64,000 nucleotides of DNA, taken from assembly GCA_004565275.1 (NCBI GenBank), contig SDOX01000122.1, positions 756,642 through 820,641 on the forward strand, written 5' to 3'. Source of the stretch: Nannochloropsis salina CCMP1776. Its lineage: Eukaryota > Sar > Eustigmatophyceae > Eustigmatales > Monodopsidaceae. The translations under genes and the position numbers were made by a program. Shown in pieces: positions 1-64,000 of the stretch; position 1 is the first letter of the stretch, and every line of letters begins with the position of its first letter. The notes below the pieces were generated by a model. That model saw nothing but the letters and a program-made list of their open reading frames with translations. It made no database searches and was not told the origin of the DNA.

Positions 1-254
1 ATCTCGCTGGCTTTTTCAAACAGAGCTTTGGCTGCGGGCACCTCCTCGCTGACCTGTGCTCCCATTCCCACATACTGGGCCCCCTGGCCAGGGAACATGA
101 ATGCGGTTTTGTAATCCACAGCAGAAGCCTTGACCAGGTTCTTGCGTGCGTGTGAGGAAATGGCCCGGGAGAGCACATTTGTTGAAAGCTTGGGGACAAA
201 AGCAAAGGCTGTTGGGCTCAATAAGCCAAGCATAATTAGGCTCTTGGACATCAT
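1..254 (-). CDS. fabD: Plastid malonyl-CoA:ACP transacylase, N-terminal part
   Basis: Only the first 84 codons lie in the window; the gene runs off the left edge. The enzyme moves the malonyl group from CoA to acyl carrier protein at the start of plastid type II fatty-acid synthesis. After residue 50 the protein shows FMFPGQGAQYVGMG, the hallmark N-terminal motif of the FabD/MCAT family. The first 20 residues form a hydrophobic signal peptide ending in AFAF, followed by a Lys/Arg-rich stretch: the bipartite signal used for a secondary red plastid. Two ATG codons are adjacent (254 and 251); the upstream one is taken. The catalytic Ser and His lie outside the window. Family call is firm from the motif; plastid location is inferred from the leader. 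Confidence 0.88.
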   Translation of the reverse strand, partial: MMSKSLIMLGLLSPTAFAFVPKLSTNVLSRAISSHARKNLVKASAVDYKTAFMFPGQGAQYVGMGAQVSEEVPAAKALFEKASE

Positions 255-1284
255 TCCTGTGCGCGGAACGAGATTGAATAGGAATCGTTTAGGACGTCGA
301 ATGCCAATAGTACGGAATCCATTCGAATGACAGAGCAGTACAGATAGCAAAAAAGTTATAGAAGAAGTGTTTGAAATGCTGGCATTCCACTGTCGAATGC
401 AGCTTTCCTGACAAAAATCAGCATTAGGCAGAGGCAGGCGGTGAACGATCCACGCGTGACGAGTGAGACTTCTGGCTACGACGGGGTCGGACACCTGCGG
501 GCCCGTCGACACACGTGCCAGCCTTGCAACCTGTGAGTCTACGGCACAATTCTTAGTACGCCCTCGCGTCAAATTTATTGTACATGGATTCAACATGTGA
601 CCAATGATAATGAGGGCGGACTGATGTTGGAACATCACAGGGTAGGCATGAAGCCCACGTGAGCGATAAGCGGCGCTGAAGGCAAGATTTAGCTAGCGGT
701 GGAAGTCGTCGTCGCATACTACAGCTGCTTATGGTCCTTGGGACGAGACAACACAATGCCAGCGCGCTTGAAAGGAAGGAGAGAGGATCTTTTTTTTTTG
801 AGAGGCGTGTAGTTGGTCTTAGCCACAAGTGTATTTCTCTGTGGCAGCGATGGATTTTAAAAAAAAAAAACATAATTGGCTTCGTTTGGGCGCGAGAGCG
901 TGCTTTGTAAATTGTTCCGCGTCTAGACACAAAAGCTGCTGAGTGTGCGAACGAAATATGATTTTGTAGGCTGGGTCATCTTTTTGCTGCTTTTTCCTCG
1001 ATCTAGACTTCCTTTGGTCCCAAACAATGCCGCATGGTCAGGAGGTCGGTGATGTCCGCATAATGCTCTCCTCTGCACGTCAAAAAAGAAGTCTGAACGA
1101 CATTTTGTTTGTCACCCCATCAAGTAGGAAGCGGTCGACTTTTCCCGCCGTTTTACGATCTGACTAGCTTTGATGCACCAGAAAAGACTCAAAAGTGAGA
1201 CCTGAAGAGCTCGATTTTTCGTTTTACTTTCATTTGGATCTTGAATTACAGCACGGTTCGATATCCTTCTGATCTGACCACGCA
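255..1284. other. Intergenic, no gene seen
   Basis: About 1 kb between the fabD start and the EBP2 stop. It holds an upstream region for fabD and the EBP2 3' side, with homopolymer A and T runs near 790 and 850. Open frames here are short and lack protein-like composition. Confidence 0.6.
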
Positions 1285-2663
1285 TCAACGCTTCGAACGC
1301 ATTTTCTGTCGCGTTGTCTTCCCTGGTCGATTGCCACCCTTTTTGGCCCCACCTCCACCCTTCTTCCCGCCCCTCCCGCCTTTGGAGCCGAAGGTCTTGC
1401 CCTTCTTAGGATTGAAGGTGGAAAAATCATTAAGACTTTTCGTGTCCGCCTGCTTGAGTTTACGCTTGGGCCCGCCAAAGCCATACTTTTTATCCTTAGA
1501 CAATCGACGACTGTTGTCATGCCTCCCGCCTCCTTCCCCGCGACCGGCCGCTCCGGCACCGAAGCGTCCCCCCGGGGACCGCCCTGCCAGGACTCTGTCG
1601 AAACCGTCGTCGTCCTCTAATAGCCCCTGCCCACCGCCACTGTGATTGTGAGAGAAAAGCACGTGGTAAAAATGTATAAGGCATGCTCTGTCGTGTCGTT
1701 TCACAGCATCTATCCACCCTCCTGATGCCCTCCTCGTGTTTCGCACCTCCTCCCTTCACTTCTCATCCCCTCCGATCCAATGCAAACCCTCCACGTACCG
1801 TTGCGCCCTGTCCTTTTTCCATTGATTTACTGCCTCTAAAGTTTTCTTCTTGTCCTCTGTTTTCTCCTTTGCCTTGTGCGACTTGAGCGCTTTACTGAAT
1901 TTTCGATTTTCCTGTTGCTTACGTCGCTCCTCTACGGCTGTCATCTTTTTCTGCTCAAACAAGAGCCGATCTTTTACCTGTGATATTATTTACCAAAGAG
2001 AGAGATGCATAACGATCAGTCATTCATTCACGCCTAAGCCCAGGCTCGCGTATGGTATACCAACACCACGAGTCAACACCACTTCTGCGTTGATAACATG
2101 TGAGGCACGCCTGCAAGACCCACGACGATCGGAACTCTTCCCACCGATCCCACAAAACTTACCCGGGCCATGTGATCGTCACTTTTAAGCATATCACAGA
2201 AGAAATCCTCGGGGCGCTTATACGGAACTTGGTATTGAACCAGCCGCGCGCGTGCCTCCTTGATACCAGCCAACGCCACGCGATAGAAAGCGGTCTCCCG
2301 CGCCAAATCATCATGCACATCGTTTAAGAGTAATGGAAACTGACAGACATTCATAGTCTCAGGCCAGGGTCGTGACCCATTCTCGCTTTCGATCTGCCCC
2401 AACATTTGCATTAGCCCTTTCTGATTGTTGATAAACTCTCTGGGCCGAGGTTGTAAAGCTTCCTCGTCCTCGTCTTTGTCGACATCTCCATCCAAAAAGT
2501 CTCCATTTCCGGTGCTATCGATCGTACGTGATAGTGCTTGCTCGCGCTTTATTTCCTCTGCTGCGGCAAGCTCTTTTGCAAATTCGTCCTCCTCTTCAAG
2601 GGCCAGGAGCTCATCGGGATCCACTGCCCCTGTCCGGGCCTTAGACGTTCGCTTCTTTCCCAT
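1285..2663 (-). CDS. EBP2: rRNA-processing protein EBP2
   Basis: Three exons, 2663-2163, 1977-1799 and 1639-1285, joined in phase with GTAAGT and GTACGT donors; 344 residues. EBP2 is a nucleolar factor for 27S pre-rRNA processing and 60S subunit assembly. The N-terminus is acidic (Glu/Asp-rich, residues 15-65). The middle holds the EBP2 core: a tryptophan-proline start, the RPEDFFCDMLKSDDHM segment, then a Lys/Glu-rich helix across the first splice junction. The C-terminus is Gly/Lys-rich and ends with KTTRQKMRSKR, close to the RPGKxxRQKxR end typical of the family. The gene is host nuclear, with no targeting leader. Family call is firm; the second splice (phase 2) is predicted from consensus and frame only. 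Confidence 0.88.
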
Positions 2664-4089
2664 AAATAAACTACAAGACGGAAGAATGGATAAATATGAG
2701 AAAAGATTTTATACGAAAATATGGATCGGGGGCTCAAAAAGAAAGGCAGTGTTACAATTTAATGCTGAGTTACCCGTGGGCCATCGAATCGTCATGCACG
2801 GTGTAAAGTATCCTCCGCGCGCATGAAGGCTTTGTGCATGAAAAGGAAGCCCACGAAGACCACTTATCCAAGTATAAGTCCAATTGAGTAAACCAGAATA
2901 ATAAAAATATGAAACATGTTCTTCTCGTCTCAAATGGGGAAAAAAACAGCTATAATCAAATCAGTCTCGGCCGTGTGTTGCATAGGCTTTGTCAAGCCCT
3001 GCAGCGAAGCAATGGACTTTCCGGGTATTTTATATGTTTCCCAGAGCCCGAAACCTGCTTCCTTCTCAGGAAAAAAGCAACGTGGCAGGATCACAGACCC
3101 CTCTAACCTCTTTCATGATTGCTAAGTGACCTTTCTTCCCCTCTTCATCTTTTTAATTGAAGAGTTGGGGCCTATTTATCTCATGCCTTGCTCATCTTGT
3201 GCGGTCTATACGCTTAACCGGCAAGTGACGCTCCTTTCAAGGAAAACACATAATCATGAGTGAAATCTAGCAGACGGCTATTGCTCACTATGCTAGCCTG
3301 CCTCCTCATTCAGATGATGATCCCACAGGATGGTGCTCTTGCTGGTCGTACTCTATACAAGCAGGATAGTCTATTGTTTTGTTCTTTTCACATTGCTTTT
3401 AGCATGTCTGTAATAAGAGTTAGTGCTTGAAACATCAGTCAAAATCAAGCCAAGCCGTCTATTCAATTTCAGGCAGTATGTTTGTGGTGCTTTTGTCCGA
3501 TAGTCGACGGTAAACATGGATTATACCTATTTTTCTTGCGCTGTCTAATTATTACCGCAAAATTTCTAAGAAGAGCACGTCTCAAGAGAATGAGTACATC
3601 GCCTATGATGCCACAACACTTTTTTAGGGATTTGGCGTGTGTAGAGTAGGTTGCAAGCGTGACGTGTCGGTTTTGGATGGAGAAGACACATTAGATAGTA
3701 CTCAAGATGAAATTTAACGTTGACGGGGAAATAAAATGGTGGACGCCTCAGCGAACGAAGGATTAATGGAAGTGACAAGGCTTGTATGTCGAAGTGATAC
3801 GTGAAAAACCTAAATGCGCAAGGACTTAGATCCTGGATTTCACATTTTCATGCACCAGTTCCTTGTCATCGTCTTTCCGTTTCTCTAACAGACTGTCGGG
3901 AGCACCTCCTGGGCACCTAAAACGATCAAAAGTTTTTGTGTATCCTTGATTATAAGCATACAGCCATATGATTCAGGGTAGCCTCAGTTATTTGAGGGTA
4001 AAAATGCAAGCAACTACTTCCGTTGACATCTCCCTTTTTTGACACCCCCCTCTCACGCAGCTCCCAGAAGCACCTCTAAACTCAGTCTC
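2664..4089. other. Intergenic, no gene seen
   Basis: A 1.4-kb AT-richer stretch between the EBP2 start and the transporter stop. Only short open frames occur. A weak 7-bp inverted repeat lies at 3141-3164. No tRNA-like or protein-like signal was recognised; an unannotated small RNA cannot be excluded by eye. Confidence 0.55.
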
Positions 4090-5659
4090 TTAATCTTTTG
4101 ACCCTGACCGCCATCGCTTTCCACCTGAACCAAAAGATAGATAATTCGCAAATGCGACCATGACCACCCCCGCTATGATATTTCCAATGGTCACAGGGAT
4201 CAGGTTACGCAGAAAAAAGTGAAGAAACGATGGTCCGCCATTCAGTGCTCCGAAGGGTCCTGCGATAGGAAGAGACGAAGATGATGCTCAGGGTCAAAGT
4301 CATGTATTCAATTCCCTCGATAGCTTCGTGTGGCCCATTTCGTTCCTTATTTTCTCTTACCGACAAACATATTGGCCACGGAGTGTTCAAAGCCCAGAGA
4401 GGCAAAGATGGTGATTATCAGGACGATGGCCGTGGCTTTGCTCACGAGGTCGGCGGCAGCCTGGGCGATCCAAACGGCGGTCGTAACAAGCCAATTACAC
4501 AAGATGCCTCGCGCCACGGCCTAGAAAGGTGAGGAATGGGGGCAAGATGAATGGATTGCAGAGGAGGTGACGGGAAACGGAGATGATCCAAATGCACGAG
4601 TCATAGCAGCGAAGCAGTCCGAAGACAAAGGGAACCTTAGAGTGAGATCTTCATGCTCACCACTCCAAACGGCATGGCTGTCTTCGATGCGGCTACGGAG
4701 GCAATGGCTGCTGCACTGCTTGAAAATACACCGGCGTATGTGCACAAAGCAGCGAGGAAGCCCGCGCCCACCATGTTACCTAGATAGGACCATACCCACG
4801 TCTTGACTAGCTGCTGTAACTTGATCTGTGGGAAAAACAAAGCAATCGAGGTGCACGCAAAACGTTCGTCACTGCCAGTCCTTTTGCAGTCTCTCAGTCA
4901 GGGGCCAATGGCAAGGTGATCAAAACCGGCAAAAATGTATTTGAACTGACCATTTGCATCCAGTAAAATAGCGAACGGTTTTTCCGTACCCAAATTCTCA
5001 AGAAACACGTTATTCACCACAACACACCACCGATCACATACCTTTTTCTCCATCAGGGCCACAGATACGACGGCGGTATTCCCCGTGAAGAGCATGGTCC
5101 CCTGTGAAAATGCATGGGAAGGCCCGTCAAAGACCCGGTGCGGTGTATCATAGCCTCTGTCCCTGACAACCATGCATGCTGTGCTGATCATTCTAACATA
5201 GTAAGCACTCCAGTGGAAACGCACCATAGTTGCTGTCATCAGTAGCCCGCAAGGGAGGCCACAAAAGCCGTAAATAAGCTTGGCAAGGCCAGGATCCTTT
5301 GCCTGAATACCAGGAACGCCCGCCATAGTGGTCACAGCCATCGCAGCCCCGATTCCTACTTGCAAACCGGCCTGGATGCCCAACAAAAAAATGATAGGAG
5401 CTGGTTCATTGGCTTTCTTCTCGCCCTGCTTTACGGCGCTTTCGTATGCAGCTACCGGGTCTTTTAGAGGAGGTTGGAAGCCGTCAAAAGGTAGGAGGGA
5501 AGTCGAGGAGGCGCTGCGAGGTATATGCGAGCTCCATGTTGGCCTCAAGCAAATGCTAGGAATTCCAGGTTTATTGGGAGAGACCCCGGGAGGTCGTAGA
5601 TTGAAGGCCTGGCCTGCCGAGAGGAGCACAAGAAGCGAAATGGTGACTTTACAGGCCAT
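4090..5659 (-). CDS. Plastid-targeted formate/nitrite transporter (NAR1-like)
   Basis: Five exons (5659-5225, 5101-5042, 4825-4661, 4520-4361, 4259-4090) join in phase to 329 residues. FNT proteins are pentameric six-helix channels passing nitrite or formate. Visible family marks: the helix with LLMTAT leading into LFTGN, the ARGILCNWLV motif (residues about 222-231), a SLGFEHSVANMF motif before helix 5, and the closing NLIPVTIGNIIAGVV helix. The first 19 residues are a signal peptide ending in GQAF, followed by Pro/Arg-rich sequence, so the product is probably sent to the plastid envelope, as expected for nitrite entry ahead of plastid nitrite reductase (NAR1 role in green algae). Substrate is inferred, not shown by sequence. 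Splice sites are all GT-AG. Confidence 0.87.
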
Positions 5660-6702
5660 TGTGCCTAGTTTTATACCACAGATTGGGGACCTAAAAAGTA
5701 GATCAAGGTGCCCTGTTGGAAGACAGTGTATTTAAAAGACGAGGAATGGTGGCCGGCAATATGTAAGCACCAAAATGCGGCATGTGCTGCTCAAGTTAAC
5801 TCCCCGCGCGAGGCGACCGCCGGGATTCGCCGACGAGAAGCAACCCCGCGCAAGCATTTGACACTCCCGACAGATAATGCAGCCATTACGTGTGGACACG
5901 TTTTTCTTCTGTCTCCATGTGCCATTGCCTCTAAAAGAGTGATCGACCTCAATTTTGGGAGTCTGCGTGTACCTCCAGGTGGTGTATCGTCGCTGGTAAA
6001 TCGTAAGTGCCTTTGAGGGCTTTTCGAACAACCTCCTGCCCCAAGTGGGCCAATTAAAAAAAATGCCTTAAAGTTTCGAAGTCACGGTAAATCACATCCT
6101 TTTGTTGTGTTCCCGCCTTTCCGCTGACGTATCCATTTTAAAAAATTAATATCTACGCGCCGTCGATCCAGAACGGAACATCGTACCTCTTGATGGGACG
6201 AAATGCGTCACTACAGGCTGCACTTTCCAGATGCACACCGCATTTACCATCACCACTTTTTCCGTGTAAAAATGTTCTCATGTCTTTAGCCCTGCCTGTA
6301 TCTAGCTGTTCGAGGCTTGACAGTAGCATGTAGTAAGAGCACCCGTGAAGCACCTTCATAAAATATGTGAAAAATATATGACAGAAAGGGTCTCGTCATG
6401 CTAGGCGTTACTGCAGTGCTATAATTTAAGGTGTCCAGGTTTCCAGCTTCTTTTTCAAAATCGATGATGGGCATATGATCCTCACTCTGTATGATTTCAT
6501 AAATACATAGATGAGGCAGGACATGGTCAATATGCATAAAATTAATGATAACTCCGAAATGGTGATGAACAGACGCTTTGAGACATGAGCGGTTTTATAG
6601 CCCTTTAACAATCGTTAATAGATATCTATTTGACATGACGGAAAAAGATCTATTTTTCCGGAAATCTCAGCGCCCGCATTATCTTGTTCTGACAAGCCAT
6701 GG
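5660..6702. other. Intergenic, no gene seen
   Basis: About 1 kb between the transporter start and the frataxin stop, partly AT-rich (around 6130-6660). It must hold the transporter promoter and the frataxin 3' side. No protein-like or RNA-like pattern was recognised. Confidence 0.55.
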
Positions 6703-7609
6703 CTATGTTCGAGTCCTTATGTCAATCCCCGCCACCCTTTTGACCTCTTCTCTCAGCAACGCGAAAAGCTCCCGCCTGCCCCGCGTTGTTACCCACATCT
6801 TTGTCGCAACATCGTATTCAAAGCGTAAAGGACCACTCAAGGGCGAAGACCACCAGATCTGGCGGTTGGGAGTTTGTTTGTTGAGCACCCAGGTTCCGTG
6901 CGGGCCCATTCCAATGTTGAGGACTCCTTGCTGTGAAGGGAGGGACGAAAGGTGGGCGCGTGAGGGTAGCGTGGTGTGGACATGGCTTGACGCCCCACCG
7001 GAATTGCATGTATATCAGCTATTCAACAGTCGATGCTTCGCAAATGGAGAATCGCAAGATAACCGACAAATGTTACATAATTTGTGCCATTAAATGAAGC
7101 AGTTAAGAGCGTGTATATTCCTCGCGAACCCTCACAAACCCCAATATAAATCAATTTTCTGCTCAAATTACCGATAGATTCGCTTCATAATCTTCCACGA
7201 CGTCCTCCAAGGCATCCACGGAGGCTTGAACCTCGTCCAGAGTCTCATCCGCCACCAGGTGAAAATCGCGCTCCGTGGGAAAACCACCTTGATTTTGTAC
7301 CTCTTCAGCATTTGTTCGGGAGGAAGAAGACACAAAATGGGAGAAGAGCGTCGCCTGGGCACAGTAGAAAGGAGAGCGGGGGCAGACTTGCTGCTGCGAA
7401 TTACTCAGAGGCTTCCTATAAGGGCCCCATGGAACCTTGCTGGGGCGAGCCGCCCCTGCTACGGCCTGCGATACTTGTGCCACCGATATACTTGTCATGC
7501 TCTTGCACGATCTCGCAAGAGAAAGAGAGGGTATGGAAAATCTGCGGGCAATCATGGAGCTAGGGCGCAGTCTTGGAGTTGCTTGGGCTAAGGCAAATTG
7601 CAAGATCAC
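6703..7609 (-). CDS. FXN: Frataxin, mitochondrial iron-sulfur assembly factor
   Basis: Two exons, 7609-7172 and 6930-6703, joined in phase 0 by a 241-bp intron; 221 residues. Frataxin stimulates cysteine desulfurase on the ISCU scaffold in the mitochondrial matrix. The frataxin fold begins with FHLVADETLDEVQ and the acidic helix LDEVQASVDALEDVVEDYE, then continues in exon 2 with the diagnostic NKQTPNRQIWWSSPLSGP strand region and a C-terminal helix (ELFALLREEV). Residues 1 to about 100 are basic, Ser/Ala-rich and lack acidic residues, as in a mitochondrial presequence plus linker. Start is the first ATG of the open frame; an ATG at residue 19 would also give a good presequence. Family call is firm. 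Confidence 0.9.
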
Positions 7610-8073
7610 GCCTTCCAGAGCTTGTTTTCCCTTGACAAGAGCGAATTAGGACATGATGAGCTCAATACATGTGACCTACGTGTGCGCTACCAACACCGAT
7701 CCGATAATCGGGACTCAATTTCAAGCGTTCCACACTGTTCCCGGTGCGACTGCATTGCCTCTTGAGCCCGAGGGAGCTTTACACTATCGCCATTAGAAAG
7801 GGGGGGAGGTCGACGCCTTACTAGGCATGCACCGTGTTGTCAAATCAGCTGAAACACGCCGATCTACTTGCGCAATATATGCTGGTCAAATATGTAAATT
7901 CTAACTGCAATGTGTGCTACGAATTTATGAATGCCACTTGTGTGATAATGCGTCCATTTCACCTCTCACCTCTGTCGTCCAACATTTGTGTTGCTAGTCA
8001 AGATCATAGAGACTGACATCCCCCTACTTGGCTACAGCGGCGAGACTCTAGTCGAGCTGACAGCAACGTTTGT
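7610..8073. other. Intergenic, no gene seen
   Basis: Lies between the frataxin start and the tRNA gene. It should hold the frataxin promoter. Nothing else was recognised. Confidence 0.55.
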
Positions 8074-8203
8074 GGTGACTTGGCCGAGAGGTTAAGGCGT
8101 TGGTTTTAGGCGCCAATGGGAAACCGCGTGGGTTCAAGTGCGGTGTTCGAGACGGGATGTGACCCTCTCCGATGCACACTGCCCCGAAACCCCACAGTCA
8201 CCA
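8074..8203 (+). tRNA. tRNA-Leu(UAG) with an insertion in the T loop
   Basis: The acceptor 5' strand (8074-8080) pairs perfectly over 7 bp with 8196-8202, followed by discriminator A at 8203, the base required for leucine tRNAs. D stem GCC/GGC (8083-8085 with 8096-8098), anticodon stem 8100-8104 with 8112-8116 (one G-U), loop TTTAGGC with anticodon UAG at 8107-8109 and G37, an 11-nt variable arm (8117-8127), and T stem 8128-8132 with 8191-8195, perfect 5 bp. Between the two T-stem strands lie 58 nt rather than 7, so about 51 nt must be removed to give a 79-nt type II tRNA. The A box (TGGCCGAGAGG) fits consensus and the B box differs at one position. No anticodon-loop intron is present. A T-run follows at once. 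Confidence 0.82.
8138..8188 (+). other. Candidate non-canonical tRNA intron, 51 nt
   Basis: Removing 51 nt restores a normal T loop. The exact cut is ambiguous: 8137-8187, 8138-8188 and 8140-8190 give TTCAAAC or TTCAAGT loops, all acceptable. The block folds on itself: 8140-8146 pairs with 8176-8182 (one G-U), 8147-8152 with 8166-8172 (one bulged C), and 8154-8156 with 8163-8165. Outside this, TTC at 8133-8135 can pair with GAA at 8186-8188, leaving bulges on opposite strands, which resembles a relaxed bulge-helix-bulge substrate of tRNA splicing endonuclease. This is structure seen in the sequence; splicing itself is inferred. Confidence 0.65.
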
Positions 8204-8205
8204 TC

Positions 8206-8217
8206 TTTTTTCTTTTT
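8206..8217 (+). terminator. RNA polymerase III terminator
   Basis: Six T, one C and five more T begin two bases after the tRNA discriminator. This is a standard Pol III stop signal and supports the assignment of 8203 as the tRNA 3' end. Confidence 0.75.
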
Positions 8218-8391
8218 CTAAACGCAGGTCCTTCAGCATAAGCTAACATTAAAAAGTTTACAACGTAACATGTAGTGAAAATCCACCCTGTAACTCGATA
8301 CTTTACATTTACTTTCAATTGAAGATTTTCCTAAGCGCATTACAGGCCCATGTCCCCCGCTTCCGCAGAATTTCTTCTTTGCATACCCATT

Positions 8392-8986
8392 TCAACCTCC
8401 TTGCAACCCGTACACAATCATGCTTGCTAGACCAGTTCCTATGCCCCATGTCATGGCATGATGGGGGTGACCTGTTGTGAGGCCTGCGAAGGCTCCCGCG
8501 CTTAAGCCCCCGACGAAACTCGTCGCCCAGTTGCGGCGTCCCATGGTTTTCTCAGCCACGCACGAGGATCCGCTATACAACCCCAGGAAAGTTGCGAGGA
8601 GGAATGAATGCTTACATGCGCCCACTGTGTGATGACGGGGATAAGCTCAGTCGATCTACCCATCTTATTGACGATACGTAAGCTCCATCTCCGACCTATG
8701 TCACTCCAGCCTCCCTCTCACGCACCCGCCCGAGTTCGAAACATTTGCAGCATAATCTGTCCTCGTGAGGCCTTGGTCCGTAATGAAATTGTATCATAGC
8801 GGTGAAAGAATGCCCCCCACAGGGCCCCCACGTAAAGCCCGCGAATGCACCCTGCTTGCAGCGGACGGGAGGTAAAGAACTGAGCTGCAAAGAGTTAAAA
8901 AAAAAATGACGGACAATCTTACCTTCAGCAAGCCGTGCGTCACAAGAAGGGCTATACGCGCTATTTATTGGGGGGACCACCGCCAT
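8392..8986 (-). CDS. Small Tim17/22-like membrane protein
   Basis: Three exons (8986-8923, 8884-8726, 8624-8392), with introns of 39 and 101 bp, in phase to 151 residues. Hydrophobic, Gly-rich helices occur at about residues 39-50, 80-95 and 108-145, the last with SFVGGLSAGAFAGLTTG, a Gly-spaced pattern common in the Tim17/Tim22/Tim23 superfamily and in complex I subunit B14.7 (NDUFA11). The basic loop RTKASRGQ between helices fits that family. I cannot say whether it is an import channel relative, a complex I subunit or an OEP16-like protein. The first intron is very short, so its borders are less certain, but skipping it breaks the frame. It lies head-to-head with the DTW gene, 244 bp apart. 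Confidence 0.6.
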
Positions 8987-9230
8987 CAAAGTCACCTGTC
9001 CTGAAGAACGTTGCGATAAGTGTCCATGAGGTGGCGAGGTTAAAGACTACAGAGACGAGACGTCATCGCTGAGGAGACTGGTTTGCGGAGATTTACTGTG
9101 ATCCCTGCCCCTAAGGCTAACAACTCAGTGAACACACACTTTGTTATTATTAATTAGAGAAGGCGGAGCACACATTGGGAGGATAAATCACCTACAATCG
9201 CCCGCAGGTCACTGCTCCAAGCGCCCTTCA

Positions 9231-10214
9231 ATGTTAACCTCCTCACCCCCGCCACCTGCAACCACGACCTATACGCCGTCGATATCAACTCCAGCAACCG
9301 ATCATACTGATGCCAGCGCATCGTTGCAAGCCTATCTTGCTGCGCCTTTACCTTACGCTATTGAAGATTGGGTGAAGGCTGCATGTCCATCACACGGCTG
9401 CACAGCAGAAAAACGCTTTTACTGTGCAAAGTGTGTTTGCTGGGTAGGGGTTCCAGCCGGGGTGCAGGTACCGCGTTTGTGTCTGCCCCTCGAGGTGAAC
9501 ATAATCATAGCAGACAATCGTAAAAAATCCACCGCAATACAAGTAGGCGTGTTGGCGACGGAATCGGTTCGGGTTTGGGACACGTGGACAGGAGGGCTCG
9601 AGGAGCTGGCTGCGGAGCCCTGGGAGGTAGATGAGACGCTGGTGCTTTTCCCATCTCAAGACGCAGTAACATTGAATGATATGTCATTGGAGGAATTGGC
9701 AGTAATAAAGCGAGTTGTAGTTCTCGATTCGCGGTGGAACAACACAACCACGGTACTAGACCACCCCGGGGTGAGGCGATTGACAAAGCGGGTGAAGCTC
9801 AAGAATCCCCCCCAGGAATCGTTGTGTTGGCGATATCACTCCGAGGGAGAAGGTCTGCTATCTTCTGCGGAAGCTTTGTATTATTTTTTCAAGGACTATG
9901 AGTGGTTGACTCACAGACGAGTCAAAGCAGTACATTCTGTGACGGAAAGCTCCGGTCAAAACGAAGACGGAGAAGTCATGCTAGAGGAGATTATGCATAT
10001 TTTCCGATTAAATATCAATGTTATCAAAGAATCCTATAATAAAGGTGCCAGAAAGAACTTGCCATTGCCTATGGAAGCCGCAGGGAAAGCACGCATCAAG
10101 GCGCACCGCAGCAAACAAAGGCTGGAGGCCGTCGCAAAAAAATCCAAGAGGGAAATTCTTCAGAAAGAGGGAGGAGGACATCACGGAGGCAAAGAAGCAA
10201 TTGAATTTACATGA
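9231..10214 (+). CDS. DTWD1: DTW-domain protein, probable tRNA uridine aminocarboxypropyltransferase
   Basis: Single exon, 327 residues from the first ATG of the frame. DTW proteins (bacterial TapT/TuaA, animal DTWD1 and DTWD2) transfer the aminocarboxypropyl group of SAM to uridine in tRNA. Visible marks: the RFYCAKCVCW zinc-type Cys cluster (residues about 62-71), an ADNRKKSTAIQ motif matching the family's ..KSTA segment, VVVLDSRWNN in place of the DGTW motif, and a downstream RYHSEGEGLLSSAEALYYF helix that is strongly typical of this family. The C-terminus is Lys-rich (possible nuclear or RNA-binding tail). Which tRNA and position it acts on (acp3U20 for DTWD1) is inferred. Its stop is only 75 bp from the convergent ABC-F stop. 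Confidence 0.82.
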   Translation: MLTSSPPPPATTTYTPSISTPATDHTDASASLQAYLAAPLPYAIEDWVKAACPSHGCTAEKRFYCAKCVCWVGVPAGVQVPRLCLPLEVNIIIADNRKKSTAIQVGVLATESVRVWDTWTGGLEELAAEPWEVDETLVLFPSQDAVTLNDMSLEELAVIKRVVVLDSRWNNTTTVLDHPGVRRLTKRVKLKNPPQESLCWRYHSEGEGLLSSAEALYYFFKDYEWLTHRRVKAVHSVTESSGQNEDGEVMLEEIMHIFRLNINVIKESYNKGARKNLPLPMEAAGKARIKAHRSKQRLEAVAKKSKREILQKEGGGHHGGKEAIEFT

Positions 10215-10289
10215 CAGGTCTTCGATTTAGCTTATTTGTACATTCATTTGTGCCCGGGAAGCACCTCTGACCCGTCCTAGACCCTTCCT

Positions 10290-12879
10290 TCATGCGTCCG
10301 CTAGCTCCATGAGCTCTAGCCAGCGGTCCTCCTTGGCCGCGATCTCCGCCTCGATCTTCTCCAATCGCGACGCCCACTCTGCGAGCTGACTGAAGCCAGC
10401 ATTGTTCTTGTGACCCTCGTCCAGCTTGCTCTGGTACTCCGCTGCCTGCTTTTGCAGGGTGCCAATGGCTTGCTCCATGCCCCCCAACTCCTTCTTCTCC
10501 TTCCCACTCAGCCGTCTGGAGGCCGCCATTTTCGCATCGCTTTGTCCTTTCCGCGTCTCCCCCGAGTTGGAGTCTTGCCATGCTGAGCCTCCTTGCGCCT
10601 TGGCTTCTTTCTCCATTTCCAGCCAGTCGCTGAAGCTGCCCTGGAAGTCCCGCACGATGCCGTCCCCCTGGAAGGCAAAGAGGTGCCCCGCCAGTCGGTC
10701 CACAAAGCGGCGGTCGTGGCTGACGAAGACCAGCACCCCCTGGTACTCCTCGAGCAGGAACTCCTCCAGCACCGCCAGCGTGGACAGGTCCAAGTCGTTG
10801 GAGGGCTCGTCCAGGATCAGGAAATTCGGACGCTGGGCCAAGACCCACATGAGCTGCAGGCGCCGCCGCTCCCCGCCGCTCAACTTCCCAACCAAGTCCT
10901 GCCAACGCGAGGTGGGGAACTGGAACCGCGTAAGCAACTGCCTGGCCAGTGCCTCGCCCGACAATTTGGGTCCCTGGATACTGATGTTCCCCTGCTCGTC
11001 CGTGCGCACCGTGCTCCCTTCCTTCGCCAGAGCATCCTCGGCTGTCTGCTTCACGTACTCCATCAGCCGCACCCCGTCCGGGAAGTCCATCCCCGCCTGC
11101 GCATAATACCCGAAGCGGACCGTCTCCCCCTGCACGACCTCGCCGCTGTCCAGGGGGAGCTCGCCCAGCAGGATGGAGAGGAAGGTGGACTTGCCCGCCC
11201 CGTTGGGGCCCACGATGCCCACGCGGTCCCCCTTGGTGAACTCGTACGTGAAGCTCGTCAGGATCTGCTTGTCTGCCTTCTGGAAACGGAAGGAGGCGTC
11301 GTCGAAGGCCAGGACGAAGGAGCCCAGCCGGGACTTAGCGGCATCCAGTGAGAGGGATTTGACCTCCTCCTTCTTGGCAGTCTTCTTGACCAGCTCGTGG
11401 TAGGCCCCCTGCCTCGACTTGCTCTTGGCCTGACGCGCTCGGGGCTGCTTTCGCATCCAGGCCAGCTCCTTCTGGAGTTTTTTCAAGTCGTTGGCGCGGG
11501 CGGACGCTTGGGAGGAGAGGCGCACCTCCTTCGCCTCCAAGAAGGACTCGTAGTTGCCGGTGTGCCGGTAGAGCGCCGCGTCCTCCAGCTCCCACACCTC
11601 GGACTGACAGACCGTCTCCAGGAAGTATCGGTCGTGCGTGACCACGATCGCAGTGACCGCTCGGTTCGCCAAGTGTGCCTCCAGCCATTCGATCGCGTCG
11701 ATGTCGAGGTGGTTGCTGGGCTCGTCGAGGAGGATCACATCCGGCTTCCGAACCAAGGCCGTGGCCAGGCCCAGGCGTTTCCGCTGCCCCCCCGACAGCG
11801 TGTCCACGTCTTTGTCTTGCAGATCGACAACATTGAGCTGCGTGAAGATTTGGTTGGCGATCGTCTCCGCCTCCCAGCCCCCCGTCACGTCCATGCGCTG
11901 AGAGGCCTCTTGGAACTTGTCGTAAGCCTCCTCGGTGCCCGTCGCCAGGGCCTCGCTCGCCTTCTGATAGGCCCAGACAGCCGCCATTGCAGGGCTCCCC
12001 GACGGTGAGAACATAACGTCCTGGGTAATGGTGGAGACGGGACAAAGGTAAAGCGGCTTGACACCAGCACCTCCTCACGCAACTCGAAGAGTCTGGCAGA
12101 ATCACCATCTTACCCCCGTACGAAGTGTCAAGAGTCGCGACCGTCAGCCCTGTATTTCCAGACTACACACCTTGACTTTTAGGCCGGGGGTGAATGTCGG
12201 CTCCTGGTCGACGTAGACAACCGTCAGGCCCTTGAGGGTCTCAATCTCCCCAGACTCGGCCTTCTCCACTCCGCCTATGCACCGAAGCAGCGTGGATTTC
12301 CCGCACCCATTGACTCCGACCAAACCAACCTTCTGGCCTTTCGCCAAAGAAAGAGACAAGTCTTTAAACTGGTACCTGGTGTGCGTTTTATGGGAGTATG
12401 AGGGTAGGCGTTGAGGCGCATTCGAAGGCCCTGCGTCGTAAGATACTTCTGTACAACATACTGAGGAGCGATCCACCGCCCAATCTTCAAAGAAAATTTG
12501 TACCAAAAAACTTTGGGCGTACAACAGTATGCAGACGTGACCGCACATGTTCCATGGGTGCCGCTTTTCGACATGGACTAATACATGCGGTCGTGTGAGT
12601 AGAGTTCGCTTGTAGTCAAGTACAAACATTCCCCTTCCCTTCCTTGAGAACAAACCTTTGTCCATCAAATGTGTTACTTAGGCCTCGTAGCCACAGCACT
12701 GTCTCAGTATTCGTCTCGTGGCCCGGGGACGCTGTTGTTGTTGACATTTGCAGAGCGACATGACGTACGCGGGGTGGCGGGATTCGACTAACGAGCGACG
12801 CACGGAAAGCCTGGGTCGTCCCCAGCGCATTCAAGACGGCCACCATCGTGATAAAAACGCGTGTAGTTAAGAACCACAT
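10290..12879 (-). CDS. Plastid ABC-F ATPase (Uup/EttA type)
   Basis: Three exons (12879-12656, 12375-12171, 12020-10290), 719 residues. ABC-F proteins have two ATPase domains and no membrane helices and act on ribosomes. Domain 1 has Walker A GVNGCGKST (about residue 95), signature LSGGQRKRL and Walker B VILLDEPSNHLD; domain 2 has GPNGAGKST (about residue 414), LSGGERRRL and FLILDEPSNDLD. A basic linker (about residues 320-365) and a C-terminal coiled coil (about 650-719) fit the Uup branch. The N-terminus is a signal peptide ending in TTQAF followed by Ser/Arg/Pro-rich sequence, so the protein should act on plastid ribosomes. Family call firm; location inferred; exact ribosomal role unknown. 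Confidence 0.88.
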
Positions 12880-13270
12880 TTTCTGTACTCGTCGCTATGT
12901 AATTAGAAGGTTGAATAATGTGAGTATAGCCGTGCACAGCCCTCAACAGCCACCCAGTAGAAGTTTAACCTCCCGGCATTGGGCCCGCATGCTCAACGCA
13001 AATAGTGTCTTTTTTTTTTTACATGCACATCGAATTTGACTTCATGACTTTAAGAGCAAAATGTGTACAATTTGGGAGAGATTTTCTGGTCGCTCCCAGT
13101 TAGCATCACTGAGTGCAGTTTCACGCTCTCTTTCCCGCCTCCGGCCCCATCTCTCACTATGTGTGCAGTGCGCCTCCCTCCCTTACCAGTCAATCTTTGG
13201 CACTGAAAAAATCGCGTCTCCTCTCCTCGCTTCACACAATGCATGCAATACTCTCTGTAGGATTGCACGT
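12880..13270. other. Intergenic
   Basis: Space between the ABC-F start and the DUF760 stop. It holds the ABC-F promoter and the DUF760 3' side, with a T10 run near 13010. No gene seen. Confidence 0.55.
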
Positions 13271-15389
13271 TCACCACCGCCTCCCTCCACCACCCCTACC
13301 CGACCTCCCTCCTCCCCGACCCCCTGGATCGCCACCACTCCTCCCCCCCCATCCCCCCCCCCCATCCCCACCCCCTCCGGGGGGCCCCGCCGGTCCTCCC
13401 CGCGGTGGACGGTCGCCTCCCCTCCCTCGGCTGCCTCTTTGCGGAGGGGGCGGAGGCGGAGGACGCCTTCCGCGCGGCCGAGTCGAGGGTGATGATGGGG
13501 ACGGAGGGCGCATGAGGGATGGCGTGGCTGGTTGGCCGTAGTTCCAGGCCCGTTCCAGCTCGCGAAGGGAGTATCCGGTCACCAGACCCCACATGATGAG
13601 CTGCGCAAGGGCGGTTGAGTCCACCTCCATGCTTTCTGGAGTAAGAAAGGGGGCAGGAAGTGAGGTCCAAGAACCCTCCAACACGCTTCGCGTCGCACGC
13701 GTAAAACGCCTCAAAACTCCGGTTTCCCCCTTGTCCCCTCTCTCTTTGCACCCGCCCGTATCATGACCTGTTTCCACGATCGGCTGCTCCTGGATCGAGA
13801 CCAGGACCCGACTCGTAAGCACCTTCATCGCCTCCACCACGTCCCGGGTCATCCCCTCGGTCAGCTCCCCCGACTGACGGGCGGAGAGGTCCGAGATGTA
13901 GGCAAGCAGGTCCCGCGCCAGCACCTGCCGCTGCTCGCCTTCCATGCGGACGAGCTCACCTTTCAAGGAAGCGGCCTCTTGGCGCAGGGCCTGCACATAG
14001 TCTTGGGCATCCACGCGCACGCGGGCTCCGTCCTGGTGGGGGCCGGGAAGGGGGGAGGGAGTCAGCAACCTTGTCGGTCGCAAGACGCGTCAGACGCGCC
14101 TTGCATGCCTTTAGAAATCCACCTAGGCTGGAGAGAGACAGTGCATCTCCTGTGTCTGGCCGGAAGATGCTCGTCCTACAAGTAAAGCCCCACAGACCCC
14201 CCCCCCCAGCACTCACACTCGTGGTCACTGTCACGGTGCCGTCCAGCCACGCATCCGTCTCCCCCTCGCCACCGAGCAAGGCCCCGCCCAGGCGCACGCT
14301 CTTGCCGTCCTCAAGGAGGTGCTTGGCCCCTTCCTCGTCCTGGCCCTCCCCTGGCACCGCTTGCTCGGAGGGCCGGTGGGACTGTTGCGGCGGCAGGGAC
14401 GGCGCCGAGGCCGCAAGCCCGGTGCCCACGATTCCCTGGACCTTGACCTCCGCGTTGAAGAGCATGTAGCCCGTTACCTGAGCCTTGTAAAGAAGGTGCG
14501 CAAATATGAGCCCCGTGCACCGGTGCGAGTCCTCGACAAGGGAGTCCCGGATCGAGCCGATGCAGCGAAGGACGGTGCGGCGGACCGCTTCCTGGACTCG
14601 GGGGGGCGCGGCCGCCTTGAAGTTGCTGATCATCTCCGTGGGGCTGAGGGTGACGAGGAGGTCCACATAGTTGTTGCCCGACATGTAGGGCATGCCGCCC
14701 GTTTGTGGAACCAGCTTCTGGCTCCTGCAGGGACGAGGAGGGGGGGAGGGCGCACACAGGGAGATTGAGGCGTCGCATCAGCGAGATAAAGGGGGAGGCG
14801 TGCGTCCCTGTCCCTCGTATGAATGAATCGTATTTCAATTGGCTCTTACCCTTCCATGAAGCCTTCCAACTTGAGCGGCCCGCTCGCATTCCCAGACTTG
14901 GTCCCCCCCGATGCCGATGGAGGCCTCAGGGACGAGGCTGGCTCTTCCTGACGTGGCTGCTGCTGCCGCCGTTGTTGATGCTGCTGCTGAAACGACTGCG
15001 ACGGTTTGGAGGGCTGGCGTCCATCGTCGTCTCCGTTTTTGCCATCGCCATTGTCCCCTGTGCGTGCGACGAAACGGGCGTTGAGCTTGCCGCTACGTTC
15101 TAGGATGCGGCTACATCTTCTGGCTCTTCCGTGCGCTTTCATTCCAACCCTGCTTACCGAAATGGAATGGAGGATCAAGCCCACTGCTTAGATTACGTGC
15201 GAATGTTTTGGTCCCACTTCCTCGCGATGGCCTCACCCCGGTCACCCCCATCGGGGGCCCGGAGGGGCAGCGGCTTGCAGCCAAGAAAGCTTGTGCCTCT
15301 GGCAGCCGCCACCAGCAACCGACCAAAGCGATGGAAAGGCCTACTGTCAGCCTTTGCCGTCGTTTGACTGGATTGGTTGAAAGCGTCAT
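13271..15389 (-). CDS. DUF760 plastid protein with Gly/Arg-rich tail
   Basis: Five exons (15389-15158, 15099-14850, 14724-14217, 14032-13768, 13635-13271), 539 residues. DUF760 proteins are plastid proteins of unknown biochemical role in plants and algae. Family-like blocks: YVDLLVTLSPTEMISNFKA and GLIFAHLLYKAQVTGYML in exon 3, DYVQALRQEAASLKGELV in exon 4 and STALAQLIMWGLVTGYSLRE in exon 5. The leader (about residues 1-35) is a signal peptide ending in EAQAF. A linker rich in Gln and Ser follows (exon 2). The last 70 residues are Gly/Arg/Pro repeats (RGG-like) over homopolymeric DNA, so their exact length is uncertain. Divergent from the ADCK1 gene by 232 bp. Confidence 0.78.
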
Positions 15390-15621
15390 GGTATCGGAGA
15401 CCCCTAAGTATGTCAACGGGAAGGATGACGGGCTTTGTCAGTATGCATGGAGAGTGGCGCGGCAAATCGACTGCCCCCACCATGGGTCATAAAACCAATC
15501 CGACTCCCCGCTCCAATTCGCGTCAGCAGAAGGTAGAGGGGTGCAGCATGAGAGGAGTCCAGGTGGGGCGCAGACAAGAGTCTGACAAATTCTAGATGGC
15601 GTGTGTAAGTGACCTCGCGAC

Positions 15622-18485
15622 ATGACATATGAAGGAGGACGACTGCCAGGGGTCGCCAATTCGCTAAGTTTCAGTACACTGACGCGGTCCGAAAAAGACC
15701 TTTTAAGTACTCCCACCACAATAAAACAGGCTGCAGGAATGCTTTCGTCGAAGGCCGGCAGACTTTTGTGGCTTGGTGCTGCCGGTGGAAGCAGCAGCAT
15801 GGTGGCTTTCGCCCTCGCAAACCACACAGCGGAAACGCCAGTGAGACTCACCATAGAAGACAAGGTAAGGACGCGCTTCACCTCACAACTCCAGGAGAAA
15901 ATGATCGATCTGTTGTAAATCTCTTCACGTTATGCATGAATGTATGGCCTTTTTGAGTAAAGTGAATAGATTACGATGATTGTCATTGGTAAGATACTTT
16001 CTGCAGAAGACTCAAGCTCGCGGTACTTCAGCCGGACCCTCTAGTATCCAATGTGGAATGGCTTTTTACGCATTTATCTCGTAAGACTTCCGCACATACA
16101 CTCAATCGTATTGCAGAATCTTTCTGACCGTCTCCGCCGCCTTCAACGCGAAATTTATGAGACGTTGCGGCTGGATTCAGTGGAGCGGGCGGGCCGCACC
16201 CTCTCTTACGGACTCCTAACAGCTGCAGACTATAAATTTTCGCTGGCAGGCTTGGAGCCAGGAACAGAAAAATACAAAGAAAAGCAATCAGAAGTCCATC
16301 TTAGAGCCGCGCAACGCATTTTATACGTGTGCCAACGGCAGGGAGGGGTGTTCGTAAAAGCGGGGCAGTACATTTCCAGCTTGGTCAAGATCCTCCCTGA
16401 CGAATTTACCGACACGCTGAGGGTGCTGCAGGACAAGAACCCGGGTGAATCTTTTGAAGACGTCTGCCGTGTTTTGGAGGTGAGGGACAGGGGTCCTCTG
16501 TCGGCGAAGTTGCGGGAGATGTATGAGAGCGAGGTTGCAGTAATGGGCAGGAAACCAGGAGATGGCACGGTTTAATACGTTAAAGCCATGATTTCATGGC
16601 ACGGCATGCCTCGACTCACCCGTTATCTCCCACTTTACCCTCTCTTCCTGCCCCTACCCGTGCCACTTACCCCTCGCTCCCGCAGGAAGACCTCGGCGTG
16701 CCCTGGCATCAGCTGTTCGCGGCCTTCTCCCCGAAGCCCATCGCCGCCGCCTCCCTCGCCCAGGTCCATCGTGCCACCACCCACGACGGCGATGAGGTAG
16801 CGGTGAAGATCCAGTACCCTCGCCTGGCCAGCCAGGTGGAGAGCGATTTCTTCACCCTGAAAGTGCTGGCGACGGTGGTGGGCGCCATGTTCAGGGACTG
16901 GGAGTACACCTGGTTGTTCCCGGAGCTGGAGGAAAGCGTGCACTTGGAGCTGGATTTCTTGCAGGAGGCGACGAACGGAGAGCGGGTGGGGCGGCTATTG
17001 GAAAGGGATGGACGCATCCACATCCCTCGCGTCCGGTGGGACCTGAGCAGCGCCCGGGTCCTGACCATGGAGTTTATCGACGGCGTCAAGGTCACGGACG
17101 TGGGGAGGCTCAAGGCGAGCGGGATCGACCCGCGGGCGGTCGGGGAGACGATCAGCAATCTCTTCTCGCTCATGGTCTTCTCGCTGGGCTTGGTCCACTG
17201 CGACCCCCACCCTGGTGGGTGACCTCGGACTTCCCCTTTCGAGCGCCGTGTCCTTGCTTTTCTGAGCCCCGCGGGCCACACCTCTGCTAAACGGGCGCTT
17301 TTCCTGCCTTTTCCTCCCATCACCTTCTCGTTCTCAGGAAACCTTTTGATTAGGCACCCTCCACCTCCCCCGTCGGCACCGAGAAGATGGGCGTGGCGCC
17401 TGCAAGGACTCCTGGGGCTGCGACCGAACTTCGAAGTGGTGCTCTTGGACCACGGACTGTACCGGCGGCTGGACGAATCCTTCCGACAGAGGTGTGTGGA
17501 GTACTAAGTGGGTTACACACCGCTACCTCGTAAGCGCTATGGTCTGACGGCACGTGAATATGCTCGACCTTACCTCCCGCCATGCCTGAATGCCTCTTTT
17601 TTGTCGCGTGCGGCATCCACGCGGGGCTTTTCCAGCATCGTTAGCACGTGCTTTTGTTACTCTTCCCGCTCATTCTTCTCCCCTCTATCCTCTAGCTACT
17701 GTAATCTGTGGAAAGCCTTCGTGACCCGCGATGCAGGGCTGGGGCGCGCTGCCACTCGCGCCATGGGACTGGACGAAGACTTCTTTGAGCTCCTTTCCAT
17801 CATTAGCGTGAATCGCACCCCGACCTCCCGAAATGGGCTGGGCGAACAGATGTCCGAGTCGGAGCGGAAGCGCATTCGAGAGAAATACCGGGATCGGAGC
17901 AAGTACGGTGCGGAGCAGCTGAAAAAGCTGATCGAATCTCTGCCCCGAGATGTCTTGTTTGTGCTGCGCTCCAATTCGCTGGTTCGGTCCTTGAACACAG
18001 AACTGGGCGCGAATGTGGGGACTCGCTTCCGTATCTTCGGCTCTTCGGCTATGACGGGCTTGAGCATGCCGGCCCCCCGCGTCCTTCCCTCCCAGGCCTA
18101 CTTCTTGGACGAGATTCGAGACTACTCCCATGTCCTTCCGGGAGGAGGGCGGGTTTTGCAGAAGCGGAAGAAGAGCGAGATGCTGAACCGGCCTGAGGCC
18201 CCCCTGAACAGTTCCACCGCCTCGGAGGCAGTCCTCTTCTCCTCTTACACCCGCCCCTCCCTCTGGAAAGAAGTTCAGCGGCAGGTGATGTTGACGGATT
18301 TGCGGTTGCGGCTGTGGCTCGTGGATGCGGCTTTTGAATGGATGACCTGGCTGCGGCGACGGATCCCCTCGAACGCGCAGGCACTGCCCGTGACGGTGGG
18401 GGGGGAGAAAATGGTGGAGAGGCAATTGCATGTGGATCTGGCAGAGGAGGGAGACAAGGAAAGTACAGGAGGGGACGCAAAGTAA
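15622..18485 (+). CDS. ADCK1/MCP2-type atypical kinase of the UbiB (ABC1) family
   Basis: Five exons (15622-15864, 16117-16479, 16686-17214, 17338-17491, 17696-18485), 692 residues. UbiB-family ATPases act on mitochondrial or plastid lipids and quinones. Marks: VFVKAGQ (the KxGQ motif, Lys about residue 162), the Ala-rich loop PIAAASLAQVH replacing a Gly-rich loop, VAVKIQYP catalytic Lys, HCDPHPGN catalytic loop, and LLDHGLY as metal-binding segment. Block order and the YCNLWKAF segment match animal ADCK1 and yeast Mcp2 rather than COQ8. The N-terminus is basic then hydrophobic, consistent with inner mitochondrial membrane anchoring; an ATG at 15739 could be the true start. The roughly 200 residues beyond the kinase core include a loop without clear relatives. 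Confidence 0.85.
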
Positions 18486-18867
18486 CGGCCTCGATTGTAA
18501 ATAAATAATGGGGGCTTAGGTGAAATGGGCCAGACGTCAAAGTATGCAGACAATTAGCCCGAGTGCGTGTGCCTGCCAGGGATAACGTGCCTCAAGGCAA
18601 TCGCAGGAAAATTTTCTTTCGTGAGTGGCACTGGACAGTGTGCACTTTTCTTTGCGTGCTAGAAATCCATTTTTAAAACATGGTCTACTCCACCGTATCG
18701 TACAGCCAGCCAATCGACTGGGCTTTCCCGCCGGTCGCTGAACTCCCCTCCTGAGCATCGCTGGACAAAAGCATCCTAATAATCTCAACACGCCCACCAC
18801 TCGAGCACTCCCAACCCGCTCGCACCGTCTGTTCGCCGATGGCGTCCCCTTACTCGTGGACGCAGCC
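18486..18867. other. Intergenic between convergent genes
   Basis: Both flanking genes end here, so it holds two 3' regions. No gene seen. Confidence 0.6.
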
Positions 18868-19893
18868 TCATATCTTGCCCCTCCAGTTCGCCCACCAGAG
18901 GCGAAGCTGAAACTCGAGATGGCTGCGTGGTAGTAGGTCCTGGTCCAGCGCGTTAAACCCGTTCTTCTGCAAAGCCTTGAGATACATGGTGGTACGGACG
19001 GCAGGTAGGAGCGCAGTGATTGTATTACGGGACAAAGGGCCGCTGGAGGACGGGGGCGGGGAGGCGAGCATCTCCCGCGCGTGCTCCATGTGAAGGTGAG
19101 CCTGCGTGGCGACCTCAAAGAACATATCCGAGAGCGCTTGCGCCGCTTCGGGGGACTCAGGTCCCCGCAGGATATCGTTCACATTTACTTTAAACTCTCG
19201 CTGGATCTCGAGGGGGACGTACAGGCTTTGGTGGGCGGCGTGGAACTTGGTGGCCCGGAGGACGGTGGCGATCCCAGTAGCCCGGCCCACGTGGCTGGCA
19301 GCGTGGTCCGCGGTGGGGTGGCGGACGTGTAAAGCCTCCAGTGTCAGGTAGAGTAGAGAGGACGCCGTGTTCTCGGCGTAGTCCTCCAGCTCCTCCATGC
19401 GCGTCGGCTGGATGTTCCCGAGGTCCCCCTCGCGGGCCTCCAGAAGCCGGTCCAGCCATCGCCGCGTCAGATTGTGGGCTTGTACTGCTTCGCACAGGGC
19501 GCGTGCTACGGGATGCGCTGGGGACTTTCCTTGGTAAATCGCGCTTATAACTTCTCTCCACCATTGCATGCGCATCTGTCCGGGAAGAGTGTTGCCCCTG
19601 GCCACGTCTTTGATTAGGGCCGTTTCGACATTGAATGCCCGCAGTGCAAAGTAGGCCCGCCGCGAGGATCTCGGGACCAGCAATCCGCATAGATAGGCGT
19701 CGAAATCATGCTGCTTGACCAGTTCCACGCAGTACTGGCCGTGATTGGCGGGGTCTGGCCCGCTTGACTTGGTCGAGAAGGCAGCAAGACGGGGTCGCGC
19801 AGGGCTGGTTATCATTAGTGATTTTAGCAAGGCGATTGGAGGATGCCGACGTACTGTGCGATTGAGACATACTGTTTGCAAGAATGGAAGCAT
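18868..19893 (-). CDS. NDUFAF6: Complex I assembly factor NDUFAF6
   Basis: Single exon, 341 residues. NDUFAF6 is a squalene/phytoene-synthase-fold protein that is thought to have lost prenyltransferase activity and helps assemble mitochondrial complex I. Diagnostic blocks: YCVELVKQHDFDAYLCGLLV, FALRAFNVETALIKD, MRMQWWREVI, NLTRRWLDRLLEARE, LEDYAENTASSLLYLTLEAL and DHAASHVGRATGIATVLRAT, which follow animal NDUFAF6 nearly block for block. The Asp-rich DxxxD motifs of true phytoene synthases are not kept. The first 45 residues are Arg/Ser/Pro-rich without acidic residues, as in a mitochondrial presequence. The gene is convergent with ADCK1. Confidence 0.9.
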   Translation of the reverse strand: MLPFLQTVCLNRTVRRHPPIALLKSLMITSPARPRLAAFSTKSSGPDPANHGQYCVELVKQHDFDAYLCGLLVPRSSRRAYFALRAFNVETALIKDVARGNTLPGQMRMQWWREVISAIYQGKSPAHPVARALCEAVQAHNLTRRWLDRLLEAREGDLGNIQPTRMEELEDYAENTASSLLYLTLEALHVRHPTADHAASHVGRATGIATVLRATKFHAAHQSLYVPLEIQREFKVNVNDILRGPESPEAAQALSDMFFEVATQAHLHMEHAREMLASPPPSSSGPLSRNTITALLPAVRTTMYLKALQKNGFNALDQDLLPRSHLEFQLRLWWANWRGKI

Positions 19894-20262
19894 CTAAACT
19901 GTCCCTAACTGGAGGAAATAAAGTGTGAAGCGAAAAATAAGTAGTCTGTTTCACGGAGGAGCATGATGAAGCAGGAACAAGTGATGTCGTATCATATGCT
20001 ATCAACCCAAAAACGCGGATACTATAAAAAATGAATTTCTGTATCTATTCACTACAAGTGCTTGCAGTGCGGACCAGTGGATGTACGTTCTTACGTGTAA
20101 AAGCCCAGCAGCGCCTGGAGACAGGAGGTCATTCTCTTCTGGAGCGGGGCAAAAATATGCCTGAGACACCGGTCCTAAAAAAAATGGTCTCATTCTCACG
20201 CATCCACAAGGGCCGCAACCTGCTCACCGTCTGCGTACCGTCGAGTTCATCCTACTCAAACG
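19894..20262. other. Intergenic
   Basis: Upstream of NDUFAF6 and downstream of a possible small gene. AT-rich near 19890-20040. No gene recognised. Confidence 0.5.
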
Positions 20263-20655
20263 CTACAAGAAGGCGGGCTCAAAGCCTTTGGGGCGTACGA
20301 AAGATGAACCACGCACGCGAGGCATCTCTCCCGTGCTACCGCCAGCGCCCGTAACGCAACTCTCACTTTCAGACGGCGACATATAAGCGAGCCGTCGCCT
20401 GATCCCCTCCCATCTCCGTTTTGACAAGGGGATCCACATCCCTGGTGTCTTAGGGACTGGGTTGCAGCAAGGCGGTCTGTTATTGGTCGACTGGAAGGAA
20501 AAGAAAGACTTACCTGCGCTGGTTGCTCCCAGAGGCGCGGGGTTTTGCACGGGCTGAGAGACCGAAGTCATCTCATTGCTCTCAGGCTTCCCATTCGTCC
20601 CCTCGACTCCCGTGATCGACGCCCTTCGTGGAGCTGCGGCATCACAGGCAGTCAT
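20263..20655 (-). CDS. Possible small protein, unrecognised
   Basis: An ATG-led frame stays open for 130 codons, and a consensus donor (GTAAGT at 20513) with an acceptor at 20442 would remove 72 bp in phase, giving 106 residues. The second half (WIPLSKRRWEGIRRRL) is basic and would suit an RNA-binding or ribosomal role, but I recognise no family. The start is 261 bp from the divergent start of the next gene, a spacing seen at other divergent pairs here. The weakness is its short length and plain composition; it may not be a gene. Confidence 0.3.
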   Translation of the reverse strand: MTACDAAAPRRASITGVEGTNGKPESNEMTSVSQPVQNPAPLGATSAGKSFFSFQSTNNRPPCCNPVPKTPGMWIPLSKRRWEGIRRRLAYMSPSESESCVTGAGGSTGEMPRVRGSSFVRPKGFEPAFL

Positions 20656-20916
20656 GTTGCACGCTTTCTGACCCGGAGGAGGAGGACGTCATATTCGATT
20701 GATACCTCCCCGTTCCCGCGCAGCACCCCATGCACTCCCTCACAGCTTTTTCTATTCACCGTCTCACAGCTCAAAACGACCAATCGAGTGGAGTTGTGTC
20801 TTCAGACTTTTTTGATCGTTGTTATCGGGACGCTCGGGTGGCGGCTTTCCGTGGTACAGTCCTAGCTCGGGAAAACCCAGGTTTTCCGCTCATCGCTTCT
20901 TGGCAGGGCAAAAGTC

Positions 20917-23625
20917 ATGTCGGGTAAACGAACGAGAAGACCGGTTCAAAAACTAGGGGATTTTGAGGAAGTAGACAGCGTGTCCTCTCTGGCCGGTGTT
21001 GCTCCTGATGCAGGCTCCGTGGTCTCCCACGCTACCGGCAGCCGGGCCCACCAGCGACAACAGCATCAACGGGCCGGTCGCGCAAACAAGAAGCGCGACG
21101 ACAGGAGTGCCTTGGTGGAGGTGTGGATGTGCAAGAACGAGTCCGGGAACAAACCCTCTACGGCCATCAAGGAGGAATATGCTCAACAGCTCCGCATTCG
21201 CAAGGACGGGTTTTGGGACACGATGAAAGCCTACGCGCTCAAATCGAAGCTGGCATGCCTGCCTGACTTTGAGCAGATATGGCACCACATGAAAGACGAC
21301 AAATCCGACCTCCTCCAGGACCTTCGACTGCAAGGCGTTGACTTCTGGTGGGAGCAAGAGGAGGACGAGCAGGGGGTGGTTTTTTATAAGCCCAACACGC
21401 AGAACCTGAAGAACTTCAAGCCAGCCTCGGGCTTGCTCCATCACTTCTATCAGGTCTACATCCACGACTCTAGGAACTACGAAACTGTCCGGCACAATCC
21501 CAGGGCAACAGGCTCCCGTTTCCGCACGGATCCCGAGGAGCTGGACGACCTGGTTGCCAAGCTGAGCCCTTTCCGCGTCCTCCCTGAGCCCAAGGCCCTG
21601 CTCGTGCTGCCCAACTCGACCGCTCCCCTCCACCAAAGCCTGCGGGGCACGTATGCCCTGGGCAAGAAGGTGAACAATCACAACGTGTTCTTCAGGCCTG
21701 CCCGTCAGGTGGCGAAAGGAAAAGGGGCCGACTTTCGGAGCGTGATTTTGAACGGGGCGACAGTGGACGTGCCGGCGGGCAAGGAAGAAAACTACGCCCT
21801 TGTCGTGAACGCGCTGTCCGTGCTGTGCAAGGAGGAGCGAAAGGACGAGGGCGAGTCGGAGGTGTTCCAGGATGTTCCCTTCCGCATGCGGGTGCCCCCG
21901 GAGGGGGCGGAGGAGGCTCCGGGGCGCGAGGCGGGGGTGCTGACGACGACGATCGAGGACCTTGGGGAGAACATGTTCGACCTGACCGCCGACGTGGGCG
22001 TCATGGTCTATCCGGTGCGAGGCCTCCTGCCCATCCCCGAGATCATGCGCTTCATCGATTTCGGGGCGGTCTGGCAGGGTTGTTTCTCCCCCTTCCCGCG
22101 GACAGCCGCCTCGTTTCAGGAGTTTGTGGCGCAGTTCAGCGCCTTCCCCGAGACGTGTCTGAGCTTCTTTTTCTACGGCGGGGACAGTGCGGGGGGACGC
22201 ACCAGGGGTGAGGAGGCTGTCGGTGGACGCACGGACGTGCTGGCGGAAGACTATATCCGTTTCATGACCTGGTTCGCGAACTTCGACGACGGTCTGGGCC
22301 AGGCCTGCTGCAATGCCTGGGCGCTGTACAAGGCCTTGGAGGGCGTTCCCTTCTACCTCTCGAGCCAGAGCGAGGACCTGCGGGCCGTCCGTCAAGCGGG
22401 GATGTATGCCGTGCGGCTGTCGGACACGAAGCCGCAGTGCCTGACTGTGGAAGTCTGGCAGCAGGCGGAGGTAGAGTCAATGGAGGAGGAGGACGGCGTG
22501 GGCGCAGCGACATCAGGGGCGGTGGAAGGGACTGTTCTTTGCTTCAGAGTCCGGGTGACGTACAATCACCCTGCGGGCGGTGCAGCAAAGAAGGCGGCCG
22601 CCTTGAGCACTGTGGACGGGGTGGTATTGCCTCAAGTGCAGTTCTCCTTGGAGGACGCAGAGGGAAAGGTGTCAGTGACGAGCAGGAATCGGCTTGCTGG
22701 CCCCGTGCTGAAGAAGATCGAGCAACAGGCACGCTTGCCGGCTGGCATAGCACTGACGCCGCTCCTGTTCTCCGAGGACGCGCGGGAGCTTTACGGGCCA
22801 AGAAGCGGAGGGGAGGGTCTGGGGCGAGGAGTGAGTGGGAGCTCGACGGGCTCGACAGGGGCCGGTGGAAGAGGTCGGCGGAACAACATGGGCCCTCCGG
22901 CGGCCCCAATTCCAACAGAGGAATCGCGAACAGGGTCGAGGAAGAGGGGCAAAGCGGGCACTGCGGCAGCCGGCGGGGCAGAGTTGCAGTCCCAGACACA
23001 CAAGCGAAAGAGAGGAGGTGGTGAAGACAGATCCTTGCCCCCTCCGCTCTCGAAAATGGGTACGGCGGGGGCGTCGGCTTTCAATGACGAGACTTTTGAT
23101 ATCAACGGTGCCAAGCAGTTGGCCGCCGCGCAAATTAAGCGAGAGGTCAGCAACGTCTTACCTTCGGCGGAGGGAGAGGGGTCGAGGAGTATCGATATGC
23201 CACCCGCCATCTCCGCGGGTTTGACGGGAAGCAGCAGTGGCAGCAACGGCGCGCCTCTTAACATGTGGGGCCAGCACATCCCCATGCCTACTGTGGGCCG
23301 CGACCACTCGTTGGCGCCGCCGCCCATGATGTCGGGTAACTCGCTCACAGGCGGGGGCTCTGGCGTTGGAGGGGCGAGTGGAGGCCTGAGACAAGAATCG
23401 ATAGGGAAGGGTGACTCGTGGGGGTCGGTACTCAAAAATATTGATGATCTCTCTCCCCCTGGAGTCAATCGGGAGCATTCCCTGGCTCTGGGCCTCCCCA
23501 GCTTCTCACGGGACATGTCGATGGGTTCCCTGAGCGATTTCCCCCGTCTCTCTCGGGGCCCGTCGCAGTACGAAGAGAGCCTCGGGGGAGCGGGGGAGGA
23601 GGGGGGAGGGAAAAGCGGAAACTGA
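20917..23625 (+). CDS. Unrecognised 902-residue protein, probably nuclear
   Basis: A single long exon with GC-rich codon use. Residues about 60-500 look like a folded domain region: mixed charge, conserved-looking aromatic segments (VDFWWEQEEDEQ, GLLHHFYQVYIHDSRNYETV, FLPYVR-like strands absent), and few low-complexity tracts. Residues about 610-902 are Gly/Ser/Pro-rich and disordered, with two strong basic nuclear-signal candidates (SRKRGKAG and HKRKRGGGEDR) and repeated short NREHSLAL, RDHSLAPP and SRDMSMGS-like phosphosite-type segments. I cannot name a family. The mix of one folded region plus NLS and Ser-rich tail suggests a chromatin or transcription regulator, which is inference. A 480-codon open frame on the opposite strand is a shadow. 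Confidence 0.8.
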   Translation: MSGKRTRRPVQKLGDFEEVDSVSSLAGVAPDAGSVVSHATGSRAHQRQQHQRAGRANKKRDDRSALVEVWMCKNESGNKPSTAIKEEYAQQLRIRKDGFWDTMKAYALKSKLACLPDFEQIWHHMKDDKSDLLQDLRLQGVDFWWEQEEDEQGVVFYKPNTQNLKNFKPASGLLHHFYQVYIHDSRNYETVRHNPRATGSRFRTDPEELDDLVAKLSPFRVLPEPKALLVLPNSTAPLHQSLRGTYALGKKVNNHNVFFRPARQVAKGKGADFRSVILNGATVDVPAGKEENYALVVNALSVLCKEERKDEGESEVFQDVPFRMRVPPEGAEEAPGREAGVLTTTIEDLGENMFDLTADVGVMVYPVRGLLPIPEIMRFIDFGAVWQGCFSPFPRTAASFQEFVAQFSAFPETCLSFFFYGGDSAGGRTRGEEAVGGRTDVLAEDYIRFMTWFANFDDGLGQACCNAWALYKALEGVPFYLSSQSEDLRAVRQAGMYAVRLSDTKPQCLTVEVWQQAEVESMEEEDGVGAATSGAVEGTVLCFRVRVTYNHPAGGAAKKAAALSTVDGVVLPQVQFSLEDAEGKVSVTSRNRLAGPVLKKIEQQARLPAGIALTPLLFSEDARELYGPRSGGEGLGRGVSGSSTGSTGAGGRGRRNNMGPPAAPIPTEESRTGSRKRGKAGTAAAGGAELQSQTHKRKRGGGEDRSLPPPLSKMGTAGASAFNDETFDINGAKQLAAAQIKREVSNVLPSAEGEGSRSIDMPPAISAGLTGSSSGSNGAPLNMWGQHIPMPTVGRDHSLAPPPMMSGNSLTGGGSGVGGASGGLRQESIGKGDSWGSVLKNIDDLSPPGVNREHSLALGLPSFSRDMSMGSLSDFPRLSRGPSQYEESLGGAGEEGGGKSGN

Positions 23626-24057
23626 TGGCGTTGAAAGAAATGGGTTGGGAAGTACAGGTTGAAAATTGAATGCGTGATACGATTGGCAGATCTCACGATC
23701 GGCTATCGTGAGACCGAGCTGAGGGCATCGATGTCGAAAAGATTGGAGCAAGACCATTGAAGTATATCTTGAATGAGGTAGCGTTGGGTATTTCTGTGTA
23801 GATCTTCGCTCTTGCGAAAAAACTGTACTGTCGAATGACTATTTTTAGGTCTTGTCAGAAGAGTATCCCCACATTGTCTCGCGTGGATTTCAGCAGGGGA
23901 GCAAGCGGAGCGAGGCAACAAGCTTCCCACCATTGTTCTTGGGGCCTGCACTGAAGACAGCCCGAAAATGTATGTATATATCAAGCCAAAAACGATGAAA
24001 TCAACGACAAGAATGAGTTAAACAGGGAGTAACCAACATTACATTTTGAGAAGCAAC
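23626..24057. other. Intergenic between convergent genes
   Basis: Holds the 3' regions of the 902-residue gene and of DNA ligase IV. No gene seen. Confidence 0.6.
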
Positions 24058-27000
24058 TTATTTGTATCGACCTCGCTTCCTCCTACCTCGTTCAACTGAT
24101 TTTCCGGACGAAGTGTGGAGATCCACAGTGTGCTTGTGTGGAAGGGGGGCCAACAGCCTCCTCGAAGCCACGCATGCATCGACCCATTCACCTGACACCA
24201 CGCGCTTTTCCACTTGAGGAACCGTCAGCCGACGCAGCTGCTGTAGTCTCGTGGCTAGCAATGCGAACCGATTCGTGTCCCCCCTGTCCACTACCACATG
24301 CGTCACGCCCGCATGGAGGCTATCGCTCACTTCACCGCCATGGAGTCGGATGATTGCATCGTAGTGATCTAAATTGGTTACAGGCAAGGAACGTTTGCAA
24401 CTTCCGTCTTGCACTTCCAGGGCCTCCTTGACTGGGTCAGAATCTGTAGCTATCGGTCTTACGTCCTCGAAACGGTCAAGATAGACCGTGCATCCGCCAA
24501 ACACATCCAAGGGATGATTCTGGAAGATGCCGCGCACATCACATTCTCTGTCACTACGCACACGCTGAAGAAGCTGAGAGGATTTCAAGCCCAAGGGAAC
24601 TGCTCTGGTGTGTTGAAGCTTTATATGGCGGAAGCAGCGAGACAGTTCTTTCACGGAAGTGGTTTCTCCATAAGGGTCCCCAAACGCATCGACGACATCA
24701 CTGAATTTGTCGCGGGTTGCCTGGGTCATGTAAATGTACTCATCAAAGTAAGGGGGGCTGCAACGTGACTGGCGAATGCACCGCAGCAAAAAAGGCAATC
24801 CAACAATATCGAAATTGCCACTCTTGATCAGCAATTTTACCCGCAAACTCTTGCTGTCGGGTGCAAGGATAAAATCTGTTTTGCCCTGGCGTGGTGAGCA
24901 TGTAAGGGTCCCACCGTTGGCTACAACCATTTCTTCTACCTCATTTTTCGAGAGGCAGCGATGATCGTTCGCACTGCTCCTGGATACTGCAGCAAAGTCT
25001 TCAGCACGCTCATCTTGGCTCCCAAATTGATCAGCACGATCAGCACTGCCTGTCGAACCCTCATCTGAGGAAGACGGTGAAAGTGTGAAATTTCCTATGA
25101 CACAAAACTCTATCCCCTGTAACATGTTCCTCTCCACCGGTATTGTGTCCGATAAAATGGTTTTGTAACTGCCGACGACGCGAACGGGTGGTGCTTTTTG
25201 CCTGTTGCGTGCATCTGTGCTTACAGAATGACGGAATGACATTGATGGAGTCGACGGTGGGGATGGTAGTAGCGGTGCAGTTGGATATGTAACATACATG
25301 GATGAATGTGGACGTAATTTACGCGTCTCTGCCGTGGGTTTGCGCGTTGGAGACTCAAAGATTTCTTTCAGCTCGTTCTGTGTCAAACATTCTGACCATG
25401 CTTTATCGTGGCGCACTGCCTCGATGCGTGGAAATCTGAGAGTCAGACCGGAGGAGAAATCGCTGCTTTCGTTTATCTCGGCGCACTTGAGCTCAAGAAT
25501 CACCGATTCACTGGGCTCAATGACAAAATCAGGTATATTCCGCCGGGATGGTCTCCATGGTTTAAAGTAAGACGGTAAGCGGCGACCTCCTCGCCAAGGC
25601 TTGAATGGGAGTAACTTTTCCAGGTCATCCCATTCGGCATGAGTCAACCCGCCGCCTACACGTACGAGGGTAGCGAATTGCTTCGGGAGTATTCCGGTCC
25701 CTTTGTCCTTTGTAGCGAGAGAGGATGACGCTGAGGGCGGGACTTCGTTAGCAGAAGATTTACTCCTCGCCCACGGGTTCAATAATACGTCCTCATGGCA
25801 GTCACGTTCAGCCATCCCCTTTGATTCTCGGCTTCCATCCATGGTGTCTTCGCTGGAGGTTTTCTGGCTTCCTCTTGTCTGTGGCTCTGCCACGCCAACA
25901 AGCAAAGACGCAATGCGACCGCTGCGACGCTTACCTTCAGAATAATACGCACCAAGGACAATCACGTCCAGATTAGTTGTTTGATCACTGAATTCGGGTT
26001 TCATCTTTATCCAAAGCTGGAGCGCCCGGGCCTTCTCTCCCAAAATGTATGAACCGGTCAAATCTTTAACCATAAGACCCTCCTCCATATCTTTCAAGGC
26101 GCTTTCAAAAGCATCCATCAGGCGTTCCACGCGATCCTCAGCGTCTGTACTCTCAATCCGCCTATGCCTCACCAGCTCCAATTTTTTGGGCTCGGGCCTC
26201 ACGACGACTTCGAGCAAATTCCTACGCTTGCTAAGTGGTAGGAAGGTAAGCGGACCTGGTGGAACAACTTTTTTCGTTAAATCTCTGTTTGTTCCCGAAA
26301 TATCCGAACTATTGAGCTGGAGCATTTGTGAAGCGCGTGGATCGTCCAGGTAGACAATGTCAAAAACAATGTAGACAAGTGTACGCCTCCGGCTGTGATC
26401 GTCATCTGTGATTATGCTACGATTTTCCTTGAAGGACAAATACGTCTCCTGCTCATAATCCCAGCCTACAACCTCCCCGTCTAGGATACATTGCTCGACC
26501 TCAACACATCGGATTACGTGAGGTGTCAGCATCGGCCCGTATTTGTCCGTGTAGTCCGTAGCACTGCGGGAAAACCACTCTACCTGGCCTCCGTCCTTGT
26601 GACACAACATACGCTCGCCATCAATTTTCATCTCCACGGCGAAGGGGTGCCCATGCATGGCGGGTTCTACCTTGTAAAGCTGATGGTGGAGCATGGTGGC
26701 AAGCATGGGGGCAAAAGGTCGGTGCAGCTGGACGCCTAGGGCATCCCGATCGATTTGCCGGCTGCTGTCAGTCAAGGCACTGCATACGTACCGCAAATCG
26801 CATGTGGCGTTCCATAAACTCATGGCCTGGGCATGGTAAAAGCCCAAAATCTGCTCCTCACGTAAACCAATTTTCATATCTTGCAAGATAATCCTAGCCA
26901 GCCATTTCTGCTCTTTCGCCGATAGCCACAGCAAAATGCGATTAAGAACCGTTTGTCGGCTTTGATGTTCAGTAGCTCTGTGAAGTCCGTGGAGGTAAGC

Positions 27001-27656
27001 ACATCATTGGGCATGAGCGGGCAGAGTCCCATCAACACGAAGGAGGGACGAGGTGTGACGCCTGGCGATATTTTTCCCGCATGCTTCTCCCGACAAACTT
27101 ACCGAGTGAGTTGATCAAGGACTTCATTTAGTTCTCCAAGCGTAGCACGGGACGCCTGTTGCGTCACTCGGGTCGCGAGAACATCTTCAAGCACGTCCGG
27201 CCAGTCGAAGGTACAGGGACGCTTTGGGGGCGAGTCCAGTGCCCGAGGGGGAGGCGGCTGGCGGTAGCGGAGCAGCTTCTGCGCGTCTCTCGAGTGCCTT
27301 GGGTCCAGCCCCAGGATTTCCACGTACAGCTTGGCTAATCCCGCTTGCTTAATGCTGTAATTTTTCCTGGTTGTATCAATTTGAGGCAGCAACAGGCGAA
27401 AGAGAGGGTAAGGCGAACAGCCTTTGAGCGCGTGCACGAGGGGGCGAGGAAATAATATCTCGAGACGTCTGTGACGTTTCCCCACTTCGTGAGTGACACG
27501 CTCCAGACGATGACATAAGTCCGCGAACAAAAGTTGTGATGCCTTGCGTTCCCTTGTTTGGAATCGAAGCTCTTCCTCTTGCTCTACCGGGTTCCTGGTG
27601 GCCTTGACCAGGAGCTCTGAAACATCCTTTGGCTCAAAGTCTTTAACTTGTTCCAT
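24058..27656 (-). CDS. LIG4: DNA ligase IV
   Basis: Two exons (27656-27103 and 26977-24058), 1157 residues. LIG4 with XRCC4 seals double-strand breaks in non-homologous end joining. Order: DNA-binding domain (residues about 30-250, with SPYPLFRLLLPQ and KLYVEILGL), nucleotidyltransferase domain with the active-site motif EMKIDGERM (Lys about 302), motifs ILDGEVVGWD and EGLMVKDLTGSY, and the OB fold with LWIKMKPEFSD. Two BRCT repeats follow (about residues 815-930 and 1020-1140); between them lies the XRCC4-binding linker (GDPYGETTSVKEL region). At 1157 residues it is longer than animal LIG4 (about 911), mainly through Ser-rich insertions in the OB domain and before BRCT 1. Family call is firm. 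Confidence 0.93.
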
Positions 27657-28430
27657 GGCTGTGGACTTGGACTTGACGCATCACTCTCTGTGTGACAGCG
27701 GGCCTGTAAAATGAATGAGATTAACCACTGTACGTACGACTGAGTAGACGCCCATCTCACAAATGTTTGATGGTAATATTCCCAGAAGGCATGCGTTCGT
27801 TAGGTGAATAATATTTTACTTCGTATTCGCCGTATTGTAGCAAAGAAACGTAAAACGAAGTGTACCTACGCGACCGTCCTCTAGAGATTTAATGGCGTCT
27901 ATGTTTTACCCATTTGTGATATCAAAAACCTTAGTCCTCTCCCCTCTCTTCTCTCTTCGTTCAACCTTCTCCGCTCATGCATAAACAACCACACCCACGT
28001 ACCTATGCAAGCTCATACACCATGACCCGCGTACATCCGCGGACCGTGTGTACCTCAGAGACGTTAATGCGGACGAACCACGTTGTATGAGGACGAAGGT
28101 GGTGGCGGCAATCGGCTTGCCATAAAGCGGGATATTGGAATGGAACGTACATTGTTGGTTCGTACACCGCCCCCACCTAGACGGTCAGGGTTCAGGGGCG
28201 GAAGAAGTAATAAAAGCTGACGGCTTTAATTAAAAACTGTTTGTACTAATTAGTGCAAGCTGCATGAAAGTTCTAATTGTTACACTGTTCACCGTACACA
28301 TTGTGACGCTTTTTGGTACCCCCTCCCCAGACAATCGGAGGTCAACCTCCCTACTTCCGTGCTCAGCCTCCATTCTCCATCGTGGTACATGACGTACTTT
28401 CGTGTCTCTCATTTGTCTCCTCCGAACTCT
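27657..28430. other. Intergenic, no gene seen
   Basis: 774 bp between the LIG4 start and the CLK-type kinase stop. Contains the LIG4 promoter; pyrimidine-rich near 27930-27990. Nothing protein-like or RNA-like was recognised. Confidence 0.55.
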
Positions 28431-30686
28431 TTATCTTCCATCGAACGGGCCTGCAAAAAAAGGCATTTTTAACGCTTGTGTGGCCGTCAAGCGCTTCCGT
28501 GGATCGATCTCAAGCAAACCTTGCACTACCTCAACGATTCCGGAATCTTTGTCCTCCTGGAAGACCTCCGATAACCATGGCATCCGCCGAACATGTCGCT
28601 GACTCTCGGCATCCAAATCCTCCCTCCACCGGCTCCGGCCTTTCCCTTGGGGGCTCATGTCGAAGAATTTCGGTGCTACCTCCCTGGACTCTTCCAGCAT
28701 GTGCCGGGGGAACGGACCCAGGCATCGCTCCATCAAAGCCAGGTGCTCCGTGTTGTTGTGCGTGGCAAAAAGAACGTCGCCCTTGTACAGCTCGGCGATG
28801 ATGCACCCCACTGACCACAAATCCGACGGGTAGCTCCAGCCTATCTCCAAAATCACCTCCGGCGCCCGGTACTGGCGCGTATTGATGATGGTGCTCTTGC
28901 GCGCGTCATCATCAAATGTCGCCCCTCCGAAATCGATCACTTTGACCTTGGTGGAGGCCGGGACAAGGAAGGGGCGACCCCCCTTCTCCTGCGTGGCCTC
29001 GCCGGTCCCGCAGAGCAAGACGTTCTCTGGCTTCAGGTCCGTGTGGACCAAGCGCAGGCCCTCCAGGAACTCCAGGGCCTCAAGCAACTGCCGGGCGAAG
29101 TCCCGGACGTGGGGGAAGAGCGGGTAGGGCTGGTAGTCGTGGGCCTTCATGAAGTCGTAGAGGGAGGTGCCCAAGCGCTCGAAGACCAGGCAGCAGTGTT
29201 CCTGAGGGAGGGGGGGAGGGCGGGGGGGAGGAACCAGTGAGAGGGAAGGACTCGTGCCCGACAGCCTCCGCCCTTCCCGGCCCATCACCTGAAAGACAAA
29301 GTCCCGAAAGAGCTGGACGCAGTGGGAGAGCCCCCGCCCCCCCGCCTCGTTCACGGCGCCCAGGATGTCGGCCTCGACCAGCGCCGACTCGGTGTAGCGG
29401 GGGATGCTCCGGACCACCTTCACCGCCACCTCCCGGCCCCGCTTTCGGTCCAGGCACTGCACCACCCGCCCGAAGGTGCCCATACCCACGTCGCCCAGCA
29501 CCTCGTACCTGCCACGGATCATGTCCCCCTCCCGGCCCTCGTAGTGCCCCACCCTGTCGTCCCGCGAGCCGTCGCTCTCCCGCCCCTCCGACCCCGCCCT
29601 CGCCCCCTCGCTGCTCCCACTCCATCGCCGACCGTCCTCCCTCCCCGAGCTCCGTCCCCGCTGCTGCCTCCACCCTCCCCCTCGCCCCCCCCGCCCCTCC
29701 TGATACCCCTCGGCCTCCGACCTTGAGCCCCGGCGGCCAGGACGCGAGGACCCTCCCTCTCCACTCCCGTCCGTCCGTCCGGAGCCCCTCCCTCTCCCCC
29801 TCCCTCCCTCCCGCCCGTCGCCCCGACCTCCACCCCATTCCCGCCTTGTCCTCCCCTCGCTCCCCCTCCCATGCCAATACCGGCCCCCCTCCTCTCCCCA
29901 CCGCTCGCCTCGCTCTCGCCCCCGCCCCTGGCTTGAGCGAGAGCGCCCCCTCCTTCCCCCCTTCCTGGGCAGGCGGCTACGCGACCTATATTTCCGCCAC
30001 CGCTCTTGCCGCCACTCCCTGTCTCGCCACCGTCCCCGTCGCTCTCGCCTCTCTTTCCGCCCCCACGCTCCAGGACTTGGGCTTCGCCGGCATTGGCCCC
30101 CCCATCCCGTACCCCCCGCCTCTCTCGACCGGGCCCCCGCCCCCTCAGGGCCCTCACACGACCGCAGGTCTTCCCAGTTCCCCCCTCTTCTCAACCTTTG
30201 CCTTGCGTGTTTCCCACCCACGTTGTGGGTATTGTAAGAGGCCACTGATTTGTCGCCCTCACCCAGATGCGCGCCGTGTGCTTTCCCGTCTCTGCGGCCT
30301 CCCGAGGAAGCCCCTTCCCAGACCCCTTCCCTTCCCGATGCATACCTCTCCACATGAGGGTCCATCCTTTCTTTTCTGTGCCCGCGGGTCTCTCTCACAC
30401 TCTCACACTGAAAAACATTCTCTTCCGTTTGGTTCTCTCCACCCGTGCCCCCCCTGACAGGCCGATCATTCAAGTCCTCCTTTTCTGAGCACGAAGCGTT
30501 CTCCCCCCCGCCAATTACACCTTCTCTACCATGAAAGCTTTTAGTCTCGCACCACCTGGCCCCCTGGTCCGACACTGGATCCGGATTGTATCCGTTTTTG
30601 CTTCCATGGGCTGGAACACCACCACGATCGGCTTCCCTGCTGCACACGCGGCCGTGGCCATTGCGACCGCCGCCCCCACGATGCAT
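28431..30686 (-). CDS. LAMMER/CLK-type dual-specificity kinase
   Basis: Two exons (30686-29289 and 29201-28431) separated by an 87-bp intron, 722 residues. LAMMER kinases phosphorylate SR splicing factors in the nucleus. The kinase domain (about residues 390-720) shows GMGTFGRVVQC, VAVKVVR, HTDLKPENVLL, VIDFGGATF, STIINTRQYRAPEVIL and the family motif EHLALMERCLG. The first 390 residues are a Gly/Arg/Ser-rich tract with many RS-like dipeptides, as in CLKs that bind SR proteins. The intron keeps the frame and has no stop, so its retention would add 29 Pro/Ser-rich residues between strands of the N-lobe; I take it as spliced since family members lack it. The DNA of the RS tract is a long purine/pyrimidine-biased run. 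Confidence 0.9.
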   Translation of the reverse strand: MHRGGGGRNGHGRVCSREADRGGVPAHGSKNGYNPDPVSDQGARWCETKSFHGREGVIGGGENASCSEKEDLNDRPVRGGTGGENQTEENVFQCESVRETRGHRKERMDPHVERYASGREGVWEGASSGGRRDGKAHGAHLGEGDKSVASYNTHNVGGKHARQRLRRGGNWEDLRSCEGPEGAGARSREAGGTGWGGQCRRSPSPGAWGRKERRERRGRWRDREWRQERWRKYRSRSRLPRKGGRRGRSRSSQGRGRERGERWGEEGGRYWHGRGSEGRTRREWGGGRGDGREGGRGRGRGSGRTDGSGEGGSSRPGRRGSRSEAEGYQEGRGGRGGGWRQQRGRSSGREDGRRWSGSSEGARAGSEGRESDGSRDDRVGHYEGREGDMIRGRYEVLGDVGMGTFGRVVQCLDRKRGREVAVKVVRSIPRYTESALVEADILGAVNEAGGRGLSHCVQLFRDFVFQVMGREGRRLSGTSPSLSLVPPPRPPPLPQEHCCLVFERLGTSLYDFMKAHDYQPYPLFPHVRDFARQLLEALEFLEGLRLVHTDLKPENVLLCGTGEATQEKGGRPFLVPASTKVKVIDFGGATFDDDARKSTIINTRQYRAPEVILEIGWSYPSDLWSVGCIIAELYKGDVLFATHNNTEHLALMERCLGPFPRHMLEESREVAPKFFDMSPQGKGRSRWREDLDAESQRHVRRMPWLSEVFQEDKDSGIVEVVQGLLEIDPRKRLTATQALKMPFFAGPFDGR

Positions 30687-31242
30687 CACCGCCAGATGCC
30701 ACGCAGGCCGCAGGGCTGCTCGCTTTAGCGTGCAGCAGCTAAGGCTATGGATGTTGGTGGGAGAGGATTGGCAGGTTAGAGCGCGTCCTTTATTCCTAAT
30801 GGAGGAGGTCAGAGGTGGAACAGGAGGAGCGCGGGCTTCGGAATAAACGGATTTGTCAAGCCAACCCGCTTGCGTCCCCTACGATGTGCAATTGTAGTCG
30901 TCACAGGAGGCTTTCTGACCACGGATCGAGCTGAAAGTATCGGCGGATGCTCGACCCGAACAAATGCCCACCGGGCGCGACGCGTGCACAGAGAACAGAG
31001 AGCCCAAGGAGGACTCGCTCCTCCTCACCAAGGAGGCTAAAGTTACTCACCCATCCAGTCGGCTGGCTTCACGCCCTCACTGCTCTTTTGACTTCTTCAT
31101 TCACGCACATAGATAGATTGGTCCATTGTCACATTGTTGCACCTGACTGACGCTGGAGGGTCGTCCTTGATGCAAATATCGGCCTAGCACCTCGACGCAA
31201 TCGCCCCCTCACTCCGCCAGGCCCCGCGAGGGGGCTATCACC
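30687..31242. promoter_or_regulatory. Divergent promoter region, CLK kinase and CTR9
   Basis: 556 bp between two divergent start codons, so it must hold both promoters and both 5' UTRs. No specific motif was recognised. Confidence 0.5.
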
Positions 31243-34200
31243 ATGGGAACGCCGGAGCATGATGGCATTATCATCCCCATTCGAGGTTCACAGCGTGCAG
31301 AATGCGTACATCTGCTGGCCGAAGATTTGCCCGATGTGAGTGACTCCGCGGAGTTCGACGCCATTCTCCAGATCTTACAGGCCGAGTTCGCCTTACCAGA
31401 CGTGTGGGCGGATGTGGCCGAGGCCTACTACTGCAAGGGGCGATCTGACCTCTTCCGACAAGTGCTGCATTTGCTTCGGGATGGTTTGAAGGAAGCGGGG
31501 GTACAAGAGGAAATGGAGGGGAATACGGAGGCTCAGAAAAGGGAGTTCCGAAGAGGGCTTGTACGCGTCTACAATATGCTAGGGGCACTGGCGACACAGG
31601 AGGCGATCAAATTCAAGCGTGCGGAGGACGAAGAGCGGCGGATGGAAATGTGGGACGTAGCCAAGCACAATCTTGACGTGGCGGACACGGTGATACAATA
31701 CGCCGAGCCTACGCTTCTGAATAAAGGTTGGATGGCCATGAATTTGAGCGCGGGGAGCACCTGGAAGCACGCCAAGTACCTGTTCAACAACGCCATCACC
31801 GAGGCGAATAATCGAGGCGGGCAGAATCTGATGGCCATGCTTGGTCTCGCCATCCATGCTTTTCACGTAAACACGCCTGCCGAACTCAGGCGGGCGCGGA
31901 AGCTCTTGGGCGAGGTGATCCGCCGCCATCCCCAGTGCCCCGCGGAAGTACGCGTGGGCTTCGGTCTCTGCTGCTACCGGCTGGGAGAGGTTGACCGAGC
32001 TAAGGCTGCCTTCAAGCGTGCGCTTGCCTTGAGTCGGGGCAATCGCTTCGCCATGCTGGCCCTGGCCCGGGCGGAGCTCGCCGACGCGGCGCCGGACGAG
32101 TACTTGGACACTCTGGATCGCGTGGTGAGGATGCAGACGGCCGCCTACGTGCAGGACGAGAGGGATCCCCTAGCCCTTGTCAGCCTGGCCACCTACTACC
32201 TTCATAAGTGGTTCCCGGTGGAGGCGCAAGCCGTGCGGGTGGTGGAGGGCAGCGAGAAGGTGGAGTTGGAGGCCGCCAGGGGGGCGGGGGATCGACCCCA
32301 TCGCTTGGAGCGGGGCGACCTGATACGCATCGGGCCTGTCTTTACCTGCCGGGTGTTGGACGTGGTGGACGTAGGGGGGAAAGGGGCAGAGGGCAGGACA
32401 AGCTTGACTTTGGATCGCGCCTTCCACGGGCGGGGCCTGGCCGCCGAGGCCGTCCAGGAGGACGGGCATGCGCCCCACTTCCCGACCTTGTCGATCTACC
32501 GCAAGGATTTCAGGCAGGCCATGGCCCTAATCGACCGCGCGCTTGCCCGCCCGGAAGACCTTGCGCCTGCGGAGTTACGGGCTGAGGCCATCTTTGTAAA
32601 GGCGCAAGTGGTTCATCAACTCGATGATTTCGAGTCTGCGCTGATCTACTACCGGGATGCCTGTGAGCTCTGCCCTTCTCTAGCCCCCGCCCAGTACGGC
32701 CACGCGCAAATGCTGGCAGCACAGAGCCGCACCCTGGCGCTGAAAGACAGGAAGGAGGAGGCAGTGGCCCGCCTCGGGGAGGCGGTGGCGGCCCTGAACC
32801 GCGTCCTCGACATGGTGCCCCACGACCCAGACACGCTCACTCTGCTGGGCCTGCTGCTTGCCGAGCAGCACCAGCTCGCCGCCGATAAGCACGAGGCCCT
32901 CGACAAGCTGCGGCGAGCTGTGGAATTGCGCCCGGACGTGAAGGAGACGTGGGTGGCGCTTGGCCAGGTGCATCAACGGGCCCCCGGTGCCGACCCCAAG
33001 GAGGCTCTCCGCTGCTTGTTGGAGGCGGAACGGCTGATCCTCCAGCGACAGGAGGCCGTCCCTGCCCCTTTGTTGAGCAACGTGGGCGCCCTCCTCCACG
33101 TGAAGGGAGAGCAAGGTGCGGCCCGCGAGTACTACCGACGGGCGCTGGAGGCCTACGCTAGCACCGGGGGCTCCGGTTTGGGGGAGCTGGAGGCGCAATA
33201 TTTGCCCTCGGAGCAGCCCATTCAGCACCCGAGGAACGCTGTCTTCTGGCGCTGGGAAGACGTGCCGGGCATGACCGTGCGTCTGGAAGAAGGTTCAAGG
33301 GCGGCGGCTGTGGTGGGGAGCGGTCCCGAGGGACTGACGGGCCTGCAGCCTGGCGACCACGTTCGATTCGCGCTGGGACCGGGCCCGCGGGAGGCATTTG
33401 TTTCGGTGGTGGTAGATGAGAAGGCGGAGGGCGATATGATGGGCGGGGCCAGCGGGGATCTGTGTCTGAAGCACACCTTCTTCCTTGCCACCCCGCCCGA
33501 CCCGGTGCCCGTGGCTGTCAAGCGGACTCGGGGGCTGCTGCGGCATGAGACCCTGACCACCGTGTTCAACCTGGCCATGATCCACCAGGACATGGGCGAG
33601 TTGGCGGCGGCCGAGGAGCTGCTTCTGGCCATCACGAAGCAGTACCCCTCCCACGTGTCCGCGCACATCAAGTTGGGGATCCTCGCGCACGGGCAAGGTC
33701 ACAAGAAACAGGCGGGCTCCTGGCTCGGGAGGGCCCGGCAGCTGGCGCCTCAGGACAAGGAGGTGGCGGCGGTGTGCGGTAAGGTCGAGCAGGACGCGGG
33801 CCATCGCGACCAGGCCCAACGCTTGTTTGAGCCGTTAAACAAGGAGGGCGACCCCTACGCCATGGTGGCGCTGGGCAATCTGTATTTCATGAACTCGGTC
33901 ACTGTGCCAGACAAGGCACACCACATGGGCCACGCCCGCGTCTACCACACCAAGGTGCTCAAGAAGGACGCACGGAACCTGTACGCGGCCCACGGCCTGG
34001 GCTTGGTCCTGGCGGAGGAGTTTGGAAAAGTGGAAGACGCGCGCGTAGTGCTGCAGGCGGTGAGGGAGCGCTCCGGGGACAAACCGGACGAGATTTTGAT
34101 CAACATTGCTCACCTGTTCGTGGCACAGAAACAACGCAATGCAGCGATCCATTGCTACGAATCCTTCCTGAAGAAGCACCGGTTGTCAACCGACGGGTTG

Positions 34201-35421
34201 CATGTCCGAGTCCTGGAATACGTCAGCCACGCGCACTTTCTGGAACGATCTTGGGAGAAAGCTCTCCGTGCGATCCTCAAGGCCCTCCACGTGGAACCGG
34301 GCAAGCCTGCGCTTGCTTTCAACGTGGGCTTGATCCTGGATGCCTCGGTTTCGGAGTCCTTCAAACGAAGCAACGCGCAGCGGACGACGTCTGTCAGCGA
34401 GTCCCGATCGGCCGAGCGAGACTTGTCTGTCGCGATCAGCGTCCTCTCCCGCCCGGAACTCGCGCAGGCTTACCCCAAGGTGAAACGGAAGGTTGATTAC
34501 ATGAAGGCCAATCTACAACTTGCTCGCCAATACGTCCAAGCGGAGGAGAAACGCTTCCGTGAGGACGAGGAGTCCAGGACGCGGCAGGCGGCCCTGGTGG
34601 CGGCGGAGATGCGGAGGCGGGAGGAGGTCAAACGGGCCGAGGAGGAGGAGAGGGGGCGGGAAAAGGCGGCGGCGCGACAAGCTGCCTTGGAGAGGGACGA
34701 AGAACTGCGGCGTCTGACCCTGCAGTGGGCACAGGAGCCAAGGGAGGCACCGCGGGTGAGCAAGAAAGAGCTGGCACGCAAGGCGGGGGAGATTCTGTCG
34801 GAGGGGGAGGAGGAGGGGGAGGGGGCCGAGTTCGCGGAGCCAGAAATGGAGGGTTTGGGCCCGGACAGACAGGTCAGGCTGGCGAGTAGTAGCGAGGAGA
34901 GTAGCAACGACAGCTCCGACGATGAGGACTATGGGATGCGGGGCGTCGAACCCGGCCAGGGCCAAGGAGGAAGTGAGGAGGCGGGCGGGAAGGGGGTGCT
35001 TGGGCCGGAGGGGAAGGGGGAAGGTGGGAAGGGAGAGGGGGGCGGGCAGGAGACGGGGGACGCTCGCAAGCGGAAGGGAGAGGGAGGGGAGCCTGTCAGT
35101 CCGAAGAAGCGGCGTGTGCAACGGACACGGGCGAGCGAGGACTCGGGGTCGGACGAGGACGAGGAGCTCTTTGGAGGCAGGGAGAGCGCCCCCTCGATGC
35201 CGACCACCCAAGTCCCGCCCCCACCCTTGTCGCCCCCGGGAGATGCTGCCAGCTCGCCGGCGGTCCCTGCTGGAAGGACTCTTGCGGAGGCGGAGGCCGC
35301 GCCCCTCCCCCCTGCGGGGAGTGTGCCGAGTGGGGCCAGCGAGGCCTCGCCGACGGCCCGTTCCTCGGGCCGTCGGAGGGTCATGGCGGACGAAGAGGAG
35401 GAGGAGGAGGAGTCTGCCTGA
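31243..35421 (+). CDS. CTR9: CTR9, TPR scaffold of the PAF1 complex
   Basis: One intronless frame, 1392 residues. CTR9 is the TPR scaffold of the PAF1 complex, which travels with RNA polymerase II and promotes H2B ubiquitylation and H3K4/K36 methylation. The TPR array runs from about residue 40 to 1080. Strong family blocks include TLLNKGWMAMNLSAG-like repeats, TTVFNLAMIHQDMGELAAAEEL, MVALGNLYF, NLYAAHGLGLVLAEEFGKVEDA and INIAHLFVAQKQRNAAIHCYE. A Glu/Arg-rich coiled coil follows (about 1085-1180), then an acidic, Ser-rich tail, as in animals. Two segments (about 326-420 and 659-759) break the TPR pattern and look beta-rich; they are not in animal or yeast CTR9. Family call is firm; the insertion call is from reading. 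Confidence 0.93.
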   Translation: MGTPEHDGIIIPIRGSQRAECVHLLAEDLPDVSDSAEFDAILQILQAEFALPDVWADVAEAYYCKGRSDLFRQVLHLLRDGLKEAGVQEEMEGNTEAQKREFRRGLVRVYNMLGALATQEAIKFKRAEDEERRMEMWDVAKHNLDVADTVIQYAEPTLLNKGWMAMNLSAGSTWKHAKYLFNNAITEANNRGGQNLMAMLGLAIHAFHVNTPAELRRARKLLGEVIRRHPQCPAEVRVGFGLCCYRLGEVDRAKAAFKRALALSRGNRFAMLALARAELADAAPDEYLDTLDRVVRMQTAAYVQDERDPLALVSLATYYLHKWFPVEAQAVRVVEGSEKVELEAARGAGDRPHRLERGDLIRIGPVFTCRVLDVVDVGGKGAEGRTSLTLDRAFHGRGLAAEAVQEDGHAPHFPTLSIYRKDFRQAMALIDRALARPEDLAPAELRAEAIFVKAQVVHQLDDFESALIYYRDACELCPSLAPAQYGHAQMLAAQSRTLALKDRKEEAVARLGEAVAALNRVLDMVPHDPDTLTLLGLLLAEQHQLAADKHEALDKLRRAVELRPDVKETWVALGQVHQRAPGADPKEALRCLLEAERLILQRQEAVPAPLLSNVGALLHVKGEQGAAREYYRRALEAYASTGGSGLGELEAQYLPSEQPIQHPRNAVFWRWEDVPGMTVRLEEGSRAAAVVGSGPEGLTGLQPGDHVRFALGPGPREAFVSVVVDEKAEGDMMGGASGDLCLKHTFFLATPPDPVPVAVKRTRGLLRHETLTTVFNLAMIHQDMGELAAAEELLLAITKQYPSHVSAHIKLGILAHGQGHKKQAGSWLGRARQLAPQDKEVAAVCGKVEQDAGHRDQAQRLFEPLNKEGDPYAMVALGNLYFMNSVTVPDKAHHMGHARVYHTKVLKKDARNLYAAHGLGLVLAEEFGKVEDARVVLQAVRERSGDKPDEILINIAHLFVAQKQRNAAIHCYESFLKKHRLSTDGLHVRVLEYVSHAHFLERSWEKALRAILKALHVEPGKPALAFNVGLILDASVSESFKRSNAQRTTSVSESRSAERDLSVAISVLSRPELAQAYPKVKRKVDYMKANLQLARQYVQAEEKRFREDEESRTRQAALVAAEMRRREEVKRAEEEERGREKAAARQAALERDEELRRLTLQWAQEPREAPRVSKKELARKAGEILSEGEEEGEGAEFAEPEMEGLGPDRQVRLASSSEESSNDSSDDEDYGMRGVEPGQGQGGSEEAGGKGVLGPEGKGEGGKGEGGGQETGDARKRKGEGGEPVSPKKRRVQRTRASEDSGSDEDEELFGGRESAPSMPTTQVPPPPLSPPGDAASSPAVPAGRTLAEAEAAPLPPAGSVPSGASEASPTARSSGRRRVMADEEEEEEESA

Positions 35422-35552
35422 GTGTCTGAGGGGGATCCGATGGTGGAGCCCGAGAGAGATGAAAGTAAATTGGAAAGAAATAACGATCTGAAGACCGACG
35501 TGGGAGCGCGCGGCCTGCGCCCACCCTCCAAAGACAGGTGCCTCCGGCGAGG

Positions 35553-36770
35553 TCAGCTTCGGGGCTTCTTCATTTCGACAGCAAGTTTGTACATGTCCGA
35601 CTTTGCGAGTCTGGCCTCCTTCCCCAGGGCCTTGCTGACCGCCTTGGCCGCTTCGGACGCGGACATGCCGTCCTCCTCCAGGCAGGCCCAGAGCATCGCC
35701 CGCACGGCGATGCTCACTTCTTCCTGGGAGCGCGCGACACGCGGCCGAGGCCCCAGGACCAAGGTGAACTCCCCCCGGAGAGGTGCGAAAGCGCCCGCCT
35801 CCACGGATACCCCTTGCTCGTCCTTGCCTCCGAAATGGGCCAAGGCCTCCGTCAGGGTGCCGCGGTAGAGGTCTTCGTGGAGCTTGGTCAGCTCGCGGGC
35901 GACTAGGACAAGGCGCCCACCCCCCGTCTCGTCCGCCTCCCTCAATTCCGTCAATGTCCGGAGGATGCGGTTCGGTGATTCGTACAGGATGCAAGGCCGT
36001 TCCTCCCTTGCCGCTTTGGCCACTTCTGCTTGACGAACTTTCCCGCTTCTCGAGGGGAGAAAGCCGATGAATGTGAACTCAGTGGAGGGGAAGCCCGCAA
36101 TACTTATCGCCGCCACAGCCGCACAAGCCCCCGGGACGGGGACAAGAGGAACGCCTGCAGTCCAACAGGCTGCCGCTAGCTCACTTCCTGGGTCGGAGAC
36201 TCCTGGAGTCCCCGCGTCAGAAACCACGGCGATGGAAAGCCTCTCCTCTTGAGCCCGCCTGATCAGGTCGGGCACGCGGCTTTGTATGTTATGTTGATGG
36301 TGGCTTACCTGAGGCTTCTTTCCCAAACCAAGCGCTTTGAGCAAGAGCCCTGTGGTCCGTGTGTCTTCAGAAGCAATCAAATCAACACCTCGCAGCACGT
36401 CGAGTGCCCGCAAGGTTATGTCTCCTAGGTTGCCCAGCGGAGTGGATACAAAATATATGGTTCCTGGCATGATTTTATTTGGAACTCGTCGAGGCATATC
36501 ATCTTCGGTACGATCAGTCGAGCTCGTACTATATCGAGACGTGCTGGTGCAAGGAGCTCTTGCTCCGACACTATAGCATTTTCTTGACAAGACTGCTCGC
36601 ACGTGGGGCACCACCCTTCTGGGCGAAACAAAGGCACGGAGCCGATGGTTACGAACCGTTGAAGCAATGTGTGCCACCTTTATACAACCTTCTACGTGAT
36701 CAGTAGTGGCGCAGTGGGCGGCGAGGAGAAGGAGAATAGAAAGAAAGGAAAGGGAAGGTTTTTTCCTCAT
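35553..36770 (-). CDS. rsmI: rRNA (cytidine-2'-O)-methyltransferase RsmI, probably plastid
   Basis: Single exon, 405 residues from the ATG at 36770; the frame is open to an earlier ATG at 36866. RsmI 2'-O-methylates C1402 of bacterial-type 16S rRNA in the decoding site. Blocks: IYFVSTPLGNLGDITLRAL, DLIASEDTRTTGLLL, VVSDAGTPGVSDPGSELA, VPVPGACAAVAAI, FIGFLPSRSGKVRQAE and YESPNRILRTL, all standard for the SAM-binding TP-methylase fold. The chosen start gives a signal peptide (RKKPSLSFLSILLLLAAHC), then about 70 basic Ser/Arg-rich residues, so a plastid ribosome target is likely; a mitochondrial target is possible. Its stop lies 131 bp from the convergent CTR9 stop. Enzyme family firm; compartment inferred. 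Confidence 0.9.
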   Translation of the reverse strand: MRKKPSLSFLSILLLLAAHCATTDHVEGCIKVAHIASTVRNHRLRAFVSPRRVVPHVRAVLSRKCYSVGARAPCTSTSRYSTSSTDRTEDDMPRRVPNKIMPGTIYFVSTPLGNLGDITLRALDVLRGVDLIASEDTRTTGLLLKALGLGKKPQVSHHQHNIQSRVPDLIRRAQEERLSIAVVSDAGTPGVSDPGSELAAACWTAGVPLVPVPGACAAVAAISIAGFPSTEFTFIGFLPSRSGKVRQAEVAKAAREERPCILYESPNRILRTLTELREADETGGGRLVLVARELTKLHEDLYRGTLTEALAHFGGKDEQGVSVEAGAFAPLRGEFTLVLGPRPRVARSQEEVSIAVRAMLWACLEEDGMSASEAAKAVSKALGKEARLAKSDMYKLAVEMKKPRS

Positions 36771-36873
36771 ACAGGTAATGGCCCTGTAAGATGGATGTGG
36801 AAGTGCCATAAGGACACACGACTGAATAATCTTACCACAATATCCTACTTTGCTCAATGATATCATATATTTA

Positions 36874-37065
36874 TTATCGATTCATCGCATGATTGGCTTG
36901 GTTTGTTACCGTGACCTTGCCAGACCTCTGAACATCGCCTCGCCATGTCCAAGTTGCACCGTCGACGTGGACGGATCGGAACGAGTAGCGCTGGCACAAG
37001 GCGCCTAGACACAGGCCGAAGACAACAAAGGAGATGAAAAACCACCACGCAAAATCAACAACCAT
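36874..37065 (-). CDS. Possible small single-pass membrane protein
   Basis: A 63-residue frame with a clear transmembrane helix (about residues 5-25, WWFFISFVVFGLCLGALCQR) followed by a basic then polar tail. Codon choice in the helix is GC-rich like neighbouring genes, which is why I list it. It lies between the uS17 stop and the RsmI start, on the same strand as both. It could instead be an exon of something larger or chance. No family recognised. Confidence 0.3.
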   Translation of the reverse strand: MVVDFAWWFFISFVVFGLCLGALCQRYSFRSVHVDGATWTWRGDVQRSGKVTVTNQANHAMNR

Positions 37066-37198
37066 CGAGAAAGAGGTACAAGCTTCATTATTGATTTTGT
37101 TATATCGAAGAACGGTGGCAAGCAAGCCTGTTACAAATATATAGGCACTCCTCTCTTGCTAGTCTATAAGTCGTCCGCAGTTCCCAGCCTGAAACCTT

Positions 37199-37940
37199 TC
37201 ATATCGTCAACTTTGGGTTCCTACGAATCACCTCGTGCAAGACAAATCGCTTTCTCTTGCTCAACGGCCGCGAGGGCTTGATGCGCACCGTGTCACCCAT
37301 CCCACACTCATTCTCCTCGTCATGAGCCATGATTTTTTTAATTGCCTTCTTCCGTACCATATACGGCAAATAAAGTTTGAGCCGTGACACCTGCATAAAG
37401 ACGGGTTGTAACACAAAGAAAAAGAACGATAAGCCAAGTTTGAGCGCGATGGGTACAGTAGCTATCAGGTCTTCTCAACTCAACTCCCAAGTCCTTTCTC
37501 CGCCACCCATGGCCTGCTCCTTCTCCTCCGACAATCTCCCTTACCTTGACAACTATCGACTTATCCATCTTGTCCGAGATAACCACACCCACCAAGGAGT
37601 TACGGGGAGGCTTGGGATTTTCCAGCACTTCATCTTCCCCTTGAATACTTTCTGCAAGGACGTCGAGATCGGCGGCAGGGCTCTCTCGGGGGGTGGAAAA
37701 CCCTCTTGAGGAGGCCATCAAGGGACTGCCATGCTGGTGGTGATGTCGCAATGAAGCTCGATTACAATCGGAGAAAACGAGGGAACTGCTTCCGTCAAAG
37801 GTGGACACAAAGGCGGCGAGGCTTCTGCTGGTGCAAGTGAGGGTGCGGCATGGAGGAAAGCTAATAGCATCAGGCTTGGTTGTAAATTTGACCGCATTGC
37901 CGACCCAACGACGGAGCCCTAGGCCGGCGCGTCCAAGCAT
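37199..37940 (-). CDS. Ribosomal protein uS17, organelle type
   Basis: Two exons, 37940-37545 and 37390-37199, phase 0, 195 residues. uS17 binds 16S-type rRNA in the small subunit. The core begins with [19 protein letters not shown], matches the family's VVxDKMxKTxxVxV start, continues in exon 2 with a basic strand region, [16 protein letters not shown] and [15 protein letters not shown]. About 115 residues precede the core: basic, Ser/Arg-rich, beginning [19 protein letters not shown], an amphipathic mitochondrial presequence pattern. There is no signal peptide, so mitochondrial rather than plastid location is preferred. Divergent from the DUF4336 gene by 223 bp. Confidence 0.87.
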
Positions 37941-38163
37941 GGTAAATGCCTGTGATGTATACCAATTTGTTTGATGGAGAAATGTTCATTTAATTAAGCA
38001 GAGCCTGTGTCCATGACCAGCCTCCCCCCTCGCCATCCCTGAGCAAGACCAACTATCGCCCAGTCGCCCCCTTGATATGTTTGTTAATCCCTCTCCCACA
38101 TGCTTTTAAGAAAAACACGTCACTCTTCTTTTTCCTTTCTCCTCCGATCACGAAGCACACCAC

Positions 38164-39618
38164 ATGCGTAAGCCACCAAGATATTGCCCTCATGTCCGCG
38201 CCGCAGTTTCTGCTTTTGTATTGCTCCTATTTCTCAGTCCCTTGATCTCTGCCTACAAGCCTTCAACCGGAACAAAAGCTACAATAGATCCTGCTACAAG
38301 AGCACCGTCCAGAAATAGGGCGACCCCAACCACATCCGTCCGAGACAGCAAACCCAACCCACTGGCAACACTTTTTGAAGTATACACTCGCGGCAGTGGT
38401 GACAATGCGGGCGTCGCTTCCGATAGTCCTGAGGAGATCCGCCTGCGGAAAGAGAGGCAATACACGCTGATCACAGGGCTCCCACTGAAGCCTTATTTTG
38501 AAAGGCGAACCGTCCGAAGACAAATCGCCAAGGATATTTGGACCTTTGAGCAGCCCCAAGGTTTCTTCAACGTGACCACTCCTATCCGCATGACGGTAAT
38601 CCGGCTTTCCGATGGTCGGCTGTGGGTGCACGCACCCGTCGCTGCAACAGCCGAGTGTCGGCGGCTGGTGGACGAGCTTGGCGGTCAAGTTGCCTATATT
38701 GTCCTACCTACCACTGCCTTTGAGCACAAAGTCTTTGTGGGCGGGTTTGCGCGGGCATACCCTGCGGCCAAAGTGTACGCGTGTCCAGGACAGTGGTCAT
38801 GGCCGATCAACCTTCCCCCTCCTTTCCGCGTCGACGCCTACCTGACAGACCCTCGAGCCAGCAGCGACGGGAACAAGGGTAAAGGCGGCGGAACCGCCCA
38901 GATCCCCTGGGCAAATGAGATCGAGCACATGGTATTCGAACCGCCCTGCATCGGGATTGGCCCCGCCAACGAGGTCGTCTTCCTCCACAAGGCTTCACGG
39001 ACCCTGCTGGTCACGGACCTGGTCGTCTACATCGACGGAGACTCCCCATCCCCCGTGGTGGAGGTGCCCGACCTCCTCAAAGCCTCCTGGGATGACCCGG
39101 ACGCGGTCCCCCCAGGCGCCCCGCTTCCCCCTGACACCCCGGCGAACCGGCGCAAAGGCTGGGCGCGCATGGCCCTCCAGATCCTCTTCCTCGGGCCCAC
39201 GCGGTTCTCCACCTTCAAGCTTGTCCAGCGTCGCCTGCTGGTCTCCCCAGTGATCGAAACCTTCGTCTACTCCAAAATTCCAGACGCGTTGGTGGACTTT
39301 GTGGATCGGATCGCGACGACCTGGGACTTCACCACTGTCCTGCCCGCCCACTTCAACGCCCCGGCCCCCGGCTCCCCCACCGCCCTCCAGGACGCCTTCG
39401 CCTTTGCTTATAGACTCACGGGGCGGAGGCCGTCCCCGGCGCGACGAATGGCGGGGGGAAGGGAGGGGAGAGGCTCGAACCCGTTCCTGGCGCTGTGGGA
39501 TAAAGTGATGGAGGGAGCCCGTGAAGGGAAAAGGACGGAAGAATACCCGGAGGATGACACGGCTGTGCTACGGTTCGTGAACGGCTTCATTTTGAAAGCA
39601 GGCATCGCGAATAAGTAG
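38164..39618 (+). CDS. DUF4336 protein (metallo-beta-lactamase-like fold)
   Basis: Single exon, 484 residues. DUF4336 proteins occur in cyanobacteria, plants and algae and are remotely like metallo-hydrolases; their reaction is unknown. Family-like features: IAKDIWTFEQPQGFFNV, RMTVIRLSDGRLWVHAPVA, then LGGQVAYIVLPTTAFEHKVFVGGFARAYPAAKVYACPGQWSW, followed by the later VFLHKASRTLLVTDLVV strand. His and Asp residues are sparser than in true metallo-beta-lactamases. The leader has a hydrophobic helix (about residues 12-30, ending LISAYK) followed by a basic Ser/Thr-rich stretch, suggesting ER/plastid import, though the residue after the cut would be Tyr rather than Phe. Confidence 0.78.
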   Translation: MRKPPRYCPHVRAAVSAFVLLLFLSPLISAYKPSTGTKATIDPATRAPSRNRATPTTSVRDSKPNPLATLFEVYTRGSGDNAGVASDSPEEIRLRKERQYTLITGLPLKPYFERRTVRRQIAKDIWTFEQPQGFFNVTTPIRMTVIRLSDGRLWVHAPVAATAECRRLVDELGGQVAYIVLPTTAFEHKVFVGGFARAYPAAKVYACPGQWSWPINLPPPFRVDAYLTDPRASSDGNKGKGGGTAQIPWANEIEHMVFEPPCIGIGPANEVVFLHKASRTLLVTDLVVYIDGDSPSPVVEVPDLLKASWDDPDAVPPGAPLPPDTPANRRKGWARMALQILFLGPTRFSTFKLVQRRLLVSPVIETFVYSKIPDALVDFVDRIATTWDFTTVLPAHFNAPAPGSPTALQDAFAFAYRLTGRRPSPARRMAGGREGRGSNPFLALWDKVMEGAREGKRTEEYPEDDTAVLRFVNGFILKAGIANK

Positions 39619-40181
39619 AGCCGCGCCATCCACAGGCGAGGGAGGAATTCAGATCGTACAGGTGTCTTGAAAGAAGACAAGAAAAGAGAGAATCGACGAG
39701 CGAGAGACATTGTTTCTCTGTCACCAAAACTTAGTGTGTTCTTTTTCCAAATGGAGGCGACTGTACACCCTCTCAATTTCTCTTCTTCATTTGACACTTT
39801 TCGATCTTCTCGTCCTGAACCTCCCTCAGATCGTAAGTATCTGAGAGGGAGGGAGGCACCAACCGCTTCGACACACGCGTGTGCCATGCACTCCGAGGTC
39901 GTCGCAAGGCCTCTCAGCACCTTCGTGGCCCTCAAAATCCCTACGACCGGGTCCACCATGTGCATCCCTTGGGCCCATGTGCGCCACCCTACCTCCACGG
40001 CCCCGCTCCCCCCGCCTGCCCTACAAACTCTGTGTCCCCAGTGCCACATCCGCGCCGGCCACGCCCTCCTAGCGGCATTCTACGCACTCGCAACCGCGCA
40101 CAGCCCCGTCTCGTCCCTTAGACCCTCCCCGCCGTCCATCGCCATCCCTCACTCTTGTACCCTCCCTCCGCGCCCTCACCC
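39619..40181. other. Intergenic between convergent genes
   Basis: Contains overlapping open frames on both strands (172 and 213 codons). Neither has a family match I recognise and each is partly the mirror of the other, so I do not call a gene. Most likely two 3' regions. Confidence 0.5.
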
Positions 40182-41615
40182 CTAGACCTCCGCACTTTGC
40201 CTGTCGGGCATGCCGACCCCAGTGCCCGGCCCCGGAGCCCCCTTCTCGGGCTCCGCTTGCTCCGGCTGCTGGGGCGTGGCAAGCGCCGTTTGCTGCCCTT
40301 GCTCTTGCGTGGCCTGCCCCTCCGAAGACGAAGCCTGCCGGTCCGCCTCCGGGTGGGCTGGCGGCGAGCCGAGGGACGGGGGAACCGCCGTTTTTCCTTC
40401 TTGCTCCGCTAGCCGCACTGCTCCCTCTTCTGAGTGCGCGCTCTCTGCTGGTGCTTGCTGCGGCGCTGGTTCCGGGGCGGGTGGCGGCGCGTCCTCCGAC
40501 CTCGGCAGAGTTGGCGGCAGCTGAGAAGTCAAAGCGGACTCCCCCGCCCCCGACCCTGCCGTACCCACCTGCTCGCCCTCTGCGACTGCGCCTCCCTCAA
40601 CGCCACCGCCTGCACTCCCCGCACCTCCTCCGTCCTCACTCACTCCTCCTCCGCCCCCTCCCGCCCCGCCGCCGCTCGCGAGCAGCTTTCGGCGCTCCAG
40701 GATGGCGATGGAGGGACAGGGGACCTCGGGCTCTCCCCTCTCGGATGCTGCCTTGCGCGCTTTGTGCCAGCGTTGGTAACACCCGTTGCACAAAGACCTG
40801 CACAAAATCGGGCGCAGCTCGCAGACGACGCACAAGTCCGGCTGGCGTTTGGGCGGCGGCTTCTTCAATGCCCGGCCGGTCCTTGTCATGTCAATGGGAG
40901 GGCCCGGGCCCCGACGCTTCGACATGGAGCGCCGTCCTCCGTACACGCTGCCGTCTTCCTCCATGGTCGAGCCATCGCCATCCATCCCGCCGCCTGTGCC
41001 GTACGAGTCGGCGGCCTCACTCGAGTCGTCGATGGCAGGAGGAGGGGCACTCTCCTGATACCCCTTTCCGGGCACTACCAGGTCCGCGCCCCCGTGTCGT
41101 ACTGTCGCCCGGCGCCAGCGTTGATAACAGCTGCGACAGAGGTTCCTGCAGTATATTTCTCCGTGCGTGCATCCCGTGGCAGGCGTGATCGTTGGCAGCC
41201 CGTCTTTGCCACATTTGCTTGTCTTTTGTTTCTTCGTCGACGACCCACTACCCCCCCCGCTGCTACCCCCCGTACTTAAGCGCGTGCTGTATCCGCCACT
41301 GTGACCCCCTCCTGCAAGTTGAGGTCCACTTTTATTGACGCCAATCACCTCAGCACTTTGATATTGATCACATGCTGTGCTTCCCGCCAGGGCGCGTTCC
41401 AAGACAGCAAAACCCGTTGGCATGCTTTTCTGCGCCTCCGCAAGGCAATGCATTGCACGGAGCTGGGATTGGAACAGCTCGTTCTGCATGTGCATTAGTT
41501 GAGACTCCACATTGAGAGCAGCATAGGCTTGGTGGTACCCATGGTGATAGGGTGCTGGAGCTGTGGCGTGATGGAAGGGGGCTGGTGCAACCTGAACCCC
41601 GTTGGGTACCGCCAT
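40182..41615 (-). CDS. Protein with a duplicated Cys-rich CYQRW motif, unrecognised
   Basis: Single exon, 477 residues. Two copies of a Cys motif occur: C149-C156-C160-C163 and C265-C272-C276-C279, sharing the spacing C-x6-C-x3-C-x2-C and each followed by YQRW and a basic run. Each has a further upstream Cys (135; 262). Such spacing would bind zinc and the trailing basic helix would suit DNA or RNA contact. The N-terminus is His/Ala/Tyr-rich and Gln-containing, the linker Gly/Ser/Asp-rich, the C-terminal 170 residues Ala/Pro/Glu/Gln-rich and probably disordered (activation-type). KKPPPKR and RRSMSKRR are NLS candidates. I do not recognise the family; a sequence-specific regulator is inference. 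Confidence 0.8.
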   Translation of the reverse strand: MAVPNGVQVAPAPFHHATAPAPYHHGYHQAYAALNVESQLMHMQNELFQSQLRAMHCLAEAQKSMPTGFAVLERALAGSTACDQYQSAEVIGVNKSGPQLAGGGHSGGYSTRLSTGGSSGGGSGSSTKKQKTSKCGKDGLPTITPATGCTHGEIYCRNLCRSCYQRWRRATVRHGGADLVVPGKGYQESAPPPAIDDSSEAADSYGTGGGMDGDGSTMEEDGSVYGGRRSMSKRRGPGPPIDMTRTGRALKKPPPKRQPDLCVVCELRPILCRSLCNGCYQRWHKARKAASERGEPEVPCPSIAILERRKLLASGGGAGGGGGGVSEDGGGAGSAGGGVEGGAVAEGEQVGTAGSGAGESALTSQLPPTLPRSEDAPPPAPEPAPQQAPAESAHSEEGAVRLAEQEGKTAVPPSLGSPPAHPEADRQASSSEGQATQEQGQQTALATPQQPEQAEPEKGAPGPGTGVGMPDRQSAEV

Positions 41616-42131
41616 TTTCAGAGATTCCTGTGCCGGTACAAAGTAAATAATAGGTAAATTAATCTATCAAACTCATTTCAAAAAGCCGTGGTTGAGACTC
41701 CCCCAAGATGGAGTCACATTGAACGCTTTCGACTCGTATCCTCGACTCGTGTAGAGTGCTTGAGCCTCGTGATGACAAGCTGATGACGCGGGTCTATGAT
41801 GAAAGAGCGACCCAAGACATTACCGGGGGGTGACCGTTTAGGGGCCCATGTCTATGCACCAAGTATGTGGCTTCACGAGAATCGCGTAGGCTCATATTTG
41901 CGGGTGAGGTTCCGAAAAGGTATCATCTCATAAAGGGTTTGCAGCAAGCGCTTTCAAATCGTCCTGCTCTCCGTGTGGGCCTGTATTGGGTCGGTATTGA
42001 GAAAGCGGTAAACCTCCCCTATGTAGCACGCATTACCCCGCTTTTTGCCAAAAAGCCCAAGCGTGAAAATCATATAGCTCATACTAACGTACATTCTTGA
42101 TTTATTTGAACAAATCTAGGGGTTGTTTCCT
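41616..42131. other. Intergenic divergent region
   Basis: 516 bp between the start of the Cys-motif gene and the start of an AT-rich membrane protein gene. No motif recognised. Confidence 0.5.
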
Positions 42132-42719
42132 ATGGAAACTCCGATTCAGCATGCGAGGCAATCATGTACCATCGCAAACCTTGTATCCAGCATTTTGGCA
42201 GTTTTCTCATCAACTCTACTCTACCAAGGTTTCCAAATAGAGGGGAATCGATTGGTTTCCCTTCAAAGACCTGTCATTATGACTTATCGACCGGCCAAGA
42301 TTGTATCTATGAGTGTTTTTCCAGCCATGTCCTTAGGCTGGATTGCTTTGGCAATATATTTTGCCCAACCACAATTGAAAGGATTCCAGGGCAGAGCGAT
42401 AGACCATGCTACATTCTCAGTCGTGCAGCGTCAATGTGGTATAGTTGTTCACAGAGTCAATATTGCACGCATGCTTTGTAGCGTATTTTCTGTTTTATTT
42501 TTGTGGCGACTGTCCATTTTTTTCCACGAGCTAGGAAAGTCGAGCATAGCGGCGGATGGCTCCCAGGAGGAAGTAGAGAAGTGGTTTACATACACAAAAT
42601 TAATGACAGGCATGGGATTATCAGCGGCGCTATTGAACACCTATCTATATCATCGACTGGTGCTATCCCATAGACGTCTTAAGCAAGCGCTCCGCTTGCG
42701 CTTCCGTCGATCAATGTGA
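42132..42719 (+). CDS. Putative multi-pass membrane protein, AT-rich
   Basis: ATG-led frame of 195 residues with about four hydrophobic helices (near residues 15-35, 57-78, 112-131 and 153-173) and a very basic end (HRRLKQALRLRFRRSM). No family recognised. Its codons are clearly AT-richer than those of every neighbour, in a 1.4-kb AT-rich pocket. An AG-containing pyrimidine tract just upstream of the ATG (about 42110-42120) leaves open a 5' exon. It could be a fast-evolving lineage gene, a transferred gene, or a chance frame; the length, helix pattern and absence of a competing frame favour a gene. Confidence 0.45.
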   Translation: METPIQHARQSCTIANLVSSILAVFSSTLLYQGFQIEGNRLVSLQRPVIMTYRPAKIVSMSVFPAMSLGWIALAIYFAQPQLKGFQGRAIDHATFSVVQRQCGIVVHRVNIARMLCSVFSVLFLWRLSIFFHELGKSSIAADGSQEEVEKWFTYTKLMTGMGLSAALLNTYLYHRLVLSHRRLKQALRLRFRRSM

Positions 42720-43637
42720 TCCCCGCGATATCGATTTCATGAAAAAACTAAAAAATGAAGAGCTAGAAGAAATAAGTCATGGGTGTTTTTTTCTGATTCT
42801 ATATGCACACTCCATGATGATGGTTCTACAGAGATTTCTCAAATCAATCGAGTGTACTTTTGAAAATAAAATGATCGATCGGGCGTTCGGGCGACGGGCA
42901 AGGCATGCCCAAACAAGCGAATATCGCTGGCAAAATTTTGTCGCCTTATCATTCTTGATTACCACATGAAAGAATTACAAGTTTACCTAATTTAATGAAA
43001 TCGTCGTTGTCATTCATTGACGCTTTGGCCGACTCATTTCAGGCGGCTTTTGACCTCGGGCGCCCTTTTTCTTTCTCGACGCGCCATGTCCTCTGACCCT
43101 GTACCAGCGATTTCTCCGCTGCCCTCGCACCTTTCTTCCTGTGCCTCGAGCCCCCACATGCATACATCAGGGCCTCTGTGCTCTCCCCTCCCCCTCCCAG
43201 CCGTTCAGGAGAATCGCCATCGCGTCGTATGTCTCCCACGCTCGGCCAAAACCGGGCCTGTCCAATCAGTCTTCAGCTTCCCGTGACGTCCTCACTACCG
43301 CTCCTCCGCTTTTGACTCCCTGCCCCCGACGTTTTTCTCGTACCACACGCGTCTCCTCATGTGCGGTGCATTCCGCTCAAACACTCGCCGTGCTTTGCCC
43401 TCCCCCTTTTATTTCGCTCGCTTCCTTCCCACTCCCTCGCAAACGCCTTTTTTCTCCTGCAAAGCACTTTACACCCTCACCAAACCCCCTCCATTCCCCC
43501 ATCTCTCCGCTACAGATATCCCCCTCCATTGCTTCCCCCCCCCTTCCCGGGGCCAGGAGGCGGATACGGGACGCCTTTTTTCTCCTGCAAAACACTTTAC
43601 ACCCTCACCAAACCCCCTCCATTCCCCCATCTCTCCG
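42720..43637. other. Intergenic, AT-rich then pyrimidine-rich
   Basis: 3' side of the AT-rich membrane gene and of the Zn2Cys6 regulator. The left half is AT-rich; the right half is pyrimidine-rich and carries most of a 128-bp tandem duplication. Short open frames only. Confidence 0.55.
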
Positions 43638-43698
43638 CTACAGATATCCCCCTCCATTGCTCCCCCCCCCCCTCCCGGGGCCAGGAGGCGGATACGGG
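43443..43698. repeat. 128-bp tandem duplication, two copies
   Basis: Unit 1 is 43443-43570 and unit 2 is 43571-43698, equal in length and differing at only a few positions, mainly in a poly-C tract. The copy at 43571-43698 covers the last codons and stop of the Zn2Cys6 regulator gene plus its 3' UTR; the other lies just downstream. Near identity suggests a recent duplication. Confidence 0.9.
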
Positions 43699-46270
43699 GA
43701 CATGTAGGGATACTGCTGAGGTTGGTGTTGGAAGTGCATAGGGTGGAAACCTTGTTGTGGTTGTTGTTGGTGTTGTTGGGGCTGCTGCTGCTGCTGTTGC
43801 TGGCGTTGTTGCTGATACTGCTGGTTATGGTAGGGGTCTCCCCACATGCTTGAGACCGGCGGCACCGACCCCTGCTGCTCCTGCATCAGGAATGCTTGAG
43901 TGCTGGTGTATTGGACCCGAGAGGGCAGGGAGGACGCCACCCCCGCCTCGGACCTTACCCCGTCAGAGCCCATCAACCCTCCCTCCCCCCTGCCTCCCCG
44001 CATCGCGTCGCCCATGGCCCCGTTCAAGCTCCTCAGCCCCGCCACTGCGCCCCCTTCCCCCCGTCCTATCCCCGCCCCCATCGACCCTGGGTACACAGCG
44101 CGGTCGGGCAGTGGCGGGGCACCGGACCTCTCCCACTCGCCCCCCATCCCTCCGCGCTTCTCTTCCAAGCCGCGCATCATGCTTCCACCCCCCCCCCCCA
44201 CCCCCTCTCTCTCCCCTCCCCTCCCCCTACCCGCCCCAGACATGCCCGCGCGGGCCACAAAGTCGAAGTGCGAGTGCGGCATGCCCCCCAACCCGCTCCC
44301 TTCGCCGTAGGCCCCGAACCCTGGCAAGGAGGACCATGAGCCTCCCCCTCCCCCCCCTCCACCCCCACCCTCTGTCCCTAGAACCCCCCCTTCCAAACCC
44401 TCTTTTCCTTTCGTTGTTTCCGATTTGGTCCCTACGGACTGCCGACCGGTCGCATGCGCCTTCCGCCCGCGCTTTGCCCCCCTCCCTGCCCCCCGCCCTG
44501 CCCCCCGCCCTGCCCCCCGCCCTCCCCCTCTCGCTCCCTCCCCCTCCCTCGCTCCTTTCTGTCCCGCATCCCTCTTCCAACGGGGCGACTCCAGGCTCTC
44601 GTGGCCAGTGCCATCGGAGGACGCCCTCCCCTTCCGCCGACGAGGTTACCGACACGTCTCCGCTCACCCTTCCCTCCCCCCCCTCCCCCCCCGGCCCCTC
44701 CTGCCCCGTCCCAGCCCCGTCGCTGGTCTGCAACACGTACTTGGACATGGGCGCGGGCTCCACCGTCAAAATATCTGCGCCGTAGTCCCCGTTGTTGAGC
44801 GTCAAGCAACGCAGGCGGACGATGGCGAGGAAGTCGCTCCCTTGCCTGTCCAGTACCTTGACGATGTGCGTCACCTGCGGGAGCGCCGTCTGGGTCCCGA
44901 AGCAGACATTCGTCAGCGAGTCCACAAACTCGGCCCGGTCTTCCGGCGCAATGATGCAGGCGTAAACGTAGACGGGGAGGGTGCTCTCGCTCAGCGTCCT
45001 TTGGGTCAGGTCCTCCGAGGAGAAGAAGGTGGATTTGAACTTGTCGTTGCAGTAAACCTTGCCGGTGCCCCCGCGACAGCCAACGCAGCAAATGACCGCA
45101 GACACGCCGTCGTCCAAAGAGGCGATGAAAGGCTGGAGGACGCCGGGGTCGAGGGGAGCGGAGGCGGTGGCATCTACCGAGGAGACGGGGGTGGAGGAGG
45201 AAGAGGAAGAGGTGGAGGAGGTGGTGGAGGCGGCCTCGGCGGCGGGTTGATCAGAGGAGAGGGCTACGGAGCTACTGGCCATTGTCTCGGGAAGACGCTG
45301 GAGGTCTTGGATGGAGGCATCCATCAAGGCCAAGGCCACAGAGAGGAAGCCGCGGGTCAGGTCGACGCCGTAGTACATGCTGAACAGCATCCAGACACGC
45401 CTGGTAAGAAAAACATGAGGATTGAGCAAAACGAAAAGGGGAAGCACAGATAAACGAAAGGTGAGCTGTAGGTGAGCGGCGACAATCGGGCGCGACCCGC
45501 GGGAGACATCAAAGCGGTAGGACCTCCTCGGCATGGTTATGTGCGAGGTAGGCGGGAGGGCCGATTAAAAGGGGGAAAATATGCAGGCTGCACGAGACAG
45601 TACAAGGAGAGAACACTTACAGCACAGCGAAGGTTTTCATGCGATGGACTGCGCCGGACTTGAGCAGGTTGGAGAAGGTAAAGGCCATGTAGTCCGCCGC
45701 CCACTGGGTGGACGTTTCGCTTGATACGGCGCGTGCCGGAGTGGCCTCCCGCGTGGCTAGGGTGCTTTCTATCATGCCTTCGGGACTGATAATGGCCTCG
45801 CTCTCCGAAGACTTCGACTATTTTGATGTGTGTCGTACAAGATTGTAAGCCCCTCCGTATCAAGCTTCCGTGCATCTTCCATACCCTCCTCCATATGTTG
45901 AAGGGCCGCCATTTCAACAACTACAAGCATGAACATGGTGTAAAAAGATGCCAAATGACCTAAATTCATCATTTGAAGCTACCATACCTTCATGGGGCGC
46001 CCTTGGGCACGTGGTTGCTGGACGCATGTCAGCCGGAGGCGGGCGCATCTGTGGGTGACGCAACATGATTATGGAACCCCGTGGTATGTCCATGCACAAA
46101 AGGATTTTTATTGAACTATCTAAAGCCCCTGGTGAGTTCATGAAGACATACCTGCCACAAACGGGGGCTTGTCGATCGCATTTGACCTTGCTTGCTTTAC
46201 AAGCAGTGCACGTCCGCCTAGGTTGGGCGGGGGCCGGGGCGCCCGCTGCTTTCAAGTCGGTGGCTTGCAT
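43638..46270 (-). CDS. Gal4-type Zn2Cys6 regulator with PAS-like region
   Basis: Six exons proposed (46270-46152, 46048-45988, 45920-45885, 45817-45621, 45400-44668, 44438-43638), in phase to 648 residues. Across the first splice the sequence makes a perfect fungal-type binuclear cluster, C-x2-C-x6-C-x6-C-x2-C-x6-C (residues about 21-48), with the expected basic loop. Exons 4-5 carry a helical region and then a PAS-like stretch (about 205-310: FVDSLTNVCFGTQTALPQVT, then a VKVLDRQGSDFLAIVRL strand pair). The C-terminus is Gly-rich then Gln-rich with PYPPPGPGRGG. Exon 3 (36 bp) and the exon 5/6 junction are the least sure. Zn2Cys6 proteins are mostly fungal, but one is known as a lipid-accumulation regulator in Nannochloropsis; I cannot tell if this is that gene. 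Confidence 0.72.
44485..44520. repeat. 12-bp minisatellite, three copies
   Basis: Three head-to-tail copies of a CCTGCCCCCCGC unit, lying in the predicted last intron of the Zn2Cys6 gene. Simple GC-rich repeat, likely length-variable. Confidence 0.85.
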
Positions 46271-48025
46271 GTGGTCCAGGGGCACCACCGTGCTACTGAT
46301 GGCGAGGAGAGGCACGAGAAAAGATTAGGTGCGTGATGTGGCACACTTTTGAGCATGGTTTGGTGTGTGATGTTTCTGTTCGTGACGCCAGCTGTACGGC
46401 GGTGGCACGAGAAGAATCGAAGCCCATCGCCCGCTCCTCGGATCAGACGCAACCACGCTCTCGTGGCTACTGCAGGTCTGGCTTTGCAGGCCTTGTCAAT
46501 TTTCACCACATGTTCTTTCTCAAAGTTAGCGGAGTATCCGTGCCACATCAAGAACGGGCACACGACTTTATTTAGGCTATCTCTTACTGGGGTTTTCCGG
46601 CACCATGCATCGGGCTGTTATAGCGTCCCATGTGGGCCCCCCACAACGAAGCTATGAACGCGACACGCAATATTCGAATGTAGCGTCTCATACATTCGAC
46701 TTTACAAAACAAAACAATTGGGACGTAGGCGCGGACATCTCTAAGTCCTCCATGTAGTCTTCATCGGGAGATCAGGTGACACCTGCAGGGAACCCGCAGC
46801 CCTTGGTGAGGCTGGAGTCGACGTGACTCGTCGGTTAGGCCGGGCACTGCCCTTTTTGTCGGCCGACCGGAGTTTCTGGGCGGAGGCCACTTTAACGACT
46901 TGCAAGACCGGACAAACTTCGAACGCGTGTCTGCCTTCTACGCTTGAAGGTTGCGTGCTGGCAAGCCGGTGTAAAGGAGGGCGGAGAATGTCGTGTGGAT
47001 ACCTCGGGCGCCAGGGCCGGCAAAGCGAGCGCCGGGAATTTCACACAGCAGCCGCCGAAGAGCCGCAAATTCCCATAGTAACGAAGACGAGGAGCGAACG
47101 CAACGCATTGACCGGCTCGCAACAACGCATGTTTACCTTGTGCATACACTGCCAGCAATCTTGCTTGCTTCTTACGCGACTGTTTTCTCGAAGCACTGCC
47201 TAACATTACAAGTGGCTGTTTTCGACCACGTGTGCGTTATTCTTGAAATGATGTTGACTTGATTTTTTACCCCTCACTTCGTTTCTTTCAGACCCCTCCG
47301 ACGCGGCGCGATATGGTTAATTTATCTGTTCGCCATTTCAGAACAGTATTTAAAGAACATTTCATTTGACTGCCATAAATTGCAAGTCAATGGTTTTGAT
47401 GAACAGTCGTGCACAGCTAAAAGAATTGTCGGCATGACCAGGCTTCCGCATTTTGGCATCTATTTGATTGATTTGTACCTTATTCAGACAATAAACTTGT
47501 GACATCCAACTTGCGATGACTCTGAGGCTGCATGTAACAGCCGAAGCAGAAAGAGGGATATTTTATGTTTAAACAAGATAGGGTAAACATTGAGGTGCCA
47601 AGAAGCCGAGCAGTGGATTGTCTTTTCATAGAAACGAATTCGTGCTCGCCAGAAGAGCTTCACGTCCGGCAAGTCTGCTTTCAGACGGATTTTTGAAAGC
47701 ACAAGATGCTCTTAAAGGTTTGACAAACACAGGACCCACTGTCTTGTTTCAAGCCTCATCTTGCCGTCTCGTCATGCCATTCACTCGCAGCACAAAGTCG
47801 CTTACTGTACTCCTCGTCAAATCAAAGGTGAAGTGGTAAAGAGAGTCAACAAAAACAAAAGAAACGGAAAGTAGGACACGAATGACAATCTTCGTCCTGA
47901 AAATTCAATTTCTCTCATCATCCCAGCATCTTCACTGACGTCCTCGTCCAACGTCCTTATGCCACCCAAAATGGCAAGTCATTCACGCACGACCCACAAC
48001 ATTGCGTGATTCTACTGTCTCGTTC
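46271..48025. other. Long intergenic stretch, no gene seen
   Basis: About 1.75 kb between the regulator start and the Cys-rich plastid gene stop. A pyrimidine-rich AG at about 46298 could be the acceptor of a 5' exon of the regulator. A 126-codon frame at 46823-47203 (+) lacks an ATG start and recognisable features. No tRNA seen. Confidence 0.5.
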
Positions 48026-48703
48026 CTAAACATCAATTAGTTCTTCCCCTTCCGGCTTCTTCCGCCGCTCTCCAGCAATGAATTCGGAGAAATCTTGTCC
48101 CTTCCGCTTGTAGCCATAGCCCGCCTCTGTCGCAGAGGGACATGGACGGTACGCCTGGAGATCAACGTATCGTGTTATCAGAAGCATAAAAAGGGGAAAG
48201 ACGTTGAAGAATCACATCGAAAGCGATACAGAGGTTAAAAAGGAAGAGAACCGTCATAAAAGATGCTTAGAACACATGTAGTCTGTGCCCCCCCTATCTC
48301 TCAAAAGAGTCGGTTTGGCAATTGAGAAGCAAACCATCCTCGGCCAAGCACAATTATGTACCTTGATTGGCCACCACCCTAGAAGAGGAAAGGTTGCGAT
48401 ACCCCCCTGGATTTTGCCGGTGCCCCCGCAGCCTCTATTTAAATAGGCCCCGTCACACTTCGGAAAGTTTTTGCAGGGACCAGCAGACTTGATGGCAGTG
48501 TCTGATTCTGCCGAGGAGGTGTCAGTGGACACTGTCGAAGGGGAAGCGGCCTTTTCTGGGGCGTCGGTGCTCATGAGAAGGATGGAATGCGTTCTCCTTC
48601 TCACGATAACTTCAGGAGAGGGCTTCGTACAAACAATGAAGGCCTCCGATAGCAGCATGCTAGCCAGAAATGTGATAATTGCAAGCAATGAAAGCGTATA
48701 CAT
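48026..48703 (-). CDS. Small Cys-rich plastid-targeted protein
   Basis: Two exons (48703-48362 and 48154-48026), phase 0, 156 residues. The leader (about residues 1-25) is a signal peptide ending SEAF, followed by basic sequence: a plastid bipartite signal. The mature part, after a Ser/Thr/Glu linker, has CKNFPKCDGAYLNRGCGGTG, then a Gly/Trp-rich hydrophobic stretch and AYRPCPSATEAGYGYKRKGQ. The CxxxxxC...GCGGTGKI pattern recalls DnaJ-type zinc fingers (CxxCxGxG) but with only four Cys it is not one. I recognise no named family; conservation in algae would be expected from its compact motif. Divergent from the AFG1 gene by 351 bp. Confidence 0.75.
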
Positions 48704-49054
48704 GGGCCTTAGAGGGAAAGGTTGACGTGCTGTACTCCTTAGTATGACTTTCACACCGTAGGGGAGGGGGGAGAGGAGGTCGGAGCGTCTCCGGCTGGGC
48801 TCTGTTTCATTCATGACGACACAAACTAGGTGAGAAGGCATGTCTAGCTGTTTAGTACTATCAGGGAATGACATATTAATGTTTAAGGTCTGTTTGTGTG
48901 ACGCGCCTTTCCGTAGAAGTTCTGGTTGTGAACAAAGACTGAGATCGTGCAAGCCAGCCCCCTCGCTGCCTCCGCTCAGAGCGAGGTCTCAGCACTTGAC
49001 AATGACGTGTACTTGTTCCATGTAGAATTATCGTATTTACTGCACAGTATACGG
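48704..49054. promoter_or_regulatory. Divergent promoter region
   Basis: 351 bp between the starts of the Cys-rich plastid gene and the AFG1-type gene; must serve both. No specific motif recognised. Confidence 0.45.
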
Positions 49055-51136
49055 ATGCTCGGCCGTCCTGTCCTACTTTTGGCTGCACGGCAACGTCGTC
49101 CTTTTTTAGCCTCCACGCGAGCTTTAGGCCTTGCTTCTACTTGCCACGCAAACTCCCTCCGTCCAGGACTTCAGGTAGGGCCTCGCCTCCTCAATTTGTG
49201 GCACGAATTCATGCTTTACATCACGTCCACGCCTTCTGCATACAATACACCCACAGAGCGAAGTAGCGAGTGCTGGTATTGCAAATCGACCTTTAATTGA
49301 AGTGTACGAAGCATTGGTGAATGAAGGGGCTTTGCGCAGAGACGCAAAGCAACATCGAGTTGCCAGACGGCTTGATAAGCTCTCACGTCTCCTCGCTACC
49401 TATACTCCACCAATGAGCTTTATACAAATGAATTCTTCGCTTACCTCACCGTCAAGTCCATCATCAAGCGAAAAGAAAACGACGCCCTCATCGACCGCTG
49501 TAGCGTCACCATCGTCCCCCACCGCACAGCACAAGGTCCTCCGAGGCTTATACTTACACGGCGAAGTCGGCACGGGAAAGTCCTTGCTGATGGACCTTTT
49601 TTTCCACCACTGCCCTTTGAAACGCAAGCGGCGGGTGCATTTTCACTCATTTATGTTAGAAGTTCATGCTCGAATTCACGCTTGGAAGCAGGAGGTGTTG
49701 CAGAGAGAGGGACGACAACGTCACGTGGACTTGCGGCCTGAGCGCAACGCGATCACACAAATCGCACGGCAGATAGGGTAGGTGGGAAAAGCATGGGTAT
49801 AGTACGGATAGGAGGCAGTGCTCAGAAAGATTTACGGGTGCAAAAGCGGTCAGGCGTAGTGTCTCCTTTCCCTCAGGCGTGGCTCACCCTCGGACGGGCC
49901 TTTCGTTGCTTGCCTGTCAGGGATCGAATTGGCCGACCACAGGATGACACCAAAGAGGAGATGCTTCCATATTAATCCGTAACTTTTGATCCGCCGCATT
50001 GTCATATACCCCCCCGCCACGCCCTCCTCACCCCCGGCCCTCCCCCCCAGGCAGGAGGCCACGGTCCTATGCTTCGACGAGTTCCAGGTGACGGACGTTG
50101 CGGATGCCATAATCATGAGCCGTCTATTTGCCGAACTCTGGCAGGGGAGCGGGGTGGTGGTGGTGGCCACCTCGAACAGGCCCCCGGAAGACCTGTACTT
50201 GGGAGGCCTGAATCGAGCTTACTTCCTCCCCTTCATAGACCTGCTCAGGCGGCAGTGCCGGGTGGAGTCCATGGAGTCGGAGAGGGATCACCGCCGAGGC
50301 TTTGCCTGGCAGCAAGGGAAGTATTTCACTCCCACTGGCCTCGAGGGGGTCTCAGAGGAGAAGAGGAGAGTTGGAGAGGGGGAGAATGCGGGGGCCGGAT
50401 CGAAGGGAGGGAAGGAAGAAGGGAAAAAGGGAAGGGTGGCGGAGGCGAAGGAGACTTTCAAAGGCAGGAGGGAGGCGGCGACGGCTTTGGACGCGGCTTT
50501 CCTGCGCCTTAGTGGGGGACGCCGAGGGGGGCCATGTCAGGTCCCGGTGATGATGGGCCGGACGCTCCAGGTCCCCGAGGCCTGCGGAGGCATCTGTCGC
50601 TTCAGTTTCGAAGAGCTGTGCGCGACAGATGTGTTCGCCGCGGACTACCAGGCCCTGAGCGGGCATTTCCACACGTTGGTGCTGGAGGGGGTGGCCTGTA
50701 TGGGAGCGCGGAGGGCGAACGAGGCCAGGCGCTTCATCACCCTTGTGGATGTCCTCTATGAGAGCAAGACTCGCCTTCTCATGTCGGCGGAGAGGCCCAT
50801 CGAAAATTTGTTTCTGGGAGAGGAGAGGAAGGAGGAAGGGAATACAGGCAGCGGTGGGGTAGTTGGCGGCAGCGGCGGCCAGGTCGGCTCGGGGGCGGGG
50901 GGGGGGAAACGAGGGACAAGGAGGGAGGAAGAAAATTGGAAGCAGGGGGCAAGGAAGGGGCAGGGCGGGAGCATGTGGATGCGGCTCAAGAGTTAATGGT
51001 CCCGGAGGGGGAGCTGGCGTCGGTGAAAGAGCTTTCCTTCGCCTTCCGCAGGGCTGCCTCCCGCTTGAGAGAGATGGTGAGCCAGGAATACTGGAACGCG
51101 GGGGGAGAGGGAAGGACGGGAGAAAGGGGGCCGTAG
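49055..51136 (+). CDS. AFG1: AFG1/LACE1-type mitochondrial ATPase
   Basis: Exons 49055-49174, 49257-49777 and 50051 onward. AFG1 (animal LACE1/AFG1L, bacterial ZapE) is a P-loop ATPase of the inner mitochondrial membrane involved in protein turnover. Walker A is [15 protein letters not shown] (about residue 142); Walker B with [15 protein letters not shown] opens exon 3; then [17 protein letters not shown] and the sensor region. The leader is Arg/Leu-rich, as for mitochondria. As printed, exon 3's frame stops at 50996 after a Gly-rich tail, but the family's C-terminal block ([20 protein letters not shown]) follows in another frame, open from about 50910 to 51136. The frames meet at a G10 run (50897-50906), so a homopolymer length error or indel is likely; no convincing intron joins them. 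Confidence 0.85.
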
Positions 51137-51338
51137 CCTGGTAGGCGTGGTGGACCGTGCTGTAGAATTTGTCCCTTCGTATACATGAGGATTGACGCAA
51201 AATCTCATACATTGCGAATGCCATCTGATTTTCTTTATTACGCAGTTGCTTTGATTTATGTACAGGCGATAAACGAAATTCGCGTTCCACTCCCTTTTTC
51301 GCTGCACGTCCACGTTGCACTGATCGCTCTATCTTGAC

Positions 51339-52032
51339 TCAAGTCTTCTTCGACTTCCTCCTCCCCCTCGAGCTCGCCACGGCTTGTCTTGATGACCTAG
51401 CCACGTCTTCCTGGATTTTCCCCTGCTTCTCAACAGTAGCCTTGAGCATCGTCAGGCCAATGAAGAGGCCGACCAAGCCCACGAACAATACCAGGAGGAT
51501 CGCGGGGATGGCTATGGCATAGTATCGCGGTGGGAAAAAGGTGTGAAGACCTACGTCGGCATCAATGAAGGGCTGTGTCGGTGTGAGGGAGGGGGGAGGT
51601 ATAGACGCATGTGGTCTTAAATGTGGGTCATTTCCATAAATATGTCGCGATTGGGATTGCATGATGCCGTAGCCAGAAAGACATGAGGTAGTGCCTGGCA
51701 AACCTCAACCCTATTGACTGCAAGAGGGCATACACCGCCTTACAGCACACCATGCGACCAACAACGTGAACATTCTTTCGTGTGCCTTATGCGACATTCA
51801 TGAAACGCAGCGACAGCCCATAAACTTGTAACAAATGTCCAAGGGATGCACGCAGTGGGTAATCACCTACCACGACCAGGACCCAGAGAGTGTAGTAGAC
51901 GAAGACTACGACGGCCACAAACAGGAGAAAAGCTCCCACCAATTGATCTTCCTGTGACGGAATTAAGAACCCATGAATATATCGGTATCTGCAGTTGGAG
52001 AAATTTCGAACTGTCAGGCAACTCACCCCCAT
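51339..52032 (-). CDS. DPM2: Dolichol-phosphate mannose synthase subunit 2
   Basis: Three exons (52032-52027, 51951-51871, 51572-51339), 106 residues. DPM2 anchors and stabilises the DPM1 catalytic subunit in the ER membrane for dolichol-phosphate-mannose synthesis. Two transmembrane helices are clear: LVGAFLLFVAVVVFVYYTLW and, after the PFIDADVGLHTFFPPRYYA loop typical of the family, AIPAILLVLFVGLVGLFIGL. The C-terminal tail (Lys/Arg/Ser-rich) is longer than in animals (about 84 residues in total there). The first coding exon is only ATG plus one Gly codon before a consensus GTGAGT donor; this is the sole in-phase solution I found and resembles the short start of other DPM2 proteins. Confidence 0.83.
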
Positions 52033-52618
52033 TCACGGCACACCGGGTCCTGATCTTGTCTTGTTCGGCTTTCGCGTCGCTCGTTGCAACTCGATTGGCG
52101 CTACTTCCTGTCGGGGGAGTTGAGGAGTCCTTGAAGTCAGGGGGAAGGGCACAAATACATTCCCGCCCACCTCCCTCTCGTGCTGGCATGTGCATACCCA
52201 TCGTAAAATGTTGTCGTCCATGCCATGTCTTGCACCGGTGGGGAGCCCCGATACGCCACGCGTGTGCGTCCAACATGCCAGGCAGGGGGGAGTCGGCGAT
52301 TGGAAGATAGATCCAGGCTCGTGTGCCGTCTGCTCCATCACGCGCTTGGGCTGCGTCCATTTAAACCACGGACAAAGGTGCCGAGGCCTTGCTGGGCACA
52401 GAGGCAGGTCACCTACAAAGGGAAATACCACTTGAAGCGGTTTATTACATCGAAAAGCGACTTTCGGTGCCTCACGGCTCGACTGGCGTTGCAGGCACGC
52501 AGATCGTAGTCAGACCCCCCGCAGAGAGGGAAAAGCCGTCCTGCGCTTCGACATAGTTTTCTCCTTCCTAACCTAAGAATCACCACCCGTGTTTTCCTTT
52601 CTTCAGAAGTTATTAGGT
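52033..52618. promoter_or_regulatory. Divergent promoter region, DPM2 and ZEP
   Basis: 586 bp between divergent starts. Short frames on either strand show no family features. No motif recognised. Confidence 0.45.
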
Positions 52619-54491
52619 ATGGTGCAACGTCTGGCGACTGTCGCAGCATTGCTCCTGCCCTTCACCTCAGGTATGACTCAGACGTAATGGATTTAGGTGA
52701 AGAGAAGAGTGGCGTTGAGCTCGCCACCGTTTTTTACGTGGAAATGCAACCCTTACAAGGCTTGCGGTAGTCCTGATCATTACCAGACCATCAATCCACA
52801 TCGAAGTCCTCAAATAACCTTTCGCCGTAGTGTATGATGATAGAGGAGGTGACTTTGCGGGGAATTTTTCGCAGGATCGAGAGAAAGTGATGGAGAAAAT
52901 GATGCATGTTGTTAGGGGCGCTCGCGCTTTGTGCTCGCGCGTCGAGCCCATACTTGCGAACTTGATGCAATTATTTTACCCGCGAGTCAAATAGCAGTCG
53001 TCATCGCAATCCCCTCATACCTTTCTCTCAATGCGATCTCCCCTGGCATTCCCGGTCACAGGCTTTCTCCTCCCAAGCTCTCCCCTCCCTCGCGTCCCTT
53101 CCTACCGCTCGGCCTCCACGCGTACCCTCTCCATGCAGTATGGTAGCCTGCGGGAAAAGCCTCTGAAGGTGATCATCGCCGGCGGCGGAATCGGTGGCTT
53201 GGTCCTGGCGAACGCCTTGCAACGGCATGGCATTGAGTACGATTTGTACGAGAAGACTCGAGAGTACCGTCCCTTCGGCGGTCCCATTCAGGTCCAGAGC
53301 AACGCACTCGCTGCACTGGAGGCCATCAACAAAGATATGACGGAGAGGATCATGGCGGCGGGGACCACGACGGGCAACCGCGTCAACGGCTTGAAGGACG
53401 GCGTAACGAACAAGTGGTACTGCCAGTTCGACACCGGGGCCCCGGCGCAGAAACGCGGCCTCCCCTTGACCCGAGTAGTCGACAGACCTGACCTGCAGAG
53501 CATCCTGCTCGAGTACATGGACCGAAGCCGGCTGCACACGGGCGTGGAGGTGGCGGAGTACACGCAACTCGCGGACGGGGCAGTGGACGTGACGCTGACG
53601 AACGGGGAGAGGGTGCAGGGCGACGTATTGGTGGGGGCGGACGGGATCTGGTCCAACATCCGCGGCCAGATGCACTCGGAGAGTCCCGGGAAGGAGAGCG
53701 CGACCTACTCGGGGTACACGTGCTTCACGGGCGTGTGCCTGGCGCGCCCCCACGACGTGAAGGAGGTGGCCTACAAGGTCTATCTCGCCTCCGAAAAGTA
53801 CTTCGTCTGCTCGGACGTGGGGAAGGGCCGCATGCAGTGGTATGCGATGCTGGGCCAGCCTCCTGGGAAGAAGGTGCCTGACGGAGTGCAAGGGGCCCAC
53901 TTGATCAAGGAATATCAGGGTTGGAGCCGGGAGGTGCTGGAGCTGCTGGAGATGACCAAGGAGGAGGACATCAACCAGCGAGACCTCTACGACCGACCGC
54001 CCTTGCTGCTTAAGGGCTGGGCAAAGGGCCCCGTGGCTGTGTTGGGCGACGCAGCGCACCCCATGATGCCTAACCTGGGGCAAGGGGGCTGCCAGGCGGT
54101 GGAGGACGGCTACCGGCTGGCGCAGGAGCTGAGCAAGATCACCGACCGGGGGGACGTGGCATGGGCCCTGCGCATGTACGAAAACCAGCGTCTGGTCCGG
54201 TCTTCTGCTGTGCACGGCCTCGCACGCATTGCCTCGGACGTGCTCTTCCAGTCCAAGCTCTTGTTCAGCAATCCTGTCATCGGCAGCTTCGTCGGCCTCA
54301 TGATGACCATCTCCATGCCCCTCATCCTCGAGTTCCTCTACCAGAACGTGCTGGACGAGTCGGACTGGGGCAACGCCAAGGGCCGGCTCTCCAACATGGC
54401 GGCCTACGAGGACCAGAGCAACACTTATAAATCTGTGCGAGAGGCGCAGCAGGCTCTGGCCACGAAGGAGCGACAGTTGCAACCCAACTGA
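52619..54491 (+). CDS. ZEP: Zeaxanthin epoxidase
   Basis: Two exons (52619-52670 and 53062-54491), 493 residues. ZEP epoxidises zeaxanthin to violaxanthin in the thylakoid, the reverse arm of the xanthophyll cycle. Blocks: VIIAGGGIGGL FAD site (about residue 58), GGPIQVQSNALAALEAI, GLPLTRVVDRPDLQSIL, VLVGADGIWSNIR, ATYSGYTCFTGV, YFVCSDVGKGRMQWYAM, then the second FAD motif LGDAAHPMMPNLGQGGCQA. These follow plant ZEP almost block for block; the plant C-terminal FHA domain is absent. The short first exon encodes just the signal peptide, ending FTSGF across the splice, so plastid import is expected. Violaxanthin is the main xanthophyll of eustigmatophytes. A 549-codon antisense frame here is a shadow. 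Confidence 0.92.
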
Positions 54492-55371
54492 GGCATGCGG
54501 GCCAGTACGGTGGAGAGGAACAAAACAGCGAAACGACGAGACCAGAGCAGCGGTCATGACGGTTATGGAGCGATAAAATAGGCGAGAGACAGCGGGCGCG
54601 ACGTGGACTCTTCGCTCTGTTGTACAGTAGAGGGGACGCCAGGCAGGCGCTGCGACCGGGGTTAAATCCGCAGGCATAAAGTGGTCGAGCGGAGCGGGTA
54701 GAGCACAGACGTGGCCTTAAACCAGGGGGTCCTGCATAGCGTGCCTCTAAGATGGTTGATGTTGTTCTTTTTAATTTTTCTGTAGCAAGACCCGGGGTAA
54801 CATTGAGATAGTATATACTGCCTCGCACGACCGTCTAGTCATGCGGTGGGGTTTCTTTTCTTTTTTTCCAGTCCATTCGATTTGAGTTCCTGTTTTTAGG
54901 ATCCCGTAAGAGAGGCTGTGCGTGGGCGCATGAATGGTCTCTTCTCTTTAGCTAATTTGTTTGAAAGATATTAAGAAAGGTATTGAAGAGGAGCTACTGC
55001 AATTACAGCAGTAGCTCCTCTTCAATATGCAGCATATGCCCCAGACATTGCTCTACAAAGAAGAAGAACAGTCAGAAATATGACGATGCAGGAATCGGGT
55101 ACCGTAAATGAAGTTCTTGTACAAAGTGTTCTTTTGGTCAAGACGTTTCATTTCAGTGACTATTTCTACTGTGTCGGAAAACACTCCAACTCGCCGACTT
55201 TCATTCGAAATACCTTCCAGCGCCTATTTTAACACTTTTGGTGATCATCTAATCCCCTCCTCGCCCTGCCACCCTTAATCCATTGCAGTCCTTCTTCCAC
55301 CTCTGTCCGCCTCGTACTTCTCCCTGCCGTGACCAGAGAATCGTCAATGGCCTCTCTAGGCCTATCTTCCC
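54492..55371. other. Intergenic between convergent genes
   Basis: 880 bp holding the 3' regions of ZEP and of the TPR/J-domain gene, AT-richer, with a perfect hairpin at 54981-55027. No protein-like frame. Confidence 0.6.
54981..55027. repeat. Perfect 20-bp inverted repeat, 7-nt loop
   Basis: Arm 54981-55000 is the exact reverse complement of 55008-55027, with a 7-base A/T-rich loop (55001-55007). It sits between two convergent genes, about 490 bp past the ZEP stop and 345 bp before the other stop. Could be a small-RNA precursor, a transcription-end structure or a fold-back remnant. Confidence 0.9.
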
Positions 55372-58300
55372 TCATATCCCACCACCGCCAACCCGCAACT
55401 CCGCGTCATAAACCCTTCTCGCGCTGTTATCGGACAAGACGTTGTAGGCTTCCGAGACCTTCTTGAACATCTCCTCCGCCCCCGCCTCTTTGTTCTTGTC
55501 GGGATGAAAGCGGAGAGCCAGGCGGTGGTAGGCTTTCTTCACCTCCCCCGAACTCGCCACGCGTCCGATACCCAAGACGGAATAGTGCGTGGAAACGTTC
55601 GAGCCAGAGCGAGGAACGGAGGAGGTGGAACGGCTGCGACCCCACCCCGGCAAAGGTCTGGATGATTTCGGGCCTGGAGCACCGCTGCCATTCGCATTGT
55701 TCCCTGCATTTCTTTTCGTGTTTGAGAAGTTGTAGGCGCGGCGGTTGCTCGAGTAAGAGGAGGAAGAAGCTGACCGTCCGAAGGAGCCTGCTGGATCACC
55801 GTGGGGCCCGCTAGCTTTAGCAGGCTCGGCCTCCTTCTGGTGCCGGCGGTAGTATTCGAAAAAATCGCGAAAGACCCCCGCCCTATCAGCGTCCTCTTCG
55901 TCTTCCGCCCCCGTGACGTCCTCCTCCTCCTCCTCCTCTTCGCTACTCGACTCCTCGAACGGGCTCGAGACTCGATACCCCGGCTTCCGCCCTTTTCTAT
56001 GGCCCCAAGGTCGGCCGCCCCCCCGCCAATGGGAATAATGTTGCTGCTGCTGTCTTTTGGCGGAGTCGCGCCGCTCCTTCTCCACTTGCATTTCAATCCG
56101 CACGCTTTCCAGTTCGCTTTGCACGTCCGCCACCGATCCCTTGACGCTGGCCCCCACATTTCCTGCCTCTCTCCCATCTTCCCGGCCTCCCCCTGCAGGA
56201 TAGGCGTGCTTCAGGTACGTCTCGTAGTCGAATATACTCTCCCCCCACCGCTTCATTTCCCTCCAGGCCCTGGCCCTTCGCAGGAAAGCCTTCCAATAGT
56301 CAGGTTTTTTCCGGAGGGCATGCGTGCAGTCCTCTTTCGCCTTCTCGAACAAGCGCAGGGCCATGTGGGCGGCGCCACGGTTACAGTGCAGCACGGCGTT
56401 CATCGTGTCCCATTCCGGGTCCAATTTCAAGGCTTCCCCGTAGTGCGTCAAGGCGGCCTCGAATTTCTGTTCGCGGAATGCGGCGTCTCCCGCCTCCTTC
56501 GCCCGCCGGATGGCCTGGATGCGCACCAGTTCCTTGGACACCCACATCACGTGGCCGTGATGGCTGAGCAACGACTTCAAGGCGGCCAGGGCGTCGTCCT
56601 CTCTGTCAGTGTACCGCAGGCAACGGATGTAGCTCCGTTGTTCGAGGGAGTCCATGCGGAGGATGACGTTCACAGGGGCGTGCGGGTTGGCATCGCCGGG
56701 CGAAGACGGAGAGGTGCCGCCCCCATCGGCTGTGGAGGTAGGTGGGAGGAAGACAGGACTCAAAAGTTCAACCTTGTTGGATGCGTAATACTTCTCACTG
56801 AAGCGGACGCCCTCCTCCCATCGCTTCAATTTGCATAAAGCCACGAGCTTCAGTCGCATGGCTCGCTTGGCCCGGTGGGCAAAACGAAGCGCGGCTTCCA
56901 CCCTGTCCAGGGCCTCGGGCCACTCCACACGCTTGAAGTGCTGTTCGGCAGCTTGTAAAGCGCCTTCCACCGCCTGCACCTCCGCCTGTCCATCCTCAGC
57001 TTCCCGGACCGCCTCCTCCAAAGATTTCTTTTCGTGGGCAGCCACCCGCTGTTGATGGAGGACATGGGTGCTGGCGACCGAGGACGGGGGGATAGGAGGG
57101 GCGTCCGGCCCAAACTTGTCGAGCAGACGTTCCTTGGCTCGTCGTCGCACCTCGTCGAAACACGCGTAGGCGCGCTCCAGTACCCCCATATGAAGGTAGG
57201 CCCGCCCGCAGCGAGTGTATGCTTTGAGAAGGTGCCGGTCGCCCTTGATGGCTTTCTCGCAGTCCTTGACGGCGTCCTCGTACCGATGAATCATGATCAA
57301 GGCGGCGGCTCGATTGCAGAAAAGCTTGGGTTTTTCTAACCACCCGTCCGGGGCGAGAAGGAGGGCGTTGGAGAACTCGTGGAGGGACTCTTCGTAATGT
57401 TTGGTCAGGTAGAGGGACGAAGCCTTCTCGCGGAAGGTCTGGGCCGCGTGCTGCAGTTCGCGTTGCGTGTCGTAGGGGGGAGGAAGCTTCCCTGCGGTAG
57501 CAGCGGACGAGGGAGATGCGATGCCAGGCGACTTTCCTTCTCCCGTGGGCCCGCCAGAACAACCCTGTGCGTCAGAACCGGCTGCGGTCCAATGCGAGGT
57601 CGACCCCGTCTGCCCGAAAAGTGGCGAGCCGGGCGATTCCTCCCTCTGCTTGGCTGTGAGGCCCGCCGAAGCGGAGCGGGCGTGCGAATGGAGCAGATGC
57701 CGGCTCCCTGTTTTACTGGAGCTCCCTCCTTTCGTGGGCGTGACGGTCTTGCTGCTGCCGAGTGAGAAGAAGATCTCTTCCTTGCCTCCGGCGACCGGCA
57801 TGAAAGCCGACGAGCGAGGGCCCTTGCCTGCTTCCTCACCTGACCTACCTTCGTCCACAGATTTCCCCGCCAAGCCTGTATACGAACCGTCTTCCCCGAT
57901 ATGGAAAGCAGCCCCAGTAGGCTCGCTCCCAAATATAAAGTTTGGCGAGCCAGGCGCTCCATCGTGAGACATGCTCGGGACCCGGACCTGCCTTGTGCTG
58001 GCTTTGGCATTGGCCCCGTGGCCACCCAAGGCGAAGGCTGAGGCAGACGAGGAAGAGCAGTCTGTCTCCTGCTCCACCCCTACGTCTGATCCCACTTTCT
58101 CGTGTCCTGAGAACTCATCCTTGTCCCCAGCCTGGCTCCCCGCCCCGTCCTGCCGACCCTCTGTCCCGCGCCCCTCCCGGGGCCTCCCTGGCCACCCATG
58201 CCCGAAAGGCGGCACCGGCACAGAGGGAGAACCCTTACAGGAGGACGACAGGTCGAAGCCTTCCTTGCCCTGCAAGGGAGAAGAGAGTTGGGGGGCGGAC

Positions 58301-60328
58301 GCTCCGCCCACATGGTGATTGACGCCCATGGTGACGCCAGGGGTAGCCGCTGCCGCGTCCGTAGAGAAGGGTGCCGAGGTCGTGGCGAGGGGGGAGAGGG
58401 AAGGAGGGAAGCAGTGGGTCGATGCACTCGAATGAGCCGAGGTGCTCCGAACCCCTTGATCCCCGTCACTGCTGCCGGTGCTGGTGCTGCTCCCGCCCCG
58501 GGCATGGCCCCTGGACCGCGACCGATGGTGGACAAAGCGGGCCCTGGGGGGGGGGCTTCGAGGGGGAGAGACCCGCGGGGGCCGCCCCCAGGGAGAAGGC
58601 GGCGGTCTCGAGCGCAGTGTTTTGGCCGTCACCGGGGGAACTCTGTGGAGGCGTGGAAAATACGGGGGGGGGGGGCGCGGCCGCCGCCGCTCCTGTTCTT
58701 GCGTCGACTTCCCGCTGGAGGGCGTCCGAGAGGTCCATCGGCATGCGCCCTGAAGCCTCAGAAGCCTGGAAGGAGGAGGGAACGGAGGCAGGGAAGGTAG
58801 CAGGGGGGGGCGGAAGCTCGGAGGCCAAAGGTTTGGGACCGGAAGGGTTGCTGTTGATCCGAAGCTTCTTCCCCACATCCCGACGACGGGGGGCCCCGCC
58901 TAGACCGGCACCCCCACCCCGGCCTCCCCGACTGCCTCCTAGGGTGAAGCCCAGCCCGCCGACGTCCATCCCTGGTCCCGAGAGGCCCAGACCCTCCGTG
59001 TTGAGTGCCTCGGCGTGGCCCGCTTGCGAGGGCGCCGTGCCGCCCGCGTCGTCGGCCCCCCCTCCCCTCCTTGGACTACCCGTCTCCTCCCGCCGCAGGG
59101 GGGGCGTCGGGCGCAGGTCAAAGGCAGGTCTCCCCGGCGTGGAGAAATGGAAGTGCACGGGCGTGGGCGGCACGGTTGGTGCGGCGCGCGCTGGCGACGG
59201 GTGCACCGGGGGCTGGTCTCCTCCGTGGGAGGGGGAGGGGGAGGGGGTAGCCCCAGATGCCCCGACGCTACAGGAGCTGAGGTCCGGATGGGCGGCGGGG
59301 CCTGAGGTCGTGGACGAGGACGGTATGGGCAGGGGCGCCCTCGCGACGTGCGACGCATGCTCCTCTGCCCCAACCCCCTGTCCCTCTTTGTCACCCTCCG
59401 CCCCCCCCCTTGCTGCTGCTTTCCCCCCCTCCGCCCTCTCCCTCCCGTCGGGCCCCGAGCTTGTGAAAACCGACCCGGAGTCTGGGCGAGGGTTCAGGGA
59501 GGCCGCGACAGTCTGGTCGCGCGGCGGCTTGCCCCCGGCATGGCGCGACACGGGGGAGGGCGGGGAAAGCTGATGCGTTTGGGCCATTCTCCCTTTGTCC
59601 CTCCCTCCCTCCCTCCCTCCCTCCCTCCCTCCCTCCCTCCCTCCGATCTGGTCCTGGCTGTCTCCCATGGGTGAGGGGGACGGGGATGCCCGTCGTTTCC
59701 GAATGTCCAAGCGCCGCAGGTATTCCGCCACGCCACCAATGTCGGGAGCCTCTGGGTCTCGCTCCTTGCTCTTGAGGTGCACCTGCTCCAGGATGGCGGC
59801 GATTTGCGGCAACCAGTCCCCTTGCAGGGGGCCCAGACTGCCCAGCCCCAGCCCACTCACGCCCTCCAAGATCTCGTCCACGTACGAGCCGTCGTCCACG
59901 TCCTCCGCTTTGCGCGCTGCTGCCCCGGTCTCGGACGATGGGGGTCCTTGATCCTGCCGCCACGAGGGGGGTGCGAAGGTGTCTGGAGATGCGGCTTCGT
60001 CGGGCGATGGCTCCAGTGGCGGGGATCCATGCAGCGGTGTAAACGGAGGAACGCCAGGCCCGAGCGAGGACCGCCGCGCCGGCTTGGGTGGGGCCGTGTT
60101 GGCTATGGACATGGGGGTGTAATCGCGCGGGGGGCCCGAGGAAGGAGGCGTCAAATAAAGCGATGAGGATGGTGTGCCTGCCAAAGCCGGAGTCGGCGTC
60201 CCCTCTCTTTCCCGGTGATCGTGGTGGCCATTTATTTCAGGCAGCCTGCTGATCCTCTCTCCCTCCACTCGTGTACTTGCGAAAGGCGCCCTACTGCCTT
60301 CCATTTTATTCGTGCTTGTCGGGGCCAT
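55372..60328 (-). CDS. Large TPR and J-domain co-chaperone (DNAJC7-like C-terminus)
   Basis: Read as one gene of about 1650 residues. The C-terminal half has TPR repeats in two blocks (for example KASSLYLTKHYEESLHEFSNAL and AFREQKFEAALTHYGEALKLDP), then an acidic/Ser-rich linker and a final J domain with YSVLGI and the HPDKN motif that stimulates Hsp70. That order matches DNAJC7/TPR2. The N-terminal 800 residues are Pro/Ser/Gly-rich and seem disordered, with an early acidic helix (YVDEILEGVSGLGLGSLGP). The frame of the N-terminal part (60328 to about 58555) differs by one base from that of the rest; they meet at a 10-base G run (58546-58555 on +). I found no intron of suitable length, so an indel or sequence error is likely; two separate genes are possible. 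Confidence 0.75.
59598..59644. repeat. Tetranucleotide microsatellite (TCCC)n
   Basis: About 12 tandem TCCC units within the coding region of the TPR/J gene; on the minus strand they encode a Gly-Gly-Arg-Glu repeat. Since 4 and 3 are coprime, length change would often shift the frame. Confidence 0.9.
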
Positions 60329-61163
60329 CACGAGCGCCCTGTCTCCTGTGCCCGGCCCCGTGGCCAACCCTTTACGGGACTTAAGATGGCTGTAAGAAGC
60401 TACGACGAATCATCAATATTATGACGTTTGCGTGACAAAATTCCTGCTTGTAAGGTGGGAGGCGTGTGGGCGCGGGAAGAATGAACATGGAATATGAAGT
60501 GAGGGTTCGCCATTTCAGACTTCCAGACTTGGAAGTATACATCGTGCCACACGCATGGAACGCCAGCGTGGAAGAACCTCCAACAGGCTACTGCGCCAAC
60601 ACATATGCCTGTGCGACGAGACACCCCGTCACGGCGGACGTGGCACGGACGACCCCAGAAATTATGAAATAGTTCCTCAAAAGGAAGAGCGACCGGGCTT
60701 TGTCTGGGAGGGCAACGGGGGCGGGAGAGGCAACCTCCCCTGATCAAGAAGTTGGGTGGACAAGAAAATATCAATTTTGGCAGACAAGGGGGTCATTCGT
60801 ATCTCGTAAGATCTATTTGGTGGTACCCAGTTCGTAGAATTAGGCTTGTCCCTACCCTATGCGTTGGTTCTCCCATTACTTTCTTTACAAACAATGGACT
60901 TAACTTATCTCATCAGGAACATTTGCTAGGCAAAAATCTATTTTCAGCGCAGACGAAGGAAAAATGCTATCAAAGTTTAATAAAATTAAAATAAAAAAAC
61001 AAAAAGATGTGAAACCGAAATCCAACTCAAAATAATAGTCCAGTCGCGACTTGGTTTTAGATTTAAAAGGTAACAAATATTTCAAAATGGAATGGATCGC
61101 CGTGAGATCGAGTGCGCGTTGAGGAGTACCAAGACTGGCGCTGATCAAGAAACATTCACAGGT
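60329..61163. other. Intergenic with AT-rich patch
   Basis: Lies between the TPR/J gene start and the light-harvesting gene stop. 60940-61090 is strongly AT-rich, unlike the surrounding genome, and may be 3' UTR of the LHC gene. No gene recognised. Confidence 0.55.
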
Positions 61164-62279
61164 TTACCCAAAGAGCGACTTGACAACAGGCACGCCCGTG
61201 GCCAGCTCCTGTCCGATGATACCAATGGCGGCGATCATGGCCATACGCCCGTTGTTGAGCTCCTTAGTGCGCATGCGCACAAAGGCCTCGTCATCGTCGG
61301 GACAAAAGCCCAGAGGATCGTACTGTAAGTCTCCCGCCACGTAATCATCACGCATACCGGCAATTTCTGTTATCAAAAAAAGGATTGTGATGGATTTGGG
61401 TGAAAAAGGCGAAGCATCCGGGTGAGCGAGACATGATTGTAAGGAAACAGCGTCCCTTTTTCTTGGACCTATGAGTCAACGCATCGACACGCACGCCGAC
61501 GTAACAACAAGAATAAGCATTGCAATATATTACGGGAGGTATCATGTGTTTTGAAAGGAATTTACTCACTTGGCTCTTTGAGAGTCTCCTCGACGGGATC
61601 CCATCCCATAGCGATGCTTTTGAACTCAAAAAGAGAAAGGACAAAGAGGGCCCCCGCGCCGAAGTCAGGAATGAACTCCGTCACGCCGTAGTATTGGCTG
61701 AGCGCGGTTTCGAAATCATCACCTGCCAGAAGAGGATGCCAGAGTTCTTGGACGAAAATGCCCAGCACCGCCATCATAGCAACGCGGCCGTGTTTGAGTT
61801 CAGACTCGCGCAGCTTTTTCTTTTGGCGAATGCTCTTGCCTCCGTAAAAGTTCAAGGGATCGAAGAACCCGAATGGAGCAGAGCTGGTGAGTAAGAATTG
61901 AGGTGCACCGAGTGAGACGAGAATTTTATATGCGACATGTTCATGAAAGGAGAGCTTCACGAGAGACTTCGTACACTACTTGAAACTCCTCGAGGTGCTT
62001 TTAAAGATATAAATGTGTGATCCAAACGGACCCAAAACGCTGCCATTCTCGCTTGATAAATCAGCTTGTCTTTCGTACTTACACTCCCGCTTTGGTGACC
62101 TCCAACTCGCCGAGTTTCGCATCAAACTTGAGGAACTCCGAGATAGACTCCATAACAACAGTACGCCCTTTCCTCACAGAGTGAGTGTGAGGTACTGTGG
62201 TGGGAGCACGGGCCAGGAAGGCGGTGGCAAGGGCCGGGAGGGCCACGCAGAACAAGAGCCGAGCAGGCTGGGCAATCAT
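61164..62279 (-). CDS. Light-harvesting chlorophyll/xanthophyll-binding protein
   Basis: Three exons (62279-62083, 61883-61570, 61366-61164), 237 residues. LHC proteins bind chlorophyll and xanthophylls in thylakoids. Helix 1 carries [17 protein letters not shown] and helix 3 [18 protein letters not shown], the paired ExxxxGR chlorophyll-binding motifs; the N-terminal [11 protein letters not shown] is typical of FCP/VCP-type stramenopile LHCs. Helix 2 ([17 protein letters not shown]) lies between. The leader ends ATAFLARAP after a hydrophobic core: plastid bipartite signal. I cannot place it firmly in the Lhcf, Lhcr or Lhcx clade. Violaxanthin made by ZEP in this window is a main pigment of such antennae in eustigmatophytes (established for VCP). 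Confidence 0.92.
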
Positions 62280-62824
62280 GCTTCAGCTTTACAATGCGTG
62301 ATCTGTAGGGTGTAAGTAAAGAAAGAATGTCAGCGTCTACCAAAGACACAACTAGCAACAACACAGACACACAAGCACTGAGCAAGACAGCGCGGAGGTC
62401 TTGGAACACGGCGGAAAGGACTCGGTCACAGGGCCACAGAGCCTGGCTAGCAGGATCGGGGTCCGACACGATGCCGGCGATACGGCCACGCACGCCCCAA
62501 CGCGCCCACGGTGGGCACAAATATAGGACAAAGGCACGCGTTGCGCTGTCCAATGCCGTTGCATACGGCGAGAATGCGGAAACGAGGCGCCACGTCGGTA
62601 AGGAGGGTGCATTGCGCCACGCCTTCTTAAAAGGGTGAGGTGGCCATATTCCGGTGCTCGCGATAGGCGGCCTCCAACTCAAAGCCCGAGTGGCGAGACG
62701 TTTGGCAAACTTCAAAGCACCTCCCAGCATCGATTTTTGATCTTTCAAGTACGTTCAAGCTCTTTGTACTTTCACGATGCGCTTTACACGGCTCCAAATT
62801 CTTTGTGTACGATTTTTACGATGC
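62280..62824. other. Intergenic, LHC upstream region
   Basis: 545 bp between the LHC start and the acyltransferase stop. Light-regulated promoter elements are expected but none was identified. Open frames here look like chance. Confidence 0.5.
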
Positions 62825-64000
62825 CTACATTTTCTCACGCGCACGCGCCAAGGCCGCTGCCCCCTCCTCATCACCCGCGCGAATCGCCGCGTAATACTTT
62901 CTGAAGCTGCAGAAATCCTCGTAGCCAAGATTAAGTTTTGGTCGACCCAGCATGTTGGCAAGAAGACTACGCAACTCTTCACTGCTGTACACAGGTGTCC
63001 GGCTGCTGCCACCACTCCCTTTGGCAGAAGTGGATTGCAGGAGCAAGTCGGGGGCCCCGACGTACGAGACATTCACGGTCGTCCGCCAACGGCTCAAGAG
63101 CTGCAGATAAAAACCAAAGATGCTACCCACTGTATGTGTGGGCAAAACCTCCCCTTTAGGCGCACTAGGAGGACGGGGAGAAGGGGGGCAGGAAGGGAAG
63201 AGGAAGAAGAGCATCAGACGATTTTGCCTCTAAGCCTCCTCACCACGTACGTCTACCAAATCGCACCTGAAGCCGAAGATATGCACATTTACGCCCCCAC
63301 CCCTCTCTCCTCCTGTAATTTTTCCTCCCTTCGCCTCCTTGGCGTCTGCGCCATCCAGCACCCCTCTTTGAAAGACGAGGACGCCGTCCCCGTTGGATCG
63401 AGCCGTCTCGGGGAAGACCACGACGGCCCGTCCTTGGCGCTTGGCCTCCGCGGCGAGACTCGACAGAGCCTGGCCGGCCCCTGTCTCAAAGGCTTTGGGA
63501 GGGACGAGCCCGGCCCTCCACCATGCCTGAAGCGGCGTCAAAAGGCGGCCCTGGGCCACCGGGGCGACGGCCAAGGCGGAGAAGGCAGGTAGGAAACGGC
63601 TGATGAAAAAGAGCACCTCCAGAGGGGACGTGTGGTTGCTCAGTAGGATATCTCCGGCTTGGATGGTGCGGCCGATGCGGGAGTCGTGGGGCCTGTGCCC
63701 TGGAGGCCGCAGACCGAGTTTCCGGAGGTTCGCGTGCTGTTCCCGATACGAGACGCCGAGAATGCTGAGGAGGAGGTACATCGGAGGGCGCAGGGTCAGG
63801 AAGGAGAAAAGACGACGGATGGGCACGGACAGGGCGGTGAGGGATCCGAGGACGAGCAAAAAGAAGCCGGTGTGCTGGGGGCTTAGGGTCATGGGTTTCG
63901 AGGGCCCTCCATCTAGGTATGCGTATGTCGTGAAAAGCGCGCCCGTCAAAATATCGAACCACGGCTTGGTAAGCAAGGACAAGGCAAAAAACCACGCCAG
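62825..64000 (-). CDS. LOA1/VPS66-type lysophospholipid acyltransferase, 5' end missing
   Basis: Exons from the window edge to 63267 and 63164-62825; the N-terminus lies beyond 64000. The PlsC-fold enzyme acylates lysophosphatidic acid or a related lysolipid at ER or lipid droplets. Motif 1 is LLSNHTSPLEVLFF, an H-x4-E in place of the usual H-x4-D; motif 3 is VVVFPETARSNGDGVLVF. The NHTSP and E-xxSNG forms are seen in the fungal LOA1/VPS66 branch. Two hydrophobic helices precede motif 1 (near 63910-63780). After the splice come VGSIFGFYLQLLSRWRTTVNV and a closing LGYEDFCSFRKYY helix, then an Ala/Arg-rich end. Family call good; substrate inferred. Confidence 0.82.

Follow-up and report, generated by a model that had tools for sequence, protein, structure and literature searches.

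Positions 8074 to 8203 of the window from Nannochloropsis salina (the window being the whole stretch of DNA analysed, 64,000 nt in length) are a complete nuclear tRNA-Leu(UAG) only after 51 nt within the T loop are removed. We consider it probable, at roughly 85%, that this is a working gene and that the 51 nt are an ectopic T-loop intron, at or next to position 59/60, which the tRNA splicing endonuclease removes. RNA polymerase III would transcribe the whole unit and stop at the T-run, the endonuclease would cut the pre-tRNA in unpaired bases of the T loop, and tRNA ligase would join the exons to give a T loop of TTCAAAC or TTCAAGC. What we observed is the anatomy of the gene, a set of other interrupted genes, and searches that yielded no other nuclear tRNA-Leu(NAG) gene; transcription, cutting, joining and the cutting enzyme are inferred. 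The intron would be one of a series of ectopic introns that occupy D and T arms across the nuclear tRNA genes of this alga.

The interrupted tRNA-Leu(UAG) gene

The initial annotation had argued that all tRNA parts fit only if about 51 nt of the T loop are left out, and every part was indeed found where it had been placed (Table 1). The two strands of the T stem (GTGGG/CCCAC, 5/5 pairs) lie 58 nt apart instead of the usual 7, an excess of exactly 51 nt, and the insert sits away from position 37/38, in the T loop at 58/59 or 59/60. The precise cut site is ambiguous. The junction originally proposed, 8137/8189, does give a good T loop, but the alternative, 8138/8190, gives an equally good one. 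All stems outside the insert are undamaged, and when the locus was spliced in silico, ARAGORN drew a regular 79-nt tRNA-Leu(UAG) with a complete cloverleaf. The B box is broken by the insert (GGTTCAAGTGC), which we counted against a working gene, and no clear TATA-like box was seen by eye about 30 nt upstream. Elsewhere in the window, the minus strand carries a 574-aa open frame (10290-12014) whose translation looks by eye like an ATP-binding-cassette protein.

A scan for this anatomy asked for an acceptor stem of 7/7 pairs (G-U allowed), T8, A14, a T stem of 5/5 pairs, TTCRA and 5 to 129 nt between the T-stem strands. Applied to both strands of the 64-kb window, it returned a single match, the tRNA-Leu(UAG) gene. 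Chance matches were rare: none in 5 shuffled windows, and 12 in 150 windows in which bases were permuted inside 200-base blocks (about 0.08 per window). Moreover, the scan ignored the D arm, the anticodon arm and the terminator, and the locus also has all three. The expectation that standard scanners would tend to miss such a gene needs correcting, as ARAGORN did flag the unspliced locus, as tRNA-Leu(tag) at 8075-8165, with the wrong 3' half: the 3' end is misplaced, two acceptor positions do not pair and the T stem is weak. The Rfam tRNA model returned nothing above its cut-off of 29 bits in the window, its best score being 18.9.

Table 1. Parts of the tRNA-Leu(UAG) gene (window coordinates) and positions of the other nuclear tRNA genes with inserts outside the anticodon loop
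Feature	Position	Strand	Remarks
Leu(UAG) acceptor stem, 5' strand GGTGACT	8074-8080	+	7/7 pairs with 8196-8202
Leu(UAG) D arm GCCG-AGAGGTTA-AGGC	8083-8098	+	three pairs drawn by ARAGORN; class II
Leu(UAG) anticodon arm TTGGT-TTTAGGC-GCCAA	8100-8116	+	TAG at 8107-8109; 37/38 intron absent
Leu(UAG) variable region, 11 nt	8117-8127	+	
Leu(UAG) T stem, 5' strand GTGGG (8128-8132), and 5' part of T loop, TTCAA(G)	8128-8138	+	
Leu(UAG) T-loop insert, 51 nt, inferred intron	8139-8189 (8138-8188 equally possible)	+	removal gives an ordinary cloverleaf; TTCAAG/C if 8139-8189, TTCAA/AC if 8138-8188
Leu(UAG) C60, final T-loop base, and T stem, 3' strand CCCAC (8191-8195)	8190-8195	+	
Leu(UAG) acceptor stem, 3' strand AGTCACC (8196-8202), and discriminator A73 (8203)	8196-8203	+	
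Leu(UAG) Pol III-type terminator TTTTTTCTTTTT	8206-8217	+	T6 at 8206-8211
tRNA-Leu(UAA)	L034 1399-1536; C55:1183127-1183264	-	nuclear; T-loop insert, 57 nt
tRNA-Ser(UGA)	L061 60-238; C55:135659-135837	-	D loop 5 nt, 37/38 38 nt, T loop 54 nt
tRNA-Asn(GUU)	L062 108-241; C55:695887-696020	-	anticodon-loop intron 15 nt, T loop 46 nt
tRNA-Ser(GCU)	L033 1494-1653; C2:833683-833842	+	anticodon-loop intron 27 nt, 51 nt between 62/63 (T stem)
tRNA-Pro(UGG)	L069 121-241; C57:812760-812880	-	T-loop insert, 48 nt; one acceptor mismatch
tRNA-Lys(CUU)	L036 1576-1697; C99	+	D-loop insert, about 48 nt (by eye); ARAGORN Lys(ctt)
tRNA-Lys(UUU)	L036 1932-2014; C99	-	D-loop insert, about 10 nt (by eye); ARAGORN Arg(tcg)

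Other interrupted nuclear tRNA genes

The T-loop insert of tRNA-Leu(UAG) is not a one-off pseudogene feature, as the same kind of insert is present in at least five other nuclear tRNA genes. We located 24 nuclear tRNA genes, of which 14 are uninterrupted, 2 have an anticodon-loop intron only and 8 carry inserts elsewhere. The 24 comprise 18 from stretches scanned with ARAGORN plus Leu(UAG), Ser(GCU), Leu(UAA), Ser(UGA), Asn(GUU) and Pro(UGG), and the survey is incomplete and biased: with Rfam, 63 of 582 candidates were scored, and the remaining genes came through D-arm patterns. The two genes with an anticodon-loop intron only are a tRNA-Tyr and an odd gene on C36 (L042 1604-1710, plus strand; C36:157603-157709). 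In the C36 gene the anticodon varies with the cut chosen, and ARAGORN reads it as Pro GGG while the D arm resembles that of tRNA-Val. We note that the two interrupted tRNA-Lys genes adjoin each other on opposite strands of C99.

Five genes, Leu(UAG), Leu(UAA), Ser(UGA), Asn(GUU) and Pro(UGG), are interrupted at one shared place, in the T loop after TTCRA(N), which is the 59/60 site. The base just 5' of the T-stem 3' strand in these five is C, C, C, C and T, a pyrimidine in every case, as expected at position 60. The Ser(GCU) insert was tried as a T-loop insert and rejected, as the T stem of this gene is intact only if the cut is placed between 62 and 63. Acceptor stems are fully paired in four of the five T-loop genes (7/7; 6/7 in Pro(UGG)) and, by eye, in Ser(GCU), where one pair is G-U. 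The discriminators, A in both tRNA-Leu genes, G in Ser(UGA), Asn and Ser(GCU), and C in Pro, are the usual eukaryotic ones. Spliced in silico, all six T-arm genes gave the right amino acid and anticodon with ARAGORN; unspliced, four of the six were not found, and Leu(UAG) and Pro(UGG) received a wrong 3' end. The 5-nt excess in the D loop of Ser(UGA) might simply be tolerated. As several tRNA genes have their interruption in or close to one common position, the cell very probably cuts such pieces out. Moreover, no nuclear tRNA-Asn(GUU) free of an insert was found, the sole copy located being one that carries a T-loop insert, and no other tRNA can read Asn codons.

Further disrupted genes were sought with other patterns. 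Of the 27 places matched by one pattern, 14 are not tRNAs (L063-L068, L113-L120) and 13 are, 7 of these nuclear and 6 organellar. A second gave 36 places, of which 4 are tRNAs and the other 32 were judged by their matched letters only. Eleven places from a third included one previously unlisted (L071), which is no tRNA, and 18 from a fourth included ten previously unlisted (L070, L072-L074, L121-L126), again no tRNA; the fourth is at chance level, as its reversed control gave 31. The motif TGCGG just after the T-loop start is common to Leu(UAG), Leu(UAA) and Asn(GUU). An insert-start pattern built on it matched 19 places genome-wide, three known genes and 16 in which the scan found no tRNA, against 22 for the reversed control, so that the motif carries no weight. 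Relaxing the scan to 6/7 acceptor pairs over the retrieved loci added organelle loci with inserts of long or odd form and two nuclear candidates (L019, 274 nt; L041, 277 nt), which were dropped as chance because no tRNA body was visible by eye. Finally, a pattern derived from the exons had no match in viral contigs, and in phages it matched 43 nt of a single record that carries no annotation.

Proposed excision of the insert and its alternatives

A search for a bulge-helix-bulge (BHB) motif at the exon-intron junctions of tRNA-Leu(UAG) found no convincing one. On that test the intron is not to be filed as a BHB intron. Among the five T-loop genes, a strict form of the motif occurred in none and a relaxed form in one (Ser(UGA)), which is within chance, as shuffled sequences give 5 to 15% per gene. 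In the predicted fold of the tRNA-Leu(UAG) T arm, a 3-bp UUC/GAA helix is flanked on both sides by unpaired bases among which the likely cuts would fall, a loose likeness to the motif. The folding energy of this T arm lies below that of most shuffles (as low in 5 of 200, and in 14 of 300 in a second run), and the same holds for Ser(UGA) (2 of 300). The energies of Leu(UAA), Asn and Pro are unremarkable, with 73, 107 and 48 of 300 shuffles as low.

The enzyme itself appears to be encoded. Matches to the endonuclease family PF01974 comprise one piece on C78 above the cut-off, and a second piece on C78 and one on C55 below it. From these matches and from their translations, read by eye, the C78 pieces are likely a SEN34-like gene and the C55 piece is likely SEN2-like; the C55 piece also gave weak PDB matches to splicing endonucleases (E 0.09-0.3). 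Catalytic SEN2 and SEN34 would thus both be present in the genome, on the strength of the PF01974 pieces and of names given by eye. Moreover, the same genome has ordinary-looking 37/38 introns in tRNA-Tyr, Asn and Ser, and therefore the endonuclease pathway should be active. These introns and the PF01974 pieces are what speaks against removal by some other nuclease, with an unspecified route of ligation. We hold that alternative to be unlikely, even as a clear BHB is absent from the T-loop sites and as ectopic introns of the Guillardia nucleomorph, many without a defined BHB, are removed by a mechanism given as unknown in excerpts of PMC4090602 and PMC3978253. We prefer cutting by the tRNA splicing endonuclease.

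Alternatively, the locus could be a pseudogene broken by a 51-nt insertion, with the true tRNA-Leu(UAG) elsewhere, missing from the assembly or not needed. The initial annotation had taken a normal copy elsewhere as the mark of that case, and none was found by BLAST or by four patterns, a search that was not exhaustive. A BLAST of the gene against the assembly (26.5 Mb, 103 contigs) returned the self-match only, with no second copy. Four patterns that combined a Leu-type D arm with the anticodon NAG revealed no further nuclear tRNA-Leu(NAG), and three of the four recovered the tRNA-Leu(UAG) gene. The first pattern hit 4 places, the gene and three other tRNAs. Another hit 2 places, the gene and C47:229110, the latter no tRNA. 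A third hit 20 places, and in all 19 beside the gene at most 3/5 anticodon-stem pairs directly follow the loop; a 5-pair stem lies somewhere within 60 nt in 8 of the 19, an upstream D arm was seen by eye in none, and the anatomy scan over the same 19 had no match. The fourth pattern, with a D loop one base longer, hit 11 places, ten of them not tRNAs by ARAGORN and the anatomy scan (L050-L059) and one a plastid tRNA; the gene is missing from this list because the pattern asks for one D-loop base more than it has. Nuclear tRNA-Leu(AAG) and tRNA-Leu(CAG) were likewise not found by pattern and may be disrupted, permuted or unassembled. Otherwise disrupted or permuted tRNA-Leu genes could escape the NAG patterns. 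The mitochondrion has its own intact tRNA-Leu(UAG), and this should not stand in for a cytosolic one.

A pseudogene is therefore disfavoured by the lack of any synonymous gene in these searches, by stems that are undamaged everywhere outside the insert, and by an insertion site common to several nuclear tRNA genes, the only tRNA-Asn(GUU) found among them. It draws some support from excerpts of PMC4090602, according to which a short D- or T-arm insertion in eukaryotes mostly affects a single tRNA gene among many synonymous ones and is regarded as marking a pseudogene, and from the coverage of the data: parts of the genome may be missing from the assembly, and 63/582 candidates were scored in the family search. 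On balance we regard a pseudogene as improbable. Processing of the RNA at 8165, to a tRNA with another T arm and no splicing, is more improbable still: it follows the 3' end called by ARAGORN and a T-arm-like stretch within the insert (TGTTCGAGAC), but its two acceptor non-pairs and weak T stem compare poorly with the 7/7 acceptor, 5/5 T stem, A73 and immediately following T-run found downstream.

Comparison with known ectopic introns

The cell very probably excises such tRNA inserts in a manner that has few known parallels except in red algae and archaea. In how it would work, the T-loop intron of tRNA-Leu(UAG) resembles the ectopic introns of Cyanidioschyzon merolae and of Guillardia. Perhaps the pattern is wider. 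We tentatively suggest, as a possibility of some substance, that many nuclear tRNAs of eustigmatophytes, the sole-copy tRNA-Asn(GUU) included, need long T- or D-arm introns without a BHB to be cut out, and that the endonuclease would therefore recognise its substrates in a way undescribed in other eukaryotes. This mode of recognition might have been gained independently of red algae or inherited from the red-algal endosymbiont. Nannochloropsis, a stramenopile, is cultured in laboratories and can be genetically transformed there. Nuclear ectopic introns in a stramenopile would offer a tractable organism in which to study how a eukaryotic endonuclease chooses sites that neither adjoin the anticodon nor carry a BHB. 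They also suggest that Nannochloropsis tRNA sets obtained with default scanner settings are incomplete; for N. oceanica, excerpts of the genome report describe tRNAs predicted with default tRNAscan-SE (PMC6610115).

Among the literature matches listed (titles and the starts of abstracts, with few subscription papers), none reported such introns in Nannochloropsis, eustigmatophytes or other stramenopiles, in agreement with the initial annotation, which knew of none in eustigmatophytes. Its statement that introns away from position 37 are known from archaea and Cyanidioschyzon also stands, but its eukaryotic list was too short, as nucleomorphs (Guillardia theta) have them too. In excerpts of PMC4090602 and PMC3978253, archaeal tRNA introns occur several per gene and at the same place as here, 59/60 being a listed archaeal site (PMC4090602). 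Archaeal endonucleases cleave them at BHB motifs of strict or relaxed form, whereas the N. salina sites have no convincing one.

In the nucleomorph of Guillardia theta (Kawach 2005), as here, introns lie in the D and T arms and a gene can have several, and excerpts of PMC4090602 and PMC3978253 describe inserts of 3-24 nt at non-canonical positions, many without a defined BHB, that are excised as judged by RT-PCR. In contrast to those 3-24 nt, the T-arm inserts of N. salina measure 46 to 57 nt. The nucleomorph is the remnant nucleus of an endosymbiont, whereas the N. salina genes belong to the host nucleus.

In Cyanidioschyzon merolae (Soma 2007, 2013), as in N. salina, the genes are nuclear genes of a small alga (excerpts of PMC3978253, PMC9602550 and PMC4090602). 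In these excerpts its introns lie in the D loop or stem, the anticodon loop and the T loop, sometimes with three in a single gene, and Ser(UGA) of N. salina is interrupted likewise. Its tRNA-Ile(UAU) has three introns, of which the T-loop intron is removed before the anticodon one (excerpt of PMC9602550), and 59/60 is the junction of its type IV permuted genes (excerpt of PMC3978253). The introns and junctions of C. merolae form BHB motifs of various types (excerpts of PMC3978253 and PMC9602550), in contrast to N. salina, where none is convincing. Finally, C. merolae is, in the same excerpts, a red alga with known permuted genes, whereas N. salina is a stramenopile, of another lineage.
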